Assembly: GCA_012960105.1 (NCBI GenBank)
Contig: DUBV01000110.1
Location: 1 to 53,177 of the forward strand
Reading direction: 5' to 3'
DNA from: Thiotrichaceae bacterium
GTDB lineage: Bacteria; Pseudomonadota; Gammaproteobacteria; Eutrophobiales; Eutrophobiaceae
DNA length: 53,177 bases
Shown here: piece by piece, positions 1 to 53,177 of the stretch
How positions within the stretch are numbered: the first letter of the stretch is position 1
Layout of the letters: each line of letters opens with the position of its first letter
The notes under the pieces: model-generated
What the model was told of the DNA's origin: nothing
What the model saw: the letters and a program-made list of their open reading frames with translations, nothing else
The model's database searches: none
Position numbers and translations under genes: made by a program

Positions 1-680
1 AAACGTGATAAGCCTGCCGTCGCTTTACTCGCGAACGGGGTGCCATTATCAGAACGTATGCGTTCGGGTAAACCGTACTCTTTGAACAACCGGGTAAAAA
101 CTTGTTGTGTGCCATGTGTTCTAACACTGCTTAAACTCTGGCAACCAATGAGATAACGACTGTGGTGATCCATGACCGTCAATGGGTAACACCAGCGGCC
201 GTTAGATAATTTGAACTGTCCTTTAAAGTCGACACTCCATAGTTCGTTGGCATCAGTCACAGGTGCGAAGGGTTCCGTGTAAGGTGATACCCGTCTTCTG
301 CGTTTACGCGGTTTAATTAAGCCCGCCTGTTTTAATACATTATGAATCGTTGTGTGTGAGGGGATGACTTCATTCGGATAGCGTTGACTCAACAGTGTTT
401 GGATCTTCTTCGGTCCTGGTCTCGAATAACCTTCGGTGCGTAGCTCGATAATTGCTTGGCGTAGTCGATACGGTGTTTGATGAGGGCATCTCCCAGGACG
501 GCGACTTTGTTCTTCGAGTCCATCAATACCCAGTTCAATGTAACGAGCCACCCATTTGTAACCCGTCTTGCGACTGATGCCATAACGGCCACATAGACTG
601 CTGAAGTTATAACGTTCACGCAGGTAATCTGAGATAAATAAGACTTTTTGCTCCATCGGTTTCAGTTCTCTCCAAGGCAT
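1..680 (-). CDS. IS481-like transposase, 3' end missing at the window edge
   Basis: The minus strand is open from an ATG at 680-678 to the window edge, giving 226 residues. The N-terminus starts MPWRELKPMEQK and carries a helix-turn-helix of the YGISRKTGYKW type, as in IS481 and IS3 orfB-like transposases. The integrase core follows: WSVDFKGQF holds the first catalytic Asp and RSDNGTPF the second. The catalytic Glu lies outside the window. There is no stop or frameshift in the visible part, so the gene may be functional. It belongs to the mobile element and is not related to the folA cluster beside it. Confidence 0.8.
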   Translation of the reverse strand, partial: MPWRELKPMEQKVLFISDYLRERYNFSSLCGRYGISRKTGYKWVARYIELGIDGLEEQSRRPGRCPHQTPYRLRQAIIELRTEGYSRPGPKKIQTLLSQRYPNEVIPSHTTIHNVLKQAGLIKPRKRRRRVSPYTEPFAPVTDANELWSVDFKGQFKLSNGRWCYPLTVMDHHSRYLIGCQSLSSVRTHGTQQVFTRLFKEYGLPERIRSDNGTPFASKATAGLSR

Positions 681-770
681 GGCTATCTCCTTCTCGTTGA
701 TAGCCATAGGTTAGTAAACTGTTACCTATGTACTTGTATTAATGTGTTACCGATGTGGGTGTATCGTACC
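1..770 (-). mobile_element. Partial IS481-like insertion sequence
   Basis: This is the transposase-proximal end of an insertion sequence that continues beyond the left window edge. The transposase reads on the minus strand. Outside its start codon there are two near-identical direct motifs, gttacctatgt near 721 and gttaccgatgt near 746, the kind of repeated terminal motif I associate with IS481-type ends. The outer boundary is placed only approximately, near 770. The other end and any target-site duplication are not visible. Confidence 0.6.
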
Positions 771-815
771 GTGGCCTTTTTCTTGGTTACTTCTTTTTGG
801 CCACGCAAAAAGAAG
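771..815. repeat. Overlapping inverted repeats (possible dispersed extragenic element)
   Basis: Two mutually exclusive hairpins overlap here. One pairs gtggcc (771-776) with ggccac (799-804). The other pairs cttctttttg (790-799) with caaaaagaag (806-815), a perfect 10-bp stem with a 6-nt loop. The sequence resembles a short intergenic motif that I recall as dispersed in gammaproteobacterial genomes, but this is recollection and not a search. It lies between the IS end and the 3' end of folA. Confidence 0.45.
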
Positions 816-893
816 TGACTCGTCACCAGACGAAATTAAAACTTCAAAATAACTATTATCACAAAGGCTCGAAGAAAAACTAATTTAAAACCC

Positions 894-1379
894 CTACTCT
901 CGTTCTAATAAAACAAAACTATAATCAAACTCATTCTTCTCATCAGATGAATGATCCTCCCGAGAAACCTCCCTCCACTCACTACGATCAAACTCAGGAA
1001 AAAACGTATCCCCTTCAATCTCAGTATGAACTTCAGTCAAATACAAACGCGTCGCCTGCTCTAATGACAATTTATAAATTTCCGAACCACCGGTAATCAT
1101 CACTTCATCAACTTCTTTACAATGTTCAAAAATTTCATCCATGCTATGTAAAACCGTACAACCTTCTGAAGTATAATTTTTATCTCGAGTTAAAATTATA
1201 TTTTCTCTGCCCGGTAACGGCCGACCAATAGATTCATGTGTTTTACGTCCCATGATAATAGGATTACCCATGGTGATCTTTTTAAAGTTTTTAAGATCAG
1301 TCGAGATATGCCAAGGTAAAGTGTCACCTCTACCAATGACACGGTTTCTGTCCATGGCGACTATGATTGATAACTGCAT
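894..1379 (-). CDS. folA: Dihydrofolate reductase
   Basis: This 161-residue protein reduces dihydrofolate to tetrahydrofolate with NADPH in the cytoplasm, restoring the cofactor oxidised by thymidylate synthase. The length matches the chromosomal family (about 159-165). Visible motifs are the N-terminal IIVAMDRNRVIGRGDTLPWH segment with the Met20-type loop, the acidic substrate-binding Asp28, the NADPH-binding MGRKTHESIGRPLPGR stretch and MITGGSEIY. It is the last gene of a minus-strand group with mlaC-like and thyA, 16 bp after the mlaC-like gene. The proximity of folA to thyA is common and fits their shared folate cycle. Confidence 0.96.
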   Translation of the reverse strand: MQLSIIVAMDRNRVIGRGDTLPWHISTDLKNFKKITMGNPIIMGRKTHESIGRPLPGRENIILTRDKNYTSEGCTVLHSMDEIFEHCKEVDEVMITGGSEIYKLSLEQATRLYLTEVHTEIEGDTFFPEFDRSEWREVSREDHSSDEKNEFDYSFVLLERE

Positions 1380-1395
1380 AAGGAAAATTAGTTAA

Positions 1396-1992
1396 TTATT
1401 CCTCGTCGTAACCGTCTACTTCTTGTTTCATTAATTTAAGCAATCCATCCACACCGAAGTTCTTAACAGTAGCCGCATATTCATTGCGATAGCTATGTAC
1501 CAGACTTAAAGTTTCGACTACAAAGTCATACGCAAACCAGAGATTAACAAAACGTTTCATTCGATATGAAATAGGAATTTCTATATTATTCCCATCTCTG
1601 ATGATAATCGTATCAACCGTCGCATAACCATCTTTGTCAGATGAGACCGCTATAAACTCAACACGCTCACCCGCATATTGATTCATCCGTATCCAGTAAG
1701 TATTGAGTAATATCTGCTGAAACAACGATGTAAACTCTACTTGTTGCTCTGCCGTTGCATTCTTCCAATTAGTTGCAAGAATACGTCTAGACATATCTTT
1801 AAAATTAACTCGCTGTGAAATCAAATCAGAAATCATTTGTTTTCTTTTTGCTTCATTAAAACGGTCATCTTTTAAAATAGATAACACTTGATCAACAGTT
1901 TCTTTAACGATTTTCCCTGGTGATTCTTCATTCGCTTGTGTATTGAATGAACATAACAACAATAATGTAATAAATATTTGTCTAAGTTTCAT
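1396..1992 (-). CDS. MlaC/Ttg2D-family periplasmic lipid-binding protein
   Basis: This 198-residue protein begins with a signal peptide of about 20 residues (a Lys/Arg start, a hydrophobic leucine run, then TQA before the mature chain). The rest is the MlaC/Ttg2 fold: a VDQVLSILKD start, a helical middle, RVEFIAVSSD and a C-terminal DFVVETLSLVHSYR block that corresponds to the conserved family end. MlaC proteins shuttle phospholipids across the periplasm between the outer membrane and the MlaFEDB ABC complex. None of the other mla genes is beside it, so it is a stand-alone copy and its partner complex must be elsewhere. It sits between thyA and folA in the same direction and could share a transcript. 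Confidence 0.85.
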   Translation of the reverse strand: MKLRQIFITLLLLCSFNTQANEESPGKIVKETVDQVLSILKDDRFNEAKRKQMISDLISQRVNFKDMSRRILATNWKNATAEQQVEFTSLFQQILLNTYWIRMNQYAGERVEFIAVSSDKDGYATVDTIIIRDGNNIEIPISYRMKRFVNLWFAYDFVVETLSLVHSYRNEYAATVKNFGVDGLLKLMKQEVDGYDEE

Positions 1993-2049
1993 ATTGCTTC
2001 CTTATAGTAGTGCTCTTAAGTAATAGCCTTAAAACTAAATGACCTAAAG

Positions 2050-2841
2050 CTAGATAGCTATAGGTGCCGAAATTTTTGGATGAGCCTGATAGTTTATTAA
2101 CTCAAAATCTTCGTATTTAAAATTAAAAATATCATCGACATTTGAATTAAGTTTCATCTCGGGTAACACATAAGGTGTTCGTGCTAATTGTGTATCGACT
2201 TGTTCCAAATGATTTGAGTAAATATGTGCATCACCGAAGCTATGAATAAATTCACCTAATTCCAGATTACATACCTGAGCAACCATCATTGCTAATAAAG
2301 CATACGATGCAATATTGAATGGTACGCCAAGAAAAACATCAGCACTGCGTTGATAAAGTTGGCAGGATAGTTTTCCATCCGCAACATAAAATTGAAAAAA
2401 AGCATGGCATGGTGCTAATGCCATTTCATCGAGTTCACCAACGTTCCATGCACTCACGATTAATCGTCGCGAATCCGGATTTTGTTTTATTTGACTAATA
2501 ACATCTGAAATCTGATCAATCGTGCTATTAGCCGTATGCCATGAACGCCATTGCGCACCATACACTGGCCCCAAATCACCATTTTCATCAGCCCATTCAT
2601 CCCAAATAGAAACGCCATTGTCATTTAAATATTTAATATTAGTATTACCTTGTAAAAACCAAAGTAATTCATGAATGATAGATTTTAGATGACATTTTTT
2701 TGTAGTAACTAATGGAAAACCTACATTCAAATCAAATCGCATTTGATAACCGAACACACTAATAGTCCCTGTGCCGGTGCGATCTTCTTTTTTGACCCCG
2801 TTTTCTTTTACGTCCCGTAATAAATTCAGATACTGTTTCAT
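2050..2841 (-). CDS. thyA: Thymidylate synthase
   Basis: This 263-residue protein converts dUMP to dTMP using methylene-tetrahydrofolate. The length equals that of the E. coli enzyme (264). The catalytic Cys145 lies in [11 protein letters not shown], the phosphate-binding arginines in KEDRTGTGT and [12 protein letters not shown], and the HIYSNHLEQ motif is near the C-terminus. In E. coli thyA overlaps lgt. Here lgt is also directly upstream, but the two are separated by about 170 bp containing a palindromic repeat, so thyA may have its own promoter or processing signals. Confidence 0.98.
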
Positions 2842-2885
2842 TTATTTTCAAATATATTTAATAATTTAATAAATACTTCGTGTGA

Positions 2886-3001
2886 CCGCCATGGATGGCG
2901 GAAATACTTGCAATCCAGGACGCCTACATGGATGTAGGTGTTGACACCAAAAGTAGGCGCTTTAGGCGATGTCCGGAACAAATTGTCGAGCAATTGCAAG
3001 T
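2886..3001. repeat. Nested palindromic intergenic repeat between lgt and thyA
   Basis: Several inverted repeats are nested here. The segment 2886-2901 forms a hairpin with 7-bp arms (ccgccat/atggcgg), and 2923-2938 another (cctacat/atgtagg). cgcctac at 2921 also pairs with gtaggcg ending at 2959. The whole is bracketed by acttgcaat (2906-2914) and its reverse complement attgcaagt (2993-3001). This build is typical of REP/BIME-like or small MITE-like elements. It has no coding potential. I saw no second copy in the window. Confidence 0.55.
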
Positions 3002-3010
3002 GCTCCATCG

Positions 3011-3796
3011 TTATGCTTTCTTATAAGACAGTGTCATTAGTAGAATGCCGAATATTATCATAGGTAAGGTTAATAACTGCCCCATCGTAAACCAGTCAAA
3101 AGCAAGGTAGCCAATATGCTGATCTGGCATGCGCACAAATTCAACCATAAAACGGAAAACACCATATCCGAGTAAGAATAATCCAGAGACCGCTTTTACT
3201 GGTCGCGGTGTTTTAGAAAACCACCAAAGAATAATGAATAACACTAATCCTTCTAGCAATGCTTCGTATAATTGCGATGGATGTCGAGCAATAGCACCTG
3301 CGGCTGGATCTGGAAATATCATCGCCCATGGCACATTACTTGGTGCTCCCCAAAGTTCACCATTGATAAAATTACCGATCCTACCGCTACCGAGTCCAAG
3401 CGGCACTGCCGGAGCTACGAAATCTATTACTTCAAATAAAGGTTTATTAATTTTTTTAGCAAAAAACCAGACAGCGACAATGACACCAATCAAGCCTCCA
3501 TGAAATGACATACCACCCTGTTGCAGGTAGAAAATTTCAATGGGATGCTGCAAATAATTCGAAAAATTATAAAAGAGAACAGAACCTAAACGACCGCCAA
3601 CAATAATGCCCACCATGCCGTAAAAGATAAGATCGGAAACCTGCTCATCGTTATATGACCAATAAGCCTGTTTACCTCGAGTCCTCAAAAACAACCAAGC
3701 CGCTAAAATACCAACAACATAGCTAATGCCATACCAGTATATTTTCACGAAACCAATTTCTACAGCGACAGGATCAATATTTGGATAGGCAATCAT
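3011..3796 (-). CDS. lgt: Phosphatidylglycerol-prolipoprotein diacylglyceryl transferase
   Basis: This inner-membrane enzyme transfers diacylglycerol from phosphatidylglycerol to the lipobox cysteine of prolipoproteins, the first step of lipoprotein maturation. The 261-residue length is near the usual size (about 260-290). The signature GSGRIGNFINGELWG is present, together with the conserved GGMSFHGGLIG segment and the C-terminal GYGVFRFMVEFVRMPD block. Seven or so hydrophobic segments span the protein. It is the first gene of the minus-strand lgt-thyA-mlaC-folA group. A lipoprotein substrate candidate in this window is the NHL-repeat protein at 31588-32562. Confidence 0.97.
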   Translation of the reverse strand: MIAYPNIDPVAVEIGFVKIYWYGISYVVGILAAWLFLRTRGKQAYWSYNDEQVSDLIFYGMVGIIVGGRLGSVLFYNFSNYLQHPIEIFYLQQGGMSFHGGLIGVIVAVWFFAKKINKPLFEVIDFVAPAVPLGLGSGRIGNFINGELWGAPSNVPWAMIFPDPAAGAIARHPSQLYEALLEGLVLFIILWWFSKTPRPVKAVSGLFLLGYGVFRFMVEFVRMPDQHIGYLAFDWFTMGQLLTLPMIIFGILLMTLSYKKA

Positions 3797-3958
3797 AATA
3801 AGTAGGCACTTAACTTTATAAATATAGTATATTTAAATATCGCAGATATAAGCTTGAATATATTAGTAAAAATTCAATTCAAGAAATTATTTGCTGCAGC
3901 CGATAGTAAACAGAGCATCAACTATACCTAATTAATAAGAATAATGGTGAATTCTAAA

Positions 3959-4834
3959 ATGTCGGGACGACCAACAATATCAAGTGTCAGAGTAGAAATT
4001 CAAAAAATAGACTATTTACCGCCTTTACCGTCAATAGCTCGGATATCCTTATTGCATCAAATGACGATGCAAGCGATCTTGATGATATTGCAAATATCAT
4101 AAAGAAAGACCCTAGTCTAGCCGCAAAAATAATTAGCATGGCAAATTCAGCCTTTTTTGGTTTTGGCAGAAATGTCACAACTCTGGAACAGGCTGTCATT
4201 AATGTTTTAGGTCTGGATTTGGTCAAAGGTTTTGCACTAAGTCTGGCGATGAGCAGTGTCTTTGATCTGGAAAAATGTGCTGGTTTTGACATTAAGTGAT
4301 ACTGGTGCAGTGCCTTTCTGACAGCAGAGCTCGCTAGTGGTTTTGCCAGCCAAGCTAATTTAAAACAATCTCTGGACCCAAACCAATTTTATTTATTTGG
4401 TTTGTTTCACAATATAGGTATATTAGTTCTAACTAACCGTTTCCCTAACATTATGTCTGAATTATTTACTACCGCTCCGGAAGATAAAGAAAAGCATTTA
4501 ATAGATTATGAAAAAGAAACTATAGATTTCAATCATCATCAAGCAGGGGCATGGTTAGGGCAGAAATGGAAACTACCTTACGAAATTATTGATGTTATTG
4601 AACACCACCATGATCCCGCTTATTGAAGAAAGAAATGCAGACTATGTCATATTGATTGGTTTTTTCTCAAGAATCTCTCGTCAATGGTTACTCGATACCA
4701 ATTACGACCCTATGCAAGAGACCGAAGTAATTAAAAAACTCAATCTCGATACTGATTTATTGAAAGCCTATTTGGATAAAGCTCACAGTAAATTAAGTGA
4801 CATTCAAAAACTCGCTGATGAGATAGCAAGTTAA
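3959..4834 (+). pseudogene. HDOD-domain protein, disrupted by two frameshifts and a stop
   Basis: The HDOD signal-output domain can be reconstructed only by changing frame. The start at 3959 gives DYLPPLPSIA. A shift near 4036-4042 leads to the frame holding SDLDDIANIIKKDPSLAAKI and ANSAFFGFGRN, typical of HDOD. That frame has an in-frame TGA at 4297-4299, then continues through FGLFHNIGILVL and HHQAGAWLGQKW to a stop at 4624-4626. A second shift near 4620 leads to the last frame, which ends at 4834. Three lesions in 290 codons mean the gene is dead. HDOD proteins usually act in bacterial signalling and are often fused to GGDEF domains, which fits the next gene. Confidence 0.85.
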
Positions 4835-4838
4835 GACC

Positions 4839-5517
4839 ATGGATCAGTTAGCTAAAGATATTATAGGAAAACCGGATGAACTAGAAGTTTTAAATTCCCA
4901 ATTCACGCAACTATTAAATTCCATATCGGGAAGAAGAACAATCTCAAATCTTGGAACCCAGCAATTCGATGAGAAAGCGTTATGAAGAAATGTCAGTTAT
5001 TGATCCTTTAACAAAAATATATAACCGCCGTTATTTTTTTACAGAAGTTGAAGCAGGTTTAGCAAGAGCGAAACGCTATTCTCAACCATTTAGCCTCATG
5101 CTAATGGATCTTGATCACTTCAAAGAAGTTAACGACCAATATGGTCATGAATGTAGAGACAAGGTATTAGTCGCTGTATCAAAAATATTGGGACAATTTA
5201 CACGTGAAGGAGATACGCTTGCCAGAATTGGCGATGAAGAATTTGTACTGGCTTTACCGGAAACCGATAATAATGGTGCGATTAAACTGGCCGAACGAAT
5301 TAGAAATACCATCGAAGAACATCCGTGGGAATGCAATGACGCCACAATGAATATAAAAATAAGTATTGGACTGTCATCATTAGAAGACTGTAATGATAAA
5401 GAAATCATAGAGGGCAATATTCAGGTCAGGGATATTTTAAGAAAAGCAGATCTGGCTCTGTATTACGTAAAACAACATGGACGAAATAGCGTTAAATCAT
5501 TTTCTGGAATGTCATAA
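4839..5517 (+). pseudogene. GGDEF-domain protein, frameshifted and with a degenerate active site
   Basis: From the ATG at 4839 the frame runs MDQLAKDIIGKPDELEV and is lost near 4930. The GGDEF domain is in the next frame over and ends at 5517. The domain is recognisable from SVIDPLTKIYNRRYF and LMDLDHFKEVNDQYGH. The signature GGDEF has become GDEEF (in RIGDEEF), and the conserved Gly-Asp after the NDQYGH segment is now Arg-Asp. Both changes argue against diguanylate cyclase activity even without the frameshift. It starts 4 bp after the HDOD remnant, so the two were probably one operon or one fused HDOD-GGDEF protein. Confidence 0.8.
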
Positions 5518-5837
5518 AACCTGAAAAACAATATTACAAACCACATTAACTTTCATCTCTAACTAGAATGTACTTCACTTAATTCTTCAAGATCGGCTTG
5601 ATTTAGTCCTCAAAAACAAGAATGATGTGCCACCACAAGGAAAGGCTATATTGCATAGCAACATAGTATGTCTGGGCGACTATCCAAAAAATTATAAAAA
5701 TAACAAATAGTTATAGTTGTAGATTACGTCCAACAGTTAACAAATTCCGAGATATAATCAGGAAAAACGACCTGCTTATACCTCACAAAATTACTAAAAC
5801 ACTAAATATTTTATGTAAAATAAGAGGGTACTTTGTA
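5518..5837. other. Intergenic region upstream of pckG
   Basis: This 320-bp stretch holds no convincing gene. One frame stays open for about 47 codons ending at a TAG near 5710, without a recognisable domain or start. A TATAAT hexamer at 5753-5758 could be the -10 of pckG, but I see no matching -35 at normal spacing. The segment gagggtac just before 5838 is a plausible ribosome-binding site. Confidence 0.4.
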
Positions 5838-7640
5838 ATGGCGACAAATAATAAAAAACTACAGGCATGGGTCGATGAAAAGGCCGCTTTGTGTCAACCA
5901 GATAACATCGTGTGGTGTGATGGTTCTGACAAAGAGTGGGACGATATGTGGGATATCATGGTTAAAGGCGGAACAGCCCGTAAACTGAACGAAGAAAAAC
6001 GTCCTAACAGCTACCATGTTAATTCTATTCCTGCTGACGTAGCACGAGTTGAAGACCGTACTTACATCTGCTCTGCAGAAGAAAAAGACGCCGGTCCTAC
6101 CAACAACTGGTTTGAACCTTCAGAAATGCGCGTAAAAATGGATGGCATGTTCAAAGGCTGTATGAAAGGCCGCACCATGTACGTTATTCCTTTCAGCATG
6201 GGTCCTATCGGTTCTGACATCGCCCAAATCGGTGTTGAACTATCTGACTCTCCTTATGTTGTTACCAACATGCACATCATGGCTCGCGTCGGTAATGCAG
6301 TATTAGACGTACTTGGCGAAGACGGTGATTTTGTTCCTTGCCTACATTCTGTAGGTGTACCACTAGCAGACGGTGAAAAGAGCGAACCTTGGCCTTGTAA
6401 CCCTGATAACCGCTATATCGTTCATTATCCTGAGACTCGAGAAATCTGGTCTTTCGGTTCTGGTTACGGCGGTAACGCACTACTAGGTAAGAAATGTTTC
6501 GCACTACGAATTGCTTCTACCATGGGTCGTGATGAAGGTTGGATGGCAGAACACATGCTCATCCTAAAACTAACCAACCCAGAAGGCGACGTTAAATTTG
6601 TTGCCGGCGCTTTCCCAAGTGCTTGTGGCAAAACCAACCTCGCTATGTTGACCCCAACCATTCCAGGTTGGAAAGTCGAAACCATCGGTGATGACATCGC
6701 ATGGATGAAGTTTGGCGAAGACGGTCAACTCTATGCAATCAACCCAGAAGCCGGTTTCTTTGGTGTTGCTCCTGGTACAGGCATGGACACCAACGCGAAT
6801 GCGATGTTGTCTATGGAATCAAATGCGATTTTCACTAACGTTGCTGAAACTGATGATGGCGACGTTTGGTGGGAAGAAATGGGTGAAGCACCTGCTCATT
6901 TAATCGATTGGAAAGGTAATGACTGGACACCAGAGTCAGATACGCCTTCTTCACATCCTAATGCTCGATTCACTGCACGTGCATCACAATGTCCTGTAAT
7001 GGCGAGCGAATGGGAAGATCCTAAAGGTGTTCCAATTAGCGCAATCTTATTCGGTGGTCGTCGTGCCTCTGTAGTGCCTCTAGCAACAGAAGCGCTTGAC
7101 TGGAACCACGGTACTTTCCTCGGGACTATTATTGCTTCAGAAATGACTGCAGCGGCTTTCGGTGCAATCGGTCAACTTCGTCGTGACCCAATGGCAATGC
7201 TGCCATTCTGTGGTTACAACATGGCTGATTACTGGGGTCATTGGTTGAAAATGGGTCAAACTAAAGGCGCGAAAATGCCTAACGTTTACTACGTTAACTG
7301 GTTCCGTAAGAACGAAGCTGGCAAATTCATGTGGCCTGGTTTTGGCGAAAACAGCCGTGTTCTTAAATGGGTATTCGAACGCTGTGCAGGTACTGCTGAT
7401 GCAATCGAAACCGCAATCGGCAACATGCCTACATTAGATGGTATTGACTTCAGTGGTTTAGATATGTCCGATGAAGATATTGCGAACTTGATGCGTGTTG
7501 ATACAGAAGGTTGGTTATCTGAACTAGATGGCATTGAAGAGTACTATGCAACTTTCGGTGATCACTTACCTGCTGAATTAACCAAGCAAGTACAAGATCT
7601 AAGAAAGAGACTAGAATCATCACAAAAAGCTGTTGCTTAA
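5838..7640 (+). CDS. pckG: Phosphoenolpyruvate carboxykinase (GTP)
   Basis: The 600-residue length and motifs fit the GTP-dependent class and not the ATP class (about 540). The enzyme interconverts oxaloacetate and PEP with GTP/GDP at the gluconeogenic branch point. The kinase P-loop [14 protein letters not shown] spans roughly 257-270 with the reactive Cys263 and Lys265, and the metal-binding [10 protein letters not shown] follows. The conserved [18 protein letters not shown] block is present near 455. The gene stands alone, preceded by gagggtac and followed by a strong terminator. The GTP-type enzyme is less common in gammaproteobacteria than the ATP type. Pyruvate kinase at 32806 acts on the same metabolite. 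Confidence 0.97.
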
Positions 7641-7656
7641 TTTCTTAAGTCAACTT

Positions 7657-7685
7657 TAAAAAGCCCGCGCAAGCGGGCTTTTTTA
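7657..7685 (+). terminator. Rho-independent terminator of pckG
   Basis: A GC-rich stem aagcccgc/gcgggctt with a gcaa tetraloop is followed by a T run, starting 17 bp after the pckG stop codon. A flanking A run on the 5' side could let it work in both directions. Confidence 0.9.
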
Positions 7686-7823
7686 TGTACTTGGGCGTAG
7701 CGTATGCTGTAGACGGATGAACATCGATGCCCCTTTGAGTGTTGTGCGCAAGAATGACAATTATTACGGTCGTCGTTTACCACGAGTTAATACGATAAAA
7801 ATAATTAATAGAGGTAAAATACA

Positions 7824-8168
7824 ATGATCGAAATGACTTTAGAAATCGCCGAACGCATTGGCTAAGGCTAATGAAATGGGAAGACCCATGAGTGTATCTG
7901 TAATAGATGAATCAGGACGCCTGATTTATTTCTCTCGTGCAGATGGAGCCAGTTTTTTACCTTTGATACTTCACGTGCCAAGGCCATGGCGGCGGCATTC
8001 AAACGCTCAACTCTGAAAATAACAGAACACAAAGATGCAAATCCCCTGCTCTGGTATTCATTACCCAGTGTTGTACCGACTCAAGCATTACCTAACCCGG
8101 GTGGCTTAGGTAGTAGAACATCAGATGAAGATCATGAATGCGCGCTTGCAGGTGCTGCTGCCGTATAA
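7824..8168 (+). pseudogene. GlcG/HbpS-family (DUF336) protein, broken
   Basis: The family pattern is visible only across frames. MIEMTLEIAERI is cut by a stop at 7863-7865. The next frame gives AKANEMGRPMSVSVIDESGR and FSRADGAS. A further shift near 7955 gives DTSRAKAMAAAFKRST, and the end SDEDHECALAGAAAV matches the family C-terminus. The usual Gly-rich VxGAIGVSG segment before that end is missing, so there is probably also an internal deletion. Intact members of this small-protein family bind haem or cobalamin or lie in glycolate operons. Here the gene is non-functional. Confidence 0.75.
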
Positions 8169-8199
8169 TTAATGTTATTAGATTTACCGATGAGAATTA

Positions 8200-9135
8200 C
8201 TACTCAGTAATTCCCATCATTAATAAAACAAAATCCAAATCACTCGAATTAATTTGATAGGCTAATGAAGTTCGCAATAAAGGTTTTCCTTGAAAACTAA
8301 TGCCTAAACCTGCCGCTTGCAACATGAGCAGATCATTCGCACCATCACCGATACAACACGCCTCTTCAGGCTTAATCATTAATGACTGGCATTCTTCTAT
8401 TAACACATTCAGCTTTCTTGATGAATCGACAATCGGCTCCAATACCTTACCCATTAATTGATTATTTTCGAGTTGCATGCTGTTACAAACATAACGATCG
8501 AACCCCAGTTTTTCAGCAATAACTTTCACTATCGGTTCAAAACCACCGCTAACCAATACAGTTCGAATATTATTTTTTTTCGATTGCCTCAATAATATTT
8601 CTGCGCCAGGATTCAACTCTATCTTTTCAAGAATTTCCTCAAAAATAGATTCTGACAACCCTTTAAGTAAACTGACACGCTCATCTAATGCTTGTCGGAA
8701 ATCAAGTTTACCGCGCATAGCTCGAGCGGTAATTTGACTAACCTGTTCACCAATACCCGCGTGTGCAGCAAACTCATCCAGCGTTTCGTTTGCAACAATG
8801 GTGCTATCCATATCACAAACTAGAAGTTTTTTTATTCGAGAATTTGCTGGTATCACAGCAACATCAAACTCCTCATCCTCTGTCTGTATTAATATTTCTT
8901 TGAATAAAGTCCAGGCCTGTTGGCTTGTGTTTTTTATTGAAAGCTCAACAAATTTATTTGTAATAATTTTTGTTGAATGAGCAACAGTGTTCTTGTTACT
9001 CAAACACAGTTTAACTGTGTCAATATCCGCTTGTAATAAACCTGTTGCCGCAATAACAATTAAAAATTCCTGCTCATAGTCCCTAGTTGCTTTTAATAGC
9101 CAATAAGGGTCTAAATAATTTTGACTTTTATTCAT
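8200..9135 (-). CDS. serB: Phosphoserine phosphatase
   Basis: This HAD-family enzyme hydrolyses O-phosphoserine to serine, the last step of the phosphorylated serine pathway. The 311 residues include an N-terminal ACT-like region (about 20-95) and the catalytic domain. The nucleophile motif CDMDSTIVANETLDE places Asp108 and Asp110, VSGGF holds the Ser196 phosphate contact, and GDGANDLLML (263-272) is the metal-binding motif. It overlaps the end of serA by 4 bp (ATGA-type coupling), so the two are certainly co-transcribed. The length is like that of E. coli SerB (322). Confidence 0.97.
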   Translation of the reverse strand: MNKSQNYLDPYWLLKATRDYEQEFLIVIAATGLLQADIDTVKLCLSNKNTVAHSTKIITNKFVELSIKNTSQQAWTLFKEILIQTEDEEFDVAVIPANSRIKKLLVCDMDSTIVANETLDEFAAHAGIGEQVSQITARAMRGKLDFRQALDERVSLLKGLSESIFEEILEKIELNPGAEILLRQSKKNNIRTVLVSGGFEPIVKVIAEKLGFDRYVCNSMQLENNQLMGKVLEPIVDSSRKLNVLIEECQSLMIKPEEACCIGDGANDLLMLQAAGLGISFQGKPLLRTSLAYQINSSDLDFVLLMMGITE

Positions 9136-10727
9136 AAAGAAACAGCATCAAATCTTAAATATTGAGCGCTGCGAATGTGTTTAATTGATCTTAATGCTTT
9201 TAAATCTTCTTGTGTGACAGGTCCATCTATCTCTAGCAATGAGATCGCATCGCCTCGACTTTCCCTGCGTCCAAGGTGCATATTGGCAATATTAATATTT
9301 TTATCGGCGGCAAAATTACCGATTGCACCAATTGTGCCCGGTTCATCCTGATTAGTGATATACAACATATGTTCACCAAACTCTGATTCCAGCTTAATCC
9401 CTTTAATCTCAATTAATCTGGGACGGTTCTGTATTATCGTACCGCAAACACTTCGCGTTTTATCTTCTGTCGTAATACTGATGGTTACTCGGTTGTGATA
9501 CGCCTCTTCGAGATCTTCTTTCGCTTCGGTAACATGAATACCTCGATCACGTGCAACCTGGCGTGCATTAACCACATTGATATCACTAAAATGTGGTGCT
9601 AAAACCGATTGCACTACCTGAGTAGTTAATGGTTCCACATTTAACTTGGCTGCATCACCTGCGAAGGTCACTGTTATTCCTTGAATTGCTGTATGACTTA
9701 GCTGGCCAGCGAATGCACCGAGATAATTGGTTAACTGAAAATAGGGTGCTAACTGTCGTACCTCTTCTGCAGACAGATTTGGTGCATTCAGTGCGTTTTT
9801 AATCGAACCTTCTAAAAGATAATCCGAGATTTGTTCAGCAATCTGTACAGCAACCTTTTCCTGTGCTTCTGCTGTTGATGCACCGAGATGAGGTGTGCAT
9901 ATTACATTTTCTAAACCAAATAGCGGATTTTCCTTTGCCGGTTCTTCCAAAAAGACATCCAGTGCTGCACCTTTTATATGGGCACTCTTAAGAGCAACAT
10001 GTAATGCCAACTCATCAACCAAACCACCGCGAGCACAATTAATCAATAAGGCCCCTTTCTTCATCTTATTAATTGCAGTGGCATTGATGATGTTTTCAGT
10101 TTCAGGCGTCTTTGGAACATGTAAGGAAATCACATCAGAGCTAGTGAGCAATTCTTCTAACTCCACTTTTTTAACACCTAATGCATTAGCACGTTCTTCT
10201 GTTAAATAAGGATCATAGGCCTGTACTTTTAGACCAAAACCAATCGCCTTTTCGGCAACGATAGAACCGATGTTTCCTGAACCAATAATACCTAACAATT
10301 TGCCAGTTAATTCAATACCCATGTATTTAGATTTTGCCCAGGCACCGGCATGAGTAGTTTGGTTAGCTTGTGGGATATGTCGTGCCAAAGAAAACATCAT
10401 AGCCAAGGTATGCTCTGCCGTAGTAATAGCATTTCCCATCGGCGTATTCATCACCACAATACCTTTTTCTGTACAGGCAGGCACATCGACATTGTCGACA
10501 CCAATCCCTGCACGACCGACGACTTTTAATTGTGTAGCTGCTTGTAAAACCTTCTCGGTAACATTGGTAGCAGAACGAATCGCCAAACCATGAAAATCAG
10601 GAATCAATTCTAGTAATTCTTCTTCCGCCATCTTGCCAGTTTGAACAACATCAATACCACGTTGCTCGAATACATCCATGGCCTGACTGGACATTGGATC
10701 AGAAATTAATACACGTACTTTACTCAT
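9132..10727 (-). CDS. serA: D-3-phosphoglycerate dehydrogenase, long (ACT-containing) type
   Basis: This enzyme oxidises 3-phosphoglycerate to 3-phosphohydroxypyruvate with NAD+, the committed step to serine. At 531 residues it is the long form: catalytic and Rossmann domains (about 1-315), an intervening domain (about 320-450) and a C-terminal ACT domain (about 455-531). The nucleotide-binding GIIGSGNIGS spans 146-155, Arg233 lies in NCARGGLVDE and His280 in CTPHLGAST. Long SerA proteins resemble those of actinobacteria, alphaproteobacteria and eukaryotes more than the shorter E. coli enzyme. The start codon overlaps the serC stop by one base. Confidence 0.97.
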   Translation of the reverse strand: MSKVRVLISDPMSSQAMDVFEQRGIDVVQTGKMAEEELLELIPDFHGLAIRSATNVTEKVLQAATQLKVVGRAGIGVDNVDVPACTEKGIVVMNTPMGNAITTAEHTLAMMFSLARHIPQANQTTHAGAWAKSKYMGIELTGKLLGIIGSGNIGSIVAEKAIGFGLKVQAYDPYLTEERANALGVKKVELEELLTSSDVISLHVPKTPETENIINATAINKMKKGALLINCARGGLVDELALHVALKSAHIKGAALDVFLEEPAKENPLFGLENVICTPHLGASTAEAQEKVAVQIAEQISDYLLEGSIKNALNAPNLSAEEVRQLAPYFQLTNYLGAFAGQLSHTAIQGITVTFAGDAAKLNVEPLTTQVVQSVLAPHFSDINVVNARQVARDRGIHVTEAKEDLEEAYHNRVTISITTEDKTRSVCGTIIQNRPRLIEIKGIKLESEFGEHMLYITNQDEPGTIGAIGNFAADKNINIANMHLGRRESRGDAISLLEIDGPVTQEDLKALRSIKHIRSAQYLRFDAVSL

Positions 10728-11923
10728 TATACTTTCTCCTTAACACATTCAGCATTTACCCAGCGTTGATAGACCCAATCCAACCACGGTAATAGACTCT
10801 CTAAATCACTGGCCTCGATAGTGGCTCCACCCCATAAACGAAAACCGGGGGGCGCACTGCGATAGGCTGCAATATCATAGGCAACGCCTTCTTCTTCCAA
10901 CCACTGACACAGAATCTTTATCACTTTTTGTTGTGCTTCTTCGCTAAGTTCTACGAACGGATCATCGACGATCTTTAAACACAATGAGGTATTGGAACGT
11001 GTTGTTTCATCTGAAGGTAGCCAGTCTATCCACGCTGTTTTCGATACCCATTTATCAACGACATTGAAGTTGTTTTGGCAACGTTGAAATAAACCGGATA
11101 AACCACCGATAGAATCAGCCCAGTCTAATGCAGAATGAAGATCTTCCAGCGCCAACATGCTCGGCGTGTTAATGGTTGCACCTTTGAATATAGCGCTATC
11201 CAATTTTCCTTTTTTCGTTACACGAAATATCTTGGGTAAAGGGCGATCAGTTTGATAACTTTCCAGTCGTTGAACAGACCTGGGACTCAATGCCAACATA
11301 CCGAAACCACCTTCACTACCTAAAACTTTCTGCCAGGACCAGGTCACGACATCGAGTTTTTCATAATCTAAATCCATAGCAAACGCGGCAGAGGTTGCGT
11401 CACAAAAAACAATGCCTTCACGCTCGACAGAAACCCAATCCATGTTTGGAACGCGCACACCACTGGTGGTACCGTTATAGACAAACACCACATCACGATC
11501 AGCTCTGGCCTTGTTCAGATCAGGCAAGTCGCCATAATCTGCTTTATAAATATTTAAATCGTCGATTTTCAATTGGCCTTGAATATCATTGGCCCAATCA
11601 CTTGAAAAACTTTCCCAGACGAAAACGTCAACACCGCGTTGGCCTAACATTGACCACAGTGCTAACTCAAATGCGCCAGTATCTGATGCAGGTACAATGC
11701 CGAGTTGCCAATCGTCAGGCAAAGTTAATAATTCGGCAGAGCGAGTTATCGCTTCATTTAAACGGGATTTTGGTACGCTGGCTCGATGACTTCGACCCAG
11801 GTTATCCAGCGAAAAATTGGATAAATTCCAACCTGGATGTTTTTTACTCGGCCCGGATGAAAAACGAGGATCGTCCGGCCGCACGTCAGGCTTTTCACAA
11901 AGCCCTTTGGCAGATGTGTTCAT
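10727..11923 (-). CDS. serC: Phosphoserine aminotransferase, Methanosarcina/alphaproteobacterial type
   Basis: This PLP enzyme transfers an amino group from glutamate to phosphohydroxypyruvate. The 398-residue protein does not look like E. coli SerC (about 362). The N-terminus with RPDDPRFSSGPSKKHPGW and LGRSHRA is diagnostic of the second SerC family, first described from Methanosarcina and common in alphaproteobacteria. The PLP lysine is Lys199 in TWSWQKVLGSEGG, and FVYNGTTSGVRVP is the substrate/PLP pocket. It is the first gene of serC-serA-serB. A short hairpin (gacgg/ccgtc at 11944-11959) lies just upstream in the leader. Confidence 0.93.
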   Translation of the reverse strand: MNTSAKGLCEKPDVRPDDPRFSSGPSKKHPGWNLSNFSLDNLGRSHRASVPKSRLNEAITRSAELLTLPDDWQLGIVPASDTGAFELALWSMLGQRGVDVFVWESFSSDWANDIQGQLKIDDLNIYKADYGDLPDLNKARADRDVVFVYNGTTSGVRVPNMDWVSVEREGIVFCDATSAAFAMDLDYEKLDVVTWSWQKVLGSEGGFGMLALSPRSVQRLESYQTDRPLPKIFRVTKKGKLDSAIFKGATINTPSMLALEDLHSALDWADSIGGLSGLFQRCQNNFNVVDKWVSKTAWIDWLPSDETTRSNTSLCLKIVDDPFVELSEEAQQKVIKILCQWLEEEGVAYDIAAYRSAPPGFRLWGGATIEASDLESLLPWLDWVYQRWVNAECVKEKV

Positions 11924-12427
11924 ATTCTAATCTCTAATTAGGCGACGGTTTGCTCCGTCAGGCCTGATTGAGCATATCGAAAATTATCAATAATGCAAAA
12001 ATATTTTTTTGATTAAAATAGTATTGCATTGTATTTTTATTTGAATTACGCTGCAGCGCTGAAAAAATTAAAATCCGTTAAGGGGTCAGTGAAACCATGT
12101 TAATTGAAACTGAAAGCTACATCACCGCAGTAAAACTGCAAATCAAAAACAATCTCTATGGACTAGTGAAAAAAGAAATTACTCTTTTTCCTGGCCCGCA
12201 ACTTGTTATGTCATTTCTGGCAGCAATCGATCCAGTGTTAAAAAGGCCGTCATCAAGCTAACCGTTATACTGAATTTATCCAGTACAACTAAAGCAATAA
12301 CAAAAAAACTTTCAGAATTTAAAGAAGATTACTCTTTGTTAACGCAGTCCCAATTTCGGGACAGGGTTAAAGTGTAGTGTTCTAAAATATTTGTTCCTTA
12401 GAATAAATATTAAAATTCATTGATCGC
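11924..12427. other. Divergent intergenic region between serC and gcvT
   Basis: This 504-bp region separates serine synthesis (minus) from glycine cleavage (plus). It contains a hairpin in the serC leader (11944-11959), a small ORF at 12097-12261 and a hairpin with gtccc (12347-12351) and gggac (12358-12362). I looked for the conserved tandem glycine-riboswitch core that often precedes gcvT and did not find it. Confidence 0.5.
12097..12261 (+). CDS. Small ORF or gene remnant, unknown
   Basis: An ATG with aagggg 13-18 bp upstream opens 54 codons, beginning MLIETESYITAVKLQIKNN. A different frame then stays open with protein-like composition (AVIKLTVILNLSST onward) to a TAG at 12375-12377. This could be one small gene broken by a frameshift near 12200, or chance. 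I recognise no family. Its place just before gcvT makes a leader peptide or decayed regulator possible, but nothing in the sequence shows either. Confidence 0.2.
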   Translation: MLIETESYITAVKLQIKNNLYGLVKKEITLFPGPQLVMSFLAAIDPVLKRPSSS

Positions 12428-13567
12428 ATGCTCACTGTTTCATCAGCCAATTTAAATATGAACGTACAAACTATAAAAAGAACGCCACTCTATCCTTTGC
12501 ATAAAGAACTTGGCGCACGCCTGGTGAATTTTGCAGGATATGAAATGCCTGTTCAATATTCTCTCGGCATAAAAAAGGAACACTTGCATGTTCGCAAAAA
12601 GGCCGGACTATTTGATATTTCACATATGGGTCAAGTCAATCTCTCCGGAGATCTTGCTGTACAAATGTTAGAAAAGATCACGCCATCTGATTTTCAATCA
12701 TTATCTGAAAGTCGGCAACGTTACAGTCTTTTAACAAATAATAACGGTGGCATTATTGATGATCTGATGATCACCAACACTGGTGATCATTTTTTTATTG
12801 TTGTTAATGCTTCTTGTAAAAAAAATGATATTGAATACATGAGGAATCAGTTAAGCACTGGCTGCATTCTTGAAGAAGTAAGCGATCATGCCTTACTCGC
12901 ACTACAAGGACCTCAAGCAAGCACAGTGATGCAACGTTTTTGTCCAGAGGCAACCAAGATGGATTTTATGACAGGCCGTCAATTTATAATCAATAGCACT
13001 AAATGTTTTATTAATCGTTGTGGTTATACAGGCGAAGATGGATTTGAAATTTCTATTCCATCTGAGTCTGCGATAACGCTTGCAAAATTATTATTAGCTG
13101 AAGATGAAGTTGAAGCAATCGGTTTGGGCGCACGTGATTCATTACGATTAGAAGCAGGCTTATGTTTATACGGACATGACATCGATGAAACGACAACACC
13201 TGTAGAAGCAAACCTTAATTGGGTTATTTCAAAGTCTCGAATAAAAGATAGCTCGCAATATTATCCAGGCATAGAAACTATTCGTAATCAATTAGCAGAT
13301 GGAATATCACGTTTGCGTATTGGTTTAGTGTCAGAAGGTAAATCACCGCTACGAGAAGGCATGACTATATTGAATGAAAAAGAAGAAACTGTCGGAAATT
13401 TAAGCAGCGGTGGCTTTAGTCCTAGTATCGAAAAGCCTATCGCCATTGGCTACATCGATAAGGAATACGCCGGTATAGGAACAAAGCTAATTGTTAAAGT
13501 TCGAGATCGTATTCAAAAAGTACATGTTATTGCTATGCCCTTTATCACGCACCAATATTATAAATAA
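12428..13567 (+). CDS. gcvT: Glycine cleavage system T protein (aminomethyltransferase)
   Basis: GcvT transfers the aminomethyl carbon held on GcvH to tetrahydrofolate, making methylene-THF and releasing ammonia. The 379-residue frame starts at 12428, but family alignment begins near RTPLYPLHKELGA, so the in-frame ATG at 12458 may be the real start. Neither has a convincing ribosome-binding site. Conserved blocks are YEMPVQY, LFDISHMGQ, RQRYSLLTNNNGGIIDDL and CGYTGEDGFEI. It opens a gcvT-gcvH-gcvP operon with gaps of 24 and 30 bp. Confidence 0.95.
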   Translation: MLTVSSANLNMNVQTIKRTPLYPLHKELGARLVNFAGYEMPVQYSLGIKKEHLHVRKKAGLFDISHMGQVNLSGDLAVQMLEKITPSDFQSLSESRQRYSLLTNNNGGIIDDLMITNTGDHFFIVVNASCKKNDIEYMRNQLSTGCILEEVSDHALLALQGPQASTVMQRFCPEATKMDFMTGRQFIINSTKCFINRCGYTGEDGFEISIPSESAITLAKLLLAEDEVEAIGLGARDSLRLEAGLCLYGHDIDETTTPVEANLNWVISKSRIKDSSQYYPGIETIRNQLADGISRLRIGLVSEGKSPLREGMTILNEKEETVGNLSSGGFSPSIEKPIAIGYIDKEYAGIGTKLIVKVRDRIQKVHVIAMPFITHQYYK

Positions 13568-13591
13568 TTAAATCAATAGGAAATAAATGTC

Positions 13592-13969
13592 ATGAGTGAA
13601 GTTAAATACAGCCAGGATCATGAGTGGTTGATTCTTAATGATGATGGCATCGCAACTGTAGGGATAACGGTTTATGCCCAGAAGGAACTGGGAGATGTCG
13701 TTTATGTAGAGTTGCCTGACATGGATAAACAAGTTGAAAAAGATGATGACGTTGCGGTAATTGAATCTGTTAAAACGGCCAGCGATATTAAATCACCCAT
13801 CAGTGGAGTAATAGTCGGGATCAATGACGATTTAAATGACGATCCAGAAAAAGTGAATGCTGATCCACAGGGTGAAGGCTGGATTTTCAAATTAAAACTG
13901 ACTGATGAGACGGAAATAAACCAATTAATGGATGAGTCTTCTTATAACGCTTATGTAGGTAACGCGTAA
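13592..13969 (+). CDS. gcvH: Glycine cleavage system H protein (lipoyl carrier)
   Basis: This 125-residue protein carries the lipoyl group that visits the P, T and L proteins of the complex. The lipoylation site is Lys61 in VIESVKTASDI, and the typical SQDHEWL start and GITVYAQKELGDVVYVELP segment are present. The family size is about 125-130. It lies between gcvT and gcvP in the same operon. No lipoate ligase or dihydrolipoyl dehydrogenase gene is nearby, so the L protein and lipoylation enzymes must be encoded elsewhere. Confidence 0.98.
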   Translation: MSEVKYSQDHEWLILNDDGIATVGITVYAQKELGDVVYVELPDMDKQVEKDDDVAVIESVKTASDIKSPISGVIVGINDDLNDDPEKVNADPQGEGWIFKLKLTDETEINQLMDESSYNAYVGNA

Positions 13970-13999
13970 ATTATACTTATTAAATAACTTGAGAAAGTA

Positions 14000-16906
14000 A
14001 TGACTGAGATAAAAAAATCCTTGGAGCAACTGGAAATGAGCGGTGATTTTATTCGCCGCCATATAGGGGCAACCGGCAAACAAATTACAGAGATGCTTGA
14101 ATATCTTGAACTGGATTCACTGGAAACGATTATTGAAAAAGTGGTTCCGGAAAATATTATTTCCCATGAACCTTTGGATCTACCAGAATCAAAAAGTGAA
14201 CGTGCGGTAACAAGCTATTTACGTAAGTTGCGCGAACGCAATGATGTCTTTGTTTCCATGATCGGCATGGGATATTACGGCACCCTGATGCCCTCCGTTA
14301 TTAAACGTAATGTACTGGAAAACCCGGGTTGGTATACCGCATACACACCTTATCAGGCTGAAATTAGTCAGGGTCGTTTGGAAGCATTACTGAATTACCA
14401 ACAAATGATCATTGATTTGACGGCAATGGAGATTGCCAATGCCTCACTACTGGATGAAGCCACGGCAGCGGCTGAAGCCATGTCGATGTCTAAACGTGTT
14501 AGCAAGTCTAAATCAAATAGTTTTTTTGTTGACCAGGATTGTCATCCGCAAACTATAGCGGTGGTACAAACCAGAGCGCGTTCTCTGGGGTTTGAAATTA
14601 TCATTGGAGATCCATTCAATGATCTTATAGAAAAAGAAGTGTTCGGTATATTGCTGCAATACCCCGGTTCCAGCGGACAAATAAAAGATATAAGAACGGT
14701 TATAAAAAGTGCGCATGATAAGTCAGCGTTGGTTACCGTTGCTACGGATATCCTAAGCCTTATTTGTTTAACGCCTCCGGGTGAAATGGATGCAGATATT
14801 GTTGTTGGCAGTTCTCAACGCTTTGGGGTGCCTATGGGTTATGGTGGTCCTCACGCAGCGTACTTTGCAACGCGAGAATCCCTTGTACGTTCAATGCCAG
14901 GAAGAATCATTGGTATTTCAGTCGACAGTCATGGTGAACCCGCGCTGCGCATGGCCTTACAAACACGTGAACAACATATACGTCGCGATAAAGCCACGAG
15001 TAATATATGTACCTCACAGGCTTTGCTCGCCATTATTTCCGGTTTTTATGCTATGTATCATGGTGCAAAAGGACTTCGCCTCATTGCTAGTCGAGTTCAC
15101 CGTATGGCACAAATATTTGCTTCCGGTTTATCACAACTTGGTTATGAAATTAAAACTGAGGCTTACTTCGATACGATCACAGTCAGTGTACCGGGTAAGG
15201 CAAGACGGTTAGCAGCAAAAGCGCGCAAGTCCACTATCAACTTACGTTTCGTTGATAAGGATACACTCGGTGTTTCATTTGATGAGACGATTACTCGAAT
15301 AGATTTAAAGAACCTGTGGCGTGTATTCGATTCCAATGCAGATAAAAAGCTGAATGGTAAAACGATTGATGAGTCGATTGAGGAATGTATTCCACAGGAA
15401 CTTCAACGCAACAGTGATTTTTTGACGCATCCCGTATTTAAAGATTATCAATCTGAAACTGAGATGATGCGTTATATGCGTCGCCTTGCACGAAAAGATA
15501 TTGCACTGGACAGAGCAATGATTCCTTTAGGTTCCTGCACTATGAAACTCAATGCAGCCGTTGAAATGCGAGCACTATCCTATCGTGAATTCAGTGCTAT
15601 GCACCCTTTTGTACCACTTGATCAGGCACAAGGTTATTTACAATTATTTGAAGAATTGGAAAGTATGCTTTGTGACTTAACCGGTTTTGATGCTTTTTCA
15701 TTACAACCCAATGCCGGTTCACAAGGCGAGTACGCGGGTTTGTTAGTTATTAGAAAATATCATGAAATTCGTGGTGAAGGACAACGTGATATATGTTTAA
15801 TTCCAGCATCGGCACATGGCACCAATCCCGCCAGTGCACGTATGGCCGGCATGAAAATTATTGTAGTTGCCTGTGATGATAATGGTAATGTTGATGTTGA
15901 TGATCTGAAAAACAAAGCCGAACAACATTCACAGAATTTAGCCGCACTAATGATCACCTACCCATCAACACACGGTGTCTTTGAAGAAGCCTTTCGCGAT
16001 ATTTGTGATGTCATCCATCAACATGGCGGTCAAGTCTATATGGATGGTGCGAATTTTAATGCTCTAGTCGGCATCAGTCGTCCAGGGAAAATAGGTGCGG
16101 ATGTGTCCCACATTAATTTACACAAAACATTTTGTATTCCCCATGGTGGTGGCGGCCCAGGTGTTGGACCTATTGGTGTGAAGGGGCACCTAGCACCTTA
16201 CTTACCCGATCATCCTGTAGTTGAAGGTGTGAACCCAGATGCCAGCCCGCAGGGGACTATCGGTACAATTTCAGCTGCGCCTTGGGGATCTGCCAGTATT
16301 TTATCAATCTCCTGGGCCTATATCGCCATGATGAGAGACAGCGGATTAAGACGCGCAACTTTAGTTGCGATATTAAATGCAAATTACATCGCGAAACGTT
16401 TGGCACCTCATTATCCGATTCTTTATACCGGGAAAAATAATATGGTGGCACATGAATGCATTATTGATCTACGACTTATAAAAGCAGCATGTGGGATCAG
16501 TGTCGATGATGTCGCCAAACGACTAATCGATTATGGCTTTCATGCGCCGACCATGTCATTTCCGGTTGCAGGTACCTTGATGATAGAACCGACAGAGAGC
16601 GAAAATAAACGCGAAATTGATCGCTTTTGTGAAACCATGATTTGTATTCGTAAAGAAATTGAATCCATCGAAAAAGGTGAAGCAGACCCGGATAACAATG
16701 TACTTCGTAATGCACCACATACGCATAGAGATTTAATTTCAGAAGATTGGAATCATCCCTACAGCAAGCAACAGGCTTTTTTTCCAATGCCTGAAATACA
16801 CAATGATAAATACTGGCCACCAATTGGCAGAGTCGATAATTTGCATGGAGATAAGCATTTGTTTTGTAGTTGTGCTCCTCTAAGTGATTATGAAGAAGTA
16901 ACGTAA
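14000..16906 (+). CDS. gcvP: Glycine dehydrogenase (decarboxylating), P protein
   Basis: This PLP enzyme decarboxylates glycine and loads the aminomethyl group on GcvH. It is the single-chain form at 968 residues (usual about 950-970), not split into GcvPA/GcvPB. The PLP lysine is Lys709 in NLHKTFCIPHGGGGPG. Other family blocks are FIRRHIGA at the start, YTPYQAEISQGRLEALLNYQ, LDEATAAAEAM, QTREQHIRRDKATSNICT and IPLGSCTMKLNA. It is followed after 60 bp by the large flavoprotein gene with no obvious terminator between them, so read-through is likely. Confidence 0.98.
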   Translation: MTEIKKSLEQLEMSGDFIRRHIGATGKQITEMLEYLELDSLETIIEKVVPENIISHEPLDLPESKSERAVTSYLRKLRERNDVFVSMIGMGYYGTLMPSVIKRNVLENPGWYTAYTPYQAEISQGRLEALLNYQQMIIDLTAMEIANASLLDEATAAAEAMSMSKRVSKSKSNSFFVDQDCHPQTIAVVQTRARSLGFEIIIGDPFNDLIEKEVFGILLQYPGSSGQIKDIRTVIKSAHDKSALVTVATDILSLICLTPPGEMDADIVVGSSQRFGVPMGYGGPHAAYFATRESLVRSMPGRIIGISVDSHGEPALRMALQTREQHIRRDKATSNICTSQALLAIISGFYAMYHGAKGLRLIASRVHRMAQIFASGLSQLGYEIKTEAYFDTITVSVPGKARRLAAKARKSTINLRFVDKDTLGVSFDETITRIDLKNLWRVFDSNADKKLNGKTIDESIEECIPQELQRNSDFLTHPVFKDYQSETEMMRYMRRLARKDIALDRAMIPLGSCTMKLNAAVEMRALSYREFSAMHPFVPLDQAQGYLQLFEELESMLCDLTGFDAFSLQPNAGSQGEYAGLLVIRKYHEIRGEGQRDICLIPASAHGTNPASARMAGMKIIVVACDDNGNVDVDDLKNKAEQHSQNLAALMITYPSTHGVFEEAFRDICDVIHQHGGQVYMDGANFNALVGISRPGKIGADVSHINLHKTFCIPHGGGGPGVGPIGVKGHLAPYLPDHPVVEGVNPDASPQGTIGTISAAPWGSASILSISWAYIAMMRDSGLRRATLVAILNANYIAKRLAPHYPILYTGKNNMVAHECIIDLRLIKAACGISVDDVAKRLIDYGFHAPTMSFPVAGTLMIEPTESENKREIDRFCETMICIRKEIESIEKGEADPDNNVLRNAPHTHRDLISEDWNHPYSKQQAFFPMPEIHNDKYWPPIGRVDNLHGDKHLFCSCAPLSDYEEVT

Positions 16907-16966
16907 CTCCTTTCGTTCCTTATCTACAAATAACTCTTAATTTCCAAGATTTAATTTATTAAAATT

Positions 16967-19900
16967 ATGAACTGTTCTAATTTAAAAAGTAAAACTCCAT
17001 CTGATACAGATATGACCTTAGGTATACCGGGTTTTGTTTACAGTGATTTATATTCTTCAAACCGTCTGTATCAATTACACGAAGTTTTTACTGAACAGGT
17101 AGAAAAAGAAGCTCCTGAGCTTATGTCAGAATTTCGTCAATATAAAATCAGTCAAGGCGATGGAATGTCACCCCAAAGTATTTCCGATTTGTTAATCCGT
17201 ATGGCTCCACACGTTGGTGCATTTCTCGCCATGTTATTTCAGGTGGAAATAGTACGACAGCAACAGCAAAAATTAATACAAAAAGAAATTAATACTGTGT
17301 TTGCATTTCGTAATAAAGTCGTATTGAAACTATCAAAAAAATTCAAGCAACAAGATATAAATGAATATAATAAAGAAAAGGTTTTCTCAGACTTAGATAT
17401 GTTGCGCCAGGTTGCTTTCAATCAACTTAAAGTCGTTGATGATCTGGAAATGGCTATCTCACACGTTGGCTTAACGCTAGCTGAGCTGCGTAAACATTAT
17501 CAATGTTTGGCCAAAGAAAAAGCGAGCACATATATTGATGCAGACGCCGAGGTAGAAGCTCTACGAAATAAACTGGAACAACATGCAAATGCAAAACAAA
17601 CCTTTGCAACAAGCCTATCTACAACAAACCCTGAGGCATTTATAGAAAGTTTATTTGGCTATGTTGAACGTTGGATTTTTGTTGCACGAAAAGATGAACA
17701 AACTAAATCATGGTCTTGCTTCAAAGTCGCTGAGAAAAAAGATTTTGATGACTTAGTCAAACATCAAACACTTGAAAAAAATGGTTTTGATGCATGGGTA
17801 TGTGATGAACATCAACGAAATTACCGTGATGGTTTTAAACTGACTGATCATCGATACAATCAACGCCAAACTCTATATGAAGTTGAACACTGTATCTATT
17901 GTCATGAGCGAGATACAGATTCTTGCTCCAAAGGTATGCGTAATAAACGTAGCCACGAATTTAAAGCGAATCCTTTGGGTGAGTCGATTCTAGGGTGTCC
18001 TTTGGGCGAGAAGATATCGGAAATGCATATTGTCAAACGTCAGGGTGACAATATTGCCGCTCTTGCGATAGTTATCATTGATAATCCAATGTGTCCTGGT
18101 ACGGGTCACCGTATCTGTAATGACTGCATGCGTGGCTGCATATACCAAAAGACTGAAGCGGTTGATATCCCTCAGATCGAGACTAATGTACTTACCGATG
18201 TATTGTTCATGCCTTATGGGTTTGAGATTTATAGTTTATTGACTCGCTGGAACCCACTTAATATCAAGCGACCCTATGCATTACCTTATAATGGTAAAAA
18301 TGTCATGGTCGTAGGGATGGGCCCAGCCGGTTATACCTTAAGTCATTATCTATTGAATGAAGGCTTTGCTGTCGTTGGTATAGATGCGCTTAAGATTGAA
18401 CCATTAGCAGAAGAACTGGTAGGTAGTAAAGGAACAGCACCTAAGCCAATACACGATTTCAATAAATTATATGAAACTCTTGATGAACGAACCTTAAATG
18501 GATTTGGTGGTGTAGCCGAGTATGGTATTACGGTACGTTGGGATAAAAACTTTCTTAAAGTTATATATCTGAATCTTCTCAGGAATAATGCATTTCGCTG
18601 TATGGGTGGTGTCCGATTTGGTGGCACACTGACTATTGAGGATGCCTGGGAATTTGGCTTCGACCATGTTGCAATTGCCAGTGGTGCAGGTAAGCCAACT
18701 ATCATTGATCTGAAAAATAATATGATCCGGGGTATTCGTAAGGCATCGGATTTTCTTATGACCTTACAATTATCAGGTGCCTCAAAAGCAAATTCTCTTG
18801 CTAATCTTCAAGTACGTTTACCTGCTGGTGTGATTGGTGGTGGACTCACCGCAATTGATACTACAACTGAAGTACTCGCCTATTATCCTGTCCAGGTAGA
18901 AAAAATATTGAATCGATATGAAACACTGATCGAATCAAATGGAGAAAAAAATGTTCGCGCTATTTATGACGGCGAGGAAATCGAAATTCTGGATGAATTT
19001 CTCAGCCATGGTAACGAAATCCGCGCTGAACGAGAACGCGCTTTGGCAGCAGATGAAAAGCCGGATTTTACCCGCTTAGTGAATAAGTGGGGAGGCGTAA
19101 GTCTCTACTATCGCAAAGGAATAAAGGATTCACCTGCCTATAGACAAAACTATGAAGAAGTACATGAGGCTCTAAAAGAAGGTATAGAGCTGGCCGAAGG
19201 CATGACTCCTATTGAGGCTATCGAAGATCAACACGGTGCATTGAAATCCGTAAAGTTTAATAAACTCATAGAACAGAATGGAGGCAAAGAAGAAATAGAA
19301 GTACCTATCAAAAGCCTTTTCATCGCTGCAGGGACATCACCGAATACTATTTATCAGCAGGAATTCCCATCTACATTCCGTATGGATAAAAAGTTTTTTC
19401 AGCGTTATGAACCGAATTGGACTGATGATGACCTACCCGACTTAGTGCCAATGGAAGATGTAACGTCTCCGAAACTAGGTAAACCAGCACCGTTTACCTC
19501 TTATCAAAAAGATGGAAAATTTGTCTCTTTCTATGGTGATAATCATCCCGTTTATGCCGGCAATGTAGTTAAGGCAATGGCTAGTGCTAAAGATGGATAT
19601 CCGTATATATCAAAATTATTTGAAAAAGAAATTGCTACATTATCGCCAGAGTCGCATGAATTACGTCAAGCAGCACTTGGCAAATTCTTTGATAATCTGG
19701 AACAAGAGTTATTGGCAACGGTTGTTAAGATCAATCGTTTAACTCCAACTATTGTTGAAATCATTGTACATGCGCCGCTACAGGCCAGAAAGTTTCAACC
19801 AGGGCAATTTTACCGTGTACAGAATTTTGAATATCTGGCAGCAACAGTAAAAAACACTAAACTCGTTGCAGAAGGCATTGCCCTGACAGGCGCCTGGGTT

Positions 19901-20716
19901 GATAAAGAAAAAGGACTAATTTCACTTATCGCATTGGAAATGGGCAGTTCATCACGTTTATGTGCTATGTGGGAGCCGGGCGATCCATTGGTGATTATGG
20001 GTGTAACTGGCGCACCGACTGAAATCGTAAATAATCAGACTATTATGTTGATCGGTGGAGGTCTCGGCAATGCAGTCCAATTTTCTATTGGCAAGGCATT
20101 TAAAGCGGCGGGTAATAAGGTGATCTACTTTGCGGGCTATAAATACGCTAAAGATGTTTTCAAGATAAAAGATATAGAGGAGGCTTCTGATGCCATTGTT
20201 TGGTCTGTTGATCCCGGTACCGACGTTAAAGCAATCGAAACGACGCGATCACAAGACAAGACTATAGTGGGGAATATCCTTGAAGCTATAGAAGCTTATG
20301 CGAAAGGTGATTTAGGTGATGTGGATATCTTGCTTGATGATGTTGATCAAATGATTGTCATCGGTTCCGATGGTATGATGTCTGCCGTTAAGGAAGCTCG
20401 CTTTGGTCGATTAAAAGAATATTTCAAACCTGAACACAAGGCTATTGGTTCAATCAATTCGCCCATGCAATGTATGATGAAAGGCGTGTGCGCGCAGTGC
20501 TTATGTAAACATGTTGATTCCAGGACAGGTGAGGAATATTTTGTTTACTCTTGTTCCAATCAAGATCAAGATTTGGACAGAGTCGACTTCACAAATCTTA
20601 GAGCGCGTTTAAGACAAAATAATGTTCAGGAAAAGTTATCCGCTCTTTGGCTTGATCATCTACTATCTTCCATGAAGACAGATGAACCAGCTTTTAAAAT
20701 AAACAAGTCTAGCTGA
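16967..20716 (+). CDS. Fused GltD-like/PyrK-like flavoprotein (Nfn-type oxidoreductase) with a novel N-terminal region
   Basis: This 1249-residue protein has at least three parts. Residues 1-300 match nothing I recognise and include a Gln/Lys-rich helical segment (about 95-140). Residues 305-395 hold Cys309, 312, 320, 344, 376, 384, 387 and 391, arranged as in the iron-sulfur domain of GltD and dihydropyrimidine dehydrogenase. Residues 445-800 form a two-dinucleotide-binding flavoprotein with GMGPAG (450-455) for FAD and GVIGGGLTAID (621-631) for NAD(P)H. Residues 910-1210 look like PyrK/NfnA: an FAD domain with GQFYRVQ, a nucleotide site IGGGLGNA (1029-1036) and C-terminal Cys1169, 1175, 1178 and 1196 fitting a 2Fe-2S site. 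Nfn enzymes couple NADH, NADPH and ferredoxin. Gene order behind gcvTHP suggests a link to glycine-derived reducing power, which is inference. Confidence 0.75.
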   Translation: MNCSNLKSKTPSDTDMTLGIPGFVYSDLYSSNRLYQLHEVFTEQVEKEAPELMSEFRQYKISQGDGMSPQSISDLLIRMAPHVGAFLAMLFQVEIVRQQQQKLIQKEINTVFAFRNKVVLKLSKKFKQQDINEYNKEKVFSDLDMLRQVAFNQLKVVDDLEMAISHVGLTLAELRKHYQCLAKEKASTYIDADAEVEALRNKLEQHANAKQTFATSLSTTNPEAFIESLFGYVERWIFVARKDEQTKSWSCFKVAEKKDFDDLVKHQTLEKNGFDAWVCDEHQRNYRDGFKLTDHRYNQRQTLYEVEHCIYCHERDTDSCSKGMRNKRSHEFKANPLGESILGCPLGEKISEMHIVKRQGDNIAALAIVIIDNPMCPGTGHRICNDCMRGCIYQKTEAVDIPQIETNVLTDVLFMPYGFEIYSLLTRWNPLNIKRPYALPYNGKNVMVVGMGPAGYTLSHYLLNEGFAVVGIDALKIEPLAEELVGSKGTAPKPIHDFNKLYETLDERTLNGFGGVAEYGITVRWDKNFLKVIYLNLLRNNAFRCMGGVRFGGTLTIEDAWEFGFDHVAIASGAGKPTIIDLKNNMIRGIRKASDFLMTLQLSGASKANSLANLQVRLPAGVIGGGLTAIDTTTEVLAYYPVQVEKILNRYETLIESNGEKNVRAIYDGEEIEILDEFLSHGNEIRAERERALAADEKPDFTRLVNKWGGVSLYYRKGIKDSPAYRQNYEEVHEALKEGIELAEGMTPIEAIEDQHGALKSVKFNKLIEQNGGKEEIEVPIKSLFIAAGTSPNTIYQQEFPSTFRMDKKFFQRYEPNWTDDDLPDLVPMEDVTSPKLGKPAPFTSYQKDGKFVSFYGDNHPVYAGNVVKAMASAKDGYPYISKLFEKEIATLSPESHELRQAALGKFFDNLEQELLATVVKINRLTPTIVEIIVHAPLQARKFQPGQFYRVQNFEYLAATVKNTKLVAEGIALTGAWVDKEKGLISLIALEMGSSSRLCAMWEPGDPLVIMGVTGAPTEIVNNQTIMLIGGGLGNAVQFSIGKAFKAAGNKVIYFAGYKYAKDVFKIKDIEEASDAIVWSVDPGTDVKAIETTRSQDKTIVGNILEAIEAYAKGDLGDVDILLDDVDQMIVIGSDGMMSAVKEARFGRLKEYFKPEHKAIGSINSPMQCMMKGVCAQCLCKHVDSRTGEEYFVYSCSNQDQDLDRVDFTNLRARLRQNNVQEKLSALWLDHLLSSMKTDEPAFKINKSS

Positions 20717-20788
20717 ACGCCCCATTATGAAAAAGGGTAATTATATTGATGCAACTGATTAATTAAGTAAGAGAACAATCAACACAAC

Positions 20789-20828
20789 AAAGCCATTATC
20801 TCTTATTGAGATAACGGCTTTTATTTTT
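20789..20828. terminator. Bidirectional terminator between the flavoprotein and PfkB kinase genes
   Basis: The stem agcc-ttatctc/gagataa-ggct (one mismatched pair, ttatt loop) is followed by a T-rich run on the plus strand. The A-rich 5' flank gives a weaker T run on the minus strand. It lies between two convergent genes. Confidence 0.75.
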
Positions 20829-20841
20829 ATATACTTTTTAA

Positions 20842-21777
20842 TTAAAAAGTATAATCAAAATTATCTTTAAACATTCCTTTAAACTCATCAAGTGTAAACG
20901 AATGATTCTGCGTACCATGTTGAGCTATCTTAATTGAGCCCATTAACGATGCTATTCTGCCAGTTGTTTCCCAATCAAACTCATTAACAAGACCGTAAAG
21001 CAAACCAGCACGATACGCATCGCCACAACCTGTAGGATCATTAATCGCTGCTGGTTTAACACTAGGAATTTCGTGACGTTTATCTTTAGTATAAATATGA
21101 GAACCTTCACCGCCGCGAGTCACAATTAATGCTTCAACCTGCTCCGTAATTTCATGCGGAGATAATCCCGTTCTCTCCTGCATCATTTCCCATTCATAAT
21201 CATTCAAAGTCACCCAAGTTGCCTGTTTGATAAATTTCATTAGATCATCACCATCAAACATTGGCATACCCTGACCTGGATCAAAGATGAATGGCACACC
21301 TGCTTCAACAAATTGTTCTGCATGTTGCAACATACCATCACGACCATCGGGAGAAATAATACCTATTTTAATATCAGCAGCATCACTAACTTTATTCTGA
21401 TGAGACTCGTTCATAGCGCCAGGATGAAAAGCGGTAATTTGATTATCATCCAAGTCTGTTGTGATGAATGCTTGTCCCGTAAAAGAATCATCGACAACCA
21501 TTATATGCTTTTGATTTAGGTTATGTTTATCCATCCAGTCCGCGTAAGGCGCAAAATCTTTACCCACCGTCGCCATCGTTACTGGAAGATTTTTATCGAG
21601 CAGATTCAAACCATAGGCAATATTCCCCGCACAACCACCAAATTCACGACGCATATCAGGAACAAGAAAAGATACATTAATCATATGTACTTTATCGGGA
21701 AGAATATGATTTTTAAACTGATCTGGAAAAACCATAATATTATCGTAAGCCATGGAGCCACATATCAAAACACTCAT
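20842..21777 (-). CDS. PfkB/ribokinase-family kinase (adenosine- or sugar-kinase-like)
   Basis: The 311-residue protein has both family signatures: the N-terminal REFGGCAGNIAYG (45-57) and the C-terminal NDPTGCGDAYRAGLL (246-260), in which Asp253 is the expected catalytic base and the preceding Gly-rich turn forms the anion hole. PfkB enzymes phosphorylate sugars or nucleosides with ATP. The Cys in the anion-hole motif and the general length resemble bacterial proteins annotated as adenosine kinases, but substrate cannot be read from the sequence. It is monocistronic by context, with a terminator downstream and an unrelated gene upstream in the other direction. Confidence 0.85.
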   Translation of the reverse strand: MSVLICGSMAYDNIMVFPDQFKNHILPDKVHMINVSFLVPDMRREFGGCAGNIAYGLNLLDKNLPVTMATVGKDFAPYADWMDKHNLNQKHIMVVDDSFTGQAFITTDLDDNQITAFHPGAMNESHQNKVSDAADIKIGIISPDGRDGMLQHAEQFVEAGVPFIFDPGQGMPMFDGDDLMKFIKQATWVTLNDYEWEMMQERTGLSPHEITEQVEALIVTRGGEGSHIYTKDKRHEIPSVKPAAINDPTGCGDAYRAGLLYGLVNEFDWETTGRIASLMGSIKIAQHGTQNHSFTLDEFKGMFKDNFDYTF

Positions 21778-21955
21778 AAAAGAACCCTTATATAAAAACT
21801 ACTTATTTATTTTAATTAACCGGAAAGATTAATGATGAATTAGAAAGTCTGTATAGCATAATATATCATTCATACTGCTAGCTGTTAATTTGATTTTTAT
21901 TTCATAAATTAAGGAAATATGCCGTTATAGAGAATAACTACACCGACTAATCGAT

Positions 21956-22600
21956 ATGACACTAAGCCAAATACTATTTCACCAACAAACGATTTTTGCG
22001 ATATTCAGCTATTGCATCAGTGTCATCATCGCCCTATTTGTATTCACCTTTGTTTTAGATAAATCAAATAACAACTTTACTCGGTTCATTTGGGATAAAA
22101 TCGGTTTGCCTTTAATTATGGCCATCTTGATGATTGGCTTTATATTGCTTGTGTACCCAATCAATTTTGGAATAGGCTCAGCACCCTCTATTAATGAACT
22201 GTTATCTATAAATGATAAACGTTCTAGTTTTCTGATTAATATGATATTCCTGCTAACGTTCGTATTCTCATTAATTCCTGTCCTTAAAAAATGGGAAGAA
22301 CTCATTATTCCATTGCAAGGAATAATAGCCTCAATGATTATATTTAGATGGCTCTGTCAGGGTTTAGGTATAGAAAATTATTCTCTTTTTCCAGATGCAA
22401 AAACAATAAGTTTTATTTTAATCATCTCCCTAATCACACATTGGTTAGCAAAATACCTTGCAGAACATTTCGGAGACTATTTAGATAAGTTATACCATCG
22501 TGAAGGCTTTCAAATTTTAATTTTTAAAGCCGTGGTCTTAATCATGCAAAGCCCGGTGATTTTTATCTTTGGAAGCTATCTTGGTAAGCAAATAGTATAG
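21956..22600 (+). CDS. Hypothetical integral membrane protein
   Basis: This 214-residue protein is strongly hydrophobic with about six probable transmembrane segments (roughly 12-34, 50-68, 93-110, 118-137, 148-166 and 186-206). A short soluble loop with HWLAKYLAEHFGDYLDKLYH precedes the last one. I do not recognise the family, and no catalytic or transport motif stands out. It lies alone between divergent pfkB and convergent Old Yellow Enzyme genes. No function is proposed. Confidence 0.7.
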   Translation: MTLSQILFHQQTIFAIFSYCISVIIALFVFTFVLDKSNNNFTRFIWDKIGLPLIMAILMIGFILLVYPINFGIGSAPSINELLSINDKRSSFLINMIFLLTFVFSLIPVLKKWEELIIPLQGIIASMIIFRWLCQGLGIENYSLFPDAKTISFILIISLITHWLAKYLAEHFGDYLDKLYHREGFQILIFKAVVLIMQSPVIFIFGSYLGKQIV

Positions 22601-22633
22601 AAATATATCAATACATTTTGATGTTTTTATTTT

Positions 22634-22669
22634 GAAAAAAATAGCCACTCTAAATTAAGGAATGGCTAT
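22634..22669 (-). terminator. Probable terminator of the Old Yellow Enzyme gene
   Basis: On the minus strand, an atagcca/tggctat stem (22641-22647 with 22663-22669, extended by two more pairs past one mismatch) is followed by a run of seven T. It begins about 40 bp after the stop codon. Confidence 0.6.
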
Positions 22670-22711
22670 ATTAGTAGATTACACTGACTTTACTTGTTCA
22701 TTAAGACTTGG

Positions 22712-23776
22712 TTAATCAATATAACCTTTGGCATCACCACCATAAAACGTGGTGGGATCGGCTTGATTTAATTCAGCTCCTAAACGTAATCGTTTAGGTA
22801 AATCCGGGTTAGCAATAAACGGAACACCAAATGCAACAAAGTCACTAAGTTTATTTTTTAAACTGCGCTCTGCTGTTTCTGCTGTGTAGCTGCCATTAGC
22901 CATATAAGCGCCATTAAACTTTTTACGCAGGACATTAAAATTAAAACCATTTACTGGCGCATTAGCAAAGTCTTCAACAACATGAAGATAAGCCAGATTG
23001 AATTGGTTTAATTTTTCAACCAAATGATTATATAATTCTTGTGGTTTAGACTCACTCATTGAGTTAAATGTTCCAGTTGGTGAGATGCGAATACCGACAC
23101 GACTACCTCCCCATACATCTGTGATTACCTTTATCACTTCCATGACTAAACGTATGCGATTTTCAATACTGCCACCATAGATATCATCACGTTTATTAGT
23201 ACCATCTTTTAAAAATTGATCGAGTAAATAACCATTGGCTGCGTGTATCTCTACACCATCAAACCCAGCTTGTTTAGCATTAATTGCCGCTAATCGATAT
23301 TGTTCAACAATATCAGGTAATTCATTAAGTTCTAACGCTCTTGGCGTTTCAAAGTCTTTCATTCCCTCATAGGTAAACGCTTGGCCTTCATCGACAGCGA
23401 TTGCAGAGGGTGCGACAGGTATGGCGTTCCCCCGTTGTAAAGAAGAATGAGAGACTCGTCCGACATGCCATAGCTGCATAAATATGCGTCCATTTTCATT
23501 GTGAACCTTATCAGTGATCTTCTTCCATCCCTGAATTTGCGCCTTGGAATGAATCCCCGGCGTAAAGGCATAACCTTTACCTTGTGGCGATATCTGCGTT
23601 GCTTCAGTGATGATTAACGCCGCTGTGGAGCACTGTTTGTAGTATTCAACATTCATATCATTCGGTATATCACCGGGCTGGCTTGAACGTGAGCGGGTCA
23701 ATGGAGCCATGACAATACGGTGCGGTAAGCTTAAATCACCGAGTTTTTCTTTACTAAAAAGCGCATTAAATTTCAT
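22712..23776 (-). CDS. NADH:flavin oxidoreductase, Old Yellow Enzyme family (NemA-like)
   Basis: This 354-residue FMN enzyme of the OYE/NemA class reduces electrophilic alkenes, nitro compounds or maleimides with NAD(P)H. Conserved features are RIVMAPLTRSRS at the start, LWHVGRVSH, the His-Ala-Asn triad in VEIHAANGYLLDQFLKDGTNKR, the SIENRIRLVMEV block and GRISP-like VGIRISPTG. Length and motifs fit the family (about 350-370). It is divergent from an HxlR-type regulator gene, with about 150 bp between the starts, a typical arrangement for an electrophile- or redox-inducible reductase. Confidence 0.93.
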   Translation of the reverse strand: MKFNALFSKEKLGDLSLPHRIVMAPLTRSRSSQPGDIPNDMNVEYYKQCSTAALIITEATQISPQGKGYAFTPGIHSKAQIQGWKKITDKVHNENGRIFMQLWHVGRVSHSSLQRGNAIPVAPSAIAVDEGQAFTYEGMKDFETPRALELNELPDIVEQYRLAAINAKQAGFDGVEIHAANGYLLDQFLKDGTNKRDDIYGGSIENRIRLVMEVIKVITDVWGGSRVGIRISPTGTFNSMSESKPQELYNHLVEKLNQFNLAYLHVVEDFANAPVNGFNFNVLRKKFNGAYMANGSYTAETAERSLKNKLSDFVAFGVPFIANPDLPKRLRLGAELNQADPTTFYGGDAKGYID

Positions 23777-23822
23777 GTTGAGTCCTTTGTGCTATATGTT
23801 TAAATAAGGTATAAAAAATATC

Positions 23823-23847
23823 TACTGTATATTTAATATATCTAGTA
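23823..23847. promoter_or_regulatory. Candidate operator between the OYE and HxlR genes
   Basis: An AT-rich near-palindrome has a perfect core tatatttaatata (23828-23840) flanked by tact and agta. It lies in the divergent promoter region, as would be expected for the HxlR regulator acting on both genes. The AT content makes chance palindromes likely, so this is tentative. Confidence 0.3.
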
Positions 23848-23926
23848 TACTTTTGTGACTATAGGGTGTGGCTAGTTGCAAAACAAGTACGCACGAATTT
23901 GTTACTTAGTTTCTTCGAGGTGCCTA

Positions 23927-24307
23927 ATGGCGAAAACAAAGGTTCAGAGCGAGAAAAATAATTTGGACACATTAACAACAACAGAATGTATTGGTATGAA
24001 TCAATGCCCCGTTACTACAGCGATTGACGTGATAGGCGGAAAATGGACCATTATCATTCTCTATCAACTCCGAGGTAAGACACTACGGTTTGGTGAGTTA
24101 AAACGTGCCATTCCTAAAATCACCCAGAAGATGTTAACGCATCAACTTCGTGACCTTGAAGTTAATAAACTGGTTACTCGAAAGATCTATGCCGAAGTCC
24201 CGCCTCGCGTGGAATACACTCCGACAGACTTAGCTGACAAACTTAACCCAGCGTTAGATTTACTCTGTAGTTGGGGTGAGGAATATCAAAAAGAACATAA
24301 TCCTTGA
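23927..24307 (+). CDS. HxlR-family (MarR-like) transcriptional regulator
   Basis: The protein is a winged-helix HxlR regulator of 126 residues when started at the ATG at 23927, which has the ribosome site gaggt 6 bp upstream. An upstream TTG at 23876 in frame is less likely. The family core CPVTTAIDVIGGKWTIIILYQL, the helix FGELKRAIPKITQKMLTHQLRDLE and the wing VPPRVEYTPT are clear. Cys21 and Cys27 lie before the DNA-binding domain, where YodB/HypR-type members carry their redox-sensing Cys. Divergence from the OYE gene suggests it controls that reductase in response to electrophiles or oxidants. dinB begins 18 bp downstream. Confidence 0.9.
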   Translation: MAKTKVQSEKNNLDTLTTTECIGMNQCPVTTAIDVIGGKWTIIILYQLRGKTLRFGELKRAIPKITQKMLTHQLRDLEVNKLVTRKIYAEVPPRVEYTPTDLADKLNPALDLLCSWGEEYQKEHNP

Positions 24308-24325
24308 TTTAGTATTTTGTAATTG

Positions 24326-25414
24326 ATGACAGTCCAACGAAAAATTATTCATGTGGATATGGATGCATTTTTTGCATCAGTAGAACAACGTGACCAACCC
24401 GAATATCGTGGCAAACCTTTAATCGTCGGTGGCAAACCCAATAGTCGCGGTGTCGTTGCCGCGTGTAGTTACGAAGCACGCAAATTCGGTATTCATTCGG
24501 CTATGCCGAGTTCGCAAGCTTATCGTTTATGCCCGAAGGCAATCTTTGTCCCGCCACGGTTTGAAACTTATCGTGAAGTTTCTGAACAGATACGAACCAT
24601 ATTCTGGCAGTATGCTTCGCAAGTCGAACCCTTGTCTTTGGATGAAGCTTATCTGGATGTGACCTACACCGCTGAATATGAGGGTTCAGCAACCTTGATA
24701 GCAAAGGCGATCAAGCGTGATATTTTTTCTGAAACCAATCTCATTGCTTCTGCCGGCGTTTCCTATAATAAATTCCTCGCCAAGATTGCTTCTGATATGG
24801 ATAAACCTGATGGACTCTATGTTATCAAACCGGAACAAGGTGAAGCCTTTGTCGCAAGTTTAGCAATTGGTAAATTTCATGGCATTGGTCCCGCCACGGA
24901 AGCTAAGATGAAGAAGGCAGGTATCACGTCAGGAAAAGATCTTCGTTCCTGGACACAAGAACAGTTAACAGAAAAGTTTGGTAAGGCCGGAAATTATTAT
25001 TTCAATATCGCCAGAGGAATTGATGATCGTCCCATACAAAGCAAACGTATTCGAAAGTCCTTAGGTAAAGAAACTACTTTTGCAAAAGATGTAATGCTAG
25101 TAGATGAATTACTAACTATCCTGGATAATTTAGCGGAGAATGTATTAGTCAGTTTACAAAAACAAAAACTCGAAGCACGAACTCTTACACTTAAAGTGAA
25201 ATATGCCAACTTCAAACAAGTGACTCGCGCACATACCACAGAAGAAATTTTGGATGCCGTCACTATTAAAAAATTATTGCCGATATTAATGGCAAAAACA
25301 GAAGCAGGAAGCTCAGCTATTAGATTGGTAGGTTTATCTTTAAGCGGATTTGATAAAGGGAAGGTAGAGAAACCAGAACAACAACTCGATCTAATCTTAA
25401 GCGAAACTATTTAA
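24326..25414 (+). CDS. dinB: DNA polymerase IV
   Basis: This Y-family polymerase copies past damaged bases without proofreading. The metal-binding motifs VDMDAFFASVEQRD and PLSLDEAYLDVT, the conserved SYEARKFGI block and SAGVSYNKFLAKIASDMDKPDGL are all present, and the length (362) is close to the usual 350. It follows the HxlR gene by 18 bp in the same direction and may be co-transcribed. I see no LexA-type CTGT-N8-ACAG box before it. The C-terminus ends in EKPEQQLDLI, resembling the beta-clamp-binding end QLDLF-type motif. Confidence 0.96.
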   Translation: MTVQRKIIHVDMDAFFASVEQRDQPEYRGKPLIVGGKPNSRGVVAACSYEARKFGIHSAMPSSQAYRLCPKAIFVPPRFETYREVSEQIRTIFWQYASQVEPLSLDEAYLDVTYTAEYEGSATLIAKAIKRDIFSETNLIASAGVSYNKFLAKIASDMDKPDGLYVIKPEQGEAFVASLAIGKFHGIGPATEAKMKKAGITSGKDLRSWTQEQLTEKFGKAGNYYFNIARGIDDRPIQSKRIRKSLGKETTFAKDVMLVDELLTILDNLAENVLVSLQKQKLEARTLTLKVKYANFKQVTRAHTTEEILDAVTIKKLLPILMAKTEAGSSAIRLVGLSLSGFDKGKVEKPEQQLDLILSETI

Positions 25415-25424
25415 TCTATAAAAT

Positions 25425-25448
25425 GACTGCATACTTCTGTATGCAGTC
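25425..25448. terminator. Bidirectional terminator between dinB and uvrA
   Basis: A perfect 9-bp stem gactgcata/tatgcagtc with a 6-nt loop lies between the convergent stops. The plus strand continues into a T-rich run near 25452, and the minus strand into a weaker aaaat-derived T run. Confidence 0.75.
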
Positions 25449-25451
25449 TCA

Positions 25452-28304
25452 TTATTTTTTTGATTTCTTCTTTTTATTTCGATTTAATATTTTCTTCAAA
25501 AAATAACCCGTATGCGAGTCTGAAATTTCAGCTACTTGTTCTGGTGTACCTGCGGCAATAATTTCTCCACCACCATCACCACCTTCTGGACCGAGATCGA
25601 TCACCCAATCTGCCGTTTTTATTACATCAAGATTATGTTCAATCACAATTATAGTATTACCGTGTTCTTTTAGTCTCTGCAGTATATTAAGTAATTGTTG
25701 AATGTCATGAAAATGTAAACCCGTGGTTGGTTCATCCAATATATAAAGTGTTTTACCCGTGTCGCGTTTTGATAATTCTTTAGAAAGTTTAACGCGTTGT
25801 GCTTCACCACCGGATAAGGTCGTGGCATTTTGTCCTAATCTTATATAAGACAAACCAACATCCATTAAAGTTTGTAATTTACGTGACAATACTGGAACAG
25901 CACTAAAAAATTCATTCGCTTCTTCTACACTCATATCCAGTACTTGATGAATGTTTTTTCCTTTATAACGTATATCCAATGTTTCACGGTTGTAACGTTT
26001 ACCATGACAAGTATCACAAGGCACATAGATGTCTGGTAAGAAATGCATTTCGACTTTAATCAAGCCATCGCCCTGACAGGCTTCACAACGACCACCTTTA
26101 ACATTGAAACTAAAACGACCGGGCTTGTATGCACGCGAACGTGCTTCTGCTGTGGCGGCAAAGAATTCACGTATCGGTGTGAATAATCCAGTATAAGTTG
26201 CCGGGTTTGACCGCGGTGTACGACCTATCGGGCTTTGATCGATATCGACAACTTTATCAAAATGTTCTAAGCCTTCTATTGATTCATATGGTGCAGGGCT
26301 AGTGTTGGCGCGATTTAATTCATGTGCGACGATTCTATAAAGCGTGTCATTAATTAATGTTGATTTACCGGAACCGGAAACACCAGTAATACAGGTCATT
26401 AAACTAACCGGTATCGTTAAGGTAACATTCTTTAAATTATTTCCGGTCGTATTTTTTAATACCATCACTTGTTCAGGATTGTATGGAACACGATTTTCTG
26501 GAATAGCAATTTGTTTTTTCCCGGATAAATACTGCCCTGTTAAGGAATTCTTATCCGCAACGATATCTGCAGGCGTACCCTGAGAAACTATTTCACCACC
26601 ATGCACACCGGCGCCAGGACCGATATCGATGACATGATCAGCAGCAAGTACTGCTTCTTCATCATGCTCAACAACGATAACGGTGTTGCCTAAGTCACGA
26701 AGATGAAACAATGTTTTTAATAAACGTTGATTATCTCTTTGATGTAGACCGATTGACGGTTCATCAAGAACATACATAACACCTACCAGCCCCGCACCAA
26801 TCTGACTGGCTAATCGTATACGTTGCGCTTCACCACCCGACAAGGTTTCAGCACTACGTTCCAGTGTTAGATAATCCAGTCCTACATTAACCAGAAAACT
26901 TAATCGTTCATTTACTTCTTTTAAAATTTTCACGGCAATCTTGCCTCGAGCACCACTTAACTTCATCATCTCAAATAAAGACTTCGCCTTAACAATTGGC
27001 ATCGCTGTAATTTCGGATAACGTAATATTATTGATTAATACATGCCGCGCTGATTCATTTAAACGCGCACCTTTACATTTTGGACATTGTTTACGGTTTT
27101 GGTATTTGGCTAGTTCTTCACGAACCATCATTGAATCTGTTTCCAGATAACGTCGTTGTAAATTTGGAATAATGCCTTCGAAAGGATGTTTGCGAACTGA
27201 CATTTTTTTACGTTCGTTCATATATTCAAACTTGATTTCGACATCACCACTGCCATACATCAATACATTTTGTGTCTCTTCGGATAATTCTTCGAAAGGT
27301 GTATCCAGATCAAACTTATAATGCTTGGCAATGGATTGAACCATCTGGAAATAATAGGCATTACGTCTATCCCAACCTTTTATCGCACCACCGGGTAAAC
27401 TTAAATCTGGGCTTTGTACTACCCGACCTGGATCAAAATACTGAATATTCCCTAAGCCATCGCAGCTTGAACAGGCGCCAGCAGGATTGTTAAACGAAAA
27501 TAAACGTGGCTCTAATTCACTAAGACTATAACCACATTGATTACAGGCATAGCGCGAAGAAAATAATTGCTCTTCAACTTTACTATCCGCATCCATCGGA
27601 ACAATCAGCGCCACACCATCGGATAAACGTAATGCTGTTTCGAAGGATTCGGTTAATCGTAACTGAATATCTTCTCTTACTTTAAAGCGATCAACGACTA
27701 CTTCAATCGTATGTTTCTTACGTAACTCAAGTTCAGGCACTTGATCTAACTCGACAATATAGCCATCGATACGCGCTCGAATAAAACCTTCGGTACGCAA
27801 TCGATCCAGTACCTGCTGATGTTCGCCCTTACGTTCATGAATAATCGGCGCTAATAACATCAATCGCTCTTCTGCGGGGCGCTCCAATACCAAATCCACC
27901 ATTTGTGTGATTGTTTGTGCTTCAAGTAGTGAATTATGTTTTGGACAATGTGGCTGCCCGACGCGTGCATACAGTAGACGTAGATAATCGTATATCTCGG
28001 TAATGGTTCCTACTGTCGAACGCGGATTATGAGATGTACTTTTTTGTTCAATGGAAATAGCCGGAGATAATCCTTCGATGTGGTCGAGGTCTGGTTTTTC
28101 CATTATGGAGAGGAATTGTCTGGCATAGGCAGATAAGGACTCGACATAACGTCGTTGACCCTCAGCATAGATAGTATCAAAGGCTAGTGAGGACTTACCT
28201 GAGCCGGAAATACCGGTTACTACAATTAATTTATCTCGTGGGATATCAAGATCAACATTTTTCAGATTATGAGTTCGAGCACCGCGTATTACTATCGTGT
28301 CCAT
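25452..28304 (-). CDS. uvrA: Excinuclease ABC subunit A
   Basis: UvrA is the ATP-dependent damage-recognition subunit of nucleotide excision repair. At 950 residues it matches the family (about 940). It has two ABC modules: Walker A motifs [12 protein letters not shown] near the start and [13 protein letters not shown] near 640, and signature motifs [12 protein letters not shown] and [12 protein letters not shown]. Zinc-binding cysteines are seen in YACNQCGYS...CSSCDGLG and in [11 protein letters not shown]...[10 protein letters not shown]. The conserved SAYARQFL and [17 protein letters not shown] blocks are present. The gene is divergent from ssb, as in many gammaproteobacteria. No LexA box was found in the shared region. 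Confidence 0.99.
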
Positions 28305-28568
28305 TTACAGATTTCACTTTTCTTAAGGGCAACCCAGTAATATAAAGGCTTTTCAATCTCGATCCAAATTAATCTGATAAATGAGATTATTACGATTTAT
28401 AACCTTGATTCACTAGCTAAAAATAAGGATATTTATATAATGATTTCTTGGTGCAGTTATCCAAATTCGACAATTCAACGACTAAGCAGATTCTATAAAT
28501 TATTTCATAGGCTTAGATGAAATAGTTAATTAATAATCTGATTTAAAACTATTTAGGAGAGAGTAATA

Positions 28569-29036
28569 ATGGCAAGGGGCGTAAACAAAGTAATCCTGGT
28601 TGGTAATCTGGGCAACGATCCCGATATGCGCTATACCGCTGGCGGCGCGGCAGTCGCAAATATATCGATTGCTACCGCTGAATCCTGGAAAGATAAAAAT
28701 ACCGGAGAACAACAAGAACGCACCGAATGGCACCGCGTTGTCTTTTTTGGTCGCTTGGCAGAAATCGTTGGTGAGTATTTACGCAAAGGCTCCCAAATTT
28801 ATGTCGAAGGTAGACTGCAAACACGTAAGTGGACTAATAAAGAAGGTCATGATCAATACACCACTGAAATAGTGGCTAATGAAATGCAAATGTTAGGTGG
28901 TAGAGCCAGTGGTGGCTCGGCAAATTATGACTCTGCACCGCAGCAAAATAGTGCGCCTGCTCCTCAACAAGCAGCACCTGCTCCTAGTAACAGTCCGGCA
29001 CCTGCTGATGATTTTGATGATGATATTCCTTTCTAG
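28569..29036 (+). CDS. ssb: Single-stranded DNA-binding protein
   Basis: This 155-residue protein coats single-stranded DNA during replication and repair. The OB-fold (1-110) starts [21 protein letters not shown] and includes [18 protein letters not shown] flexible Gln/Ala/Pro-rich linker follows and ends in the acidic tip DDFDDDIPF that recruits partner proteins. A strong ribosome site aggagag lies 7-8 bp before the ATG. It is divergent from uvrA. Confidence 0.98.
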
Positions 29037-29066
29037 GAAATCATCTATCAGTTTCTAATTCATTCT

Positions 29067-29106
29067 GAAAGCTGTCGGTTAGTAAACATCAACACCGGCA
29101 GCTTTC
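29067..29106. terminator. Long hairpin between ssb and the GGDEF/EAL gene
   Basis: gaaagctgtcggt (29067-29079) pairs with accggcagctttc (29094-29106), 13 bp with one G-U, around a 14-nt loop. It sits between convergent genes, as a terminator would, but there is no clear T run on either strand. A transcript-end stabiliser or repeat element are alternatives. Confidence 0.45.
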
Positions 29107-29181
29107 GACCTCAAAAAGCTAAATTCAAGCACCTACAATAAACTAATACAGCTATCTTTTTTGATCAAATACGCTTGATAA

Positions 29182-30813
29182 CTATACTACGCTGCTATTT
29201 TTTATTTTGATCACATTATTCGAGCGAATTAACAATTCTTTAAACGGCTGAGGTTTACCTACGCCATAACCCTGAGCAAAGTCGACACCAATCTCTTTTA
29301 ACATTCCTTTAATTTCATCATTTTCGACAAACTCAGCGATAGTCTTCATTCCCATGACATAACCAATTTCGTTAATTGATTTTACCATGGCATGGTCAAT
29401 AGGATCATCAATAATGTCTTTGACAAACATACCATCAATCTTTAAATAATCCACAGACAAATTCTTTAAATAGCCAAATGACGAGAGTCCACTGCCAAAA
29501 TCATCCAGTGCGAAACGACAGCCTAACGCCTTCAGAGTTGAAATAAATTGCGTTGCCATATTTAAATTTGAAATAGCCGCGGTTTCTGTGATTTCAAAAC
29601 AAATTTTATTGCCTTCAATTTCACATTCATTTAGTCGACTAATTATAAACTTCATTATTTCTGGTTCAGTCAACGACTGGCCGGAAAGATTGATCGAACA
29701 AAAATTAATTTGTTTTAAAAATGCAGGATATTCTGCTAATAAACTAAATGAATTATCAATGACCCAACGATCCAACTTGGATATCAGATTGTAGCGTTCT
29801 GCTGCTGACAGAAAAGCTCCCGGAGGAATAATCTCACCTTTGTCACCGAGCATTCTGATCAAAAGTTCATAGTGCCTATCAGTGCTGCCGTAAAGAGGCA
29901 CGATAGATTGAGCATAGAGACAAAATAGATCTTGTTCCAAAGCTTTACTAATTCGCGTCACCCATTGCATTTCTCCATGTCGCTCAGCCATCTCGGAGTC
30001 ATCATCATGGTGCACATGAATACGATTACGGCCAGCATCCTTGGCAACATAACAAGCAGCATCGGCCTGTTTCAATAACTCGGTAAGATTACTTTTCGAA
30101 TCTGTAATCGGGACTAAACCTATACTTATCCCAAGTCTAAAGCTATAACCTTCCCATGAAAATTGATAATCCTGAATCGCCGTTAATACAGAGGTGGTTA
30201 CCCGCTGCGCATCATCTAGCGAACATTGTTCCATCAAGATTCCAAACTCATCACCACCCAGACGAGCTAAAGTATCGGAATGTCTGACAATTTTTTTCAA
30301 CATAGCACTAAGCTGTCGCAATAATTCATCACCGGCAATATGACCACAGGTATCATTGACCACCTTGAACTGATCGAGGTCCATGAAACACAATGCATGA
30401 GTCCCTTTATCCTGTTGTATTGTTTCTAACAAGCATTCGGTACGACGTTCGAACTCTCGCCGATTAACCAGTCCCGTCAAAATATCGTGACTTGCCTGAT
30501 TACTAAGCCGTTCATCACTCTGTTTACGTTCGGTAATATCTTGCGCATTAATAAGCATGCATAGTTCTTTGTTAATTTCGATAATTTCTGCTGATAACAA
30601 CATATCTCGAACATCACCATTTTTTACCTGAAACTTTGTTTCGAAATCACTTATTGCCCCTTCCTTGCTTACTTTCTTTATTAATTTTTCGCGCTCAAGA
30701 ACATCCACCCAAAGACCAAGGTCAATAATAGAATTACCAATCAGTTCTTCGCGATCATATCTATATATTTTTACCGTACCTTCATTCACCTCAATAAAAA
30801 CACCGTCATTCAA
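29182..30813 (-). CDS. PAS-GGDEF-EAL part of a frameshifted sensor gene
   Basis: The 543 residues hold a PAS domain (about 5-95), a GGDEF domain with an intact signature RLGGDEF (Gly186-Phe190) and an EAL domain (about 285-535). The EAL signature is ELL, and downstream motifs such as the DDFGSG block are intact, so cyclic-di-GMP synthesis and breakdown are both possible. The frame is open further upstream, giving NRKALKLSEEKYAKAYKAV before the apparent start, and this continues the linker after the last membrane segment of the next upstream gene. Gene and neighbour were almost certainly one sensor of roughly 770 residues. The lesion leaves this part without its sensor. Translation from the internal TTG or near it is uncertain. 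Confidence 0.7.
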   Translation of the reverse strand: MNDGVFIEVNEGTVKIYRYDREELIGNSIIDLGLWVDVLEREKLIKKVSKEGAISDFETKFQVKNGDVRDMLLSAEIIEINKELCMLINAQDITERKQSDERLSNQASHDILTGLVNRREFERRTECLLETIQQDKGTHALCFMDLDQFKVVNDTCGHIAGDELLRQLSAMLKKIVRHSDTLARLGGDEFGILMEQCSLDDAQRVTTSVLTAIQDYQFSWEGYSFRLGISIGLVPITDSKSNLTELLKQADAACYVAKDAGRNRIHVHHDDDSEMAERHGEMQWVTRISKALEQDLFCLYAQSIVPLYGSTDRHYELLIRMLGDKGEIIPPGAFLSAAERYNLISKLDRWVIDNSFSLLAEYPAFLKQINFCSINLSGQSLTEPEIMKFIISRLNECEIEGNKICFEITETAAISNLNMATQFISTLKALGCRFALDDFGSGLSSFGYLKNLSVDYLKIDGMFVKDIIDDPIDHAMVKSINEIGYVMGMKTIAEFVENDEIKGMLKEIGVDFAQGYGVGKPQPFKELLIRSNNVIKIKNSSVV

Positions 30814-30878
30814 TGTTGTAATTGATAGGGAATTGGGAACAGCTTTATATGCCTTGGCGTATTTTTCCTCGGATAGTT

Positions 30879-31547
30879 TCAGTGCTTTTCTGTTAAAGAT
30901 ATTTTTTCGCTTATAAATAAAATTAATGCAACAACGATAATAAGGATGATCAGATAAATCACTGTTGCATTTTTAAATGGATTAGAATTTCTGGTCTGCT
31001 CTTGAATCAATACATTTAAATCTGCTAATTGTATTTTTTGCAGTTCTTCTGCATTTTCAATAAATATTTCTATATGGTTTATTTTGGGTTCCAGTAAGGC
31101 GTATTTATATTGTTTTGCTTTTTCAATTTCACCCGCCTGATATAAAGCTACGCTTTGATAAAAATCTTTGCGTATTTGCAAAACAACATTTTCATTTTCT
31201 ACCGCAAAATAGTAATCAAATTGTTGTTCCTGATATTCTGCAGTGTATTTAAATCTTTCAAATTCACCAAGCGTATCTTCATTAAACGCAAGAAGTTTCG
31301 GGATCAGTTCCTGATTGTCTTCATAAATAATTTTATCGAGTATTAGTAAAGAAGATAATAATATTGTTTTCAACGACCGTAATGATTCTTTTTGCTGAGA
31401 TATCTTTGCTACCTGATGATGAAGATTATTTAGACTATTTTGATATGCGGTTGAGTTTATATAGATAAAAATCAGTGACCATATTGTTACAAAAATGATC
31501 AAACGTATTTTTGAAGTAATTGATTTGAAATAAGTAAGCTTTTTCAT
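30879..31547 (-). CDS. Membrane sensor part of the frameshifted GGDEF-EAL gene
   Basis: The 222 residues contain a first membrane segment (about 14-32), a periplasmic helical region (about 33-190) like four-helix-bundle sensors, and a second membrane segment (about 193-215) ending at a stop after SLTEKH. In the neighbouring frame the sequence reads on as IYKRKNIFNRKALKLSEEKYAKAY, the expected cytoplasmic linker to the PAS-GGDEF-EAL part. A one-base indel near 30905-30925, close to runs of T and A, explains the break. On its own this protein has no output domain. Confidence 0.65.
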   Translation of the reverse strand: MKKLTYFKSITSKIRLIIFVTIWSLIFIYINSTAYQNSLNNLHHQVAKISQQKESLRSLKTILLSSLLILDKIIYEDNQELIPKLLAFNEDTLGEFERFKYTAEYQEQQFDYYFAVENENVVLQIRKDFYQSVALYQAGEIEKAKQYKYALLEPKINHIEIFIENAEELQKIQLADLNVLIQEQTRNSNPFKNATVIYLIILIIVVALILFISEKISLTEKH

Positions 31548-31587
31548 AGACAGGCATTAATTACATTTTTTTAACTCACTAACAAGC

Positions 31588-32562
31588 TCATAGTCCAAGC
31601 TCTATAACCTGTAGCTTGTGAATTCGATTGTTCGCTGTCGCCGCTAAATAAATAAAGCCCGCATCGTCAACAATAATCCCGTGTAAATTACCCATGTCTC
31701 CCTCGGGTAAAATTGTTTCATCAAATATATATTTCAGCTCACCCTCAGCATCGAACACCTGTACTCGGTTATTACCCATATCGGTCACATATAAATTATC
31801 GTATTTATCCAGCGCCAGTCCCACAGGACATCTAAATTCTCCCGGGTTCTTACCTTCTTTACCGATAGTTCTTAAATATGTACCTTCAGCTGTAAATACC
31901 TGAACCCTATGATTGCCAAAATCACTAACAATAATATGCCCCCGACTATTATGTTTTACTGATTCCGGTCTAATCATCTGACCTTCATAGCTTCCAGTGC
32001 TACCGAATGTAAACTGAAAATTTCCCTCCAGATCAAATACGCTAACACGATCATTGCCAGCTTCTGCAACATAGAGATAATCCTGCGGAGTAAGAGTCAT
32101 AAATTCCGTTTCTAACAACTGCCCTTCGGCTGTACCCTGGGAACCAAAATTCATTACATGCTCATATTGCCGGTCATATACTTTTATTTGGCCTGATAGA
32201 TAATCACTCACGTAATAATTACCCAAAGTATCAACAACAATACCTTCCGGTTTATCCATATTTCCAGCTTGCTTACCTTTACCACCAAATTTAGCTAAAA
32301 ATAGTCCTTCTCTATCAAATATCTGTACGTCTGCCCGTAATGCATCAGTCACAACGAGACTGCCATTTTTATCAAATGCAAAATCTTCGATGTATAGAAA
32401 CTGTCCATCAAGACTGCCCTTGCCTCCCCATGAACTTATATATTTAATTTTACTGCTGTCACTATTTTCTGATGTACAACCATAAACAAGCAGCACTACC
32501 ATGAAAAAACTGATTGTCAGAGAGGTCGTCAGTTTGTTTTCACTATGATTTTTCTTTATCAA
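31588..32562 (-). CDS. NHL-repeat lipoprotein
   Basis: The 324-residue protein has a signal sequence and a lipobox LVYGC with the modified cysteine at position 29, so it should be anchored by Lgt-dependent lipidation. The mature part consists of about six NHL repeats that would form a beta-propeller. Each has the pattern GxFxxPxGIAVDxxGNxYVxDxxNxRVQVF, for example LDKYDNLYVTDMGNNRVQVF. NHL propellers mostly bind proteins or act as lyases. No catalytic residues can be assigned. It lies 41 bp upstream of the sensor gene in the same direction and may share its transcript, so a role as a periplasmic partner of that sensor is possible but unproven. Confidence 0.8.
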   Translation of the reverse strand: MIKKNHSENKLTTSLTISFFMVVLLVYGCTSENSDSSKIKYISSWGGKGSLDGQFLYIEDFAFDKNGSLVVTDALRADVQIFDREGLFLAKFGGKGKQAGNMDKPEGIVVDTLGNYYVSDYLSGQIKVYDRQYEHVMNFGSQGTAEGQLLETEFMTLTPQDYLYVAEAGNDRVSVFDLEGNFQFTFGSTGSYEGQMIRPESVKHNSRGHIIVSDFGNHRVQVFTAEGTYLRTIGKEGKNPGEFRCPVGLALDKYDNLYVTDMGNNRVQVFDAEGELKYIFDETILPEGDMGNLHGIIVDDAGFIYLAATANNRIHKLQVIELGL

Positions 32563-32805
32563 AACGTTCTGGTACTCCGTTTATTTATTCAAATATGCCT
32601 CATATGAATCGGCAATTGATTAAATTACTTTAGTAGCTATCCGACTGTTTTTTTAAATGTTTCGTACATTTCTATCCACAACTGAGATTTCTTTTTTGCG
32701 GCAATAATCTATTCTGTCTCTTAAAGCCAACAAAGGTGTGTTAGCATTGAAATTAATTATACTGAAATCATTAGCACTTTGTTTCTTACTTAGGATGATG
32801 GAATT

Positions 32806-34260
32806 ATGTCGATAGTGACTCAAGTTAATTTACTTAAAGATCGACGCACCAAGATCATTGCTACTCTAGGACCGGCAAGTAGCGAGCCTGAACAAATACG
32901 ACAATTAATCAAAGCCGGAGTTAACGTATTTCGACAAAACATGTCTCATGGTGATCATGCTTACCATAAAGAAACCTATGCCCGAGTCCGACAAATTGCC
33001 GAAGAACTAAAAAAACCTGTCGGAATATTGGCCGATCTTTGTGGCCCTAAAATACGTACAGGTAAATTTAAAAAAGACAGTATAGAATTAAAAAACAATG
33101 AGACTGTCATTGTTACTACGCGTGATGTAGAAGGCAAACCCGGTTTAATCCCTTCCCAATATGCTTCTTTAGCAAATGACGTCGAACTTGGCGATCATAT
33201 CTTGCTTGCTGATGGCACACTTGAATTAGAAGTCGATAAAACTGAAGGTACTGAAATTACCTGTACTGTTATCTATGGCGGTAAGTTAGGTAATCATAAA
33301 GGTATTAATTTACCGGGTGTAAATGTATCTGCTCCATCATTAACTGAAAAAGATATAGCCGATGCAAAGTTGGCTATTGAACTGGGTGTCGACTTTTTAG
33401 CACTATCCTTTGTTCGTACAGCGGAAGATATTAATGATTTAAGAAAATTGATGAATGAAAATGGTAGTGATGCTCGTATTATTGCCAAGATAGAAAAACC
33501 GGAAGCATTGGAAAATGCTAGTGCTATTCTTGACGCCGCAGATGGGATCATGGTCGCTCGAGGCGACTTAGGCGTAGAACTAAATCCTGAACAAGTACCG
33601 GTTGCACAACATCAATTAATTGATCTGGCTCGCGAAAAATTTAAGCCGGTCATCGTTGCAACACAAATGCTTGAATCCATGATTGAAATGGCACGACCTA
33701 CACGTGCCGAAGTAACCGATGTTGCTTATGCCGTAACCTTAGGCACTGATGCCATTATGTTATCTGGCGAAACTGCAGTCGGTGCTTTTCCCGTTGATGC
33801 CGTTAAAATGATGGATAAAATATCTCGGCAAACAGAATCATATCTTTGGTCGCACAATAAATATGGTGCGAAAATTTCGGATAATGCATCAACAACCGCA
33901 ATACCCATTTGGGATGCCCTAGCAAATTCAATGGCACAACTTGCACAAGATCTTAAAGTCCGCGCTGTTGTTGTTATTTCACAAAGTGGAATGTCTGCAG
34001 CGACAATGAGTTCAGCCAGACCCGCAGCACCCGTTGTTGCAATAACCAACCGCGCTGATGTCTGTCGAAAAATGGCGATGCTATGGAGTGTCATACCTGT
34101 TCATTCCGAAGATGCCGGCAAAATAAATCCGAATGAACTGACCAGAAAAGTAATTATTGATGAAGGCCTAGCCTTAACTGGAGAAAAGGTACTGTTAATA
34201 CGTGGCTTCCATGCCGACAATGCTATGAATATTCCATCAGTAACCGTACTGACTATCTAA
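32806..34260 (+). CDS. pyk: Pyruvate kinase
   Basis: This enzyme makes pyruvate and ATP from PEP and ADP at the end of glycolysis. The 484 residues show RTKIIATLGPAS at the start, the active-site IIAKIEKPEAL and MVARGDLGVEL blocks, and the conserved ATQMLESMIEMARPTRAEVTDVA motif. Length and pattern fit the family (about 470-490). It is monocistronic, with a hairpin shortly after the stop. With pckG in the same window, both directions of PEP-pyruvate/oxaloacetate exchange are encoded here. Confidence 0.98.
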   Translation: MSIVTQVNLLKDRRTKIIATLGPASSEPEQIRQLIKAGVNVFRQNMSHGDHAYHKETYARVRQIAEELKKPVGILADLCGPKIRTGKFKKDSIELKNNETVIVTTRDVEGKPGLIPSQYASLANDVELGDHILLADGTLELEVDKTEGTEITCTVIYGGKLGNHKGINLPGVNVSAPSLTEKDIADAKLAIELGVDFLALSFVRTAEDINDLRKLMNENGSDARIIAKIEKPEALENASAILDAADGIMVARGDLGVELNPEQVPVAQHQLIDLAREKFKPVIVATQMLESMIEMARPTRAEVTDVAYAVTLGTDAIMLSGETAVGAFPVDAVKMMDKISRQTESYLWSHNKYGAKISDNASTTAIPIWDALANSMAQLAQDLKVRAVVVISQSGMSAATMSSARPAAPVVAITNRADVCRKMAMLWSVIPVHSEDAGKINPNELTRKVIIDEGLALTGEKVLLIRGFHADNAMNIPSVTVLTI

Positions 34261-34287
34261 TATTCACTTCTAGATAAATTTAAATCA

Positions 34288-34316
34288 CCTATTTCGTATA
34301 TACCAAATAGGTTGTT
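34288..34316 (+). terminator. Probable terminator of pyk
   Basis: cctattt (34288-34294) pairs with aaatagg (34305-34311) around a 10-nt loop and is followed by ttgtttta. It starts 28 bp after the pyk stop. The stem is AT-rich, so strength is uncertain. Confidence 0.55.
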
Positions 34317-34347
34317 TTATCTATTAATCAAAAACGTAAAATACTTT

Positions 34348-34728
34348 ATGGGAACACTACTATCCTCTGAGTTCCATTGTAAACCTCCCCAAATTAGTTT
34401 TGATATTCCGCATACTGATTTTATTCAATTAGACGTCATTGCCCTTAAACAAGATGATATTAACCGGGTAGGTTTATAGATAACACTCACATGCAGTATT
34501 CCATTTAATCTGGCTGGACTAAATTTTAAGTTCCGAGATTTTCTTGATTGGGTAAGTGCCTGTGCGACCGGTGATGAGAGTTACATATTAACTCAACCGC
34601 AATTATTACTGGATATAGTAGAGTTACCAGATCACAAAATAAATTCTATGCCGGCATCGAATATTGGTACAGGCATAATACATTTGGCATTAAAGGCGTT
34701 ACCGAACAATCCTTTCAAACAATATTAA
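34348..34728 (+). pseudogene. Unknown small gene interrupted by one in-frame amber codon
   Basis: From the ATG at 34348 a single frame of 126 codons runs to a TAA at 34726-34728, broken only by TAG at 34477-34479 (codon 44). The parts read MGTLLSSEFHCKPPQISFD and, after the stop, a composition that looks protein-like with FKFRDFLDWVSACATGDESY. I recognise no family. No RNA structure for readthrough or stop-codon reassignment is evident, so a nonsense mutation in a decaying gene is the simplest view. It is too short to be predicted as one ORF and may be missed by gene callers. Confidence 0.55.
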
Positions 34729-35051
34729 TGTACTCTTTTTAATATAATAAAAATATTACACAAATAATTTCATTAAAAAATACCGACTGTCACCTAGGTC
34801 AATTTTGGCATCGCTCATAAATTCTGTCCCAAAATTCAAGTATTAACAAAGGCCTTTAATCGCTCTGCCCACCTACACATCAACATTCAAATATTAAAAG
34901 TTCTAATTAGTTAGCGTCCCTGTCAAGACGGTAATTATACTATATCTAATTGATATAACTATAAATTATAAATATATCAAAGATTCATATAAACTTTCCG
35001 ATAACTACAAAGGTATAGATAAATTTTGCCTAATGGAGTTTTAATCTAGAA
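34729..35051. other. Intergenic region upstream of the REC-GGDEF-EAL gene
   Basis: These 323 bp are very AT-rich and hold no ORF, hairpin or repeat that I can support. The last 40 bp before 35052 would contain the promoter and ribosome site of the following gene, but no clear consensus is visible. Confidence 0.4.
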
Positions 35052-36764
35052 ATGAATGTACTCATCATAGATGACGACAAAGCAATTCTTTTATTTGTAA
35101 AAGCGTTCTTTGAGGAAGCAGGTCATAATACTGCCATAGCTAACTGCGGTAATGATGCCTTAGTATTATTTGATAAACAAAACTTTGACTTAATTGTCAC
35201 TGATGTCGTAATGCCTGGATTAGATGGATTTCAAACTATTGAGAAGATCCGGAAAAATTCTATTTCATTTATCCTCGTGATATTCATGACGTCTTCAAAA
35301 GAAGATGAAGAATTACAAAAAGGTATCGATGCTGGTGGCGGACTTTACTTACCTAAGCCGCTTAAACCTATATTATTAGAATCTTATATTAAAGTTATGG
35401 AAAACCTTGTTTCCATGCGTGATGAACTTATTTATAAAGCTAATTACGATAGTCTTACTGGATTGCCAAATCGTACCTTATTATATGATCGTCTTCACTT
35501 ATCAATTAATAGAGCAAAAAGAAGTAAAACGAAAATTATATTACTATTTATCGATCTTGATCATTTCAAAAATGTTAATGATCTCATGGGGCATGATGCG
35601 GGAGATGCTGTATTAAAGGAGACGGCCAATCGATTACAGGCCTGTATAAGAGACAGTGATACTATTAGTCGGATCGGTGGTGATGAATTTATCATAATGT
35701 TGCCTGATATTGATAACTCCAACGGTATTGATAAAGTGATCGATAAAATATTAAACAAACTGAATAGCCCATTTTTATGGGGGAGTAAAGAGACTCCTTT
35801 TATATCCGGGAGCATTGGTGTTTCAATATACCCTGATGATGCAACTGATATTGATGGTCTACTTAAAACATCAGATACAGTAATGTATAAAGCAAAAAAA
35901 GATGGGCGCAATAATTGTTCTCATTACAATCAAGAATTAGGAGATTTAATTCATAAGCATACTCTACTAGAGGATGAACTTAGACATGCAATTGAGAGGG
36001 GGCAACTAGAATTATATTATCAGCCGCAACTTACTTGTAACACATACCGACTTTCCGGGATGGAAGCGCTTCTACGATGGCATCATCCAGAATTTGGTGC
36101 GGTTTCGCCTGTAGAATTTATTCCTATAGCTGAAGATTCAGGGATTATATCGAGTATAGGAATATGGGTACTAAAGACTGTGTGTGAGCAAATAAAAGTA
36201 TGGCGGAATCTAGGTTATAAACCTCCAAGAATTTCAATCAATCTATCGGTTCGTCAACTTAAAGATGGAAATCTCGAAACTAATATTATTAAAATGATTG
36301 AAAGCTCAAATGTTGGCTTTGACTCCCTAGCTTTAGAAATCACAGAAAGTTGCATTATGGATAAACCAGAAAAACTAATAAAAATTCTAGCTAGGTTAAG
36401 AAGCCACGGATTGAAAATTTCCATGGACGATTTTGGTACTGGTTATTCTTCTATGTCTTACTTAAAAAGGTTACCCATTGATCAGTTAAAAATTGACAGA
36501 GAATTTATTAGATCAATTCCTGACAATATAGATGACTGTAATATTACAAGAGCAATTATAACTTTGGGTCATAGTCTTGGCTTGAATGTGATTGCCGAAG
36601 GTGTTGAAACATCTGAGCAATTCAAGTTTCTCAAGACCGAAAGTTGCGATGAAATACAGGGTTATTTTTTTGGCAAACCTCAATCAGCAACTGAAATAAT
36701 GTCTATGTTGAAATATTCAGAAATTAATTATACAGTTGATAAACCATTATTAAAGACAGCATAA
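35052..36764 (+). CDS. Response regulator with GGDEF and EAL domains
   Basis: This 570-residue protein is an intact cyclic-di-GMP regulator. A receiver domain (1-118) has the acidic pocket IIDDDK, the phosphorylation site Asp51 in IVTDVVMPGLDG and the lysine of LPKPL at 102. The GGDEF domain (about 130-295) has the intact signature GGDEF at 209-213. The EAL domain (about 305-555) has EAL at 338-340 in GMEALLRW and the DDFGTGYSS block. Both enzymatic sites appear complete, so net activity cannot be predicted. No histidine kinase is next to it. It is the only intact cyclic-di-GMP gene of the three in the window. Confidence 0.93.
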   Translation: MNVLIIDDDKAILLFVKAFFEEAGHNTAIANCGNDALVLFDKQNFDLIVTDVVMPGLDGFQTIEKIRKNSISFILVIFMTSSKEDEELQKGIDAGGGLYLPKPLKPILLESYIKVMENLVSMRDELIYKANYDSLTGLPNRTLLYDRLHLSINRAKRSKTKIILLFIDLDHFKNVNDLMGHDAGDAVLKETANRLQACIRDSDTISRIGGDEFIIMLPDIDNSNGIDKVIDKILNKLNSPFLWGSKETPFISGSIGVSIYPDDATDIDGLLKTSDTVMYKAKKDGRNNCSHYNQELGDLIHKHTLLEDELRHAIERGQLELYYQPQLTCNTYRLSGMEALLRWHHPEFGAVSPVEFIPIAEDSGIISSIGIWVLKTVCEQIKVWRNLGYKPPRISINLSVRQLKDGNLETNIIKMIESSNVGFDSLALEITESCIMDKPEKLIKILARLRSHGLKISMDDFGTGYSSMSYLKRLPIDQLKIDREFIRSIPDNIDDCNITRAIITLGHSLGLNVIAEGVETSEQFKFLKTESCDEIQGYFFGKPQSATEIMSMLKYSEINYTVDKPLLKTA

Positions 36765-36933
36765 TGTTAACAATACGATATCTTTTCTGAAAAACCATAT
36801 GCTCTAACTAATTGCATCCGATAATATCAACTTTGATAAGTTCTAAATGTCGAATCCTATATGTTATATCGTTATTTTCAGACTATTTATTTAATCTATC
36901 ATGTGTAAGAAAAAGCAACAGATCTGAAGAGTT

Positions 36934-36966
36934 AAAAGGTACTGAATTATTTATTCAGTACCTTTT
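36934..36966. terminator. Bidirectional terminator
   Basis: A perfect 14-bp inverted repeat, aaaaggtactgaat with attcagtacctttt, surrounds a 5-nt loop. It lies 11 bp beyond the stop of the minus-strand DUF934 gene and about 170 bp beyond the REC-GGDEF-EAL stop. The A/T ends give T runs on both strands. Confidence 0.85.
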
Positions 36967-36977
36967 AATTTCGTAGT

Positions 36978-37466
36978 TTATCTTTGCTTATAGATTGGAA
37001 CTGCATCATCTGCAGCAGCCTGATAACGAACTGAGAAGTCATTTAGACTTTTAATTGCATCTTCAATGTCTTTATCTTCACGCACTTCGTAACTGTCCAT
37101 GCCACATCGTTGCATATAAAATAGTTGATCACGCAAAACATCTCCTATTGCGCGCAGCTCACCTTTATAAGCATAACGTTGACGTAATAAACAAGCATGT
37201 GAATAAGAACGGCCATCTTTGAATGCAGGAAAATCCAGCGCAATTATTGAAAAGTGTTCTAGATCATCAAGCAAGGCTTCTGTTTCTGTATCACCATCAA
37301 TCCAGACCGCGTGTTCTGTATCACGCTTCAATAATTCATCCCGGCTCGCTTGCCAATCGATAAATGGCAAAATAACTTTGCCCTCTGGTATTGGTTTTGA
37401 ACAATCAAGTTCACGGATCAGTTGCCAATCATCATTAACAACTGCTTTATCTTTAATTACTCGCAT
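36978..37466 (-). CDS. DUF934-family protein, sulfite-reductase partner
   Basis: The start at 37466 gives 162 residues (MRVIKDKAVVNDDWQLI) and has an aagga ribosome site at normal spacing. A longer frame to 37580 overlaps the reductase gene by too much to be real. The family core is seen in VILPFIDWQASRDELL, IALDFPAFKDGRSYSHACLLRQR and LRAIGDVLRDQLFYMQRCGMDSYEVR. DUF934 proteins are nearly always encoded directly after a ferredoxin-type sulfite reductase and are needed for, or linked to, sulfate assimilation. The 14-bp overlap with that gene here fits translational coupling. The biochemical role is not settled as far as I know. Confidence 0.88.
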   Translation of the reverse strand: MRVIKDKAVVNDDWQLIRELDCSKPIPEGKVILPFIDWQASRDELLKRDTEHAVWIDGDTETEALLDDLEHFSIIALDFPAFKDGRSYSHACLLRQRYAYKGELRAIGDVLRDQLFYMQRCGMDSYEVREDKDIEDAIKSLNDFSVRYQAAADDAVPIYKQR

Positions 37467-39108
37467 AAACACGTTCCTTAAAAAGTGTAATACCAACACG
37501 ACGATAGGTTTCAAGAAAGGCTTCGTCTTCTTGACGTTGCTCGACATAAACATCGAGTATTTTACCAATAACATCGGCAACTTCTTCTTTAGCTACGGCT
37601 TTACCAAGACGATCGCCTAATGTCGCATCGGTTTCTGCTGAACCACCAAGCGTCAGTTGATAAAACTCCACACCTTTTTTATCGACACCTAAAATTCCAA
37701 TATGACCAACATGATGATGCCCGCAAGCATTCATACAACCTGACATTTTAATTTTTATATCACCGATATCATGCAAGTAATCCATGTCAGAAAATTTATC
37801 ATTAATTTGTTTTGCAATCGGTATAGAACCCGCATTAGCTAATGAACAAAAATCCAGACCAGGACAACAAATCATATCCGTTAATAAACCAATGTTTGGT
37901 GTAGCCAGTTTTTTCTCTGCCAACTTTTCCCAAAGAGAAAATAAGTCCGCTTGTTTCACATTACACAACACAACATTTTGATCATGGGTAACAACAATCT
38001 CACCATAACTATATTCATCGGCAAGGTCGGCAATATGATCCATTTGTTCATCAGTGACATCACCTGGTGGAATATCAGGTGCTTTCAATGAGATAACAAC
38101 GGCGCTATAACCTGCGACTTTATGTGGAAATAAATTTCTACCTGCCCAATTAGAAAATGCTTTATTCGATTCTTTAGCCGCATCAAAACTCGTATCATCG
38201 GCAGCATTTGTATCGTAGTCAGGTGGTGCAAAATAGGCTTTTACTCGATCAATTTCTTTTTGATCAAGTTTCATAACGCCATCTTTTATATGCAACCATT
38301 CTTCTTCGACTTGTTTAGCAAACTCTTCAGTACCCAATGCATTCACTAATATCTTAATACGTGCTTTATACATATTGTCTCGTCGACCGAAACGATTATA
38401 AACACGCAAGACTGCTTCCAAATAAGAAAGTAAATCTTCTTTTGCCAGAAATGATTTGATACTCGGACCGATAAATGGCGTACGACCTAAGCCACCACCA
38501 ACAAAAACATTGAACCCCACAACACCTTCATCGTTCTTGACTAAATAAAGACCAATATCATGAACTCTTACCGCAGCACGGTCATGTGAAGCGCCAGACA
38601 CGGCAATTTTAAATTTTCGGGGTAAATAGGAAAACTCTGGATGGAGCGTTGACCACTGTCGAATAATTTCGCAATACGGTCTTGGATCTTCAAGCTCATC
38701 TACTGCTATACCAGCAAATTGGTCAGAGGTCGTGTTACGAATATCGTTACCACTAGTCTGAATAGCATGCATCTCAACTGTAGCAAGCTCAGCCAAAATA
38801 TCCGGAACGCTTTCCAGTATTGGCCAATTGTATTGAAGATTTTGTCGCGTACTAAAATGCGCGTAATTCTTATCATACTTTCTTGAGATATGTGCCAACT
38901 TTCTAAGTTGTTCGCTCGAAAGTAAGCCATATGGAATAGCGACTCTCAACATAGGCGCATGAGTTTGAATATAAAGCCCATTCATCAAACGCAATGGTCT
39001 AAATTCTTCTTCGCTTAATTTTCCGGCAAGAAATCGTTCGGTTTGATCACGAAACTGATTTACTCGCTCATTAACTATCGTCTGGTCGTAATTATCGTAC
39101 TTATACAT
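37453..39108 (-). CDS. Siroheme nitrite/sulfite reductase (ferredoxin-type, CysI-like)
   Basis: This 551-residue enzyme should reduce sulfite to sulfide, or nitrite to ammonia, by six electrons. It carries the siroheme-[4Fe-4S] ligand set C415-x5-C421 (CCPGLDFC) and C458-x3-C462 (SGCMNACG). The two half-domain repeats are visible: RVAIPYGLLSSEQL and STRQNLQYNW in the first, and VVTHDQNVVLCNV in the second. The pairing with DUF934 and the lack of nitrite-transport genes favour assimilatory sulfite reduction. No flavoprotein subunit (cysJ) is next to it, so ferredoxin or another donor is likely. Regulation cannot be read here. Confidence 0.9.
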   Translation of the reverse strand: MYKYDNYDQTIVNERVNQFRDQTERFLAGKLSEEEFRPLRLMNGLYIQTHAPMLRVAIPYGLLSSEQLRKLAHISRKYDKNYAHFSTRQNLQYNWPILESVPDILAELATVEMHAIQTSGNDIRNTTSDQFAGIAVDELEDPRPYCEIIRQWSTLHPEFSYLPRKFKIAVSGASHDRAAVRVHDIGLYLVKNDEGVVGFNVFVGGGLGRTPFIGPSIKSFLAKEDLLSYLEAVLRVYNRFGRRDNMYKARIKILVNALGTEEFAKQVEEEWLHIKDGVMKLDQKEIDRVKAYFAPPDYDTNAADDTSFDAAKESNKAFSNWAGRNLFPHKVAGYSAVVISLKAPDIPPGDVTDEQMDHIADLADEYSYGEIVVTHDQNVVLCNVKQADLFSLWEKLAEKKLATPNIGLLTDMICCPGLDFCSLANAGSIPIAKQINDKFSDMDYLHDIGDIKIKMSGCMNACGHHHVGHIGILGVDKKGVEFYQLTLGGSAETDATLGDRLGKAVAKEEVADVIGKILDVYVEQRQEDEAFLETYRRVGITLFKERVYASN

Positions 39109-39339
39109 TTTTTATTTTCTATATCTTGCTGCTCTTAACGGCCGCGAAAGATATCAGTTAGTTCCTGGGTGAGAAAGGAATAAATTTTACTATATTTATT
39201 CGTCTTTGTTCTTAAAAAAGCGATCTATATCAAAAATAGACTTATGCCTATGATTTTATAGCGTGATTGGAAATACAGAGAATAAAATACTGTGGCTCAG
39301 GATAACTCATGAACAGGTAAAACTTTAAGCTTTATAGAA

Positions 39340-39549
39340 TTATGCGAACTGGTATTTCGCGAGCAAACTTCTGCCCTTGCGAGTCAGATAACCCTCTTGA
39401 TCAACAAAGCCCTTGGTAACAGCCATTTTAAATAAGCTTTCTGGCTGATGTTTTGGTAAATATACCAGCCCATCCCCATAACGATACTCAAGTGCTTTAG
39501 CGATATCTGATTCCATATCCTGTTCTAAACCTGATGCTAATGCATTCAA
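39340..39549 (-). CDS. Small hypothetical protein, winged-helix-like end
   Basis: This 69-residue protein starts MNALASGLEQDMES and ends GYLTRKGRSLLAKYQFA. The last segment resembles the wing and C-terminal helix of a small winged-helix domain, but the protein is too short to assign. It has no signal peptide or membrane segment. It stands alone between the reductase and zapE, with AT-rich DNA on both sides. I do not recognise the family. Confidence 0.5.
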   Translation of the reverse strand: MNALASGLEQDMESDIAKALEYRYGDGLVYLPKHQPESLFKMAVTKGFVDQEGYLTRKGRSLLAKYQFA

Positions 39550-39743
39550 CGCATTTATCCTTCTTCTAGTGATTTAAATGACAATATATATAGAAACTTT
39601 TCTTTTAAATATTAACTACTTATATAGTTTATATATACTAGTTTGTCAAATAAATGCTCTAAGTTAGGGCAAAAGTGTGATTTATTTGGTGTTTTTTCCT
39701 AAAAAAAGACAAAATTCTATCGAAAACAGATATTTAGAGAAAA

Positions 39744-40844
39744 TCAGGGGATATGCTGCTTAGCGAGGTAGTCATGAGTCCGCATTTCTTCTAAACGGCT
39801 GATTGTTCGTTTAAAAGCTTCCGCTAATCGCTTTCCTTTATAGAGATCATCGGGAACGGCAGCGGCGGTTATAATCAATTTAACATTACGATCATAAAAT
39901 TCATCTACCAAGGTGATAAATCGTTTCACCAGATCATTTTCGTGATCATTCGTAACAGGGATATTAGCAAGAAATACGGTCTGATACTGTCGGGCAATTT
40001 CAATATAGTCTGCTGCACCTCGTGGCCCATCGCATAAGGCTTTAAATTCAAACCAAACAACACCATCACCACAACGAACTGTTTGAATTGATCGACCTTC
40101 AATTTCGAGTGTTTCCCCCTTACTACCTTCATCAGGACAAACATGAATAAAATCATCTTCAAGCATGGCATCCGCATGTTCATCTAAAGGTGAATGATAT
40201 ATTTCCGCGTGATCAAGAAATTGCAGTCGATAATCGATACCGGAATCCACATTAACAACTTCCGTATTTTGCTTCAGTAATTCAATTGCAGGTAAAAACC
40301 GTTCTCTCTGTAAACCGCCCTGGTAAAGTTGATCCGGATGTTGGTTAGATGTAGTCACCAGTACCACACCACGTTCGAATAAGGCTTCGAATAAACCACC
40401 TAATAGCATGGCATCGGTAATATCTGAAACATGAAATTCATCAAAACAAAGCACTCGTGTCTGTTCGGACAAACGTTGTGCAATAATTATTAAAGGGCTT
40501 TCAACATTGCCAAGTGATTTAAGTTCTTTATGAATATTCTGCATAAAGCGATGAAAATGAATACGTAATTTATTTTCAAAAGGTAAACACTCAGAGAAAC
40601 AATCCACCAAATAGGTTTTACCGCGACCAACACCACCCCAAAAATACAAGCCGCTGATCTGTTGTTTCTGCTCTATTTTTAATATTGATTTAATACCACT
40701 CAATAACTTGTTTTTTTTAGGTTCCGGCTCAATGAGTTTTTCGTACAACTTTTGTAACTGCATGACGGCAGCTTTTTGCGCAGGATCAGCTTCGAACCCA
40801 TCTCGAAGAAGGTCATCAGTATATTTGTCTAATGGTGTCTGCAT
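39744..40844 (-). CDS. zapE: Cell division protein ZapE (AFG1-like ATPase)
   Basis: The 366-residue P-loop ATPase has Walker A FWGGVGRGKTYLVD (GGVGRGKT at 70-77) and a Walker B region LCFDEFHVSDITDAMLL. VTTSNQHPDQLYQGGLQRERFLPAI is diagnostic for the family. ZapE associates with the division ring under stress in E. coli, and its mitochondrial homologue AFG1 acts in protein quality control. In E. coli the zapE gene is near rplM-rpsI and degQ/degS. The same broad neighbourhood is kept in this window, with rplM-rpsI at 47792 and a DegP-like gene at 44896, although other genes lie between them. Confidence 0.95.
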   Translation of the reverse strand: MQTPLDKYTDDLLRDGFEADPAQKAAVMQLQKLYEKLIEPEPKKNKLLSGIKSILKIEQKQQISGLYFWGGVGRGKTYLVDCFSECLPFENKLRIHFHRFMQNIHKELKSLGNVESPLIIIAQRLSEQTRVLCFDEFHVSDITDAMLLGGLFEALFERGVVLVTTSNQHPDQLYQGGLQRERFLPAIELLKQNTEVVNVDSGIDYRLQFLDHAEIYHSPLDEHADAMLEDDFIHVCPDEGSKGETLEIEGRSIQTVRCGDGVVWFEFKALCDGPRGAADYIEIARQYQTVFLANIPVTNDHENDLVKRFITLVDEFYDRNVKLIITAAAVPDDLYKGKRLAEAFKRTISRLEEMRTHDYLAKQHIP

Positions 40845-40922
40845 TTTGATTACGTATTGTTTACACTAGCCATATGATTAGAACGAATTACTTTTTGATT
40901 TAAATACTATCATGAGCCAAGC

Positions 40923-41609
40923 ATGCTGCCAGTAATAGTCATACTCATATTAGTAATTATTGTGTTTTTACCCCAATTCTGGATTCAACGGGTAATCAAG
41001 CGATATAGCCAAGATATTGAAGAACTACCGGGTACAGGGGGCGAACTGGCAGAGCACCTTGTTAATCGCTTTGAATTAAAAGATGTGTCAGTCGAGCAGA
41101 CCGAAAACGGTAATGATCATTATGATCCTGAATCAAAAACCATCCGTCTTTCTGAAATAAATCATCAAGGAAAATCTTTAGCGGCTATTACTATTGCTGC
41201 ACACGAATTTGGTCATGCCCTACAACATCATACGCATTACCAACCCTTAATTTTAAGAACTAAATTGGCATCAACAGCTGCAATAGCTGAAAAAATCGCG
41301 TCTTTTATATTAATTAGTTTGCCGTTTACCATGATGATGGTGAAACTGCCCGCTGTCAGTCTGATCATGTTATTAGCAGGCATCACTATTATGTGCCTGC
41401 CTATTCTTTTACATCTATTCACGTTACCTGTTGAATTCGATGCCAGTTTTAATCGCGCACTGCCTATCTTAAGTGGAGGGAATTACTTGCCTGAATCAGC
41501 CATGCCTATGGCTAAACAAATTCTCACCGCAGCTGCGTTAACGTACGTTTCCGCTTCATTAGCTAGCTTGTTGAACTTTTATCGGTGGATAGCAATTCTA
41601 AGACGCTAA
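40923..41609 (+). CDS. Zinc metallopeptidase, YugP-like membrane protein
   Basis: The 228-residue protein begins with a membrane segment (about 3-18). The metal-binding HExxH-type motif is AAHEFGHALQHHTHY near residue 98. Two to three further hydrophobic segments follow (about 120-140, 150-172 and 200-220). The LPGTGGELAEHLVNR and SKTIRLSEINHQGKSLAAITIAAHE segments match the YugP/DUF-type zinc peptidase family. A typical Glu-containing third-ligand region is EFDASFNRALPIL. The substrate is unknown. It diverges from zapE, with 78 bp between starts. Confidence 0.85.
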   Translation: MLPVIVILILVIIVFLPQFWIQRVIKRYSQDIEELPGTGGELAEHLVNRFELKDVSVEQTENGNDHYDPESKTIRLSEINHQGKSLAAITIAAHEFGHALQHHTHYQPLILRTKLASTAAIAEKIASFILISLPFTMMMVKLPAVSLIMLLAGITIMCLPILLHLFTLPVEFDASFNRALPILSGGNYLPESAMPMAKQILTAAALTYVSASLASLLNFYRWIAILRR

Positions 41610-41670
41610 GTAAGCTCCCCTAAAAACAGCACTTTTTTAGAGCACCTTAATAATAATTCAAAGGGTTTAA

Positions 41671-43035
41671 CTAACTATCAGGAAGTGCTTTATTCACCAG
41701 TTCATTAGGTAATTGTTTATTCGTTTTTAAATCACCTAACTTGCGAATCGTTTCGGCTCTGGAGATTAAATTACCTTTGCCATCGACCAAACGATTATGT
41801 GCGGTCTCATAAGCAGATTGTGCTTTGCCTATTTTGTCTCCAACATCATCCAAGGCTTCAACAAAGCCGGCAAGTTTGTCATACATGTTCCCTGCTTGCT
41901 TTGCTATTTCCTGTGCATTTTGATTTTGATATTCATAACGCCACATGTTTTGAATAACCTGTAAGTTCATGGTTAATGTCGAAGGACTGACTAGAAATAT
42001 TCCCTTCTTAAATGCTTCCTGAAACAAGCTGTCATCATGTTCAAATGCCAGCATCAGTGCTGGTTCTATGGCAACAAACATCAGAACCATATCCAGAGAA
42101 TTAACACCGACTAATTCATCATAGCTCTTGCCTTTCAAATCATTGATATGCGATCTAACAGAAGCGAGATGTTCACTAATCGCCAGTTTTTTCTCAGCTT
42201 CATCTTCCGCTGAATAATATCGCTCATAGGCATTCAGAGAAATTTTCGAATCAATAATGACATCTCTCTTATTCGGCAGATGTACGACGATATCAGGATA
42301 AAACAATTTGCCCGCTTCATCACGATAGCTACCCTGCACTTCATATTCACGACCACTTTTTAAACCAGAATCTTCCAATACCCTTTCCAGAATAACTTCA
42401 CCCCAATCACCACGTTTTTTACTCTCGCCTTTAAGAGCTCGGGTAAGATTGATCGCATCCTTGCTCATTTGTTCGTTTAGTGATTTCAGATTGGTGATTT
42501 CATGATACAAGGACACCCTATCTTTGGTTTCTTTATCATAAACATCCTCAATTTTTTTACGAAAGTCACCCAGTTGTTCTCGTAGTGGGTTAAGCACCTC
42601 ACCAATATTAGTTTTATTCTGTTCGGTAAATCGCTTACTTTTTTCTTCGAGTATTTTATTTGAAAGATTTTCAAAAGCATCTGTCATTTTCTTTTCAGCC
42701 TGGCCTAATAAGATCAGTTTTTCTTCTGATAACTTCCTTTCTTCATCAAGCCTGGTACTCAATTCGGCTATTGTAACCTTACTGTTCTCTAATTCCTTTT
42801 GCTGTTGTCTGGTCGAACCATCACGTTCTCTCAATGCATCATTTAATTCATCAATCCGATAATCTTTACTTTCGGCACGTTCGGCTTCTACTGCCAACTT
42901 ACGTTGCATCTCAATATTGTCATCTGATAATCGACTTACTTTATTTCTGGTCATTAGCCATAAAACTGCAAAACCAAATATGGCCGCAACAGCTACTATG
43001 AGTAATGTTTGTTCGTTTATTGAAATATCTATCAT
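41671..43035 (-). CDS. rmuC: DNA recombination protein RmuC homologue
   Basis: The 454-residue protein has an N-terminal membrane segment (about 10-26), a long coiled-coil region (about 30-135) and a C-terminal RmuC domain with a nuclease-like fold (about 150-430). Family blocks include RGDWGEVILERVLEDSGL, the nuclease-like YPDIVVHLPNKRDVIIDSK and FVAIEPALMLAFEHD. RmuC limits DNA inversions in E. coli, and its mechanism is not well known. It is convergent with the zinc-peptidase gene, with a 61-bp gap. Confidence 0.95.
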   Translation of the reverse strand: MIDISINEQTLLIVAVAAIFGFAVLWLMTRNKVSRLSDDNIEMQRKLAVEAERAESKDYRIDELNDALRERDGSTRQQQKELENSKVTIAELSTRLDEERKLSEEKLILLGQAEKKMTDAFENLSNKILEEKSKRFTEQNKTNIGEVLNPLREQLGDFRKKIEDVYDKETKDRVSLYHEITNLKSLNEQMSKDAINLTRALKGESKKRGDWGEVILERVLEDSGLKSGREYEVQGSYRDEAGKLFYPDIVVHLPNKRDVIIDSKISLNAYERYYSAEDEAEKKLAISEHLASVRSHINDLKGKSYDELVGVNSLDMVLMFVAIEPALMLAFEHDDSLFQEAFKKGIFLVSPSTLTMNLQVIQNMWRYEYQNQNAQEIAKQAGNMYDKLAGFVEALDDVGDKIGKAQSAYETAHNRLVDGKGNLISRAETIRKLGDLKTNKQLPNELVNKALPDS

Positions 43036-43145
43036 GCTGAATTAACCCGATGAAAAAATTCATTGTTGTAATCAATCGAAATTGTAATATAAATGCCGCA
43101 ATACCGCATTGCATGATTATAATTGTTGTTTATAATTAGTACCTA

Positions 43146-43964
43146 ATGAAGCTAAAAGGCATTATTTTTGATGTGGACGGTACCATCGCGGATACCGAAG
43201 AAATTCATCGTCAGGCTTTCAATCAAACCTTTGACGAATACGATATCAACTGGCACTGGTCAGTAGAAGACTATCGTAAAATTCTTTTCATCTCTGGCGG
43301 CAAAGAACGTTTCAGAAAATTTCTCAATGAAGATGAAACGCTGAAGATTAGAATCGAAAATCCAGAAAGTTTCGTTAAAGAATTACACAAAAGAAAGTCA
43401 GAACATTATCGTTCAATTTTAAAAAACGGCGATATTGAGCTTCGTCCCGGTGTCATCCGTCTCATTAATGAGGCACGAGATAAAGGAATACAAATCGGCG
43501 TTGCAACAAGTTCATCAATGGCCAACCTTACGACGCTATTTAATAAGACTCTGGATATGGAACCCAGTGAATTATTTAATTCCATTGTCACCAGCGATAC
43601 AGTGCAGGATAAAAAACCATCCCCTGCTGCTTACCAATGCGTTCTTGCGGGACTTGGTTTAGAAGCTGAATCATGTGTTGCTATAGAAGATACCCAGAAT
43701 GGAAACCTGGCGGCTTTGGCAGCTGGCTTAAAAACCATTATTACTACACATGCTTATACTATAGATAATGATTTTACTGGCGCATCAATTGTTGCCAATC
43801 ACCTTGGTGAACCTGACCAGCCATACACAAAATCTCAAGGAATTGATTACGACAAATCATACGTTGATATTAAATTATTAAATAACATCATTTCTAATAG
43901 TGCTGATAATAAAGATGATCGGACAAATAACACCACATCTAATATTGTATCCATCAATAATTAA
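43146..43964 (+). CDS. HAD-superfamily hydrolase, CbbY-like
   Basis: The 272-residue protein has the HAD nucleophile motif IIFDVDGTIADTEEIHRQAFN (Asp9 and Asp11), the cap region seen in CbbY and phosphoglucomutase-like members, the Thr/Ser motif VATSSSMANL and the lysine/acidic motif KKPSPAAYQCVLAGL with IEDTQNGNLAA. CbbY proteins dephosphorylate sugar phosphates such as xylulose bisphosphate in autotrophs. No Calvin-cycle gene is in the window, so the substrate is open. The last 25 or so residues are low-complexity and Asn-rich. It lies 16 bp upstream of oxyR in the same direction. Confidence 0.85.
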   Translation: MKLKGIIFDVDGTIADTEEIHRQAFNQTFDEYDINWHWSVEDYRKILFISGGKERFRKFLNEDETLKIRIENPESFVKELHKRKSEHYRSILKNGDIELRPGVIRLINEARDKGIQIGVATSSSMANLTTLFNKTLDMEPSELFNSIVTSDTVQDKKPSPAAYQCVLAGLGLEAESCVAIEDTQNGNLAALAAGLKTIITTHAYTIDNDFTGASIVANHLGEPDQPYTKSQGIDYDKSYVDIKLLNNIISNSADNKDDRTNNTTSNIVSINN

Positions 43965-43980
43965 TTAGCTTTAAAAATAC

Positions 43981-44892
43981 ATGACCCTGTCTGAATTTCG
44001 TTATATTGTTGCTGTTGCTAAAGAATTGCATTTTGGTCGTGCCGCAGAAAAATGTTTTGTCAGTCAACCGACTCTTAGCGTTGCCGTAAAAAAGATTGAA
44101 TACGAATTAGGTGTCGCATTATTCGAACGGCATCAACATGAAGTGTCAGTTACGCCTATTGGTGAATCGATCATTAAACAAGCCGAATTAATTTTAAATG
44201 AAACGAATAATCTAAAGGAAATCGCCAAACAAAATAAAGATGAATTAAAGGGCGAACTTAAACTTGGCATCATTTACACCATTGGCCCTTATTTATTACC
44301 TAAACTCATTCCGGTAATTAATAAAAAAGCTTCTGAACTCGCTTTAATCATAGAAGAAGATTTCACCAAAAACCTGACAACAAAATTAAAATCAGGTGAA
44401 ATTGATATCGCTATACTTTCAAATCCATTTGAAAAATCCGGTATCGCAACTGAAATATTATACAAAGAACCTTTTCAGGTCGCTTTACCGAACGGACACC
44501 CCCTAACTAAAAAGAAAAAATTAAAAGCCAGTGATTTAATGAACGACACCATGTTGTTATTAAAAGCAGGGAATTGTTTTCGCGAACAAATTGTAGAACT
44601 GTGCCCTGCCTGTATTAACCCTATAAGTGAAAACAAAAAAATACAGAAAACACTAGAAAGCAGCTCAATAGAAACTATTCGACAAATGGTCGCCGCCGGT
44701 GTCGGCATTACCATACTCCCCGGCCTGTCTATCGATGCCCAAACCGGATTAAAAGGCTTACTTGAATATAGGCCATTCAGTAATCCTGTTCCCTATCGAG
44801 AAGTCATTATTGCCTACCGCAAATCTTTCCCAAGAAAAAAAGCGATAGAACTAATGAAAGAATCGATTGCTAACTGTAAACTCGGCCTTTAA
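43981..44892 (+). CDS. oxyR: Hydrogen peroxide-inducible LysR-type activator OxyR
   Basis: This LysR-family regulator of 303 residues has the N-terminal helix-turn-helix (RAAEKCFVSQPTLSVAVKKIE) and effector domain. The two redox cysteines of OxyR are at positions 199 and 208 in AGNCFREQIVELC, exactly the E. coli numbering, and the downstream SSSIETIRQMVAAGVGITILP block also matches OxyR. This marks it as a peroxide sensor and not a CbbR-type regulator, despite the CbbY-like gene upstream. Its end is 4 bp from the convergent DegP-like gene. Likely targets (catalase, peroxiredoxin) are not in the window. Confidence 0.92.
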   Translation: MTLSEFRYIVAVAKELHFGRAAEKCFVSQPTLSVAVKKIEYELGVALFERHQHEVSVTPIGESIIKQAELILNETNNLKEIAKQNKDELKGELKLGIIYTIGPYLLPKLIPVINKKASELALIIEEDFTKNLTTKLKSGEIDIAILSNPFEKSGIATEILYKEPFQVALPNGHPLTKKKKLKASDLMNDTMLLLKAGNCFREQIVELCPACINPISENKKIQKTLESSSIETIRQMVAAGVGITILPGLSIDAQTGLKGLLEYRPFSNPVPYREVIIAYRKSFPRKKAIELMKESIANCKLGL

Positions 44893-44895
44893 TAA

Positions 44896-46281
44896 TTATT
44901 TTTTCAATACGAGAAAAGCTGCCGTATTCCCTCGGATGATTCTAAATAAAAGTGAATCATTCTTTTTATTCACTGCCGCTAAAAATTCCTGCAAACTTTT
45001 AACAGGTGCTTTATTTACGGAAGTAATAATATCAGCGGATCTAAGCCCACTGCGCCAAGCTATGCTACCGCGTTGAACAGCCTTAACAGTAATACCTTCT
45101 ACTTTACCAAAGTAAGGGTTAGCTTTATCTATGTCACCAACTGTAACGCCCTTCAATAATTCATTGATGGCTTTTGGGGATGAGCTTATTGCTTTAGGGC
45201 TTTCATCAACGGTAACCATAACTTCAGATTCTTTACCATCACGCAATACTTTAAATAAAATCTTTGCACCCACTGGTAAAATACCAATACGATTATGCAA
45301 GTCTGCGGCGTTTTTAATTGGTTTGGCATCCGTTGAAAGAACAATGTCACCGGTAACTAAACCAGCTTTATCTGCAGGCGAACCTTTCATCACTTGATTA
45401 ACAATTGCACCGTGTTGACCTTCAAGACCAAACGCCTCGGCTAATGCTGGATTTAGATCCTGCATACTCACACCAAGAAACCCACGTTTAACTTCACCGG
45501 TATCAACAATTTGTTCCATGATCTGCAAGGCTAGATTAATAGGAATAGCTAAACCTATGCCAATATTGCCACCACCTTGTGGAGAAATAATAGCGGTATT
45601 AATCCCCGCTAATTCACCACGAAGATTCACTAATGCACCGCCTGAATTACCGGGATTAATTGAAGCATCTGTTTGAATAAAATCTTCATAACCTTCTATA
45701 CCTAATCCGCTACGACCTAAAGCACTAACTATTCCGGATGTTACTGTTTGACCAAGCCCAAATGGATTTCCAATCGCAACAACAAAGTCACCGACTCTTA
45801 ATGCATCTGAATCTGTTGTTTTCACTGCGGTTAAATTATCAGCAGGAATTTTTATTACAGCGACATCAGTTGCAGGGTCAGTGCCGACGACTTCGGCTTC
45901 AAGTTGACGACCGTCAAGCAAGGTCACTGTTATTTGATGGGCGTTAGCGATGACATGATTATTGGTTAATACCAGGCCACGTTTTGCATCAACGATTACC
46001 CCAGATCCAAGACTACTTGTTTTACGTTCTAAAGGTTGATTCGGTACATTAAAAAATTGTCGAAACCGCGGATCTGCAAACAAAGGGTTCTGTTGCATTT
46101 GCACGCTACCTTCTGTTGCTATATTGACGACACCCGGCGTTACATTTTCCAGCATTGGTGCCAGGCTGGGTAATTCTTTACCATCCATTTGTACAGGCAA
46201 GGCAGCGTTAACAACCGGCGCAATAAAAGAAAATGAAATCAAAAAGAAACGCGTGAATAATCGACTAAAGATATTTTTCAT
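44896..46281 (-). CDS. Periplasmic serine protease, DegP/DegQ (HtrA) family
   Basis: The 461-residue protein has a signal peptide (about 1-26, cleaving after VNA). The trypsin-like domain has the triad His109 (NNHV), Asp139 (ATDVAVIKI) and Ser213 (INPGNSGGAL). Two PDZ domains follow (about 270-360 and 375-455). It degrades or refolds misfolded periplasmic proteins. The length fits DegP/DegQ (about 455-475). The residues alone do not separate DegP from DegQ. I saw no sigma-E-type promoter (GGAACTT/TCAAA) upstream. Confidence 0.94.
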   Translation of the reverse strand: MKNIFSRLFTRFFLISFSFIAPVVNAALPVQMDGKELPSLAPMLENVTPGVVNIATEGSVQMQQNPLFADPRFRQFFNVPNQPLERKTSSLGSGVIVDAKRGLVLTNNHVIANAHQITVTLLDGRQLEAEVVGTDPATDVAVIKIPADNLTAVKTTDSDALRVGDFVVAIGNPFGLGQTVTSGIVSALGRSGLGIEGYEDFIQTDASINPGNSGGALVNLRGELAGINTAIISPQGGGNIGIGLAIPINLALQIMEQIVDTGEVKRGFLGVSMQDLNPALAEAFGLEGQHGAIVNQVMKGSPADKAGLVTGDIVLSTDAKPIKNAADLHNRIGILPVGAKILFKVLRDGKESEVMVTVDESPKAISSSPKAINELLKGVTVGDIDKANPYFGKVEGITVKAVQRGSIAWRSGLRSADIITSVNKAPVKSLQEFLAAVNKKNDSLLFRIIRGNTAAFLVLKK

Positions 46282-46373
46282 GTAATTGTTCCGTGGAAAT
46301 ATTATAAGATTTTATTATAGTTTTCTATTAGGAATAAATTATTTATAAAAAGTTCAAAAGACATTAATAAATT

Positions 46374-46407
46374 TAAAAACACACAGGTAGTGTCATCTAC
46401 CTGTGTG
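46374..46407 (-). terminator. Terminator of the hsp20 gene
   Basis: On the minus strand an 11-bp stem pairs cacacaggtag with ctacctgtgtg around a 6-nt loop, 21 bp after the stop, followed by a T run. Confidence 0.85.
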
Positions 46408-46427
46408 TATATTGCTACAATAACTTA

Positions 46428-46880
46428 TCAGATTTTAACTTCAATCTTTCTTGGTTTAAGTTTTTCATGCTTTGGCAAAGTAATTTCTAACACGCCATTT
46501 TTACCAGTTGCTTCAATACGTTCCGCGTCTGCTGTTTCAGGCAAACTGAAGCGTCGATAAAAAGCACCGCTTGCACGTTTAACTCGTTTATATCCTTGTT
46601 GCTCTTCTTCAGAAGCAGACTGACGTTCACCCTTAATTGTCAGCACTCCATCGTCCATCGTGATTTCAATATTTTTTGGTTCAACACCTGGTATGTCTGC
46701 AGTAATTAAAAAACGATTTGCTTCTTCTTTAATATCCACTGCTGGACGCCAATGGCTTGTTACGTTATTAGAATAATCTTTATCATTACTTGATAAAGAG
46801 TTATCTGCATAAGCAAGTTGATTTAATTGTTTATTAAATCTATCTAATAAACTCCACGGTTCATAATATGCTAAAGACAT
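46428..46880 (-). CDS. Small heat-shock protein, Hsp20/alpha-crystallin family
   Basis: This 150-residue holdase chaperone has the alpha-crystallin domain (about 45-135) with WRPAVDIKEE, ITADIPGVEPKNIEI, DGVLTIKGER and the conserved end GKNGVLEITLPK. The C-terminal IxI-type motif is KIEVKI. Such proteins form oligomers that bind unfolding proteins. A strong ribosome site ggaggtgt lies 8-9 bp upstream. A sigma-32-type promoter precedes it and a terminator follows, so it is a single-gene heat-shock unit. Confidence 0.96.
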   Translation of the reverse strand: MSLAYYEPWSLLDRFNKQLNQLAYADNSLSSNDKDYSNNVTSHWRPAVDIKEEANRFLITADIPGVEPKNIEITMDDGVLTIKGERQSASEEEQQGYKRVKRASGAFYRRFSLPETADAERIEATGKNGVLEITLPKHEKLKPRKIEVKI

Positions 46881-46921
46881 TTTTTACACCTCCATCAATA
46901 GTTTTATTTGCTTAGTAAAAA

Positions 46922-46949
46922 AGATGGGGGTAAGAAAATACTTTTCAAG
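46922..46949 (-). promoter_or_regulatory. Sigma-32-type heat-shock promoter of hsp20
   Basis: On the minus strand CTTGAAA (46949-46943) is followed after 13 bp by CCCCATCT (46929-46922). This fits the known sigma-32 consensus CTTGAAA-N11-16-CCCCATNT exactly. It is about 45 bp before the hsp20 start codon. Confidence 0.85.
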
Positions 46950-46953
46950 GGTA

Positions 46954-47601
46954 TTAATATTTATAGGCTGTCTTAGTCATCACCTTTGACGTTAAAGTCA
47001 TCAAACGTTTAACGCCTTTAGGCAGGTTCTTCGCGCCTGCTGTCTCAGCAGTTACCGCATGCTGTAATTCATCTTTTCGCATTTGCTCTAAAATAGATCG
47101 ACTTCGCTGATCCCGCTCAGGTATTTGTTTTAAGTGCGCATCAAGGTGTCTCACCACCTGATACTCCGTTTCCGCCAAAAATCCTAAATTCCATTTATCA
47201 CCAAAACAACCGGCAACAACACCAATAGCAAATGAACCGCCATACCATACAGGTTCAAGATAGCTGGTATGATCATCCAGCTCTTTTATTCGTGATTCAC
47301 ACCAATCGAGATGATCTTGTTCCTCATCCGCAGACTGTTGCATTGTTTTTTTGAGTTCATCATCTCTAGCTGTAAGCGCCTGAGCCTTATATAAGGCCTG
47401 CGCAGCGATTTCTCCAGCATGATTGACACGCATCAAAGCAGACACATGTTTTTTCTCATTTTCATCCAAATTTGATTCAGAATGGACTTCGGCTGGATAA
47501 AGTCTTTTTTTACGCACAGCTCCTGATTTCGAGCGATTTGCCAAAACAGAATCAAGAGACATAATTCCACGGTCTAGTACGCTGTATTGCCTTGATTTCA
47601 T
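46954..47601 (-). CDS. coq7: 2-polyprenyl-3-methyl-6-methoxy-1,4-benzoquinone monooxygenase (Coq7)
   Basis: This diiron monooxygenase carries out the penultimate hydroxylation in ubiquinone synthesis. The 215 residues include the diiron ligand motifs VNHAGEIAAQALY and QSADEEQDHLDWCE, the second pair around EYQVVRHLDAHL and KDELQHAVTAE, and the family start SRQYSVLDRGIMSLDSVL. The presence of Coq7 implies ubiquinone, hence aerobic respiration. It diverges from rplM. A tiny gap separates its 3' end from the hsp20 promoter. Confidence 0.94.
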   Translation of the reverse strand: MKSRQYSVLDRGIMSLDSVLANRSKSGAVRKKRLYPAEVHSESNLDENEKKHVSALMRVNHAGEIAAQALYKAQALTARDDELKKTMQQSADEEQDHLDWCESRIKELDDHTSYLEPVWYGGSFAIGVVAGCFGDKWNLGFLAETEYQVVRHLDAHLKQIPERDQRSRSILEQMRKDELQHAVTAETAGAKNLPKGVKRLMTLTSKVMTKTAYKY

Positions 47602-47717
47602 TGAAATTTTAACTAACTCCCGTGTACTGCTCTTTATTAATGTGTATTATTAAAAATATTCTTTTTCAATAGACAGTAATTTTAAACAATTTCAGTAAGA
47701 ATATCGCGTTTATAATG

Positions 47718-47746
47718 TTGACAGTAAAGGGGTACATCCGTACTAT
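47718..47746 (+). promoter_or_regulatory. Sigma-70 promoter of rplM-rpsI
   Basis: TTGACA (47718-47723) and TACTAT (47741-47746) are separated by 17 bp. Transcription would start near 47753, giving a leader of about 39 nt before rplM. The leader contains gccgggcaaccggg, which may fold, but an L13-type autoregulatory structure cannot be shown from the sequence alone. Confidence 0.75.
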
Positions 47747-47791
47747 TCCCCCTCTTTTTTAGCCGGGCAACCGGGATTTTCAGGAATAAGT

Positions 47792-48220
47792 ATGAAAACC
47801 TTTACAGCAACACCTTCCACAATTAAGCGTGATTGGTTCATTATAGACGCTACCGGCAAGACTTTAGGTCGTTTATCGACCGAGATTGCCCGACGCCTAC
47901 GTGGCAAGCATAAAGCAGAATATACACCGCATATGGACACAGGTGACTATATCGTTGTTATTAATGCAAAAGATATCCACGTCACTGGTAACAAACGAAA
48001 AGACAAAATGTATTATCACCACACGGGTTTCCCGGGTGGCATCAAAGGCATTAGCTTCGAAAAATTGCTAGCTAAGAAGCCTGAACAAATTATCGAAAAA
48101 GCTGTAAAAGGGATGCTTCCAAAAGGCCCATTAGGCCGTGATATGTTCCGCAAGCTTAAAGTTTATGCTGATGCTCAACATAAACATGCAGCTCAACAAC
48201 CTCAAGTACTGGAGATATAG
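47792..48220 (+). CDS. rplM: 50S ribosomal protein L13
   Basis: This 142-residue protein is an early-assembly large-subunit protein. The sequence starts [15 protein letters not shown] and shows [38 protein letters not shown] and [20 protein letters not shown], all conserved L13 blocks. Length is the same as in E. coli. It forms a two-gene operon with rpsI, 3 bp apart. Confidence 0.99.
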
Positions 48221-48223
48221 GTA

Positions 48224-48616
48224 ATGGCTAACGAAGTTTATTACAGCACCGGAAGACGTAAAAGTTCAGCAGCACGCGTCTTCATGCAAAAAGGCAAAGG
48301 CGAAATCACTATTAACCAACGTACACTCGATGAGTACTTTGGTCGTGAAACCGGTCGTATGATTGTTCGTCAACCTTTAGAAACCTTGGAAATGGTTGAT
48401 CAATTTGATTTCAACATCACCGTTAAAGGTGGTGGTATTTCTGGTCAAGCTGGCGCGATACGCCTCGGCATTACCCGTGCATTGATGGAATATGACGAAA
48501 CCCTACGTAAATCATTACGCGGCGCTGGTTTTGTTACTCGTGATGCTCGTGAAGTAGAACGTAAGAAAGTGGGTCTACACAAAGCGCGTAAGCGTCCACA
48601 ATACTCAAAACGTTAA
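48224..48616 (+). CDS. rpsI: 30S ribosomal protein S9
   Basis: This 130-residue small-subunit protein has [16 protein letters not shown] at the start, [21 protein letters not shown] in the middle and the basic C-terminal tail [11 protein letters not shown] that reaches the P-site tRNA. It follows rplM by 3 bp and is followed by a good terminator. Confidence 0.99.
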
Positions 48617-48635
48617 TAGTAAATCTAAGCATCAT

Positions 48636-48666
48636 AAAAAAGAGGGTTTCTACCCTCTTTTTTTTC
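48636..48666 (+). terminator. Terminator of rplM-rpsI
   Basis: agaggg (48641-48646) pairs with ccctct (48653-48658) and the flanking A and T runs extend the stem. Eight T follow. It begins about 20 bp after the rpsI stop. Confidence 0.9.
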
Positions 48667-48723
48667 GTCTGTATTTCCCTGCTAGAATAAGCACAGTATA
48701 TGTAAGGGTTCATTTTTTGATAT

Positions 48724-48797
48724 TGGGGATTCGTCTAATGGTAGGACTACGGATTCTGATTCCGTCAGTAGAGGTTCGAGTCCTCTATCCCCAGCCA
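48724..48797 (+). tRNA. tRNA-Gln (anticodon CTG)
   Basis: The 74-nt gene folds fully: acceptor tggggat/atcccca, anticodon stem cggat/tccg region with loop ttCTGat, T arm with gaggttcgagtcctc, and an encoded CCA. It follows the ribosomal protein operon. A second copy of its 3' half lies at 49961-50002, suggesting use as an integration site. Confidence 0.93.
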
Positions 48798-49071
48798 ATA
48801 GAATCAACTACTTAGATAAATTTCCTTTTTATTTCCCTCTGAACATCTACTTATCTGGTAGTTATTCTGGCAGTTAGGTTCAATGTACTAGGCTGTAATT
48901 TTAGTAGTTAGATCGAAGGCATTATTCACCGCAATCAGCCAATATATGCCATATAAAACAAACTTATGGCGTTGGCTAAATTGCTATTTTTCTAATCCCT
49001 TTTAAATAATGGGCTGGGCGATAACTTCGCTTAGAACAGCGGTGACGCAATCAGTAGCTTTGGTTATTTGG

Positions 49072-49374
49072 CTATTTGGCTATCACTAGCGATAATTCTT
49101 TGTACTTCTGTTTCATTTGCAAGTTTTCAAATGGCACGATTGAAGGGACTTGCAGGTTCATTACTGCGCTAAAGATATCTTTACTGTTTGATAGCATTGC
49201 ATAAAGATCTGCGCTCACCATAACAGTATCATAGGTATTCTTTGCTAATCTTAAATCCTTCTTTGCAACAGACTGAGCATCTTTTACTCGGACATTATAA
49301 TTACCTTCGAGAAGGACATGACCTGCTATTACTTTATATAACCAATAACTTAGCCTATTCAGAAAACAATTTTT
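49072..49374 (-). pseudogene. Decayed open frame, unknown
   Basis: The minus strand is open for 100 codons from after a TGA (49377-49375) to a TAG at 49074-49072. The translation looks like a real protein (GHVLLEGNYNVRVKDAQSVA and KDIFSAVMNLQVPSIVPF) but no ATG lies near the 5' end. The only in-frame ATG candidates leave about 48 codons. I recognise no family. It is probably the 3' remnant of a longer gene carried by the island. Confidence 0.35.
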
Positions 49375-49498
49375 TCAGGGGTTAAATAGCGTTAAATGTA
49401 GTCCTTTGCCCTCACCCACACGCTCAGAAAATATCACAGATAAATAATAAAAATAGTCTACACTTTTTTGAAGGGGTTAATTATTAAGGGGAGATATC

Positions 49499-49933
49499 AT
49501 GTTAATAAGAATCATATCCATTTCTGTACTACTACTTTTTACTGTATCTATAAGTGCCGAAGAATATTTAGGTAATTATAGCGCAAATCCATACAGTTCA
49601 AATTCCACTTCGAACCCATATGGAGCTGGCAGCTCATACGGTAGCAATAGTATTAACAATTCGTATGGTTCATACGGAAGTCCGTACAGTAATAAATCAG
49701 CAACAAACCCCTATGCTACCAATGCTCCTAAACTATACGATAGCCAAGGTAATTACAGGGGAAGACTTAGTGCTAATCCTTACGACCCTGACTCGACTTC
49801 AAATCCGTACGGCAGATATGGAAGTAAATATTCAGCTGATAGTGTTAATAATCCCTATGGCGCAGGAAGCAGATACAATACCAATAGTCCAAACAACCCG
49901 TATGGACAAGGTTTAAGAATTTACGGTCAATAA
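49499..49933 (+). CDS. Secreted Asn-Pro-Tyr repeat protein
   Basis: The 144-residue protein has a signal peptide (about 1-20, ending ISA before EEYLGN). The rest is low-complexity with repeats around the tripeptide NPY, often SxNPYGxGSxYxxNSxNNPYG. Blocks SANPYSSNSTSNPYG and SANPYDPDSTSNPYG are near copies flanking a central KLYDSQGNYRGRLSANPY. No Cys, no membrane segment and no enzyme motif is present. The ribosome site aggggag lies 6-7 bp upstream. I recall similar NPYG-repeat proteins of unknown function in gammaproteobacteria. Such a composition suits a surface-exposed or matrix protein, but this is conjecture. Confidence 0.7.
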   Translation: MLIRIISISVLLLFTVSISAEEYLGNYSANPYSSNSTSNPYGAGSSYGSNSINNSYGSYGSPYSNKSATNPYATNAPKLYDSQGNYRGRLSANPYDPDSTSNPYGRYGSKYSADSVNNPYGAGSRYNTNSPNNPYGQGLRIYGQ

Positions 49934-49960
49934 TAAGATACAAAAGAAAGAAAGGCTACT

Positions 49961-50002
49961 CTGACTCCATCAGTAGAGGTTCGAATCCTCTATCCCCAGC
50001 CA
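49961..50002 (+). pseudogene. tRNA-Gln 3' fragment (attachment-site-like)
   Basis: The segment starting ctgactccatcag and ending ctatccccagcca repeats tRNA-Gln positions 48756-48797 with three base changes and includes the CCA end. The 5' half of the tRNA is absent, so no functional tRNA is made. Confidence 0.85.
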
Positions 50003-50030
50003 GTCTTTTAACCTGAAATCCTGAAATTCT

Positions 50031-50085
50031 GGTTCGGTGACTGTTAATCACTAGGTCGGCAGTTCGAGCCTGTCCCGGGGAGCCA
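50031..50085 (+). pseudogene. tRNA-Asn (GTT) 3' fragment
   Basis: The anticodon arm ggtga-ctGTTaa-tcact, T arm ggcag-ttcgagc-ctgtc and 3' end cccggggagcca fit tRNA-Asn. The sequence upstream (50003-50030) cannot form the D arm or the 5' acceptor strand, so the gene is truncated at the 5' side. Confidence 0.75.
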
Positions 50086-50095
50086 TATCAAATGA

Positions 50096-50128
50096 AAAGC
50101 CTGCATGAGAATGTGGGCTTTTTTTTTG
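50096..50128 (+). terminator. Terminator after the tRNA fragments
   Basis: agcctgcat and atgtgggct pair (one G-U set) around a gaga loop, followed by nine or so T. It probably belonged to the original tRNA-Asn transcript. Confidence 0.75.
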
Positions 50129-50269
50129 GATGAGAGCCAACAAACCAAAAATATGAAAGGCTTTGATTTCAGCCTCTCCATATCTATTCCTAGTATTGGC
50201 ACCTGGATATTAATAGAACATAAATAAGATAAATCTTCTTATTAATATTAAATCTTAGATTCACATAAT

Positions 50270-51323
50270 AAGTGCAATTTTTTTAAAGTGAGACGGCCAG
50301 TTGTTATAGTTGGCAGTTTACTCGCTAAAGGAAATCGCCAATGCATTATAAACAACTGACCGAAGTGGAACGATACCAGATTTACATTATGAAGAAAGCA
50401 GGACATAAGCAAGAATCAATAGCGACGTCCTTAGGCAGGAATGCCTCTACAATTAGTCGAGAACTACGCCGTAATACAGGAAGACGAGGTTATCGACCGG
50501 GTCAAGCACAACGATTAACCGCTAATCGACGTCAAGGTGCATATAAGAAGTGCAAAGTAACGGCAACCGTTCGTTTCTGGATTGAGAAATTGTTAAGACA
50601 GGAGTTGAGTCCACAGCAAATCGTTGATTATCTAATACGTCATAAGCGATTGTCGCTGCACCATGAGACGGTGTATCGCCTAGTTTATGCAAACAAAGCA
50701 CGTGGTGGGTCGTTATACCGACATCTTCGTATCGTTTCTAAGCTCTATCGTAAACGTTATGGGCATTATGATCGACGAGGTAAAATCCCAAATAGAATCA
50801 GTATTGAACAGCGCCCTAAAGTGGTTGACCGACGTCAACGTATCGGTGATTGGGAAGGTGACACGGTGATAGGAAAAAACAGAAAAAGTGCTTTATTAAC
50901 ATTGGTGGAACGTAAAACGCTTTATACTGTGATGGTTCGTTTAACCGGCAAACGTGCCGACTTATTGGCCGAGGCGATGGTGAAAGTGATGACACCGATG
51001 AAGCAGCGATTCCACACACTGACATTAGATAATGGCTTGGAGTTTGCGCACCATGAGCAGATAGCAAAACAACTCAAGGTAAATATTTACTTTGCCCATC
51101 CCTATTCGTCATGGGAACGTGGCATCAATGAAAATACAAATGGATTAATTCGCCAGTATTTTCCTAAGGGAACAGATTTTAATCAAGTGACTGATGACGA
51201 CATAACGCATGTAATGGAACGATTGAATAATCGACCAAGGGAAACACGCGGATGTCGTTCGCCGAATGAATTATTTTTGGGGCAGCGTGTTGACTTACTC
51301 GCTGCATAATTTACATTGCACTT
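50270..51323 (+). mobile_element. IS30-family insertion sequence, complete
   Basis: The 1054-bp element is bounded by perfect 9-bp inverted ends aagtgcaat (50270-50278) and attgcactt (51315-51323). The identity decays further inward, as in IS30-type imperfect ends. The trinucleotide aat stands on both sides (50267-50269 and 51324-51326) and may be the target duplication. It contains one transposase gene. Confidence 0.8.
50341..51309 (+). CDS. IS30-family transposase
   Basis: The 322-residue protein begins with the IS30 helix-turn-helix (YKQLTEVERYQIYIMKKAGH, then IATSLGRNASTISRELRRN). The catalytic triad is Asp174 (GDWEGDTVIGK), Asp230 (TLDNGLEF) and Glu264 (GINENTNGLIRQYFPKGTDF), with the family end LNNRPRETRGCRSPNELF. 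It is full-length with no disruption, so it is probably active. Confidence 0.96.
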   Translation: MHYKQLTEVERYQIYIMKKAGHKQESIATSLGRNASTISRELRRNTGRRGYRPGQAQRLTANRRQGAYKKCKVTATVRFWIEKLLRQELSPQQIVDYLIRHKRLSLHHETVYRLVYANKARGGSLYRHLRIVSKLYRKRYGHYDRRGKIPNRISIEQRPKVVDRRQRIGDWEGDTVIGKNRKSALLTLVERKTLYTVMVRLTGKRADLLAEAMVKVMTPMKQRFHTLTLDNGLEFAHHEQIAKQLKVNIYFAHPYSSWERGINENTNGLIRQYFPKGTDFNQVTDDDITHVMERLNNRPRETRGCRSPNELFLGQRVDLLAA

Positions 51324-51359
51324 AATAGGCGAATCCAAGACAATTAATTAGATTGCGTT

Positions 51360-53177
51360 ATGCGTATTAAAAATATACGAGTGTTTATTATTTTGCATGA
51401 TCTTTGTATGTGTTTGATTGCATGGCAACTGTCATGGTGGATTCGTTTTAATTTGGAATCATCATTTTTTAATTGGCAAATTAGTTTCTATGTATTACCA
51501 ATAGTTATATTAGTTCAAGGTTTAGCATTTTGGAAATTTAGATTGTATAAAGGACTTTGGAGATTTGCCAGCTTGCCCGATCTATGGAATATTTTCCGTG
51601 CATCTATCATTGGTGCTCTAAGTATAACGTTGGTTTTATTTATCTCAATTAGATTAGAGGAAATTCCGAGAACGATATTAGTTTTGTATCCTATCCTCTT
51701 AATATTTTTATTAGGTGGTCCGAGGTTAGCGTATCGATTTTGGAAAGATCATTCATTTAAACTTGCTTCTACAGCTATAGGCCAGAAAATACTTATTGTT
51801 GGTGCGGGTTCAGCTGGAGCAATGCTTGTTCGTGAAATGTTGCGAGAAAGGAGTTATAAGATTATTGGCTTTATTGATGATAATCCGAATATTATAAATT
51901 CCGAACTTCATGGTGTTCCTATTGTTGGTAATGTTGATGATATTGCAACAATCAATCAACGCTATGAGATTGATTGTATAGTAATTGCTGTTCCAACAGC
52001 GACAGATGAACAAATGCAAAAAATTGTTGATAATTGTGAATCTATTGGTGTCCTAATACGAACACTACCTAAATTACATGAGATGGTTTCATCAAATGCT
52101 GCGCTTGATGAATTAAGAGATGTGTCTATCGAAGATCTGCTTGGTAGGGAAAAAATTGAATTTAATTGGGATGTTATCCAACAGGGAATAACTAATAAAA
52201 TGATATTAGTTAGCGGCGGTGGCGGTTCAATTGGTTCTGAGTTGTGCCATCAAATTGCTAGATTAAATCCAGCAGGCATCATTATTTATGAGCATAGTGA
52301 GTTTAATCTTTACAATATACAGATGGAAATAAACAAAGCATATCCTAGTGTGCCTTTATATGCAGTGTTGGGAAATATCTGCGATAAAACTCATGTTGAA
52401 CAAACGATGATTAAATACAAGCCAAATATTATTTTTCATGCGGCTGCTTATAAACATGTTCCTTTACTTCAAAATCAATTAAGAATAGCGGCTCAAAATA
52501 ATATTTTTGGAACGAAAAATTTTGCAAAATTGGCAATTAAATATCAATGCGAAAAATTTATTTTTATATCGACGGATAAAGCGGTTAATCCCGCTAATGT
52601 TCTTGGCGCTAGTAAGCGCGTTGCTGAGATGTATTGTTATTTGATGAATCAATGCTCAATGACTAAATTTATCACAGTGCGTTTTGGTAATGTCTTGGGA
52701 TCGGCAGGTAGTGTAGTGCCACTTTTTAGGAAGCAAATAAAATCTGGTGGCCCACTTACAGTGACAGACCCAGAGATAACTCGTTTTTTTATGACAATAA
52801 GAGAAGCGACTCAATTAATACTTCAGGCTAGTGTAATGGGCAATGGTGGAGAAATCTTCGTGTTGGATATGGGGAAGCCCGTTAAAATAAAATATTTGGC
52901 TGAACAGATGATCAAGCTCTCAGGAAGAAAGCTTGATAAAGATATTAAAATTAAATACACGGGTTTAAGACCAGGTGAAAAACTTTATGAAGAGCTATTT
53001 TATGAAAATGAAAGCAGAAAAGAAACTGAACATGCGAAAGTTCTTTTAGCTAATCATCCGGAAATAGATCAGCAGAAACTTGAAAAGCAAATATTAGAAT
53101 TAGAAGGTGCTGTTTCTAATTTTAATGATGAAGAAATAAGTCGGTTGTTTGTAGCGTTAGTTCCTGAAGGAAATTTT
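51360..53177 (+). CDS. Membrane-bound nucleotide-sugar 4,6-dehydratase/epimerase (WbpM/CapD/FlaA1 family), 3' end missing
   Basis: From the ATG at 51360, 606 codons run off the right edge. The N-terminal part has about four membrane segments (residues 1-120). A first nucleotide-binding domain starts at ILIVGAGSAGAMLVREML. The catalytic dehydratase domain has GGGGSIGSELCHQI, HAAAYKHVPLLQ, the STDKAVNPANVLGASKRVAE stretch and RFGNVLGSAGSVVPLF, with the RPGEKLYEELF block near the end. Members make UDP-sugar intermediates for O-antigen, capsule or protein glycans. It starts 37 bp after the IS30 end and probably opens a polysaccharide locus beyond the window. Whether the IS affects its expression is unknown. 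Confidence 0.93.
   Translation, partial: MRIKNIRVFIILHDLCMCLIAWQLSWWIRFNLESSFFNWQISFYVLPIVILVQGLAFWKFRLYKGLWRFASLPDLWNIFRASIIGALSITLVLFISIRLEEIPRTILVLYPILLIFLLGGPRLAYRFWKDHSFKLASTAIGQKILIVGAGSAGAMLVREMLRERSYKIIGFIDDNPNIINSELHGVPIVGNVDDIATINQRYEIDCIVIAVPTATDEQMQKIVDNCESIGVLIRTLPKLHEMVSSNAALDELRDVSIEDLLGREKIEFNWDVIQQGITNKMILVSGGGGSIGSELCHQIARLNPAGIIIYEHSEFNLYNIQMEINKAYPSVPLYAVLGNICDKTHVEQTMIKYKPNIIFHAAAYKHVPLLQNQLRIAAQNNIFGTKNFAKLAIKYQCEKFIFISTDKAVNPANVLGASKRVAEMYCYLMNQCSMTKFITVRFGNVLGSAGSVVPLFRKQIKSGGPLTVTDPEITRFFMTIREATQLILQASVMGNGGEIFVLDMGKPVKIKYLAEQMIKLSGRKLDKDIKIKYTGLRPGEKLYEELFYENESRKETEHAKVLLANHPEIDQQKLEKQILELEGAVSNFNDEEISRLFVALVPEGNF

Follow-up and report, generated by a model that had tools for sequence, protein, structure and literature searches.

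A single-chain, Nfn-like flavoprotein encoded behind gcvTHP in a Thiotrichaceae bacterium, probably an NADPH-ferredoxin oxidoreductase

The 53,177-nucleotide stretch of Thiotrichaceae DNA analysed here (GCA_012960105.1 DUBV01000110.1:1-53177, hereafter the window) encodes a fused, Nfn-like flavoprotein of 1249 residues (16967..20716, + strand). With moderate confidence, we interpret this protein as a soluble NADPH-ferredoxin oxidoreductase that consists of one chain and has an NAD(H) branch; it is Nfn-like in build but distinct from canonical Nfn. The predicted fold, the order of the modules and the conservation of the cluster and nucleotide motifs are shown by the analysis, whereas the ferredoxin partner and the direction and coupling of electron transfer are inferred. 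In the N-terminal, GltD/NfnL-like half, NADPH would reduce the FAD, from which electrons would exit through two [4Fe-4S] clusters to ferredoxin, most likely the 7-iron-type FdxA, and also through a four-cysteine [2Fe-2S] cluster and the FNR-like half to NAD(H). We think of a reversible hub linking ferredoxin, NADPH and NAD(H), and not of a strong bifurcase, because the four-cysteine [2Fe-2S] cluster replaces the high-potential, Asp-ligated cluster of Nfn.

The ORF is open and intact, stop codon included, and the gene is defined by this frame, an NCBIfam match and homologues. Full-length homologues share 36-75% identity, and proteins of the same length recur among congeners, at 73-75% identity, among the family's other genera, at 66-67%, and also far outside the family. 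The protein consists of an N-terminal helical domain, an NfnL-like half and an NfnS-like half, in this order. Pyr_redox_2 is the sole Pfam match. The NCBIfam model NF005128 (PRK06567) covers residues 44-767 (E 1e-192) with 642.6 bits, below its curated cut-off of 1072 bits, a value reached in no sampled genome, and PyrK/Nfn-type NCBIfam models match the C-terminus. A terminator-like hairpin, identified by pattern match only, lies between the flavoprotein gene and the convergent downstream gene (20789..20821, - strand). Between or before the genes Rfam detected no structured RNA; its single match in the window was a tRNA at another position.

A profile of 19 homologues, searched against solved structures, retrieved NfnI, Xfn and NfnAB first, and PyrK and GltD next. 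The AlphaFold model of residues 34-1233, obtained with 52 sequences, has a pLDDT of 86.5 and a pTM of 0.88. In Foldseek and VIA comparisons, the best fold matches were Pyrococcus NfnI L (5jfc_L; TM 0.79, VIA Z 25.0) for the L-half and NfnI S (5jca_S; TM 0.84, VIA Z 30.9) for the S-half. The L-half is an NfnB-like module, featuring two Rossmann domains and a helical domain that carries two [4Fe-4S] sites, as evidenced by its fold, seven cysteines and Glu405, and the S-half is an NfnA-like module with the FNR fold. The initial annotation, which had described the protein as an Nfn-like single chain, is borne out by these profile and fold matches and by an invariant arginine, R524, at the N5 position.

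Two [4Fe-4S] sites of the GltD/NfnL type map to residues 309-405 (17891..18181, + strand) and comprise C309, C312, C320, C344, C384, C387, C391 and E405. They were located by conservation in 84 family sequences and by alignment to NfnL, with the ligation pattern taken from PMC8097209 and PMC6405883, and the assignment of single ligands is provisional. Eight cysteines reported earlier (309, 312, 320, 344, 376, 384, 387 and 391) are all present, and all but the non-conserved C376 are invariant or nearly so, C320 being replaced by Ser in 1 of the 84 sequences. In GltD-like proteins, one [4Fe-4S] cluster carries a Glu ligand (PMC8097209). Glu405 is invariant in the 84 sequences and aligns with the Glu of the NfnL motif GKLER.

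The nucleotide motifs also proved to be as previously listed: GxGPAG (450-455) lies in the FAD-binding Rossmann segment (residues 445-475, 18299..18391, + strand; Pyr_redox_2 and alignment), GGGLTAID (624-631) in that of the NADPH domain (residues 620-640, 18824..18886, + strand; alignment) and GGGLGNA (1030-1036) in the FNR-like module. R524 (18536..18538, + strand), found in 84/84 sequences, aligns with R201 of P. furiosus NfnL, which we take to be the N5 arginine, and is replaced by Lys in the organism's own GltD. An arginine at N5 of the bifurcating FAD is conserved in Nfn (PMC6405883). A YRK motif (residues 713-728, 19103..19150, + strand) aligns with the NfnL YRR taken to read the NADPH phosphate, and R716 of this YR(R/K) motif is invariant in the 84 sequences.

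The FNR-like module, with the NfnS/PyrK fold, spans residues 915-1160 (19709..20446, + strand), as indicated by NCBIfam, profile and fold, and features a variant flavin motif, EGIALT. Downstream, a PyrK-type [2Fe-2S] site (residues 1165-1200, 20459..20566, + strand; alignment and conservation) is formed by Cys 1169, 1175, 1178 and 1196, conserved throughout the 84 sequences. Four PyrK-type cysteines had been counted at the C-terminus; four are indeed conserved, but the region contains five in all. The Asp ligand of the [2Fe-2S] cluster and the a-FAD strand ERxPxT are hallmarks of Nfn (PMC6405883). Neither is found here: the motif DGTGMCGxCRx10CV, with its Asp(Cys)3-ligated cluster, is replaced by QCMMKGVCAQC...C, with Cys for Asp in 84/84 sequences, and ERxPxT is replaced by EGIALT in the window protein and by EGxAxT in proteins of the window type, which keep E and T and lose R and P. 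Because of these two departures, the flavoprotein is not filed as Nfn, although it may work like Nfn or NfnII. Cofactor occupancy is presumed from the motifs. FAD binding in the S-half is uncertain because the Arg of ERxPxT is Gly; the lost flavin arginine is perhaps compensated by the invariant R950.

The protein could alternatively be a complete bifurcating or confurcating Nfn, working as one chain in aerobes according to 2 NADPH + NAD+ + 2 Fd(ox) = 2 NADP+ + NADH + 2 Fd(red). The window type has all five cofactor sites and keeps GGGLGNA, and the N5 arginine, Lys in GltD, is invariant; NfnI is, moreover, the first fold match. We nonetheless regard this as unlikely, since every sequence has Cys in place of the Asp ligand of the [2Fe-2S] cluster, the potential of which is +80 mV in Nfn (PMC6405883), and known Nfn, like electron bifurcation in general, is considered almost exclusive to anaerobes (PMC6085437), whereas homologues of the flavoprotein, found in many phyla, are abundant in methanotrophs, myxobacteria and acidobacteria. 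Judged from the sequence, the absence of the Asp ligand and of two ERxPxT residues, Arg and Pro, appears to weaken the case for NADH/NADPH/ferredoxin bifurcation. The family, which has all the Nfn cofactor sites, extends over methanotrophs, myxobacteria, acidobacteria and genome-reduced proteobacteria, and Nfn-type coupling in aerobes is thus directly testable.

The N-terminal domain (residues 16-267, 17012..17767, + strand) was delimited by AlphaFold and by Pfam, PDB and genome searches. Folded alone, it is all helices, with a pLDDT of 95.1. Pfam searches to E 10 gave weak matches only, all below cut-off; Foldseek found nothing in the PDB below E 0.78 and gave only helical noise of ferritin/Dps type from E ~0.8 upwards, and the best VIA match had a Z of 4.9. 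The earlier view of this region as a domain of its own accords with these searches, although the lack of a PDB match alone is no proof of a new fold. The further statement that about 300 N-terminal residues fit no family holds for Pfam, but NF005128 runs through them, below its cut-off. Among 274 gammaproteobacterial genomes, the domain is confined to this flavoprotein, except for a copy truncated where a contig of G281 ends and a 98-residue stretch in G253 (G253:C1:238818-239060, locus L225), where the remaining gene is gone; the latter seems to be what is left of a lost gene and not a free-standing domain.

This domain might hold the substrate site of a reductase acting on an as yet unnamed small molecule, by analogy with DPD, in which the catalytic domain is separate and is supplied by a GltD-like module. 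Service to other catalytic domains is common among GltD-like modules (PMC8097209), and the N-terminal domain is well folded, family-specific and lacks a known fold match. However, it is the least conserved part of the protein, with a mean column identity of 29% and four invariant columns, which does not resemble a catalytic site, and the searches did not find it in the flavoproteins of G153 and G265; we consider such a role quite improbable. Low sequence conservation would fit docking or regulation better than catalysis, and in the NADPH-ferredoxin oxidoreductase that we favour the helical domain probably docks a partner or a second chain.

In a tree of 65 sequences, the window protein groups with its congeners, and the sequences lacking the GGGxGNA motif form one group (support 100), consistent with one change. 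In this gammaproteobacterial clade, use of NAD(H) by the S-half has probably ceased; the NAD branch would have been lost, leaving a plain NADPH-ferredoxin reductase by analogy with NfnII/Xfn. Some genomes carry two copies of different flavoprotein subtypes (G022, loci L006 and L016; G050).

The order fdxA (divergent), grxD (CGFS glutaredoxin) and flavoprotein gene is found in six genomes (G028, G051, G089, G153, G196 and G265) from four gammaproteobacterial families, and nadA follows the flavoprotein gene in four of them. The members of this neighbourhood present in the 65-sequence tree all fall in the group lacking GGGxGNA. Both fdxA and grxD belong to iron-sulfur metabolism. In small and mid-size gammaproteobacterial genomes, the genes form a block of iron-sulfur genes (fdxA, grxD, flavoprotein, in some cases rhodanese, nadA), as at L157:5934-12123 in G196 and at L158, L160 and L204. 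Full-size homologues, counted from matches below E 1e-100, are present in 52 of the 274 sampled gammaproteobacterial genomes. All 52 carry fdxA (PF11953), compared with 165 of the other 222 (Fisher p 1.8e-6, not corrected for kinship); since fdxA is common (79% of the sampled genomes), co-occurrence alone is weak evidence. Linkage between fdxA and the flavoprotein gene is absent from the window's own lineage, and in this genome fdxA maps to contig C82. No conserved neighbours were found in the long-type branch across the neighbourhoods compared. FdxA, a ferredoxin of the 7-iron type with a DUF3470 tail, is the likeliest ferredoxin partner, and the flavoprotein family is a candidate FdxA reductase.

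A bolder extension would make the protein an oxygen-compatible, one-chain Nfn variant that couples NADPH, NAD(H) and FdxA in aerobes and reduced-genome bacteria and feeds iron-sulfur assembly or further ferredoxin-dependent processes, its helical domain being a new fold that serves ferredoxin docking or regulation; taken as a whole, this picture is doubtful. A possible ferredoxin user in the window is a 551-residue siroheme reductase (37453-39108, - strand), for which the closest models, none reaching its cut-off, are those of NirA/ferredoxin-nitrite reductase and sulfite reductase; the 200-residue gene that follows matches no NCBIfam model. Replacement of the membrane transhydrogenase was considered and rejected, PntB being found in 36/52 homologue-bearing and 125/222 other genomes (p 0.12). 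A pntB gene lies less than 3 kb from the homologue, on the same strand, only in G144 (L153) and G258 (L154), which belong to one genus.

The public name, which combines glutamate synthase beta and polyprenylphenol hydroxylase, is misleading and hides the flavoprotein family. The "glutamate synthase subunit beta" of this name and the GltD-like half would suggest an alternative small subunit passing NADPH electrons to GltB, a very improbable role, as the organism holds a complete, adjacent GltB-GltD pair on contig C63, and GltBD leaves no role for a PyrK-like half. Several genomes, G074, G153, G175, G196 and G265 among them, carry the flavoprotein with no match of GltB strength, and partnership with GltB is rejected as a general role.

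The gcvT, gcvH and gcvP genes (12428..16906, + strand) lie directly upstream of the flavoprotein gene. The gap after gcvP is 60 bp, both genes are on the same strand, and no terminator-like site was found between them on the + strand; co-transcription with gcvTHP is therefore possible in this genome. The divergent serB, serA and serC genes (window 8200-11923, - strand) complete a serine/glycine cluster, and the serA-serC/gcvTHP order recurs in the relative G019 (L216) with no flavoprotein gene behind it. The initial annotation had proposed a tie to glycine cleavage, to be abandoned should orthologues prove scattered, and had suggested a survey of whether they stay next to gcvP. They are scattered. 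No gcv genes were found beside the homologue at 80 named loci with flanks of up to 10 kb; a single gcvH, in L065, is 8.7 kb distant. Of 40 relatives, five that carry the homologue (G003, G006, G011, G022 and G023) lack a full gcvP; gcvP is on a contig other than the homologue's in G009 and ~33 kb from it in G019. In the congeners G003 and G006, the flavoprotein gene is placed behind 23S-5S rRNA genes, and in G009 and G011 the contig ends ~700 bp before the gene, as in G006, which fits the same rRNA location. The gcvTHP operons of G001, G007, G009 and G019 have no flavoprotein gene behind them. Among the genomes examined, the adjacency is confined to this one, and a role as the glycine cleavage system's own electron-transfer partner, sharing a transcript with gcvTHP, is refuted as a family trait and extremely unlikely here.

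Compared with known systems, the flavoprotein most resembles Nfn (P. furiosus 5jca/5jfc, T. maritima 4ylf/4yry). Both have the two modules, the GltD-like two-cluster layout with a Glu ligand, the N5 and NADPH arginines and an FNR-like module with a C-terminal [2Fe-2S] cluster. The window protein (19-28% identity) differs in being one chain, with an extra helical N-terminal domain of ~270 residues and an insert of ~75 residues between GGGLTAID and YRK, in addition to Cys for the Asp ligand and EGxAxT for ERxPxT. NfnII/Xfn (5vj7), reported as an NADPH:ferredoxin reductase with no NAD activity (PMC8097209), shares the Nfn architecture and has the plain reductase role proposed for the clade lacking GGGLGNA, but is composed of two subunits, whereas the window protein retains the NAD motif. 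GltD has the same cluster layout and Rossmann domains; the organism's own GltD, in contrast, adjoins GltB and has Lys at the R524 position. PyrK likewise features a four-Cys [2Fe-2S] site after the FNR module, but no pyrD was recognised beside the flavoprotein gene. The closest named family is NF005128/PRK06567 ("putative bifunctional glutamate synthase subunit beta/2-polyprenylphenol hydroxylase", 1031 residues), the match to which includes the N-terminal domain; no paper was found under the family names or PRK06567. Uncharacterised fused Nfn homologues with C-terminal NfnA cofactors, termed Pattern C, have been described in Actinobacteria and in Alpha- and Gammaproteobacteria (Liang et al. 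2019, PMC6405883), and the single-chain Nfn is therefore not new as an idea. Pattern C proteins resemble the window protein in these respects; judged by description only, they are ~200 residues longer than the fused clostridial Nfn, so roughly 950 residues compared with ~1150-1250 here, and no helical N-terminal domain is described for them (PMC6405883). In the literature searched, we found no mention of the helical domain, of an association with FdxA and GrxD or of a clade that lost the NAD site. New here are the family-specific, all-helical N-terminal domain, the clade lacking the second NAD site, the fdxA-grxD neighbourhood in four gammaproteobacterial families and the presence of fdxA in every sampled homologue-bearing genome.

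Follow-up and report, generated by a model that had tools for sequence, protein, structure and literature searches.

A small integrase-less islet in a tRNA-Gln gene beside rpsI, probably at a site that already carried a tRNA-Asn 3′ half

Islands of the kind catalogued by the Islander scheme (PMC4383910) pair an intact tRNA gene with a displaced 3′ fragment of that gene in the same orientation, and crossover centred on the anticodon defines a recognised class of them (class A); as set out there, only elements with an integrase and 2-200 kb in length qualify, and the known crossover subsites are the anticodon loop, the T loop and the T/acceptor junction. Cis-mobilizable elements (CIMEs) are described as products of decay and tandem accretion that have lost their integration and transfer genes and keep their att sites, the site staying open to further elements (PMC5704250). 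Dehalococcoides carries 15 ssrA islands without integration modules (PMC3146451). In the Methylophilaceae, 3′-end repeats of tRNA-Lys mark the additive islands of fGI-2, which range from 330 bp to 42 kb and from 1 to 63 genes, so that single-gene units are already known (PMC10872708). Tycheposons, as described in the same paper (PMC10872708), bring cargo to tRNA genes by means of a tyrosine recombinase and measure 4-200 kb. Lastly, an Alteromonas CRISPR island at a Met-tRNA gene has a duplicated tRNA 3′ end on its far side, taken as the mark of one integration, and a near-identical strain lacks both the island and the repeat (PMC5217437).

We describe a related locus in a window of 53,177 nucleotides, contig C110 of a Thiotrichaceae genome (2.54 Mb in 116 contigs). 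The window is the whole contig, and the right flank of the locus is therefore seen only up to its end at 53177. We write G000 for the genome under study, G001 and so on for the genomes of relatives, C for a contig and L for a fetched locus; features are collected in Table 1. Very probably, positions 48724-50002 are a small islet that lacks an integrase and lies in the tRNA-Gln gene beside rpsI, at a site that already carried an octamer spacer and the 3′ half of a tRNA-Asn. As in the Islander scheme, an intact tRNA gene is followed by a downstream 3′ fragment in the same orientation, and the start of the fragment at tRNA position 30 is a known crossover subsite of tRNA islands. Unlike Islander islands, the islet has no integrase inside and only 1.2 kb between its repeats; the size and the recombinase of tycheposons are likewise missing. 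Judged by sequence, it resembles CIMEs, since both att sites are kept and integration and transfer genes are absent between them; CIMEs are, however, defined by decay from fuller elements, whereas the islet is known from its present sequence alone. Repeats of CIMEs and of the ssrA islands, as described, come from one target gene, while the end of the islet comes from two tRNAs. fGI-2 uses the last 20 nt of tRNA-Lys as against about 45 nt of tRNA-Gln with a mixed Gln/Asn end, and the Alteromonas island holds several genes, with no mixed tRNA end mentioned in the parts of that paper drawn on here. The openly licensed literature searched yielded no end built from two tRNAs of different kinds. We conclude that an integrase-less islet at a tRNA hotspot is of a known kind, and that the mixed Gln/Asn end is its unusual feature.

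Table 1. Features of the tRNA-Gln locus and its right flank, in window coordinates.
Feature	Position	Strand	Basis
tRNA-Gln(CTG), intact, left attachment site	48724-48797	+	ARAGORN; Rfam tRNA 60.3 bits
Inserted element, left end	48798-48902	+	Homologous to sequence behind tRNA-Gln in G003; score 89
Direct repeat TGGTAGTTA / TGGCAGTTA, putative integrase arm-type sites	48856-48876	+	Read in sequence
Cargo gene, 144-aa NPYG-repeat protein	49499-49933	+	ORF list; 39 related loci; codon-position differences
Displaced tRNA-Gln 3′ half, right attachment site	49958-50002	+	Repeat search, consensus homology
33-nt spacer	50003-50035	+	Octamer repeat CTGAAATY at 50013-50031
tRNA-Asn 3′ half (tRNA positions 27-76)	50036-50085	+	50/50 identity to C115 tRNA-Asn
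Terminator-like hairpin with T run	50094-50127	+	Compared by eye with G009
Presumed IS30-like insertion sequence	50253-51340	+	Transposase 50341-51309; imperfect terminal inverted repeats; HTH_38 and rve domains
Polysaccharide biosynthesis gene	51360-53177	+	Pfam PF02719; open at contig end

ARAGORN calls a single tRNA in the window, the tRNA-Gln(CTG), and an Rfam scan of the window returned only tRNA above its gathering score, with MicC and three other weak matches below theirs. A 43-nt direct repeat links the 3′ end of this gene (48755-48797) to 49960-50002, with 40/43 positions identical (93%) at a spacing of 1,205 nt. The 39/42 repeat reported in an earlier note on this DNA is the same repeat one base shorter, and is real. 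The second copy begins to match the tRNA-Gln consensus at tRNA position 30 (49958). This breakpoint is shared: among the fetched loci, with identical sequences collapsed to one, all 13 distinct partial copies of tRNA-Gln start at tRNA positions 27-32, and clustering within 6 nt arose in none of 200,000 draws of simulated uniform 5′ truncation. Partial tRNA-Asn copies start at positions 27-35 in 8 of 10 cases, the remaining two at 20 and 22, a clustering reached in 15 of 200,000 draws, or 193 of 200,000 when truncation was confined to the detectable range of the method; copies less than 75% identical in the 3′ half were dropped from these counts, which excludes the decayed Asn parts of G001, G011 and contig C17. 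In the acceptor stem of the window tRNA-Gln, positions 48729 and 48788 form an A-T pair, against G-C in the relatives compared, and the derived T recurs in the second copy (48788 and 49993; standard tRNA position 67). We read the 5′ part of the gene as host sequence and its 3′ part as restored by the inserted element; since both copies share the derived T, the halves do not divide cleanly into host and element.

The same arrangement recurs in relatives. A Gln half lies downstream of an intact tRNA-Gln on the same contig, at 0.9-30.9 kb, in at least 8 of 53 genomes of the family, the window's included; same-contig counts are lower bounds, since many assemblies are fragmented. The spans from tRNA-Gln to half are 1.2 kb in the window, 11.6 in G001, 20.6 in G007, 6.6 in G021, 3.7 in G049, 3.9 in G052, 30.9 in G056 and 0.9 in G059. 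In six of the eight (G000, G001, G007, G021, G056, G059) the repeat-bearing tRNA-Gln adjoins rpsI, which bears out the earlier proposal of a hotspot there. In G049 and G052, which belong to one other genus, the tRNA-Gln has no rpsI neighbour, and genes for CofC and an F420-oxidoreductase adjoin it. A search with PF00589 across 12 genomes, including the seven relatives, found an integrase inside two of the seven inserts, those of G007 and G056, both beside rpsI, and no match inside the inserts of G001, G021, G049, G052 and G059. G007, of the same genus as the window, has 20.6 kb between tRNA-Gln and 3′ half, and its integrase, of the arm-binding type, lies some 160 bp from that half; among five proteins searched there were terminase, virion-structural and helicase-loader matches, and two had no match, so the insert is, by predicted content, a prophage. 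The 30.9-kb island of G056, from another genus, holds two integrases; four of its proteins were searched, and the RND, membrane-fusion and cation-efflux domains that they gave mark it as a putative metal-efflux island. These are the intact islands between repeats for which a search in relatives had been suggested. The insert of G049 encodes AbiEi and AbiEii, and that of G001 (11.6 kb; L048 4885-16662) has DrmA, DrmB, DrmMII and NERD-helicase matches.

With its shared breakpoints and the integrase-bearing inserts of G007 and G056, the tRNA-Gln part of the locus is a genuine integration scar, as had been claimed, and integration there by a tyrosine integrase is well supported. A local tandem duplication of the tRNA-Gln 3′ end, produced by replication error or homologous recombination with no integrase taking part, would account for the derived T in both copies. 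We consider it very improbable, given that the same arrangement, with the same 6-nt breakpoint and different contents, occurs in 8 of 53 genomes, two of them with an integrase inside, and that the left end of the islet is homologous to sequence behind tRNA-Gln in another species.

Other tRNA halves were seen away from this site. Gln halves lie about 80 to 175 bp behind an intact tRNA-Glu in G006, which has an Asn half too, and in the genome under study, and one lies 106 bp behind the tmRNA gene of G003 (L044 1265-1570, L103 5784-6180, L167 1604-2115); tRNA-Glu and tmRNA are likely other integration sites. For the gene behind the islands of G003 and G007, the genome under study yields nothing beyond weak and short matches. 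Contig C107 carries three tRNA-Asn 3′ halves in a row (L043 11330-14001, equal to G000:C107:47329-50000); the 18 kb fetched contain no intact tRNA, and the last two halves enclose a single ORF of 116 aa without a Pfam match. Intervals between tRNA halves that hold one ORF (at least 70-80 aa) were found on C107 between two Asn halves, in G009 between tRNA-Asn and a half, and in G059 between tRNA-Gln and a half.

Between the window repeats lies a body of 1.16 kb with one intact gene and no backbone gene of an integrative element. Two ORFs reach 60 aa: the cargo gene with 144 aa and, nested in it in a different frame, one of 98 aa. The statement that no integrase is left was borne out for tyrosine integrases: contig C110 has no PF00589 match, and the nine matches in the genome all lie on other contigs. 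The bodies, by contrast, had been called lost, which is half right, since this one retains an open, conserved gene. One of the integrases elsewhere (C5:1537, on a piece that also carries a tRNA-Leu) is 60% identical to the G056 integrase beside tRNA-Gln, and a helper integrase acting in trans, such as this one, is conceivable.

The 105 nt behind tRNA-Gln are homologous to G003, where the local score of 89 compares with a shuffle maximum of 32 and was reached in 0 of 300 shuffles; no Gln half was found behind this left end on the G003 contig. A left end common to all occupants was considered and dropped, as only G003 was clearly homologous among the 17 sequences compared: G016 was marginal (28 against a shuffle maximum of 27), G007 and a third tRNA half on C17 were weak, their scores being reached by 4 and 8 of 300 shuffles, and those of the other 13 sequences were reached by at least 58 of 300. 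Motifs similar to the direct repeat of the left end, which we regard as putative arm-type sites, follow the tRNA-Gln of G007 and the third tRNA half of C17. Compared by eye, the right end of the islet has no evident similarity to that of G007. No viral contig matched an exact pattern for the Gln half, the Asn half or the unit of octamer and Asn half, and the Gln/octamer/Asn composite was not found in plasmids. Fifteen phage records matched the whole tRNA-Gln weakly, at 60-90% identity, which we take as ordinary tRNA homology.

The cargo protein contains NPYG repeats and, read by eye, begins like a signal peptide; it has no Pfam match. Within the genus the gene occurs in 1 of 12 genomes, the window's own, while a pattern-based search returned 39 related loci from several phyla, 47-75% identical over the best segment. 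Comparison with 12 of these gave differences of 0.28, 0.20 and 0.66 at codon positions 1, 2 and 3; one of the 12, L132, has two stops in the aligned stretch. By this bias the cargo is, or recently was, a working gene, and it was likely acquired by horizontal transfer. The family as a whole (the window gene and L124-L162) is patchy across phyla. The idea that it forms a tRNA-linked cassette everywhere was dropped, a tRNA being present on the fetched piece in 3 of 39 loci (L128, L133, L162). Flanking direct repeats of at least 13 nt surround three of the relatives (L128, L143, L150), and only in L128, from Bradyrhizobium vignae, is the repeat a tRNA 3′ end, a 13-nt copy of that of tRNA-Arg.

Downstream of the islet, a tRNA-Asn fragment had been reported to follow the Gln repeat at once. 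The fragment is there; a spacer of 33 nt with the octamer repeat CTGAAATCCTGAAATTCTG lies between the two. Related spacers occur in composite units of G001, G011 and contig C17 of the genome under study, and before an Asn half in G018. In both G001 and G011 an octamer-type spacer adjoins the intact tRNA-Gln, and a decayed Asn half comes next, no more than a few tens of nt behind the gene. The unit repeats 11.6 kb further on in G001, and it stands on C17 behind the third tRNA half, which we take to resemble tRNA-Phe. Gln half, octamers and Asn half thus occur together at five places in three species. Over its whole length the window unit is 78% identical to that of G011 and 76% and 73% identical to those of G001. 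Of 53 genomes, three gave matches to the octamer pattern (the one under study, G001 and G018), always beside an Asn half or a decayed form of it. The DISARM-like insert of G001 sits between two such units, with no PF00589 match inside.

Joining the window flanks gives the same arrangement as in G001 and G011, and the joined tRNA is still called as tRNA-Gln. Joined flanks scored 159 against 115 for the present sequence in comparison with G011, and 155 against 122 with G001. With four other relatives the two versions scored much the same or the present sequence did better (joined flanks first: G009 131 and 127, G006 129 and 123, G004 108 and 111, G007 113 and 129). With G003 the present sequence scored clearly higher, at 210 against 128, because the 105 nt behind tRNA-Gln are homologous in both species. 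Since the unit stands behind tRNA-Gln in sister species and the joined flanks recreate that arrangement, the Asn half appears to have belonged to the pre-insertion site, and the Gln/octamer/Asn arrangement was probably in place before the Gln islet entered. The earlier reading of two integrations in a row is not supported here: with the unit already behind tRNA-Gln in G001 and G011 and present on C17, it probably predates the islet.

The Asn half itself is 50/50 identical to positions 27-76 of an intact tRNA-Asn elsewhere in the genome (G000:C115:1315-1390), a gene whose presence the earlier note had proposed to check. Its counterparts are decayed, whereas the window copy is undamaged; simple inheritance therefore fits poorly, and a renewal event is needed. 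By eye, the hairpin after it nearly matches, base for base, the one downstream of the intact tRNA-Asn in G009, and the sequence behind this genome's own intact tRNA-Asn differs from it. The genome G018, from outside the genus, carries an Asn half preceded by six octamers and followed by a terminator like that of the window, with 97% identity to the window over 79 nt; this match lies on a 7.7-kb contig of a fragmented genome and could be contamination. There (G018:C337; L104 3160-3264), six tandem CTGAAATC octamers directly precede the Asn half and terminator, and the flanking genes resemble, by eye, those for a histidine kinase and a response regulator.

Could a tRNA-Gln and a tRNA-Asn once have stood side by side, as an ordinary tandem array whose 5′ halves were lost? 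The Asn-like fragments within a few tens of nt of the intact tRNA-Gln in G001 and G011 would fit. A tRNA-Gln lies near rpsI in 23 of 29 relatives, 22 within 1.5 kb and one further off, and none of these has a tRNA-Asn there, some of the loci being cut short by contig ends; moreover, breakpoints cluster at one place, the copies being cut at the anticodon stem and loop and not randomly, and the window Asn half is undamaged. A decayed array, which the earlier note had named as the observation that would overturn its reading, is hardly credible.

A model in which tRNA-Gln and tRNA-Asn each took a site-specific integration here, independently, and both bodies were lost deserves more weight, and we nevertheless consider it unlikely. 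In both fragments the cut falls in the anticodon stem or loop, as with integrases, and the Asn half matches a living tRNA-Asn and is followed by a G009-type terminator, so that real recombination of the tRNA-Asn type probably lies behind it. The polysaccharide gene that follows, beyond the insertion sequence, points the same way. It has two close relatives among 12 genomes of the genus (58-59% identical; three others are weaker, at 33-37%), both on contigs with tRNA-Asn: G001:C1:285879, about 1 kb from the tRNA, and G007:C26:213384, about 47 kb from it; relative to the tRNA, both are oriented the other way round from the window gene. Against this, the rpsI loci of 29 relatives, several of them ending early with their contigs, were scanned and yielded no tRNA-Asn; the Asn half is therefore not evidence for a tRNA-Asn gene at rpsI. 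Furthermore, the occurrence of the unit at five places in three species implies that it travels or is inherited as one. The Asn half looks like an older leftover and not a second insertion into a tRNA gene there; we infer that it is the end of an element of the tRNA-Asn type that came to adjoin tRNA-Gln and was later renewed in this lineage.

The preferred reading, a single integration at a site with the Asn half in place, can be put in steps. The octamer spacer and Asn half would already have stood behind tRNA-Gln when a circular element bearing a copy of the tRNA-Gln 3′ half recombined with the chromosomal gene in the anticodon region. The recombinase would have been a tyrosine integrase, now absent or acting from elsewhere. 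The element's copy would have restored tRNA-Gln and the original 3′ half would have been displaced by 1.2 kb, and what remains of the element would be the left end with its arm-site-like repeats and one intact gene. Past mobility of the islet is suggested by its sequence; the body may equally have shrunk from a larger island by deletion or moved as a one-gene unit.

A broader proposal, which we regard as quite improbable, is that Gln half, CTGAAAT octamers, Asn half and terminator form a double attachment end that is portable from one tRNA locus to another. If so, the end would provide a landing site beside tRNA-Gln for islands of the tRNA-Asn type, here with surface polysaccharide genes; one-gene units would be exchangeable by integrases acting from elsewhere; and the arrays of tRNA halves in the genus behind tRNA-Glu, tmRNA and the third tRNA half would be further members.

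Within this gammaproteobacterial family, elements have landed repeatedly in the tRNA-Gln gene beside rpsI, with a predicted prophage, a putative metal-efflux island and a DISARM-like insert among its occupants, and very small units holding a single intact gene are retained there. An end mixed from Gln and Asn parts offers a concrete case for asking whether attachment sites move between tRNA genes.
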